From positions 1 to 21,379 of IMG/VR virus record IMGVR_UViG_3300029448_000523: a stretch of 21,379 nt of DNA; one strand, written 5' to 3'. This document shows, one piece after another, positions 1-21,379 of this stretch. This DNA is from a virus. Each line of letters opens with the position of its first letter. Within the stretch, counting starts at the first letter, position 1. Below the pieces are notes generated by a model. That model was not told the origin of the DNA. It was given only the letters and a program-made list of their open reading frames with translations, and searched no databases. The translations under genes were made by a program, and so were the position numbers.

Positions 1-6
1 GAGGAT

Positions 7-3000
7 GTGAGTGAAGCTGTCGTAACATCTCAGTTTGCATCTCCTGAACAGACAGCAGGGGGCATCGAGGGCCTCAAGGCTCGTGCCGCTACCGAAGAGT
101 CTGTCAAGAAAACCATCCCCTATTACATCGGCGACCAGACTAAAAACTTTCACTTTAAACTAGCCGATGCAACAAAGAACTACGCGTCCACCGGCACTCC
201 CTTCAAATCATTGACAGTCGGTAACGAGCAGTTCAACACCAAGACTCGTGATCTCACAGATGTAGATATGTACCTAGCCGGTGCGTATTACATGAACAAT
301 ATCGCATCTGAGGAAGAGCGCACCATCAACGGTGAGCCTGTCAATTTTTCTCTAGGCGACTTTAGCGAAGCAGATGCCAAATTCGCGTACAACAAGGCGA
401 GAGAGTATTACGACGCGGCTACGAAAGACTTTTCCAACAAATACCGAGACACTCAACTTCCTTTCTCTAATCCTGAAACGGGAGAATTCTCCGAGGAGTA
501 TGCTGATAAGGATATTCTTGGAATCGATACGGATGCAAAGACCGCATACGATCGACAGAAAAAGCTGTTTGAGTTTACTCGAGATGTCATTAACAAAGGT
601 AAGAGGGATGAAGTTAGTGACGTTCTTGCCAGCTCAATCGCCCGGAACTTTGCCGTAGGAAATCCGAGGACAGAATTTGCACGAGGCATCGGTGAGACTG
701 TTCGTGGTTTCGGGATTCTCGGTGCAACGACAATCGGTGGTGCCGCGCTATCTGCGGCGGATACCGTTGAAGAGACACTCGGTGCATTAGGTGTCATCGC
801 AAAGAAGAACGATCCTGAACTGAGCAGTATGATGGATCAAACTCTCAGTGGCCTTGCTTACAATGTGATTTCTGCTCAATTCGACGAAGAGGGTAGTAGC
901 CTCGATGCATTGCGAAAGTATTTCGATCCCTACATTCGGGCCGGTGCCGCCGCTATAGAAGTAGTAGAAGATACCCCGATTATTGGTATGACCAGAGACT
1001 TCAATACCCTGATCGAAAAAGACATCAGAGATATGTACGGTGACGAATACTTCGAAGAAAACAAAGACAAATTCACCCTCGCCTCTTCTGATGTAGCAGA
1101 AATCTACAGACACTCGTTTGGTGCATCGGGTATGGGTGCCGCCGCCAATCTCTTCGGTCAGTTCGGACCTGTTGGCGGAGCTATCAACACTATTGCAAAA
1201 TCCACACAACGAGGCATACGTGAACTAGGCGAAGCACAAATTCGATCTGCAAAAGGCACGAGCGACGTGGCGGAGGAGGCAACTGATGCCGTATCCATCG
1301 CAAAACAAATGGCTCAAGAAACCATCGCAAAAGTTCCAACCAAAGTCTTGCGAGGAGCGTATCGTGCGACGATGCCCGTTAGTCGTATTGGTAATCGAGT
1401 AAGGGCAGGTATGGAAGTGGCGGCTCGCACAGATATCCCACCTAGTCTACAGAAGGAATTGACTAGAGTTTCACAATCATATCGTACCGCTCGAGCATCA
1501 GGCAATACTTCTGCGATCGACGAAGCGGCAGATATGTTACAAGACATACAAAATAAGGTTACGTTGCATCTCATTAAAAATAAGAATGTTGTGCCTGAAA
1601 ACCTACGTAAGCTAGGCCTAGCTCGGATGCCCGACCCTATTGTAGGTCGCATGGGTGCGGAGGAGGCCGTCGCCGCGCTGGCTGGCGGTGCCTTCATTGC
1701 AAACGTAATGATGAAAGAAGATGGTACTTTGAGTCCGTATGCGGAACTAGTCGCAATGGGTCCGATGATCATGGCAGGCGTAGCAGGAAACGTAACAGCC
1801 GAGATTGCTATGAACCGACCTACTATTCGCGAATTCTATCAGCAGAATTTAGCTTCTATATTCTCAGGCTCAAACAACCTATCCGATGAAACAAAAGACG
1901 CCATTATTGCGGGAGGATTCGACCCTACAACTGCAACAGATGTAGATGGGTTGAAGGTTGCTCCTCAAGTACAACAGTCTCTTAAAAAGTTGAAAAGAAT
2001 TTTGAAGAAGTTTTCTCCGGAGCAGAGACGAGTTGTCATGGCCAACATAGACAGGCAACGCGCTCGAAACAAAGAGATATTTGCAGATGCAGATCGAGAG
2101 ATTGAAAACTTAAATGCCCGTATTGAAGAGTTGGAAACTGCCGACCCAAAGTTACTTGGTGCTGGGCAAGGTGATCTTCAGTATTTTACACAGTTGAGAG
2201 ATAGCGCCTTGCAATACCGTGCAGATCTCGACTCGGCATCTACTCGTGCGGTTGGATATCTCATGGGTATGGCAGAATACGCGTCGTATACCAACCGTGC
2301 CCTCGATGGTAATGTTGTTGACTTCCGTTCTTTAAAGAATATGCCCAAGAGTCTACAAAATGCTTTTACTTCTCAGATCAAGCTGAAAAGAAATAAAATT
2401 CAAACGGACGCCGCACTTGAAGGGTTGATGATGCGTATAGCTCGCAATCCTATGGCCAAAGATCTCCCCGGGCTACAGAAAAACGCAACACGTTTTGTCG
2501 AGGAACTAAAACAAGATATCGCCGCTATGGAAAGTGAGATTAGCACATTTAGCTCACGCACAGAAGATTTAGTGAGTCGTATGATCAATGCCGCGAGTAG
2601 TATGCGAAACGAGGCTACGGTAACGCAAGATCAGTACAACGCTTTCATTGGTGATATATTTGAGCAGTACAAAAGATACTCCCTAAACAACAGCAACTCA
2701 TTTGAAGAAGGGTTGCAAAAGTTTGTATCCTTCAAGAATGAAGTTATTAACAACAAGGTAACTGCAATCAAGGAGGATTCTGAAGATCTTCTTGCCGCCC
2801 TGAAAGCAGGCCAAACTCAGGAATCTTTTGGCAAGCTCATCGACTCGCAGATCAAGGAAATTGGCAACATTACCACTGCAAACAAGCAGGCGCGTTTTGA
2901 AACTCTGTACGCACCTCTCGAGAATTTGCCTACTGACACTTCCGTAGCATCGAGAAGCCTAATTGAGAATTCAATTAAAAATAAAACAGACCTCTTTGCG

Positions 3001-4980
3001 GAACTGAGCACTGCCGATAGAGATCTGGGTCGCAGGCTGAAAGCCGGTGTTGAGCAGGCTCTGTATAAAGAGCTCATGGAAGGCGATGAGAATCTAGATA
3101 AAATTATTGAAGCTGGTGGAGATGTAACCACGCATCTCGAAAATCAAACCAAAAGGTTAATCGATCTCTTCCGTGGTGAAGTTACTGAGTATTTCAACAG
3201 CGGTGCAAAAAACTACAACATAATCGATACGGATGTTGATGCACGTCACGTGTACATTTACCTACGCGAGACGGATGTAATTGATACGGACATCGACATA
3301 ACGTCTAGTGACCTCTTTAAGGTACAGGAAAGAATCCGGGCGAGAGCCATGGACGTATCAACGAGTTCAGAGGCGGGGAGACAACGTAGAGACGCTATGG
3401 TGTCAACAGCCGACAAGTTGTTCGACTCGATACTAAGTGGTGTTCCGGAAGACTTCCGAATACAGTTCGAAGGTGTAGAGATGGCACCGAGGCAGTATCG
3501 CGATTACGTAAATACTTTGTACAGATTAGAAGTTGGCGAGCGAGAGACAAAGGGAAGCCTCTTCCAGAAGATCGACGCCGCCGATGGCGAAAAATACCGT
3601 CGCTATTTCCAAGGTAAGGTAGACGTTAAGCCTCTCGAGAAAGACTTTGTAAACATGATCACGAAGTCTGGCGACGAGTTTATAGAGGCGTCGGAAAACT
3701 TTGAAAAGATTCTTCGTCAATCTTTTGGTGTTCCTCACATCGAAGGTGTTCCTGCACGGGAATGGTTAAAGACAAACGACGTGAATCTCTATCGCGAAGA
3801 GTTATACAAATCGATGCTATCCTATGAATTCAGGGACATGCCCGTGGATAGTCGCAACGCAGTCACACAGCAAATGGCGGCGGTAGCTCGCCTGCTCGTA
3901 GGCAAAACTTTCTTGACGGAATCCCCTGAAGATTTCTTGACATCGCAGATTGTCACCGCTGTTAAGTCCCCCGTAAAGAATGAATCGTGGATGATGAAAG
4001 CGGCCAAAGAAGAGGGATATCTCGACAAGATCAAAGACACGTTCACAGTCAACATCGATGGCGAGGATGTAATTCTCTTCAATCCCTACGATGAGTTTGG
4101 CGGCTCTGTAGAAAAGATGGTTCGAAATATCGACGGAGTATCTGTAGACCGTGCCAAGATTGACAACATGTTCAGCGAAATTGTTACTAAGGCAGGTACC
4201 GATCAGAAGCAAGCATCCAAGCGATATGCAGAAGCTATGAAGATCGAGATGGACATAATGGAAACAATATCAAGTAAGCCGGGATCTCTATTTGATACCG
4301 ACAACGCAATGTCATTGTCCAGTCTACAAACCTTCTTGTATTCCTATAGCAAGAAAGGTAAAATAGAAGAAGCAAAGCAGGCTCTTCGCAACATGCTTTC
4401 GGATCATCTGCGTGATCTAGCCCGGATCGAAACCGTGCCCGGTGAAATTAGTGAACGTACCGGTGCCATGCTGAAAAAGATCAACAATCCAGAAAAGGTT
4501 GTGGACTGGATTGATTCTTACGTAGGTGGCGAAATCCTAGATCTTTTAGATGTGGGTGACGAAACTTTCAAAACGAGTCTGCGTCAGTACATGATCAATG
4601 AAGCCGTACGCATCGAAGATAGTGGAAAGGGCATATCAGTCACGGGCATCCCGCGAGCCATGTCAAATCAGCAACAGGCATCGAAAGTAAACAACGTAGT
4701 CAAGGGTCTCGTGCCTCCTTCCTATTTTGCTTTTGAGATGTTTCAGAGATATATGGATCACAGAGATCACAATATTCTCAAGTTCATGCTCACGGATAAA
4801 GAAGGTGGTGAGATCCTTGTTAAAATGCTCGAGGATGCTGGATCGGTAACCGATAAGCAATACAACTTCCTCGCCGAGCGTTCCATGATCTACGCATTAC
4901 ATGCCGGATTGATATCTGAACAGGACATTGAAGCTGATAAAGAAGTCGTTATTGAAGAAGTCAGATCCTTGATAGAGTAG
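7..4980 (+). CDS. Giant phage structural/ejection-type protein (1657 aa), function unproven
   Basis: A single uninterrupted 1657-residue frame. Its GTG start overlaps a TGA at 8-10 that probably ends an upstream gene cut off by the window edge, and GAGG lies only 2 nt before it, so a later start is possible. The protein is mostly charged and helical. Two Ala/Gly-rich hydrophobic stretches are visible, near residues 234-262 and 554-602 (the latter with AVAALAGGAFIANVMM and a second run ending in AEIAM), and there is a heptad-like coiled-coil patch near 695-710 (ADREIENLNARIEELE). I see no lysozyme, transglycosylase, protease or tail-fibre signature. Size, position at the end of an apparent late operon and membrane-compatible segments resemble internal virion/ejection proteins such as T7 gp16, but this rests on context. 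A tape-measure role is less likely if the phage is short-tailed. The CDS is near certain; the role is inference. Confidence 0.9.
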   Translation: MSEAVVTSQFASPEQTAGGIEGLKARAATEESVKKTIPYYIGDQTKNFHFKLADATKNYASTGTPFKSLTVGNEQFNTKTRDLTDVDMYLAGAYYMNNIASEEERTINGEPVNFSLGDFSEADAKFAYNKAREYYDAATKDFSNKYRDTQLPFSNPETGEFSEEYADKDILGIDTDAKTAYDRQKKLFEFTRDVINKGKRDEVSDVLASSIARNFAVGNPRTEFARGIGETVRGFGILGATTIGGAALSAADTVEETLGALGVIAKKNDPELSSMMDQTLSGLAYNVISAQFDEEGSSLDALRKYFDPYIRAGAAAIEVVEDTPIIGMTRDFNTLIEKDIRDMYGDEYFEENKDKFTLASSDVAEIYRHSFGASGMGAAANLFGQFGPVGGAINTIAKSTQRGIRELGEAQIRSAKGTSDVAEEATDAVSIAKQMAQETIAKVPTKVLRGAYRATMPVSRIGNRVRAGMEVAARTDIPPSLQKELTRVSQSYRTARASGNTSAIDEAADMLQDIQNKVTLHLIKNKNVVPENLRKLGLARMPDPIVGRMGAEEAVAALAGGAFIANVMMKEDGTLSPYAELVAMGPMIMAGVAGNVTAEIAMNRPTIREFYQQNLASIFSGSNNLSDETKDAIIAGGFDPTTATDVDGLKVAPQVQQSLKKLKRILKKFSPEQRRVVMANIDRQRARNKEIFADADREIENLNARIEELETADPKLLGAGQGDLQYFTQLRDSALQYRADLDSASTRAVGYLMGMAEYASYTNRALDGNVVDFRSLKNMPKSLQNAFTSQIKLKRNKIQTDAALEGLMMRIARNPMAKDLPGLQKNATRFVEELKQDIAAMESEISTFSSRTEDLVSRMINAASSMRNEATVTQDQYNAFIGDIFEQYKRYSLNNSNSFEEGLQKFVSFKNEVINNKVTAIKEDSEDLLAALKAGQTQESFGKLIDSQIKEIGNITTANKQARFETLYAPLENLPTDTSVASRSLIENSIKNKTDLFAELSTADRDLGRRLKAGVEQALYKELMEGDENLDKIIEAGGDVTTHLENQTKRLIDLFRGEVTEYFNSGAKNYNIIDTDVDARHVYIYLRETDVIDTDIDITSSDLFKVQERIRARAMDVSTSSEAGRQRRDAMVSTADKLFDSILSGVPEDFRIQFEGVEMAPRQYRDYVNTLYRLEVGERETKGSLFQKIDAADGEKYRRYFQGKVDVKPLEKDFVNMITKSGDEFIEASENFEKILRQSFGVPHIEGVPAREWLKTNDVNLYREELYKSMLSYEFRDMPVDSRNAVTQQMAAVARLLVGKTFLTESPEDFLTSQIVTAVKSPVKNESWMMKAAKEEGYLDKIKDTFTVNIDGEDVILFNPYDEFGGSVEKMVRNIDGVSVDRAKIDNMFSEIVTKAGTDQKQASKRYAEAMKIEMDIMETISSKPGSLFDTDNAMSLSSLQTFLYSYSKKGKIEEAKQALRNMLSDHLRDLARIETVPGEISERTGAMLKKINNPEKVVDWIDSYVGGEILDLLDVGDETFKTSLRQYMINEAVRIEDSGKGISVTGIPRAMSNQQQASKVNNVVKGLVPPSYFAFEMFQRYMDHRDHNILKFMLTDKEGGEILVKMLEDAGSVTDKQYNFLAERSMIYALHAGLISEQDIEADKEVVIEEVRSLIE

Positions 4981-4994
4981 TAGGAAATTAAGAT

Positions 4995-5201
4995 ATGAGC
5001 AGATACACTGAACCTCGCAAACCCCAGATGGGATTTAGCGAAACAAAGAAGAAAAGAAAGAAAAAAAACACATCTAATATTTTTACGCCTCGTGTCGGTA
5101 AACCTATCAATACTGATGTATTAGGCGGGGCGGTTACTCTGCCCGGTGGAGACACCGTCACTATCCCCGACATGAAAAACCCCGGAAAGGAAAACAAATG
5201 A
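4995..5201 (+). CDS. Small basic protein (68 aa), unknown
   Basis: The ATG is preceded by TAGGAAATTAAGAT, which gives a usable Shine-Dalgarno, and lies 14 bases after the giant virion gene, so it is very likely co-transcribed with it. The N-terminal third is strongly basic, with a Lys/Arg run near residues 18-25. The rest contains Gly/Pro turns and LPGGDTVTIPD-like text suggesting a short beta structure. It ends in an ATGA-type overlap with the next gene, implying translational coupling. I do not recognise a family. Position suggests a minor virion or assembly component, but nothing in the sequence proves it. Confidence 0.75.
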   Translation: MSRYTEPRKPQMGFSETKKKRKKKNTSNIFTPRVGKPINTDVLGGAVTLPGGDTVTIPDMKNPGKENK

Positions 5202-5470
5202 AGAAATATGCAGAGGGATGCACATCTCGTAAACCAGATGGCATGGAAAAGAAAAAGCGTCAAAAGAAAGCCATGGGCGGCATGACCGGCATGGCAGGCA
5301 TGGATAACAAAGATAAGAAGGACATGGGCATGGGCATGGGTATGCCTACTGTCATGGCCAAAGGTGGCAAGCTCAAGATGGTTGAGAAGGACGGCAAGAA
5401 GGTTCCGTTCTATGCCGCCGACGGTAAAGGCAAGATGATGTACGGTGGTATGGCCAAAAAGAAGGCCTGA
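5198..5470 (+). CDS. Met/Gly/Lys-rich small protein (90 aa)
   Basis: It starts in an ATGA overlap with the preceding small gene. Composition is extreme: Met, Gly and Lys dominate, with MGGMTGMAGM, a GMGMGMGM run and a C-terminal YGGMAKKKA. I know similar Met-Gly-Lys repeat proteins from uncultured marine phage genomes, where they are annotated only as hypothetical. There is no signal peptide, membrane segment or catalytic motif. The C-terminal half (KGGKLKMVEKDGKKVPFYAADG) looks more ordered than the repeat part. A DNA- or membrane-associated virion component is conceivable. It ends one base before the stop of the oppositely oriented replication operon. Confidence 0.78.
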   Translation: MKKYAEGCTSRKPDGMEKKKRQKKAMGGMTGMAGMDNKDKKDMGMGMGMPTVMAKGGKLKMVEKDGKKVPFYAADGKGKMMYGGMAKKKA

Positions 5471-5471
5471 A

Positions 5472-5726
5472 CTATCTAAAGTATTTGCCTGCTTTGTCGT
5501 GCGCTTCTTGGAATAGACCCCGACAAAAGTCGACAAAGTTCATCAGGTCAGAAGCCTTTTCATAGGACGGGTGATGTTTCTCCATCAATCGGATGAATGT
5601 CTCCCGGTCCACATATTGCATATCCATAACGAGGTTCCCGTCTCGGTTCATTCCTACTTCAACAGTGAAGAGGTTTGCTACCGAGCGGGAATCTTTTTGT
5701 TTGGTCTTGGGTGCTTTGGTAGACAT
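5472..5726 (-). CDS. Small protein downstream of RNR (84 aa), unknown
   Basis: Last gene of the leftward operon. A good Shine-Dalgarno (AAAGGA, 5 nt spacing) precedes the ATG, and the gene begins 10 bases after the RNR stop. It has a Lys/Ser-rich N-terminus, then a beta-like segment (NLFTVEVGMNRDGNLVMDMQYV) and two helices ending in AHDKAGKYFR. No recognised domain, membrane segment or Cys pattern is present. Its place suggests an accessory to nucleotide metabolism or late replication, which is inference. It converges on the plus-strand gene ending at 5470. Confidence 0.75.
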   Translation of the reverse strand: MSTKAPKTKQKDSRSVANLFTVEVGMNRDGNLVMDMQYVDRETFIRLMEKHHPSYEKASDLMNFVDFCRGLFQEAHDKAGKYFR

Positions 5727-5736
5727 TAGGGTCCTT

Positions 5737-7641
5737 TCACACGTCGACTATTTCACAAACGTCACCCGTGCAAGCAAAGGTCTGGCTAGACTTGGTATTG
5801 TCTTCCGACTCGTATTCAGCCAACGCGGCCCAATCAATAGACTCAGGCATACGTTCCATCAATGAGTCGTATTCATCCTTACCGACTTCTTGATAGGGCG
5901 CTTGCTGATAGGTGTGGTCTGAGTGGGGTAGGAACGACACGCCTGACATCTCGTCGAAGTGCTTGTACACCCACGCCCCAACGTCCATCCACTCTTCATC
6001 ACGTACTGTAATGGTCACGGATGGCTTGTGCTCACACCAATGCCGCTGATATGCAAGCCACAACTCCAACTGCTCGATGGCAGTCCGATCCTCACGGGTG
6101 ACACACCCTTCGGGGGATTTGATTGGGAATGAGAACACCATGTTGTTTTCCGGATTGTAGAAATCCGGCTCGGCAGGAATACCCGCATCAATCATAAACT
6201 GGGTCAGCGGATCTTTGCGATCACCACGGACAGTCCGGATGTAATACTCCGAGTGGCGTGTGTGGATACCACTGGCTGAGTTGACAAGCTGAGACACGGT
6301 TCCGGACGGCTTCACGCAGGTGATGGCCGCAGACTGTGATATACCCAGCATCCGGGCGTACTCTTCATTCGTGTCCACCGCTGTGGCTCTCAGAGAAGAG
6401 AGCACGTCACCCAACGCATCGTGGTGGGAGTTGGTAACGAGATTGTCCATGATACCAGTCAGGGACACACCGAGAAGCCGCTCCTCTTCCGTGTTCTTCT
6501 TCCAAACCTTGCGTAGGTATGGGAAGTTGGTCAGCGTGGATTGTACGGTGCCGAGGATCGTGGCGAGGCGTACCTTACGAGCGAGGCTCTTGGAGTCGTC
6601 CGACTCACGGACCACCACCTCAGTGAGGTTACAGAACTGGTACGGTCGCAGGATGATCTCACTGCACGGGTTGGTGCCAAAGGCGTAGTCCGAGTCACGA
6701 CGACCGTTCTTTGCGGCCTGTCGCTTCGAGGCGTCACGACTAAAGATGCCACGCTCACCAGACTTTGATTCGACGAGAGAGAGCCACTCACGCATGAATG
6801 TTTCCATATCTGGTTTGGAATTGTAGGTGGCTGAGTTGTTGGCAAGAGCGCGTTGCGCATGGTTTTCCCACCACTGCCCTGACTTGGCGTGGCGCATACG
6901 GTCATCCTCGAGATCGGAAAGGCTGATCATCGCGGAGCGACGAACCCCACCTGATACCACAACTTCTCCGATCTTACACATGATGTCGTGGCATTCGAGA
7001 GACGTCAGTTTGCGACCCGACGCTTTGCTGAACAAAGCTACACAGAATTTGAACAGATCATCGAGGGGACCCGGTCCGGACGCACGACCTCCAAAGATCT
7101 TGAGACGGGCACCGGCTGGGCGAATCTTGGATAAGTCCCACTTGGGAATCTGACCTGACCACAACAGGGCGAGCAACTGGCGCAACCCTTTGGCCCAACC
7201 CTCTTTGCTATCCTTCACGATGATGGTCGTGTCAGACACCTCGAAGTTCTCCGGAACCTCGGGCAACTTCTGTATACTCTTCTCTTCCACAGAGAAGCCT
7301 ACTCCCGTGCCACATAGAAGAATGTACATCGCCTCGTCGAACGACTTGGGATCATCTACAGGCAGATACGAACAGTTGTAGCCTGCGGTGTTATCCCGCT
7401 CCAAAGCCGGACCGGCTGTCATGAGGGCCCGCATCGATGGCATGATCTCAAACGCAAGGATAGCCTCGCGAAGTTCATCCCACGGAATCTGTGCACCAGA
7501 TTGCACCTTTGATTGCATGTAGCCAATGTAGCGATCGACGGTCTCGGGCCAATCCTCACGACGGTTTTCACTGTCGATCCACCGAGAGTAGCGAGATTTG
7601 TAGATAAATTCTTCGTAGTTGGTTGGGAAGTAGTTGCTCAT
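5737..7641 (-). CDS. nrdJ: Class II (adenosylcobalamin-dependent) ribonucleotide reductase, monomeric type
   Basis: Reduces ribonucleotides to deoxyribonucleotides with a coenzyme B12-generated thiyl radical, independently of oxygen. The key residues of the Lactobacillus leichmannii enzyme (C119, C408, E410, C419, C731, C736) have direct counterparts: C90 in NTAGYNCSYLP, C326 and E328 in NPCSEI (radical Cys and catalytic Glu), C337 in QFCNLTEV (11 residues on, as in the model), and the C-terminal shuttle pair C624/C629 in CTGDVC. VKPSGTVS near 443-450 is the usual phosphate-binding stretch. At 634 residues it is about 100 shorter than the bacterial enzyme (739) but has every catalytic Cys, so it should be active. 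It sits at the distal end of the replication operon and supplies dNTPs; the monomeric family normally uses ribonucleoside triphosphates. There is no Shine-Dalgarno better than an A/T-rich leader. Family assignment is near certain. Confidence 0.96.
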   Translation of the reverse strand: MSNYFPTNYEEFIYKSRYSRWIDSENRREDWPETVDRYIGYMQSKVQSGAQIPWDELREAILAFEIMPSMRALMTAGPALERDNTAGYNCSYLPVDDPKSFDEAMYILLCGTGVGFSVEEKSIQKLPEVPENFEVSDTTIIVKDSKEGWAKGLRQLLALLWSGQIPKWDLSKIRPAGARLKIFGGRASGPGPLDDLFKFCVALFSKASGRKLTSLECHDIMCKIGEVVVSGGVRRSAMISLSDLEDDRMRHAKSGQWWENHAQRALANNSATYNSKPDMETFMREWLSLVESKSGERGIFSRDASKRQAAKNGRRDSDYAFGTNPCSEIILRPYQFCNLTEVVVRESDDSKSLARKVRLATILGTVQSTLTNFPYLRKVWKKNTEEERLLGVSLTGIMDNLVTNSHHDALGDVLSSLRATAVDTNEEYARMLGISQSAAITCVKPSGTVSQLVNSASGIHTRHSEYYIRTVRGDRKDPLTQFMIDAGIPAEPDFYNPENNMVFSFPIKSPEGCVTREDRTAIEQLELWLAYQRHWCEHKPSVTITVRDEEWMDVGAWVYKHFDEMSGVSFLPHSDHTYQQAPYQEVGKDEYDSLMERMPESIDWAALAEYESEDNTKSSQTFACTGDVCEIVDV

Positions 7642-7646
7642 TTTTA

Positions 7647-7946
7647 TTATTGTCCTTCGAGTTCAGCAATCAGGTTCGCAAGATACCACTGGGCTTTTTT
7701 GAGATCCTGTACGGGTTTTTGTTTGTAGCGCCACCGATGAAGATACTTCTTCACATTCCCTTCAAGGTAACCATGAAAGGCTTCGAGTGGCAAATTGTCT
7801 TTGAGATAGTCTATACATTCTATACCTCCCGAGGTGTAATGGGAAGGGGAATTTACAACATCATCCTTGGACACTTCGTTCGGTATCTTTGACTGGTACG
7901 CTTCCATCAACAATTTCTCCAGCTCATTCTGCGGTGCCTGTATCAT
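7647..7946 (-). CDS. DUF3310-family phage protein (99 aa)
   Basis: The central and C-terminal parts match the DUF3310/SaV-like pattern: VNSPSHYTSGGIECID at about residues 31-46, GYLEGNVKKYLHR at 59-71 and DLKKAQWYL at 81-89. The family is common in phages and, as I recall, includes a domain seen in the T7 gp1.7 nucleotide kinase, so a role in nucleotide metabolism fits its place next to the RNR. This short version is only the DUF3310 core, so enzymatic activity cannot be asserted. The ATG overlaps the upstream stop (ATGA), and GGAAGAAGCA before it gives a usable Shine-Dalgarno. The RNR starts 5 bases after its stop. Confidence 0.88.
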   Translation of the reverse strand: MIQAPQNELEKLLMEAYQSKIPNEVSKDDVVNSPSHYTSGGIECIDYLKDNLPLEAFHGYLEGNVKKYLHRWRYKQKPVQDLKKAQWYLANLIAELEGQ

Positions 7947-8266
7947 TGCTTCTTCCCAAAATCTACCCGGACGATGTTGTCTTCATATTCCTCATCCGCC
8001 TCGTCATCCATCTGGGCCGCATACTTGGCTGTCAAAACAGCTAGGCCAGTTTTGATAATCTCCTCGAGATCCGTGTTCATGAGCTCCATCACACCTTCCT
8101 GAACCATAGCTCCGATCGGCGGCATGGCATCACCCTCGGTAGGATCGATGCCCGTGGTGTCGTAACAGATACATGAGAAGCCATCCTCATCGATATTCTG
8201 CATCACGATGTAGTACCTGTCAGGTAACAACGCCGCTTGTTCGAGTTCGTGCTCACTAAAATCCAT
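7943..8266 (-). CDS. Acidic small protein (107 aa), unknown
   Basis: Preceded by AAAGGAG 9 nt before the ATG and ending in an ATGA overlap with the DUF3310 gene, so it is clearly part of the operon. The N-terminus (about residues 15-40) looks like a beta-rich domain (RYYIVMQNIDEDGFSCICYD); the C-terminal part is helical and very acidic (MDDEADEEYEDN) before a short basic tail. No known family or catalytic motif was recognised. The acidic tail could mediate protein contacts or mimic DNA, but this is speculation. Confidence 0.8.
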   Translation of the reverse strand: MDFSEHELEQAALLPDRYYIVMQNIDEDGFSCICYDTTGIDPTEGDAMPPIGAMVQEGVMELMNTDLEEIIKTGLAVLTAKYAAQMDDEADEEYEDNIVRVDFGKKQ

Positions 8267-8272
8267 AGGCCT

Positions 8273-8644
8273 CTACTCCTTTAGCCATTCGATGGGGATT
8301 ACGCCTTCTGCCCACATGAAACCATGTCGTTCACACCAGTCGGCGTACGTAGTCTTGGAACCTTTGTAGATCTTATTACTCGCACGGACAAAGACAAATC
8401 GCAAGTCCAGATCCGGGTATTGCTTTTTGATGAGCAGGTGCTTCACCCGATCTGCCTTGGTCAATTCACCCTTGGCTTCGATGTACAGATTGTTGCTGGG
8501 GAAATAAAAGTCGGGGGTGTAGTTGCGGGGGTCGGGTATGTATTCGAACTTACGTGCTTCGTATCGAAATTCGACACCTCGATCGGCTAGTTTCTTAGCC
8601 AGTTGTAGTTCGAAGTCCGAACGGTATCCATGTCTCTTTGCCAT
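8273..8644 (-). CDS. T7 endonuclease I-like Holliday-junction resolvase
   Basis: Cleaves branched DNA, resolving replication and recombination intermediates before packaging; in T7 the enzyme (gp3) also breaks down host DNA. Similarity to T7 gp3 runs through the whole protein. T7 active-site residues E20, D55, E65 and K67 correspond here to E12 (SDFELQL), D45 (YTPDF), E56 and K58 (YIEAKG), followed by the conserved HLLIKKQYPDLDLRFVF and a C-terminal IPIEWLKE. T7 E35 is replaced by Arg. I chose the ATG at 8644 (123 aa) because it lies 8 bases after the upstream stop and alignment with T7 begins there. An in-frame ATG at 8776 has a stronger Shine-Dalgarno (GGAAGGATCGT) and would add 44 basic residues while overlapping the upstream gene by 124 bases. 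Function is secure; the start is not. Confidence 0.92.
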   Translation of the reverse strand: MAKRHGYRSDFELQLAKKLADRGVEFRYEARKFEYIPDPRNYTPDFYFPSNNLYIEAKGELTKADRVKHLLIKKQYPDLDLRFVFVRASNKIYKGSKTTYADWCERHGFMWAEGVIPIEWLKE

Positions 8645-8652
8645 TTTTCTCT

Positions 8653-9048
8653 TTACATTTTCTGTAGGTGAACGTCGACCATCGCTCCCAGTCTGTCTAA
8701 AATCATTCGCGCCAACTTCGGCGATTGTTTTTGGAGGGTTTGAATTTCTTCGTCGATTTTTATACTTGGTAGGCATACGATCCTTCCGGAGTTCAGTATT
8801 CTTGATATTGTTATTAACTGATCCTGTATGAGTCGCAGGTCTCGAGATTCAGATTCCTGATGGAGGGTACCTTTGTCGGAGAAGTTTTCTCGAAGGGTGA
8901 TGGGCAGGCCGTTCTCACTCAGACGCAACCTTGTACACTTAGCACCCCCTCCCGATCCGGACAAGGCCTCAACGTATATGTGACCCAGAGCAGGGTTCAT
9001 ATCCATCAGCCGTATTTCATAGTCAGGTACGATGACGAGGGGCATCAC
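8653..9048 (-). CDS. Unknown protein between exonuclease and endonuclease I (131 aa)
   Basis: Starts in an ATGA overlap with the exonuclease stop and has two consecutive Met codons at its start. The N-terminal half contains beta-strand-like text (LVIVPDYEIRLMD) and a Gly-rich turn (SGSGGGAKC). The C-terminal half is helical (DEEIQTLQKQSPKLARMILDRLGAMVDVHL). No recognised domain. Sandwiched between two nucleases in a T7-like recombination cassette, it may assist one of them, but that is inference from position. If endonuclease I starts at 8776, the two genes overlap by 124 bases in different frames. Confidence 0.75.
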   Translation of the reverse strand: MMPLVIVPDYEIRLMDMNPALGHIYVEALSGSGGGAKCTRLRLSENGLPITLRENFSDKGTLHQESESRDLRLIQDQLITISRILNSGRIVCLPSIKIDEEIQTLQKQSPKLARMILDRLGAMVDVHLQKM

Positions 9049-9893
9049 TTGTCTACCAGCTTGGTATACCAGACCTGTGGGGGAAACTTAGCACGGCTGG
9101 TAACCTTCGGATGAAACTCCGCATTTTTCCAACAATGCTTCTTGAAACCACAGAAGGTACAGGGCTTGGGCATGAGCCGATTACGAGTGTCTTTCTCCTC
9201 AATCGAATCGTACGGTGGCCGCTTGTGGATTGGACCATCGAGCTTCTTCAGGATATCTTTGGCACGTTCGAGTTCGGCCTCGTGCTCCTCCTCGGTGTAG
9301 TCCGCCTCTACAATGGCAATCTCACCAGAGGATTTGTTGACCGCAATCCACCCACCGAAAGGAGCCTGATATCCTTCTGCATATAAATGACCTTGCATGA
9401 TATACCCAAATACATCATCCGCCTCGATAGCTCTGTAGCCTTTGGAGAATTTGTTTGTAAAACTGTAGTCCGACGCGGATTTGATATCCCACACCTTGGG
9501 CGATCCGTGTTCATCCGTGATAGCCACATCGAGTGTTCCTGCTATCTCAGAGTCACCAATGTTGGTTGTGACCTTGGTTTGGGTATCTGCAATGTCGACA
9601 CCGGCACCACGCATAACAGCCATAGTGATGGCTTCTACCACGTCACCAAACAAGAAACGAAGAACGTCGTTGTACGACTTCTCTTCCTCGTACCCATCGC
9701 GTTCCATCTTCTGCTGACAGATCGGGCGACCGAGACCGGACATCCGTACGGAGTATTCACGTTTCTTGGAAAATTGTCGCTTGATCGCGTCGGCACACTC
9801 TTGTGCGAATTGATCTACAATTTCCGGGGGAAGTTCGATCTCCCCCCGGTTTGCTTTTTCCAAGAACTCTCTAATCTGGAGTTCTAGTAACAT
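9045..9893 (-). CDS. Cas4/RecB-like PD-(D/E)XK exonuclease with predicted Fe-S cluster
   Basis: A 282-residue nuclease. The catalytic RecB-type series is visible: D122 in GTLDVAI, D136-I-K138 in VWDIKSAS, and Q157/Y161 in YIMQGHLYAEGY. Four cysteines, C59 (RPICQQK) plus C245, C248 and C254 (CTFCGFKKHC), have the one-plus-three layout that binds a 4Fe-4S cluster in Cas4 and AddB. Marine T7-like phages often carry such a protein where T7 has the gp6 exonuclease, so DNA-end resection in recombination and host DNA turnover is the likely role. I start it at the ATG at 9893, which follows the upstream stop by one base (TGAtATG). An in-frame ATG at 9965 would overlap the previous gene by 71 bases with residues of low plausibility. 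There are no CRISPR or Cas neighbours, so this is not an adaptation gene. Confidence 0.9.
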   Translation of the reverse strand: MLLELQIREFLEKANRGEIELPPEIVDQFAQECADAIKRQFSKKREYSVRMSGLGRPICQQKMERDGYEEEKSYNDVLRFLFGDVVEAITMAVMRGAGVDIADTQTKVTTNIGDSEIAGTLDVAITDEHGSPKVWDIKSASDYSFTNKFSKGYRAIEADDVFGYIMQGHLYAEGYQAPFGGWIAVNKSSGEIAIVEADYTEEEHEAELERAKDILKKLDGPIHKRPPYDSIEEKDTRNRLMPKPCTFCGFKKHCWKNAEFHPKVTSRAKFPPQVWYTKLVDK

Positions 9894-9894
9894 A

Positions 9895-10716
9895 TCACTG
9901 CGCCGCCTCAAAGTCAGCGGAGAGATCAGCGTCCGAATCGGAAAGCATGAGCTTAGTCGCTTCACGATTGCTTTCCATAACCTCTTCGTTTCCTGCCTTG
10001 ATCTTTGCCAAGAAACCGACGATGTTTTCCTTGTCTTCGGTGGTCACGTCCGTCTCACCGACAACACGGCAAGATGGCACAAAGTAGTTTACTGAGCCCA
10101 TCTTTTTCTTCTCAGTAGTAATTTCAATCTCACAACGCTGAAGAGTTTTCTTCTGCTTCAAGAGACCGTTGATAAAGTCTCCTACCGGACGGAAGCCTGA
10201 CTTCTTGAATGAAATAGCGGCAATCTGCTGATTGACCTCGGCAGGCACCGTCTTCTTGCCATCCTTGGTCTGGGCTTCGGGCATGGTGATGTAACCATAC
10301 AAGATCTGGGTACACGTCGCAGAACGAGAGGCGAGTGTTTCCGGATGATTATCCCCGAGAGCTTCTTCTTCTGATTTGGTCAAGCGACCACACTTGTAGC
10401 CCCCAGCAGTGTCAGGAAACGAGTCGCCTAAGTTCGGGCGCTGAACAGAGCGGCAGGTGATACGCTCCACTTCCTGATCCCATACGGACCATTCAAATGT
10501 ACGAACCAACGGGCGAAAGATGATCGTATCAGAAAAGATTACCTGTTCGCCTTTCTTAATCTTCCACGTGCCACGCGGTCCGTGATCATCATCGTAGTTA
10601 ATACGAGCATACACCATCCCGTTGTTATCACTCTGGGATGCTACCTCCGAACCACCTGCAAGAGCGAGCAGGGCCTCATCATCGAGTTGGTCCACAGTCA
10701 TCAAGTCATTTACCAT
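9895..10716 (-). CDS. Putative ssDNA-binding/replication accessory protein (273 aa)
   Basis: A strong Shine-Dalgarno (AAAGGATATAAAA) precedes the ATG. The middle of the protein is rich in alternating beta-like segments with aromatic and basic residues (VRTFEWSVWD, YKCGRLTK, NYFVPSCRVV), and the last about 20 residues are acidic and end SADFEAAQ. An acidic C-terminal tail is typical of phage and bacterial ssDNA-binding proteins, where it recruits replication partners. The position between DNA polymerase and exonuclease matches the T7-like neighbourhood where an SSB is expected, and no other SSB is visible. Sequence similarity alone does not let me name the family. A recombination mediator is the main alternative. 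Confidence 0.8.
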   Translation of the reverse strand: MVNDLMTVDQLDDEALLALAGGSEVASQSDNNGMVYARINYDDDHGPRGTWKIKKGEQVIFSDTIIFRPLVRTFEWSVWDQEVERITCRSVQRPNLGDSFPDTAGGYKCGRLTKSEEEALGDNHPETLASRSATCTQILYGYITMPEAQTKDGKKTVPAEVNQQIAAISFKKSGFRPVGDFINGLLKQKKTLQRCEIEITTEKKKMGSVNYFVPSCRVVGETDVTTEDKENIVGFLAKIKAGNEEVMESNREATKLMLSDSDADLSADFEAAQ

Positions 10717-10774
10717 TTTTATATCCTTTCACAAAGGTAAACTAGATAGATCTTCTTACTACCACCCGTAACAC

Positions 10775-12370
10775 TCACCGGTCAATAGTTCTTTCAAACA
10801 CGCCCACGTCTTGCGTATCGAGCCAGTCATCGCCTTTCTTGATCTCAATTTCTACGGGCATGTCGTACCGCACACCGTACCTCTCCAGAGCCCCATTGGC
10901 CACAGAGAGCATGGCAGATTTCATAATCTCAATGGCGTCATCTATCTCAGTAGGGTGAGCGTCGATGACAACCGAATCGTGTACCGTGTTGCACAACACC
11001 GACTGCATGTTGTTTTCCTTGAGCATTTCGTGCAACCTCACAAGGGCAATAGGTAATAGATCTGCCGTAGCAAATCCTTGAACTGGGTAATTACACATTG
11101 AAGTTTTCTCCGTAGCCGAACCCCACTTCGTCCACTTGGCATGTGGGAACGAATACTCACGCCCAGACGGTAGCACAATCTTCTTTGTTGAAACGGCTTC
11201 ACGTTGCAAATCCTCCTGCCAATACTTAACGCCTTCGTAAATCTTTTTAAACTCGATGTAGTATTCCCGGACGTGGTCCGGACGACCTATGCCTGTCGCA
11301 CCGTAGAGTGGAGCGAAGGTGTGGGCTTTGGCATTCTGTCGCTCACCCTTGGTTACGTCCGACGGGTTCTTGTCGTTGATAATCGAAGCAGTCTGTCGAT
11401 GAACATCCTTCTTGCCCAGAACGTCTTCATAGATCTGACCATCCTTGGCAAGGAACCCGGCCACACGAAATTCAAGCTGGGCGTAGTCCCCCTCGATGAT
11501 CTGACCACCGGGCCAACGTGATTCGACACACCGACGTATCTCAAAGGTCGAACCACGTGGCATGTTCTGGAAGTTTGGGTTACGAGAAGACAAGCGACCC
11601 GTGGCGGTGACACACTGCATAAACTCCGGATGGACGATGTCGTTGCCATCGAGGTTGTTTTGCAACCCATCGACAAACGTGTTCAGGTACACACGCAACT
11701 TGGAGTAGCGCATATACAAGTCGCAAAACTCCAACGCCACACCAGACAAACCATCCCGGATTTCCTCTAAGGTATTCTTATCCGTTTTGAATCCGGCGTT
11801 GGCCACGTCGTGTACCCCACGAGGTACGATCTTGAGACCTGCTACTGCGTTGTCGTACTTATAAATGACCCCCTTACCCTCGCAGAGCTTACAGACGCGC
11901 TGTGCCTTGCCTGTGGTGCCATCTTTCTTGATGAATGGTGTCCTACCCTTGCCAGAGCAATCAGGGCACTGGAGAGCCTTAGAACGCCGGATAACCTCGG
12001 TGTTGTTTTTTACCGCACGTCCGAACTCCTTGGCGGTCATCTGAACCCGGCGCTTGGGTTTCTTCGAAGCACCACGCAACTCGTGTCCGAGGTTGAAGGT
12101 CTCGGCCCATTCCGTCTTGTTGATGACTCGACGAGAATAGAGCAACAAAGATCGGTCATCTGGTGACTCGAGGTTGATGGGCGTGTCCCCCATAACTTCC
12201 CAGATGATGTCCTGCAGGCGGCGTTCAATCTCCGCAGATTCTGCGGTGAATTGTTCTCTAATCTCCGCAAGCGTCGTCGGGTTTACCTTCAGGCCGTTGT
12301 GCTCGATGTCGGCCAAGGTTGAAGTCATATCGAGACTCAGTTTTAGGGTCGGGATCAAGGAGCGACTCAT
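10775..12370 (-). CDS. Family A DNA polymerase, polymerase half (split gene)
   Basis: Replicative polymerase lacking the exonuclease domain, which is encoded separately at 12742-13302. Signatures in order: TATGRLSSRNPNFQNMP at about 254-270; motif A DYAQLEFR with metal ligand D295; motif B RQNAKAHTFAPLYG with K348, F352 and Y356; motif C VHDSVV with H464 and D465, where Ser replaces the usual Glu after HD. F352 aligns with E. coli Pol I F762, the dNTP-discrimination position. Two DnaJ-like half motifs, CPDCSGKG at 135 and CKLCEGKG at 160, form a probable zinc knuckle in the thumb region. The two halves total 717 residues, close to T7 gp5 (704). The start at 12370 has an excellent GGAAAGGAAATAAATTAG leader located inside the preceding HNH frame. 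Function is near certain. Confidence 0.96.
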   Translation of the reverse strand: MSRSLIPTLKLSLDMTSTLADIEHNGLKVNPTTLAEIREQFTAESAEIERRLQDIIWEVMGDTPINLESPDDRSLLLYSRRVINKTEWAETFNLGHELRGASKKPKRRVQMTAKEFGRAVKNNTEVIRRSKALQCPDCSGKGRTPFIKKDGTTGKAQRVCKLCEGKGVIYKYDNAVAGLKIVPRGVHDVANAGFKTDKNTLEEIRDGLSGVALEFCDLYMRYSKLRVYLNTFVDGLQNNLDGNDIVHPEFMQCVTATGRLSSRNPNFQNMPRGSTFEIRRCVESRWPGGQIIEGDYAQLEFRVAGFLAKDGQIYEDVLGKKDVHRQTASIINDKNPSDVTKGERQNAKAHTFAPLYGATGIGRPDHVREYYIEFKKIYEGVKYWQEDLQREAVSTKKIVLPSGREYSFPHAKWTKWGSATEKTSMCNYPVQGFATADLLPIALVRLHEMLKENNMQSVLCNTVHDSVVIDAHPTEIDDAIEIMKSAMLSVANGALERYGVRYDMPVEIEIKKGDDWLDTQDVGVFERTIDR

Positions 12371-12788
12371 CTAATTTATTTCCTTTCCGATTATTAATTG
12401 ACGCAGGTATTATGCGTAGATTTGAGTGTGCGTGAAGTCCACATACGTTAGCTCCTCGCAGTGGTATGACGTGATCGACCGAGTATTTAACACCGGTAAC
12501 TTGTGTGATCCAGTCGCGTTCTCTATAAAGTATGAAGATACATGCGTCGTTAGCCCATATAGGCGTAGCGGCTCGTTTGCGGGATCGTTTACCGGCAGTC
12601 TTAAATGCATCTTTATCTCTGTTTGTCTCTCTCCACTTCTTCTCTCGAAGACGGTCACATATCTTACATCGGTGGCTCTTTCCATCTTTACGGCTCCTAT
12701 CTGAATAGAACGCTTCAATTGTTTTAATTTGTAGACAAAAACTACATCTTTTCTCGATCACCAAAGAGTTCCTCAAATGTAGTGCCAT
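12258..12788 (-). CDS. HNH homing endonuclease inserted between polymerase halves
   Basis: An N-terminal zinc ribbon (C15, C18, C41, C44) followed by an HNH core: VDHVIPL with D105 and H106, then HAHSNLRIIP (N123) and NNRKGN (132-137). This is the familiar free-standing phage HNH with a VDHxIPL core. It occupies almost exactly the space between the exonuclease and polymerase frames, overlapping the end of the former by 47 bases and the start of the latter by 113. The C-terminal about 37 residues fall inside the polymerase gene in another frame and look like read-through past the domain end. The ATG at 12788 has a close AGAAGAG; a GTG at 12761 with GAGG 9 nt upstream is an alternative. The likely role is cutting polymerase genes that lack the insert, so that the insert spreads. 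Confidence 0.88.
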   Translation of the reverse strand: MALHLRNSLVIEKRCSFCLQIKTIEAFYSDRSRKDGKSHRCKICDRLREKKWRETNRDKDAFKTAGKRSRKRAATPIWANDACIFILYRERDWITQVTGVKYSVDHVIPLRGANVCGLHAHSNLRIIPASINNRKGNKLDESLLDPDPKTESRYDFNLGRHRAQRPEGKPDDACGD

Positions 12789-13302
12789 ACTCTTCTAGCT
12801 GGGACAGGGCGACCTGTTCCGTCGCCTCCACATCAGCCCGACCATATTCCTCGACAATATCCCAAGGTATCTGAGCAAACGTGTAACCATCCTTCAGGTA
12901 CGGCTTGGTCAGGTCGGCCTTCTTTACAATCTTGGATCTCTTCTCTGCGATCTTCTCAAGAGACAATGGTTTCTTCTGGGCTCGGGCCAACACATACTCA
13001 GCGACCATCGTGTCATAGACTTTGGCGCTGTGCATAAATCCACAGGCCCTAATCCAATTCAGATCGAACTTGGCGTTGTGGGCAACGAGCACATCGGCCC
13101 TGTCCAAGTAGGCTTGGAACCGTGGTGCCCAGTCCGGATCGGATGCCCGTTGCTCATGGTAGCAACATAGGTACTGGGTCGGCTCGCCAAGGAACTTGTA
13201 GCCCAGAGCTACAAGGCGGTTACCAAAATACGGGGATGCGGTTGTGCTCCCATTAGGTTTAACTGTGTGGGTACACTCGATGTCAAAGGTCAGAATGTTC
13301 AT
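12742..13302 (-). CDS. DNA polymerase 3'-5' proofreading exonuclease half (DEDDy)
   Basis: A 186-residue protein equal to the N-terminal exonuclease domain of T7-like DNA polymerase. Motifs: ExoI FDIE with D7 and E9; ExoII AHNAKFD with D80; ExoIII YGRAD with Y153 and D157 (Y-x3-D). All four acidic metal ligands and the Tyr are present, so proofreading should be intact if it assembles with the polymerase half. It has a Shine-Dalgarno (AAGGAGAAGAAAG) immediately before the ATG. It stops at the boundary where polymerase sequence would continue, and the HNH gene begins before that stop. The protein must work either as a subunit of a two-part polymerase or as a free exonuclease. Confidence 0.94.
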   Translation of the reverse strand: MNILTFDIECTHTVKPNGSTTASPYFGNRLVALGYKFLGEPTQYLCCYHEQRASDPDWAPRFQAYLDRADVLVAHNAKFDLNWIRACGFMHSAKVYDTMVAEYVLARAQKKPLSLEKIAEKRSKIVKKADLTKPYLKDGYTFAQIPWDIVEEYGRADVEATEQVALSQLEEYGTTFEELFGDREKM

Positions 13303-13423
13303 CTTTCTTCTCCTTCACATACTTTCCAAATTCAGATTTGAGGCACAGCTCACATAAATGTACAAAAGTTTCGAAATTGAATCGCAATTGTCTTTTGCAT
13401 TTCTTACACCACTTCTGTTCCAT
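13283..13423 (-). CDS. 46-aa zinc-ribbon-like micro-protein
   Basis: A short frame filling the gap between helicase and exonuclease genes. Its ATG follows the helicase stop by one base (TGAtATG, the same junction style as at 9893), and it ends 20 bases inside the exonuclease gene. It has two CxxC knuckles: CKKC at residues 6-9 and CELC at 24-27, separated by 14 residues, in a basic, aromatic background. This is typical of small phage zinc-ribbon proteins that bind nucleic acid or a polymerase. The exonuclease gene's Shine-Dalgarno lies within its coding sequence. The close fit into the operon and the spaced Cys pairs support a real gene; its function is unknown. Confidence 0.72.
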   Translation of the reverse strand: MEQKWCKKCKRQLRFNFETFVHLCELCLKSEFGKYVKEKKDEHSDL

Positions 13424-13424
13424 A

Positions 13425-14654
13425 TCAATAATACACTCCTCTATGAACATCTATGTTGGCGTGGATGATGCCGTGATATCCATTGATCTTGTTTTTGGAT
13501 ACACACACGTGTCGGGTCACATTCTCTTCATCTGCCTCACCTGTCTTGCCGATGCCTATGATGATGTCGGCCTCACCTGCCTTGCCCGTACGTGAACCAT
13601 CCATCATGGAGAAATCAATCCACTGACGATCGTGGGCTTCGTAGTTGGCTTGGCAAACGGCCCACACCAAACAATCATTGCGCTTGGCAACCTCACGAGC
13701 CCGGACGTATATCTCCTTGAGTCGTTCGTCCCCTCGGTTGTATTCTCCACCAATCTTGAATTTGTCTAGCTGGTCGCAAAACACGACGTCGGGTTTGTTT
13801 ACTGAGCAGTATTCATCGAGCTCTTCGATGCTCGTACCGACCGAGTCCATAATGATAAGGTGAGGCTTGATGAGTGTTTGCCAAACCTGCCTGTCCGACT
13901 CAATGTCACGTTGCATTTCATCCTTGTTTTTCTGAAGACAGGATTGAATGATTCGTAGCTTAATTTTTTTGGCTGGTTCCTCATTCGCCCAATAGACAAC
14001 CTTCTTGCCTTGCTTGATATACTGTGCGGCTGTGAATGCACAGAACGTCGTCTTGCCTGTTTCAGGACGAGCGAAGATGATCCCAAGGTTACCTCGATAG
14101 AGGCCCGGTACATTGTCGTGTAGCAGGCCCCAAGAAAAGGGGAAGTCCGGATCTTGTGTCTCTTCGTGTAAGAGTTCTTCGTAGTCTTCGTGGACAGGCT
14201 CATACGTTTCCTTGGCATCAATCCTATCCTCTGCGAGCCTGTCAAACAGATGTTTAAGTTCCGTCACCTCACTGGAATGTCCGAGATAAATATCAACGGC
14301 TTTTTCTCCGATGAGCTTTGCTTGATATCTGCGCCAAAAATCCTTCACGACTTCCATCTGCAAATCAATGTTTTGCGACGTGACAGTCTGTAGCCCCTCG
14401 AGACTCGACATAACTTCAGCCCGTGCCGACTCGGGCATCGCCGCGTTGTCATTACAGAATGCGGCAACCAGTTCGTCAAAGCTGATGTCTGTTTCGTATT
14501 TGTGGTGTGTTCGAACGACACAATCCCAAACGTGACATAACTTACCTTCGAACATGTCACGGGTGATGTAGTTACAGACCTTCTTGTAGAGGTCCTTCTT
14601 CAGAGTGAAGCCGATTATCTTCGCTTCTAATGAGATGCTGTCTGATAAAATCAT
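13425..14654 (-). CDS. DnaB-like replicative helicase
   Basis: A 409-residue hexameric RecA-fold helicase that unwinds the fork 5' to 3'. An N-terminal all-helical domain (about 1-110) of DnaB type leads to the motor: Walker A ARPETGKTT with K201 and T202, NEEP near 224, Walker B VVFCDQLDKF with D294, and a sensor-like VCQAN near 334-337. The C-terminus ends in a KNKINGYHG-type segment seen in DnaB relatives. A strong GAGGAAAGAA leads the ATG, supporting a start that overlaps the primase end by 83 bases. T7 has primase and helicase on one polypeptide (gp4); here they are separate, adjacent genes. Confidence 0.94.
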   Translation of the reverse strand: MILSDSISLEAKIIGFTLKKDLYKKVCNYITRDMFEGKLCHVWDCVVRTHHKYETDISFDELVAAFCNDNAAMPESARAEVMSSLEGLQTVTSQNIDLQMEVVKDFWRRYQAKLIGEKAVDIYLGHSSEVTELKHLFDRLAEDRIDAKETYEPVHEDYEELLHEETQDPDFPFSWGLLHDNVPGLYRGNLGIIFARPETGKTTFCAFTAAQYIKQGKKVVYWANEEPAKKIKLRIIQSCLQKNKDEMQRDIESDRQVWQTLIKPHLIIMDSVGTSIEELDEYCSVNKPDVVFCDQLDKFKIGGEYNRGDERLKEIYVRAREVAKRNDCLVWAVCQANYEAHDRQWIDFSMMDGSRTGKAGEADIIIGIGKTGEADEENVTRHVCVSKNKINGYHGIIHANIDVHRGVYY

Positions 14655-15450
14655 TTCTTTCCTCGTCAGTCATAGACTTTAAATCGCGGGGTAACGGCAC
14701 CATCCGTGCCGGAATGTTTTGATCACATAGCTTTTTGGCAATGTCAATCGCTTTTCGGGTGGCATCCTTGTCTAGGCAGACAACCACCTCTTTGAACCGT
14801 CTGAGTTGTTCGACGTGTTCAGGCAATAGATGTGTACCTAAAAGCGCGAGGGAGTTGACACAATCACTAACGCAAGAAGCACTGGCCACGTCTTCAACAA
14901 CAACGCACCTACTGCCAGTATTAGTTCCAATAAGAAATCCATATCTGTGCTTTCCATACCTCCACCATTTTGGTTTTTCACCACGCAAGGTTCGACCTAC
15001 CGCGTCGACGACCTTGCCATCCTTCTTAATCAAGAACACACATCTGTCCTGTCGTACGTCATAGCGTACATCAACCAGCCCCGTGTTGTAGGCCCGGTAA
15101 GCGTGGACATCTTTCAAATAGTCCACACACTTCTCCGATCTCATAGGCGGGACGAAGTGGGTAGGTATCTCGAAATCTGTTACCCTACCTAATACGGGTA
15201 AAGGTGGCTTATTGGCTGAAGCCAACCTTTGCTCGAATCCGTTGGCTACTCTGCCTTTGATGTTGCAATCCGCGTGGAAACAAAACCACAATCGTTGCAT
15301 CCCGTCGTCCGACACGGAGAACGTACCTTTACGATTACAGGCAGGACAGACGCCCCGATACTTCTCACCCGGGATGTCCAGTTCTTTTACGTAGTCAGAT
15401 ACCCAACTCACGATTATACTTTTTGACCTCTCTTCTCTACGGACATGCAT
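14572..15450 (-). CDS. DnaG-type primase with zinc-binding and TOPRIM domains
   Basis: Makes RNA primers for lagging-strand synthesis. An N-terminal zinc-binding motif has C35 and C38 (CPAC), then H59 and C62 in WFCFHADC, with FSVSDDG between. The catalytic TOPRIM fold has E186 in CVVVEDVAS and D227/D229 in VVVCLDKDA. At 292 residues it corresponds to the primase half of T7 gp4 without the helicase. The ATG at 15450 has no clear Shine-Dalgarno and overlaps the upstream gene by 37 bases; a GTG at 15411, two bases after that gene's stop, is an alternative that keeps the zinc motif. The last about 27 residues overlap the helicase gene. Confidence 0.93.
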   Translation of the reverse strand: MHVRREERSKSIIVSWVSDYVKELDIPGEKYRGVCPACNRKGTFSVSDDGMQRLWFCFHADCNIKGRVANGFEQRLASANKPPLPVLGRVTDFEIPTHFVPPMRSEKCVDYLKDVHAYRAYNTGLVDVRYDVRQDRCVFLIKKDGKVVDAVGRTLRGEKPKWWRYGKHRYGFLIGTNTGSRCVVVEDVASASCVSDCVNSLALLGTHLLPEHVEQLRRFKEVVVCLDKDATRKAIDIAKKLCDQNIPARMVPLPRDLKSMTDEERNDFIRQHLIRSEDNRLHSEEGPLQEGL

Positions 15451-15608
15451 CCAGCTTGGCTGAAGTAAACATTGTTTCGTAGGTACTCACGTACGGTATC
15501 TATTTCTTCTTCACACTGTTCCTTGCTGTCAAATAGCATGGGGTTTATGGCCGTCGTACACGACTCGGATGTAGGTCCGAGACAAGATAGAATTATTCCT
15601 AACCACAT
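15414..15608 (-). CDS. Small Cys-containing, possibly exported protein (64 aa)
   Basis: First gene of the leftward operon. I start it at the ATG at 15608 because AAAGGAAAAGAAGCC lies before it; an upstream in-frame ATG at 15626 has no ribosome site. The N-terminus is a short hydrophobic stretch (MWLGIILSCLGP) that could be a minimal signal peptide or membrane anchor. It is followed by four further Cys (SESC, EQC, AGC region) and a helical charged centre (EQCEEEIDTVREYL). Paired cysteines after an export signal suggest a periplasmic disulphide-bonded peptide, perhaps an early host-takeover or exclusion factor; this is inference. Confidence 0.62.
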   Translation of the reverse strand: MWLGIILSCLGPTSESCTTAINPMLFDSKEQCEEEIDTVREYLRNNVYFSQAGCMSVEKRGQKV

Positions 15609-15640
15609 GGCTTCTTTTCCTTTCATTCATGTAGGTCTAA

Positions 15641-15669
15641 AGCATTTCTGATATTTTTGGTCTTGTCAA
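15641..15669 (-). promoter_or_regulatory. Leftward promoter of the replication operon (weak -10)
   Basis: On the minus strand, TTGACA occupies 15669-15664, followed after 17 bases by AATGCT at 15646-15641. The -35 is perfect; the -10 matches only 3 of 6, though it keeps A at its second and T at its last position. Its start point would lie about 25 bases before the ATG at 15608. A weak -10 may imply need for activation or a basal role. Confidence 0.42.
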
Positions 15670-15691
15670 CGTGCAAAAAGTCTGTTGACAA
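15663..15691. promoter_or_regulatory. Inverted repeat (operator candidate) spanning both -35 boxes
   Basis: TTGTCAAC at 15663-15670 and its exact reverse complement GTTGACAA at 15684-15691, with 13 bases between. The centres are 21 bp apart, two helical turns, so both arms face the same side of the DNA. Each arm contains TTGACA on one strand and therefore forms the -35 box of a promoter leaving the region. A protein bound to both arms would block transcription both ways. The RHH protein encoded at 15859 is the obvious local candidate, by inference. Confidence 0.6.
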
Positions 15692-15712
15692 TTTAAAAAA
15701 CCTCGATATACT
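15685..15712 (+). promoter_or_regulatory. Rightward sigma70-type promoter
   Basis: TTGACA at 15685-15690 and TATACT at 15707-15712 with a 16-base spacer: a perfect -35 and 5 of 6 at -10. Transcription should begin near 15719, about 25 bases before the first early gene at 15744. This is the best promoter match noticed in the window and is expected to use host RNA polymerase. Confidence 0.72.
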
Positions 15713-15743
15713 AGGTGATACTAACCTACCGGGGATAACCCAT

Positions 15744-15893
15744 ATGGGCAGAACCAACCCAGTCGCAAAACAACTTCGCACTCCACGATATCGAAAGAAG
15801 GTCGTAGGGGACAAACGAATCACGTCGCAAAACAAGCAAGCCAAAAAGGAAATAGAAGATGGGAAGACCACTACTAGTAGATCCGAAACATAG
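15744..15893 (+). CDS. Small basic NPVAK-type phage protein (49 aa)
   Basis: First gene after the rightward promoter. The ATG at 15744 is chosen because the frame upstream of it contains the promoter itself. GGGGA lies 9 nt before it. The N-terminus MGRTNPVAKQLRTPRYRKKVV and the following Lys/Arg-rich stretch match, from memory, a short family frequent in marine phages (NPVAKxLRxPxYRxxVVxDKK), always of unknown function. The high positive charge suggests nucleic-acid binding. Its last 35 bases overlap the RHH gene in another frame. Confidence 0.72.
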   Translation: MGRTNPVAKQLRTPRYRKKVVGDKRITSQNKQAKKEIEDGKTTTSRSET

Positions 15894-16068
15894 GAAAGAA
15901 GTTTCTATTGTTGTCGACCAACGAGATCTTGACAGGATCAAAAAGATTGCCGAGGATGAGCGAACAAGCTGGGCGGAGATCGTCCGAGAACTGATGAAGG
16001 ATTATATCCATGCGTACGAAGAAGAGGACTACGAAGAATCAGAACAGCCAGTCCGAGTTGTCATGTGA
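15859..16068 (+). CDS. Ribbon-helix-helix (CopG/Arc-like) transcriptional regulator candidate
   Basis: A 69-residue protein with an RHH layout: beta-strand EVSIVV at about 14-19, helix QRDLDRIKKIAEDE at 21-34, turn RTSW, helix AEIVRELMKDYIHAY at 39-53, then an acidic tail (EEEDYEESE). RHH dimers insert the strand pair into the major groove of inverted repeats. AAGGA with 8-nt spacing precedes the ATG. It is the second gene of the rightward operon, about 170 bp from the dyad that overlaps both divergent promoters, which fits autoregulation and control of the replication operon. The fold call is from pattern only; a toxin-antitoxin antitoxin is an alternative, but no toxin partner is evident. 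Confidence 0.75.
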   Translation: MGRPLLVDPKHRKEVSIVVDQRDLDRIKKIAEDERTSWAEIVRELMKDYIHAYEEEDYEESEQPVRVVM

Positions 16069-16183
16069 TCCATTGGGGTGGACAGATGACTCCATCCGGG
16101 CTTGGCTCGATGCCACGCACCGTGCCGGATTGTATCAGGCTGGGGATGAAAGATTTGATGAGAGAGGGGAGCCGTCGTTTTGA
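16010..16183 (+). CDS. Small protein (57 aa), unknown, overlapping the RHH gene
   Basis: Starts inside the end of the RHH gene (59-base overlap, other frame) with a good Shine-Dalgarno (AAGGATTATATCC) and ends at a TGA that overlaps the TTG start of the next gene, so it bridges an otherwise empty stretch of the operon. The basic N-terminus (MRTKKRTTKNQ) is followed by a plausible helical domain: LGWTDDSIRAWLDATHRAGLYQAG. No family is recognised. The two coupled junctions are the main evidence that it is translated. Confidence 0.6.
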   Translation: MRTKKRTTKNQNSQSELSCDPLGWTDDSIRAWLDATHRAGLYQAGDERFDERGEPSF

Positions 16184-16650
16184 TCGCCGTAACGATTACA
16201 AATGAGATGTTGGCGAAAGCCCGCGCCAAAGCAAAAGAGATGGGGCGACTTCGTAACTCAATTGAGAGAGGTGAAGGTAACCTAGCTGGTTTCCTCGGTG
16301 AACTTGTCTACCTCGAAGTCGAAGGTGGTAGGTGGGATAACACGTATGAGTATGATGTTATGCGACCCGATGGAAAAACCGTGGATGTCAAAACCAAACG
16401 TACCAAGGTTGCACCCAAACCATACTATGAATGCTCCGTTGCGGACTTCAACACGTCGCAAGACTGTGACTACTACGCATTCGTCCGGGTGTCGTATGAT
16501 AATTCGGTGGGATGGTATCTTGGAAAAATGCCACGCAAGACTTATTACGAAAAAGCAACCTTCATGAAAAGAGGGGATCTAGACCCATCAAATAACTTTG
16601 TGGTAAAAGCGGATTGCTACAACTTACGTATAGATGAATTGGAGGAATAG
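16180..16650 (+). CDS. Putative PD-(D/E)XK-type nuclease (156 aa)
   Basis: Uses a TTG start overlapping the upstream stop (TTGA), the only start that fits the junction; the next Met is at residue 10. An N-terminal helix with GNLAGFLGELVYLEV leads to a restriction-endonuclease-like core: E41, D59 (YEYDVMRPDG), then D69-V-K71 (TVDVKTKRT), followed by beta strands carrying YYAFVRVSY and GWYLGKMP. This is the D...(D/E)xK arrangement of PD-(D/E)XK enzymes. Similar proteins occur in marine and other phages as hypothetical genes. A nicking or host-DNA-degrading role is plausible. A catalytically dead homologue cannot be excluded. Confidence 0.78.
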   Translation: MIAVTITNEMLAKARAKAKEMGRLRNSIERGEGNLAGFLGELVYLEVEGGRWDNTYEYDVMRPDGKTVDVKTKRTKVAPKPYYECSVADFNTSQDCDYYAFVRVSYDNSVGWYLGKMPRKTYYEKATFMKRGDLDPSNNFVVKADCYNLRIDELEE

Positions 16651-16652
16651 AT

Positions 16653-16952
16653 ATGACTGAATACGAAACAGAAACCAAAGTATTTCCGACCATGGACCGT
16701 GTGATCATCCTTGCCCGGGATGCTATCGAGTCGGGTCACACCGTGTTCAAGATCAAATGGAACAACCAAGAGCTGAAGTTCCACGCCAATTCCGCAGGTC
16801 GGGTTATTGGTAGGGGTATCTTGGAAACGGGTGTCGGTGCGGACTACAATGCCATATCCGGACGGAACACAGAAATTGTTTTGAATAATTATCGCAGTGT
16901 GCCATTACGTAAGCACGAAGATATTACCAACCCAAGGAGAAAGATGGGATGA
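16653..16952 (+). CDS. Unknown early protein (99 aa)
   Basis: A strong GGAGGAATAGAT precedes the ATG, 2 bases after the upstream stop. The N-terminal part is a helix-plus-strand pattern (MDRVIILARDAIESGHTVFKIKW); the middle is Gly-rich (AGRVIGRGILETGVG) and the end basic (PLRKHEDITNPRRKMG). No motif is recognised. It ends in an ATGA overlap with the following gene. Confidence 0.75.
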   Translation: MTEYETETKVFPTMDRVIILARDAIESGHTVFKIKWNNQELKFHANSAGRVIGRGILETGVGADYNAISGRNTEIVLNNYRSVPLRKHEDITNPRRKMG

Positions 16953-17206
16953 GCAAGGAAGACAACACCTTCCCGTGGAAGGAAGAGCAGACTTGGGATT
17001 ATGCTGGTCAGAGCGCCACGCCTACCCACATCGATGCGTTCGTACAAGAGATGGTAAAGCACGGGTTATCCGCTATGGAAAACGCCCAAGCTAAGAATCT
17101 CGATCAGTGGCTTCGCTACTACGCACCGACGGGAAAGAGAGAGGAAATCATCCGCGCCTTCGAATTCATGGTGCAGGATGCAATCAACTGGAGAAACACT
17201 CGATGA
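16949..17206 (+). CDS. Unknown early protein (85 aa), helical
   Basis: Coupled at both ends by ATGA overlaps (16949-16952 and 17203-17206). The first 30 residues are Trp/Thr/Pro-rich and probably extended; the rest is helical (HIDAFVQEMVKHGLSAMENA and REEIIRAFEFMVQDAINW). Acidic overall with no Cys. No family recognised. Confidence 0.74.
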   Translation: MSKEDNTFPWKEEQTWDYAGQSATPTHIDAFVQEMVKHGLSAMENAQAKNLDQWLRYYAPTGKREEIIRAFEFMVQDAINWRNTR

Positions 17207-17409
17207 CAGGCGAAATAGAAGTGGTGAACTATACAGAGAATGAAGACGGCACTGGGAACCTCGAGGTCAAAGTTGACAAGAAGGGGCAGGAAATGTTGTT
17301 CGATCTAGGTATGCAGATGATCTTGTTATGCGCTACGCTCGATGTGACTACAGATGAGTTGATCAAAAAAATCATTGAGGTGTATGAAGATGATCACGTT
17401 CAAACTTGA
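17203..17409 (+). CDS. Small acidic protein (68 aa) of a recurrent phage type
   Basis: The ATG overlaps the upstream stop (ATGA); a longer in-frame start at 17107 would lie inside the previous gene and is not needed. Layout: beta hairpin (EVVNYTENEDGTGNLEVKVD) then two helices (GQEMLFDLGMQMILL and DELIKKIIEVYED). I recall comparable NYTENEDGxxxLxxxxxxEA small proteins from T7-like and T4-like marine phages, with no known function. It overlaps the next gene by 20 bases. Confidence 0.72.
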   Translation: MTGEIEVVNYTENEDGTGNLEVKVDKKGQEMLFDLGMQMILLCATLDVTTDELIKKIIEVYEDDHVQT

Positions 17410-17707
17410 AGAAGAAGGTCGTAAGGTAGAGTTGTCCATAGACACCGAATGTCCGGCCCTACAAGAACTGTTCCTGCTCTGGGTAGACTTCGCATCTGGG
17501 TGTGGGTTTGTCATTGACAAAGTGGAGATGGAGAGGATGTGGGCCGGAGAGGAACTCAAAGGACAGGCTGAAACCGCTGAACAGTTAATTTACTTCATTG
17601 CCAATGATCGTCCTGAGTTGTCACATGAAAAAGTTTTGTGTCAAAGGAACGAATACATTAAGATTTGCCGTGAATGGCTTGAACTGAAAGGACAAGACGA
17701 TGAGTAA
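17390..17707 (+). CDS. Unknown early protein (105 aa)
   Basis: I place the start at the ATG at 17390, 9 nt after GAGG; in-frame ATGs at 17384 and 17375 are closer to or before that site. The N-terminus forms strands (MITFKLEEEGRKVELSID), followed by helices with LQELFLLWVDFASGCGFVID and a charged C-terminal helix (YIKICREWLELKGQDDE). No catalytic motif. It overlaps the next gene by 8 bases (GATGAGTAA). Confidence 0.72.
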   Translation: MITFKLEEEGRKVELSIDTECPALQELFLLWVDFASGCGFVIDKVEMERMWAGEELKGQAETAEQLIYFIANDRPELSHEKVLCQRNEYIKICREWLELKGQDDE

Positions 17708-18101
17708 GCTAGAAAACTTGACTACAGAGATGGCTATGGACTTCGGTCGCTTAGATCGAGAGCTTAAAGCGTGTTGGCAACACATGCTCACACTCGGCAC
17801 AATGGAAGACATCCACCGTGTGGAGATGTTTTTCAATAGAGTTAAAGAGATGGAAAAAAAGGTCGATGAACTCTTTAAAAAAGTAGACACATTTGATAGT
17901 CGAATTGAAAAAGCACAAGACGACCTTTTAACTCTCGAAGATCGAATTGATAACTTTGATTTCAACTTTGAGATTACACAGAACCTCGAGCAAAGCGAAA
18001 TGAAGTTGAGAGAAGATCTCATTTCTTACGAAGAGATTGAAGGTGTCGTCCGCGATAAGCTCCGTAACATTTTTCAAGACCTACCCGAATCTTCGGAGTA
18101 A
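17700..18101 (+). CDS. Coiled-coil protein (133 aa), unknown
   Basis: Almost entirely helical. Heptad-like spacing of hydrophobic residues runs from about residue 36 to 88 (VEMFFNRVKEMEKKVDELF, then KVDTFDSRIEKAQDDLLTLE), so an oligomeric coiled coil is likely. Strongly charged, with one Cys at about 25. It is the last gene of the rightward small-gene chain; a hairpin with a T-rich tail follows at 18123. It could be a structural adaptor or an inhibitor that docks on a host protein; nothing specific is visible. Confidence 0.76.
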   Translation: MSKLENLTTEMAMDFGRLDRELKACWQHMLTLGTMEDIHRVEMFFNRVKEMEKKVDELFKKVDTFDSRIEKAQDDLLTLEDRIDNFDFNFEITQNLEQSEMKLREDLISYEEIEGVVRDKLRNIFQDLPESSE

Positions 18102-18119
18102 ATCAAATTGGGAAGTACC

Positions 18120-18248
18120 ATGGAAAAACAGCCCTGCTGTTATTTTCAAAATCTTCCCCTCGTGATGGCATGGGGCGGCCTCCCCGGCGGAATGCCGAAA
18201 AAGCCATCGACATACTCTTATTCAACACAAAAAAACTGTAAAATATAA
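18120..18248 (+). CDS. Possible 42-aa micro-protein in the inter-operon region
   Basis: An ATG 4 nt after GGGAAG opens a 42-codon frame (MEKQPCCYFQNLPLV..., then a Gly/Pro-rich stretch and a Ser/Tyr-rich end). The same DNA forms several hairpins, which argues that RNA structure rather than protein could be the conserved feature. No homologue is recognised. Listed because the region otherwise has no gene. Confidence 0.25.
   Translation: MEKQPCCYFQNLPLVMAWGGLPGGMPKKPSTYSYSTQKNCKI
18123..18147 (+). terminator. Weak rho-independent terminator candidate
   Basis: AACAGC (18127-18132), loop CCT and GCTGTT (18136-18141) form a perfect 6-bp stem followed by ATTTTC, with A-rich sequence upstream. It lies 25 bases after the coiled-coil gene. 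The stem is short and only half G+C, so partial read-through into the next module is likely. Confidence 0.4.
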
Positions 18249-18330
18249 AGAAAGCAAATCGGGTGTTGACCCGAATCAAAAGACCGGGCATGGTCCATTT
18301 CATGGCATTTTGGCCATGGATTAAAAGAAA

Positions 18331-18341
18331 GGGTTTCACCC
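18331..18341 (+). promoter_or_regulatory. Start-codon-proximal hairpin, copy 1
   Basis: GAAAGGGTTTCACCC directly abuts the ATG at 18342. GGGT and ACCC can pair around a TTC loop, burying the end of the Shine-Dalgarno. The same arrangement precedes two other genes in the right-hand module. Confidence 0.5.
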
Positions 18342-19004
18342 ATGAATGAAATGACGACCACACGCTATAAAAAGAGCATAAAGGCGCTTGATGACTATGG
18401 CCACGCGGTCCTAAAAGAATCGAGCAACAAGAAACTGGCCCGGCGGGTAACCAAGGGGAAGTTTAAGGGGTACGCAATCCGGACCCTGACCTTAACCGAG
18501 CGGGCAACCTGTCCCCGGTCGTGCTTCCACTGGTCCACATGCTATGGCAACAACATGCCATTTGCGCATCGTCTGGACCACACCAACCCCAAACTACTCA
18601 TGGACAAGATACATAGTGACCTGCTGGCCCATGATTGGGACCGGTCCGGAATGCTTGTTCGTTTGCATGTGCTGGGTGATTTCTTTTCGCCTACCTATGT
18701 CCAGTTTTGGAAGTTTGCTTTGGATGCTTTCCCGGGGCTGGCCGCATGGGGTTACACTGCTCGCCAACCGGGTGAACCCATCGGGGAAGCAATCCGCAAG
18801 GTCAGGGATACATACCCGGACCGATTCGCTATCCGGTGGAGCAATCAACCGGGGCTGGCCTTTTCGGCGAACAGTCTTGACATGCCCAACCTAAAACCGG
18901 ATGTTGTGCCTTGCCCGGAACAAACGGGAAAGACCAAGGGTTGTGGCCATTGCACATTGTGCTGGGACCAACCAGCCCGCCAAATTGGTTTTGCAACACA
19001 CTAG
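18342..19004 (+). CDS. Cys-rich GP88-like phage protein (220 aa)
   Basis: The N-terminal basic segment is followed by LTLTERATCPRSCFHWSTCYGN, with C57, C61 and C67. The centre has LVRLHVLGDFFSPTYVQFW and AAWGYTARQPGEPIG, and the C-terminus has C191 plus C201, C204 and C207 in CGHCTLCW. The TCPxxC...CYG element resembles the GP88 family of phage proteins, and very similar TCPRSC-HW-CYGN and CxxCxLCW proteins are, from memory, common in alphaproteobacterial phages and prophages. Seven conserved-looking Cys suggest metal or Fe-S binding; a radical-SAM-like role has not been shown and is only a hypothesis. G+C content is visibly higher than in the genes to the left. Translation starts at an ATG directly after a small GGGT/ACCC hairpin. 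Confidence 0.85.
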   Translation: MNEMTTTRYKKSIKALDDYGHAVLKESSNKKLARRVTKGKFKGYAIRTLTLTERATCPRSCFHWSTCYGNNMPFAHRLDHTNPKLLMDKIHSDLLAHDWDRSGMLVRLHVLGDFFSPTYVQFWKFALDAFPGLAAWGYTARQPGEPIGEAIRKVRDTYPDRFAIRWSNQPGLAFSANSLDMPNLKPDVVPCPEQTGKTKGCGHCTLCWDQPARQIGFATH

Positions 19005-19009
19005 AAAGG

Positions 19010-19020
19010 GGGTTTTACCC
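19010..19020 (+). promoter_or_regulatory. Start-codon-proximal hairpin, copy 2
   Basis: GAAAGGGGGTTTTACCC directly precedes the ATG at 19021. GGGT and ACCC can pair around a TTT loop. It is homologous in layout to the sites at 18331 and 20241. Confidence 0.5.
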
Positions 19021-19260
19021 ATGACATATGTAGGAAAAAAAGTCAGAATCAAACTTGCAGAATCTCAAGAAATACTAGAGCGAACGGCCCACGACGCGGG
19101 CACCTTTAATGATCACCTGATTCGGATCATCTCCGCCCAACAATTCAGAATGGCGCAACTTGACGAGCAATTAAGCGAGGCTATCAATTTAGCCTACCCC
19201 ACAAAAATGAGGGTTGATAGGCTAGAAAAGAAACTGGAAGAAATGGGGCGCAAGTCATGA
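19021..19260 (+). CDS. Small helical protein (79 aa), unknown
   Basis: Starts directly after the second GGGTTTTACCC leader hairpin. The N-terminal part (MTYVGKKVRIKLAESQEILERTA) is basic. Two helices with heptad character follow: RMAQLDEQLSEAINLAYP and MRVDRLEKKLEEMGRKS. It ends in an ATGA overlap with a helix-turn-helix gene, so the two products are probably made together; a dimerisation partner or co-regulator is possible. No family recognised. Confidence 0.72.
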   Translation: MTYVGKKVRIKLAESQEILERTAHDAGTFNDHLIRIISAQQFRMAQLDEQLSEAINLAYPTKMRVDRLEKKLEEMGRKS

Positions 19261-19493
19261 ATATTCGTCCATTTAAAAGAGGAAAGGGTTTTGATCTGAT
19301 AGCCCTACTTGTTCAAGAAAGCTTGTCTTCATCGGAACTTGCATTTCGGTGTGGCTTGTCTGAATCAACAATTCACGTTTACCTTGCAAACATACCTAGA
19401 TGGAGTGATTTGAGAATATCCAGAACATTTGATCGGGAAAAACTTTGCATGACTTACCACATAAACAATTGGCCAAAGGATGAACAGCCATGA
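19257..19493 (+). CDS. Helix-turn-helix regulator candidate (78 aa)
   Basis: The HTH is visible at about residues 23-45: SLSSSELAFRCGLSESTIHVYL, with the Ser/Ala-Gly turn and a second helix fitting a MarR/winged-type recognition helix. The rest could form a short wing (LRISRTFDREKLCMTYHI). It is coupled by ATGA overlaps to both neighbours, the next of which is another HTH protein. A DNA-binding repressor or replication initiator accessory is plausible. Confidence 0.7.
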   Translation: MNIRPFKRGKGFDLIALLVQESLSSSELAFRCGLSESTIHVYLANIPRWSDLRISRTFDREKLCMTYHINNWPKDEQP

Positions 19494-19789
19494 CAAACCT
19501 TGTAAAAATTACACACCAGCAGGAATTCTACCCGGGCCGGGTTGATTCAATCAAAAAATCAATCGAGCGGGGACAAATGCGCTTTGTTGCCCAGTACCCA
19601 CGACGCAAGCGCAACCTTGTTTTGCGACTTGGTGATGGTCCCCAAACGATCGACGAATTGTCCATTGCCACGGATTTGAAACCGGCAACCATCCGGCGCT
19701 ATATTGTCGACATTGAATTACAGACGGGGCTAGAGGTCCAACGCAAGTATGGCAACCCAGAGGGCACACATTACTGGATTGGGCTATAG
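19490..19789 (+). CDS. Second winged-HTH regulator candidate (99 aa)
   Basis: Basic N-terminal half (YPRRKRNLVLRL) then an HTH at about 50-75 (PQTIDELSIATDLKPATIRRYI) and a wing-like strand pair (LEVQRKYGNPEGTHYWIGL). Its arrangement parallels the gene before it, to which it is ATGA-coupled; together they could form a heteromeric regulator or reflect an old duplication that has diverged. No catalytic motif. Confidence 0.7.
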   Translation: MTNLVKITHQQEFYPGRVDSIKKSIERGQMRFVAQYPRRKRNLVLRLGDGPQTIDELSIATDLKPATIRRYIVDIELQTGLEVQRKYGNPEGTHYWIGL

Positions 19790-19792
19790 ATC

Positions 19793-19882
19793 GTGGATGA
19801 ATTCGGTTACATTGTTTACAAATGTTTGAGCTTGTGTATGATTATTGCGTTCTTGGTCGTGGTGGCCAAGGTGTTAGATTGA
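19793..19882 (+). CDS. 29-aa single-pass membrane micro-protein candidate
   Basis: A GTG frame 3 bases after the previous stop encodes a short polar N-terminus (MDEFGYIVYK), then CLSLCMIIAFLVVVAKVLD, a run of about 17 mostly hydrophobic residues that fits one membrane helix. An internal ATG at 19838 would give only the last 14 residues. No good Shine-Dalgarno is seen, so translation would rely on coupling. Its stop overlaps the GAAAGGA that serves the next gene. Composition is the main support. Confidence 0.4.
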   Translation: MDEFGYIVYKCLSLCMIIAFLVVVAKVLD

Positions 19883-19893
19883 AAGGATCAAAG

Positions 19894-20148
19894 ATGACTG
19901 CAGGAATTATTGGAACGGCTATTGGATTAGGCGCGGCCACTACATGGCGGGGCCACGGATCACCATATGATCGAGGCGGGGCAGATGCTTATTACTGGCG
20001 TGACCCCAACCCGCACAAATGGCCGGGGGGTGACTACACGTCCCCGGTCTATGACCTGACCCCGTTAGAGGTTGAAGAATACTTGTCCGGATATCGGGCA
20101 CAATATGATTCCGGTGTCCGTAAAGATTGGGGGGGTGATGATGTTTGA
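19894..20148 (+). CDS. DRGGADAYY-type conserved phage protein (84 aa)
   Basis: The start at 19894 is chosen for AAAGGATCAAAG directly upstream; an in-frame ATG at 19822 would run through the micro-protein frame. The Gly/Ala-rich N-terminus (MTAGIIGTAIGLGAATTW) may be a membrane or lipid-contacting segment. The core carries YDRGGADAYYWRDPNPHKW (25-43), LTPLEVEEYLSGY (55-67) and KDWG (77-80). I recall this DRGxADxYY...PNPH...Yxx GY pattern from many marine phages and some bacteria as a conserved protein without known function. It overlaps a 20-codon frame at its end. Confidence 0.8.
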   Translation: MTAGIIGTAIGLGAATTWRGHGSPYDRGGADAYYWRDPNPHKWPGGDYTSPVYDLTPLEVEEYLSGYRAQYDSGVRKDWGGDDV

Positions 20149-20203
20149 TAAGATTCTTGACGTGCTGGTGGACGTGTTGACGAACATCGGCAACATCATT
20201 TAA
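20141..20203 (+). CDS. 20-aa amphipathic micro-peptide candidate
   Basis: An ATG after GGGGGGTG, overlapping the end of the previous gene, encodes MFDKILDVLVDVLTNIGNII before TAA. The residues alternate hydrophobic and acidic/polar as in an amphipathic membrane-active helix. Very short, so chance cannot be ruled out. Confidence 0.3.
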   Translation: MFDKILDVLVDVLTNIGNII

Positions 20204-20212
20204 GGATAATGT

Positions 20213-20228
20213 ATGGGCATCCGCCCAT
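20213..20228 (+). promoter_or_regulatory. Small perfect hairpin in a 5' leader
   Basis: ATGGGC at 20213-20218 and GCCCAT at 20223-20228 pair around ATCC. It lies 24 bases before the ATG at 20252. It may delay or expose the ribosome site. Confidence 0.35.
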
Positions 20229-20240
20229 CACAACTGAAAG

Positions 20241-20251
20241 GGTTTCTAACC
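20241..20251 (+). promoter_or_regulatory. Start-codon-proximal hairpin, copy 3
   Basis: GAAAGGGTTTCTAACC directly precedes the ATG at 20252; GGTT and AACC pair around TCT. The paired bases differ from copies 1 and 2 while pairing is kept, a compensatory-looking change. Confidence 0.5.
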
Positions 20252-20689
20252 ATGACAACATTGACCAACGAACACGAACAGACCACCATCTTTGATTTCG
20301 AAGTTAGGCTAGCAATTACCCAATTGGATTGGCGGTTCTTTACAACCAATTGGCCGGACCTGACCAAGAATGAATTGATTGATTGGGCGGGCCTCATTCC
20401 TGATTTCTTTCTTCATGCGATACAAGAGACCGACTCCGACGACGTCCACGCGGTGGCCGAGGGCATGGACGAAATATATGGATTCGGTGCGCTGGGTCAT
20501 CCGTTCAAAGATACCCGCATGGTGCCGGGTGATCATGGCCCCGTGTTGCGACATCCAGACGACGAGGATATTAAGCCCATCCTTGCGGTGAGCTTTGAAG
20601 GCCGCCGGGTGAAGTGCGTGGTTTATCCTTATGGGTTGGTTGGGTTGATCAATTCCCGGGGTGACCAGCTTGTGATCCGCATGGACTAA
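20252..20689 (+). CDS. Unknown protein (145 aa)
   Basis: The ATG at 20252 is preferred over one at 20213 because it follows the GAAAGGG hairpin leader shared with two upstream genes. The N-terminal half is helical and acidic (IFDFEVRLAITQLDWRFFTT, LIDWAGLIPDFFLHAIQ, DDVHAVAEGMDEIYGFG); the C-terminal half is beta-like (ILAVSFEGRRVKCVVYPYGLVGLIN). No family recognised. It is the last gene of the plus-strand module and is followed by a strong terminator. Confidence 0.75.
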   Translation: MTTLTNEHEQTTIFDFEVRLAITQLDWRFFTTNWPDLTKNELIDWAGLIPDFFLHAIQETDSDDVHAVAEGMDEIYGFGALGHPFKDTRMVPGDHGPVLRHPDDEDIKPILAVSFEGRRVKCVVYPYGLVGLINSRGDQLVIRMD

Positions 20690-20726
20690 CCGTCGGGGAT
20701 TTCTCCCTGTTTCCCGGCGTAACTTG

Positions 20727-20757
20727 CCCCCGGCTAATCCCCGGGGGTTTTTTTTTT
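20727..20757 (+). terminator. Strong rho-independent terminator
   Basis: CCCCCGG (20727-20733), a 7-base loop, CCGGGGG (20741-20747) and then ten T's. A textbook intrinsic terminator 37 bases after the last gene of the right-hand module. Confidence 0.9.
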
Positions 20758-20771
20758 GTGCCGGTCTAGAT

Positions 20772-20796
20772 AACCCGGCGGGCATTCCTGCGGGTT
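20772..20796. repeat. Inverted repeat AACCCG/CGGGTT
   Basis: Perfect 6-bp arms at 20772-20777 and 20791-20796 separated by 13 bases, just after the terminator. First of a string of hairpins in the gene-free right end. Confidence 0.45.
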
Positions 20797-20808
20797 GGTC
20801 TTGAAGCA

Positions 20809-20847
20809 GGGTCAAATGGCTATTGATGACTAATAGCGAAATGACCC
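20809..20847. repeat. Hairpin with symmetrical internal loop
   Basis: Outer stem GGGTCA (20809-20814) with TGACCC (20842-20847); a 4-by-4 internal loop (AATG/GAAA); inner stem GCTATT (20819-20824) with AATAGC (20832-20837); 7-base loop GATGACT. The two-stem symmetry is unlikely to be random. The 3' arm is shared with the alternative stem below. Confidence 0.5.
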
Positions 20848-20888
20848 CCGTTCAGTAGGGTACCCCTTCGGGCTGGTTTGGCGGGGGT
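20844..20888. repeat. Alternative hairpin ACCCCCG/CGGGGGT
   Basis: ACCCCCG (20844-20850) pairs perfectly with CGGGGGT (20882-20888); inside lie the palindrome GGGTACCC (20858-20865) and a CC-TTCG-GG mini-hairpin. It competes with the preceding hairpin for bases 20844-20847. Confidence 0.45.
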
Positions 20889-20946
20889 TTACCCGGTCCC
20901 AGAATAAAAGGCCAAACGGTTGATAATGCTGGCAATCTTGCGGGGT

Positions 20947-20986
20947 GTCCCATGTGATCCCATGTTATGGCATGCAATCCCACGGC
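20947..20986. repeat. Four tandem 10-bp repeats in helical register
   Basis: GTCCCATGTG, ATCCCATGTT, ATGGCATGCA and ATCCCACGGC follow each other without gaps (consensus ATCCCATGnn). A 10-bp period puts each copy on the same face of the DNA, as in iterons or stacked operator sites. Confidence 0.55.
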
Positions 20987-21221
20987 CTACAGGGTACCCC
21001 GAAAATAAAACAGGGGGACACACGGCGCTTAAAACCCGGCAAAACCCCCTTACGTATCCCCGGCAAGATAAATATATATAGCACCCGGCAGGGGGGCCGC
21101 ATGGGCCACTGGGGGTGGTACACGCTTGCGTATGCAAACTCACTAGTTTTTTGGTAAATATGAGTAAATCGAGGGTAAAGGACTACATGTTGTGCGACGG
21201 GCCGAGTTGCCCTAGATGTAG

Positions 21222-21273
21222 GTTTTGCAACGTGTTAGGTAGACTGGTTGGCCGGTTGGTTGGCCGGTTACCC
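21222..21273. repeat. Diverged ~50-bp direct repeat, copy A
   Basis: Contains TTTTGCAACGTGTTAGGTAG (21223-21242), which differs by one base from copy B at 21314-21333. Similarity continues with substitutions through CCGGT and GGTTACC. Copy A carries an extra 8 bases from an internal 12-bp tandem duplication. Confidence 0.6.
21246..21269. repeat. 12-bp perfect tandem duplication
   Basis: GGTTGGCCGGTT occurs twice in a row (21246-21257, 21258-21269). Each unit is itself partly self-complementary through GGCC. It accounts for the length difference between the two copies of the larger repeat. Confidence 0.85.
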
Positions 21274-21276
21274 AAC

Positions 21277-21296
21277 AAAAAACCCCACAGGGTTTT
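21277..21296. terminator. Bidirectional terminator-like hairpin
   Basis: AAAACCC (21279-21285), loop CACA, GGGTTTT (21290-21296), with further A's upstream. It can act on either strand in principle, though only three G:C pairs make it weak. It is followed at once by the 10-bp palindrome CCCTGCAGGG (21297-21306). Confidence 0.4.
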
Positions 21297-21310
21297 CCCT
21301 GCAGGGTTGC

Positions 21311-21355
21311 ATGTTTTGCGACGTGTTAGGTAGGCCCATTGTCCGGTGGGTTACC
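21311..21355. repeat. Diverged ~50-bp direct repeat, copy B
   Basis: TTTTGCGACGTGTTAGGTAG at 21314-21333 followed by GCCCATTGTCCGGTGGGTTACC, matching copy A with scattered changes. A partial third relative, CATGTTGTGCGACG (21186-21199), matches CATGTTTTGCGACG of copy B at 13 of 14 positions. Confidence 0.6.
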
Positions 21356-21379
21356 TATGGGTTTACCCCCCGGAAGGTT

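Follow-up and report, generated by a model that had tools for sequence, protein, structure and literature searches.

The window (the whole stretch of DNA analyzed here) was a viral contig of 21,379 bases (IMGVR_UViG_3300029448_000523), the DNA polymerase and helicase of which were nearest to those of HMO-2011-type phages of Pelagibacter, Roseobacter-group hosts, and Puniceispirillum. The right end contained a small rightward gene group (the module), with starts at 18342, 19021, 19257, 19490, 19894, and 20252. The first gene (18342-19004, + strand) encoded a GP88-domain protein (PF17338; Pfam E-value of 1.2e-10). Gene 2 (19021-19260, + strand) and gene 3 (20252-20689, + strand) encoded proteins of 79 and 145 amino acids, respectively, both of unknown function, while the product of the gene at 19257 was HTH-like, as judged by eye. 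A possible promoter of the module, TTGACC-17-CATGGT, was located at 18266-18294 (+ strand), and a hairpin with a T run resembling an intrinsic terminator (20726-20756, + strand) closed the module. Searches of the module proteins against Pfam and PHROGs revealed no RNA-binding family. Named phages showed no close match to the right-hand DNA or to the proteins of gene 3 and the gene at 19490, and a single-protein scan of genome contigs yielded no relatives of GP88.

Only one close relative was found: L102 (IMG/VR 2222084010_000053; L002, L010, and L060 are the same record), in which the module was matched in blocks of 77-92% DNA identity. The GP88-domain protein and gene 3 product were 89 and 84% identical, respectively, and gene 2 was represented by a 35-amino acid version with another N-terminus. 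A second homologue of gene 3 (57% identity) was found in L183 (IMG/VR 3300028388_003396). The candidate promoter was present in L102 at 2148-2176: the positions and spacing of the hexamers, TTGAC(C/G)-17-CATGGT, were equal, and the intervening bases differed.

Sequence and recurrence of the leader

Three genes of the module were preceded by GAAAGGG (at 18327, 19004, and 20236) and a stem of 4 bp with a loop of 3 nt, ending one base before the ATG, exactly where the original prediction had placed them. Leader 1 (18327-18341, + strand) consisted of the Shine-Dalgarno (SD) sequence GAAAGGG and the hairpin GGGT-TTC-ACCC (18331-18341), flush with the ATG at 18342. Leader 2 (19004-19020, + strand) consisted of the SD AGAAAGGGGG, which overlapped the TAG stop codon of the GP88 gene, and GGGT-TTT-ACCC (19010-19020), flush with the ATG at 19021. 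Leader 3 (20236-20251, + strand) consisted of GAAAGGG and GGTT-TCT-AACC (20241-20251), flush with the ATG at 20252. The leader was absent from four other genes of the module, and the proposal that it marks the module as a unit holds only insofar as 3 of approximately 7 module genes carry it. GAAAGG without a hairpin also preceded the genes at 5726, 10716, 17700, and 19894, and this sequence alone is the common SD of the phage. As a special word, GAAAGGG was rejected: five occurrences were found against 3.1 expected.

Flush stems of this geometry were present at 4 of the 28 window starts tested, whereas 0.07 was expected when the 20 bases before each start were shuffled, and none of 5000 shuffles reached four stems. 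This number was also never reached when the last four bases were re-dealt among the window genes. Similarly, 4 of 15 starts in L102 had flush stems (0.04 expected), and none was found at the 302 starts of five annotated HMO-2011-type phages. These counts prove that a motif recurs; they do not prove a hairpin, since the sequence itself is common to the three copies.

The fourth stem in the window, GGAT-TAT-ATCC (15999-16009, + strand), had the shape of the leader and another sequence. It was located inside the preceding reading frame, an Arc-like repressor gene, and flush with the ATG at 16010 (AAGGAT-TAT-ATCC-ATG; AAGGATTATATCCATG), was retained in L102 (at 210), and is probably a coincidence. 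The view that no such leader occurs in the left 18 kb was, therefore, correct for the sequence and incorrect for the shape.

As predicted, GGGTTTACCC recurred at 20885-20894 and 21359-21368 (both + strand) without a gene; neither copy had an SD or start codon, and both were conserved in L102 (at 4378 and 4938, respectively). A DNA operator was considered for these copies and the leaders and judged unlikely, because the arms are 2 nt apart in the startless copies and 3 nt apart in the leaders, which is not what a DNA-binding dimer would be expected to require. An intergenic block containing GGGTTTACCC (20861-21008 in the window and 4354-4501 in L102) was 86% identical without gaps, i.e., as conserved as coding DNA. 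Another repeat, TTTTGC(A/G)ACGTGTTAGGTAGGCC, was found as two copies approximately 90 bp apart (21217-21352 in the window and 4796-4912 in L102); in L102, they preceded terminase-looking genes (by eye), and may be a packaging signal.

Conservation and folding of the start regions

All three leaders were retained in L102. In leader 1, the hairpin was identical (2201-2211 in L102), and the SD changed from AAAGAAAGGG in the window to AGAGAGAGGG. Leader 2 differed by a single loop base (TTT/TCT), and leader 3 read GAAAGGGTTTCTAACC in the window and TGGAGGGTTTTACCC in L102. In this comparison of two genomes and six leaders with common sequence, all six retained the SD, GGG, TTT or TTC, ACCC or AACC, and ATG, and every difference inside the 11-nt stem-loop left four pairs. 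Divergence was seen in the DNA preceding leaders 1 and 3 and in the coding DNA of gene 2 past its ATG, so that the leaders were either conserved islands or points at which exchange begins and ends.

Leader 3 had been described as a case in which paired bases change and pairing is kept. Pairing was indeed kept; however, the 5' arm (GGGTTT) was unchanged, and the differences were in the register, 3' arm (ACCC to AACC), and loop length, with pairing surviving through a slip of one base. As evidence, such a slip counts for less than compensatory changes on both sides would. Covariation, which had been suggested as a check, did not emerge from the six leaders: besides loop changes, they contained this one slip with its one-sided change and no two-sided case. 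Judging from these sequences, the evidence for selection on pairing appears thin, and three leaders with a common sequence are not independent proof of a structure.

GAAAGG is complementary to the usual 3' tail of alphaproteobacterial 16S rRNA, CCUCCUUUCU. With this tail, which was assumed along with the host, the SD:anti-SD energies of the leaders were -8.5 to -14.8 kcal/mol and among the stronger in the window; the SD of leader 2 was the strongest, forming an uninterrupted run of ten pairs, one of them G-U. On the other hand, single-strand folding of the leaders (-1.9 to -5.1 kcal/mol) was no better than that of shuffled sequences (z-scores of approximately 0), and the minimum-energy fold of leader 2 favored another hairpin of 3 bp. 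Opening of positions -11 to -1 cost 4.8-6.5 kcal/mol in the leaders vs approximately 3-4 kcal/mol in a typical gene. For positions -18 to +13, the cost was inside the range of other genes, at 5.2-7.6 kcal/mol for the window leaders and 6.2-8.8 kcal/mol for those of L102. Since opening of this region costs no more than usual, and the predicted hairpin covers only the last one to three G of the SD, the data do not support the idea that the leader hides the ribosome site. A better fit is a strong SD followed by a small spacer hairpin that can be melted. No Rfam family matched the window or L010 at the gathering score.

Proposed role of the leader in translation

The explanation that we prefer, with even confidence, is a start-associated translation leader that is restricted to one lineage, recurs three times within a single small transcription unit, and most likely acts in cis, its strong SD being combined with a weak hairpin in the spacer. 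The purine tract AGAAAGG(GGG) would serve as the strong SD for the CCUCCUUUCU tail, and the spacer GUUUnACCC would close the weak 4-bp hairpin, tying up the last one to three G of the SD and leaving the start codon free. The 30S subunit would then bind the exposed GAAA(GG) and melt the hairpin. In gene 2, ribosomes terminating on GP88 would cover the hairpin of leader 2, because the GP88 stop codon overlaps the SD, and would also melt it; translational coupling from GP88 to gene 2 is likely on this arrangement. Overall, initiation would be strong and only modestly damped or coupled. We infer that the hairpin forms and matters; a function for it is plausible, and the effect of the leader on translation is probably modest. 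A hairpin that does matter would represent a translational tuner of very small size that is easily tested.

A rather unlikely but credible alternative is that the sequence and not the structure was retained: a start cassette (SD, U-rich spacer, ACCC, and ATG) may have been copied between the genes of the module, the GGG-CCC pairing being incidental. Copying is consistent with a 5' arm that was identical and a 3' arm that was nearly so among the six copies, with folds no more stable than those of shuffles, with a loop always of pyrimidines, and with the lack of a genuine compensatory change. Against it, ACCC is an unusual start context in HMO-2011-type phages (each of the four positions before the start has approximately 15% C), and the AACC variant retained its four pairs by slipping, which approximately 1 in 12 single changes in the 3' arm would do.

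It is considerably less probable that the leaders are translational operators, at which a phage or host RNA-binding protein on the small hairpin represses the three genes together. The same hairpin occurs at three starts and overlaps the SD, as is generally known for phage translational operators. The R17/MS2 coat and T4 gene 43 sites likewise have a hairpin at the ribosome site; however, these operators have longer stems, a bulge or specific loop, and a known binding protein, in contrast to the weak stem of four pairs in the window leader. Furthermore, L102 lacks the HTH-like gene at 19257 and yet keeps the leaders, and the module proteins included no RNA-binding family. The regulatory RNA-binding protein suggested in the original prediction was unsupported: nothing points to one.

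Recombination boundaries, with the leaders as short blocks of identity at which gene cassettes exchange, are improbable to the same degree. The homologous block of 18323-19024 began at leader 1 and ended just past the ATG of gene 2, and leader 3 was another block boundary, but conserved start signals beside drifting spacers look alike, and approximately 15 nt of identity is little for homologous recombination. It is very improbable that strong SDs resemble hairpins here by chance: G runs of the SD pair easily with C-rich spacers, and shuffles fold equally well, but four stems were seen against 0.07 expected, with 0 of 302 in related phages.

Comparison with other phages and start-associated sequences

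The closest known systems to the preferred translation leader are the start-associated sequences (SAS) of actinobacteriophages, short and strongly conserved elements of unknown function that take the position of the SD upstream of some of the genes (PMC3203893, PMC7302621). In Cluster K mycobacteriophages, the consensus GGGATAGGAGCCC contains the SD and occurs in many copies, approximately half of which have an additional 17-bp imperfect inverted repeat upstream (ESAS) (PMC3203893). In Cluster EF Microbacterium phages, GGGAAAGGACCCC occurs in ten copies with a linked upstream element (PMC7302621). The window leader resembled the Cluster K SAS in being a short, unusually conserved repeat that occupies the ribosome site of some genes in one phage group, in its GGG...CCC ends, and in standing directly before several starts (three copies) and being kept in a relative (all three in L102). 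It differed in that the SD preceded the stem and extended partly into it, there were only three copies, the phage was marine, and an ESAS was absent: the leaders read GAAAGGGTTTnACCC, neither identical nor nearly so to GGGATAGGAGCCC, and no common repeat, such as the 17-bp inverted repeat, was found upstream of the three leaders. The Cluster EF SAS is similarly a conserved element at the SD position, complementary to the 3' end of 16S rRNA, and differs in sequence, order of elements, copy number, and the linked upstream element. Since the SAS sequence and extended repeat were not matched, the leader is regarded as analogous to the actinobacteriophage SAS and not as a member. In actinobacteriophages, such repeats before start codons are still a puzzle, and a similar arrangement is now seen in a marine HMO-2011-type phage. 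The stronger proposal, that the SD-hairpin leader is the gram-negative marine-phage counterpart of the actinophage sequences and makes the accessory genes a regulon via a dedicated factor, is doubtful.

Beyond L102, the enrichment before start codons that had been anticipated in relatives did not materialize. In IMG/VR, GAAAGGGTTTnACCCATG gave two matches (chance level), and RRRGGGTTTYACCCATGA matched 12 contigs, among which more than one match was found only in L102, and only L102 and L097 had matches clearly at gene starts. In genome contigs, 26 matches were found vs approximately 30 expected by base counting; five represented one conserved Rhodobacteraceae reading frame, probably antisense to a gene, and the others were scattered. 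Among approximately 50 distinct leaders of GP88 homologues, a flush 4-bp stem was found in one (L119) only, and the gene 3 homologue of L183 had a different leader. Since matches elsewhere were at the chance level, GP88 homologues were without the hairpin, and the L183 leader differed, the leader is, as far as these sequences indicate, a property of one phage lineage and not of gene families.

The L183 leader was common to four genes of the contig, i.e., the gene 3 homologue and three more, and contained a GC-rich hairpin of 6-7 pairs and a T run 5' of the SD (GGCGGGGATTTTCCCGCCTTTTTTATGGAGC). It resembled the window leader in preceding gene 3 or its homologue and containing a hairpin, and differed in that this hairpin was upstream of the SD rather than between the SD and ATG. 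The four copies (1672-3540 and 4082-4168 in L183) consisted of an A+T-rich, promoter-like TATAAAAT, a hairpin such as GGCGGGGATTTTCCCGCC, the T run, ATGGAGC, and ATG, and the stem bases varied between copies with the pairing kept. This element may be a repeated leader of the 5'-hairpin or terminator-SD type. Together with the window leader, it suggests that a common start signal may often accompany accessory genes of phages as they move.

Two further arrangements were observed. In L097, a T7-like contig, the probable major capsid gene was preceded by GGGAGGGTTTTACCCATGA (5058-5075), and three other starts checked were without it. In Roseobacter phage CRP-361 (L057), a GP88 homologue and the short open reading frame upstream (at 630 and 812) were preceded by AGAGGGACTACCCA and AGAGGCACTACCAA, with a GG(G)...(C)CC arrangement similar to that of the window leaders.
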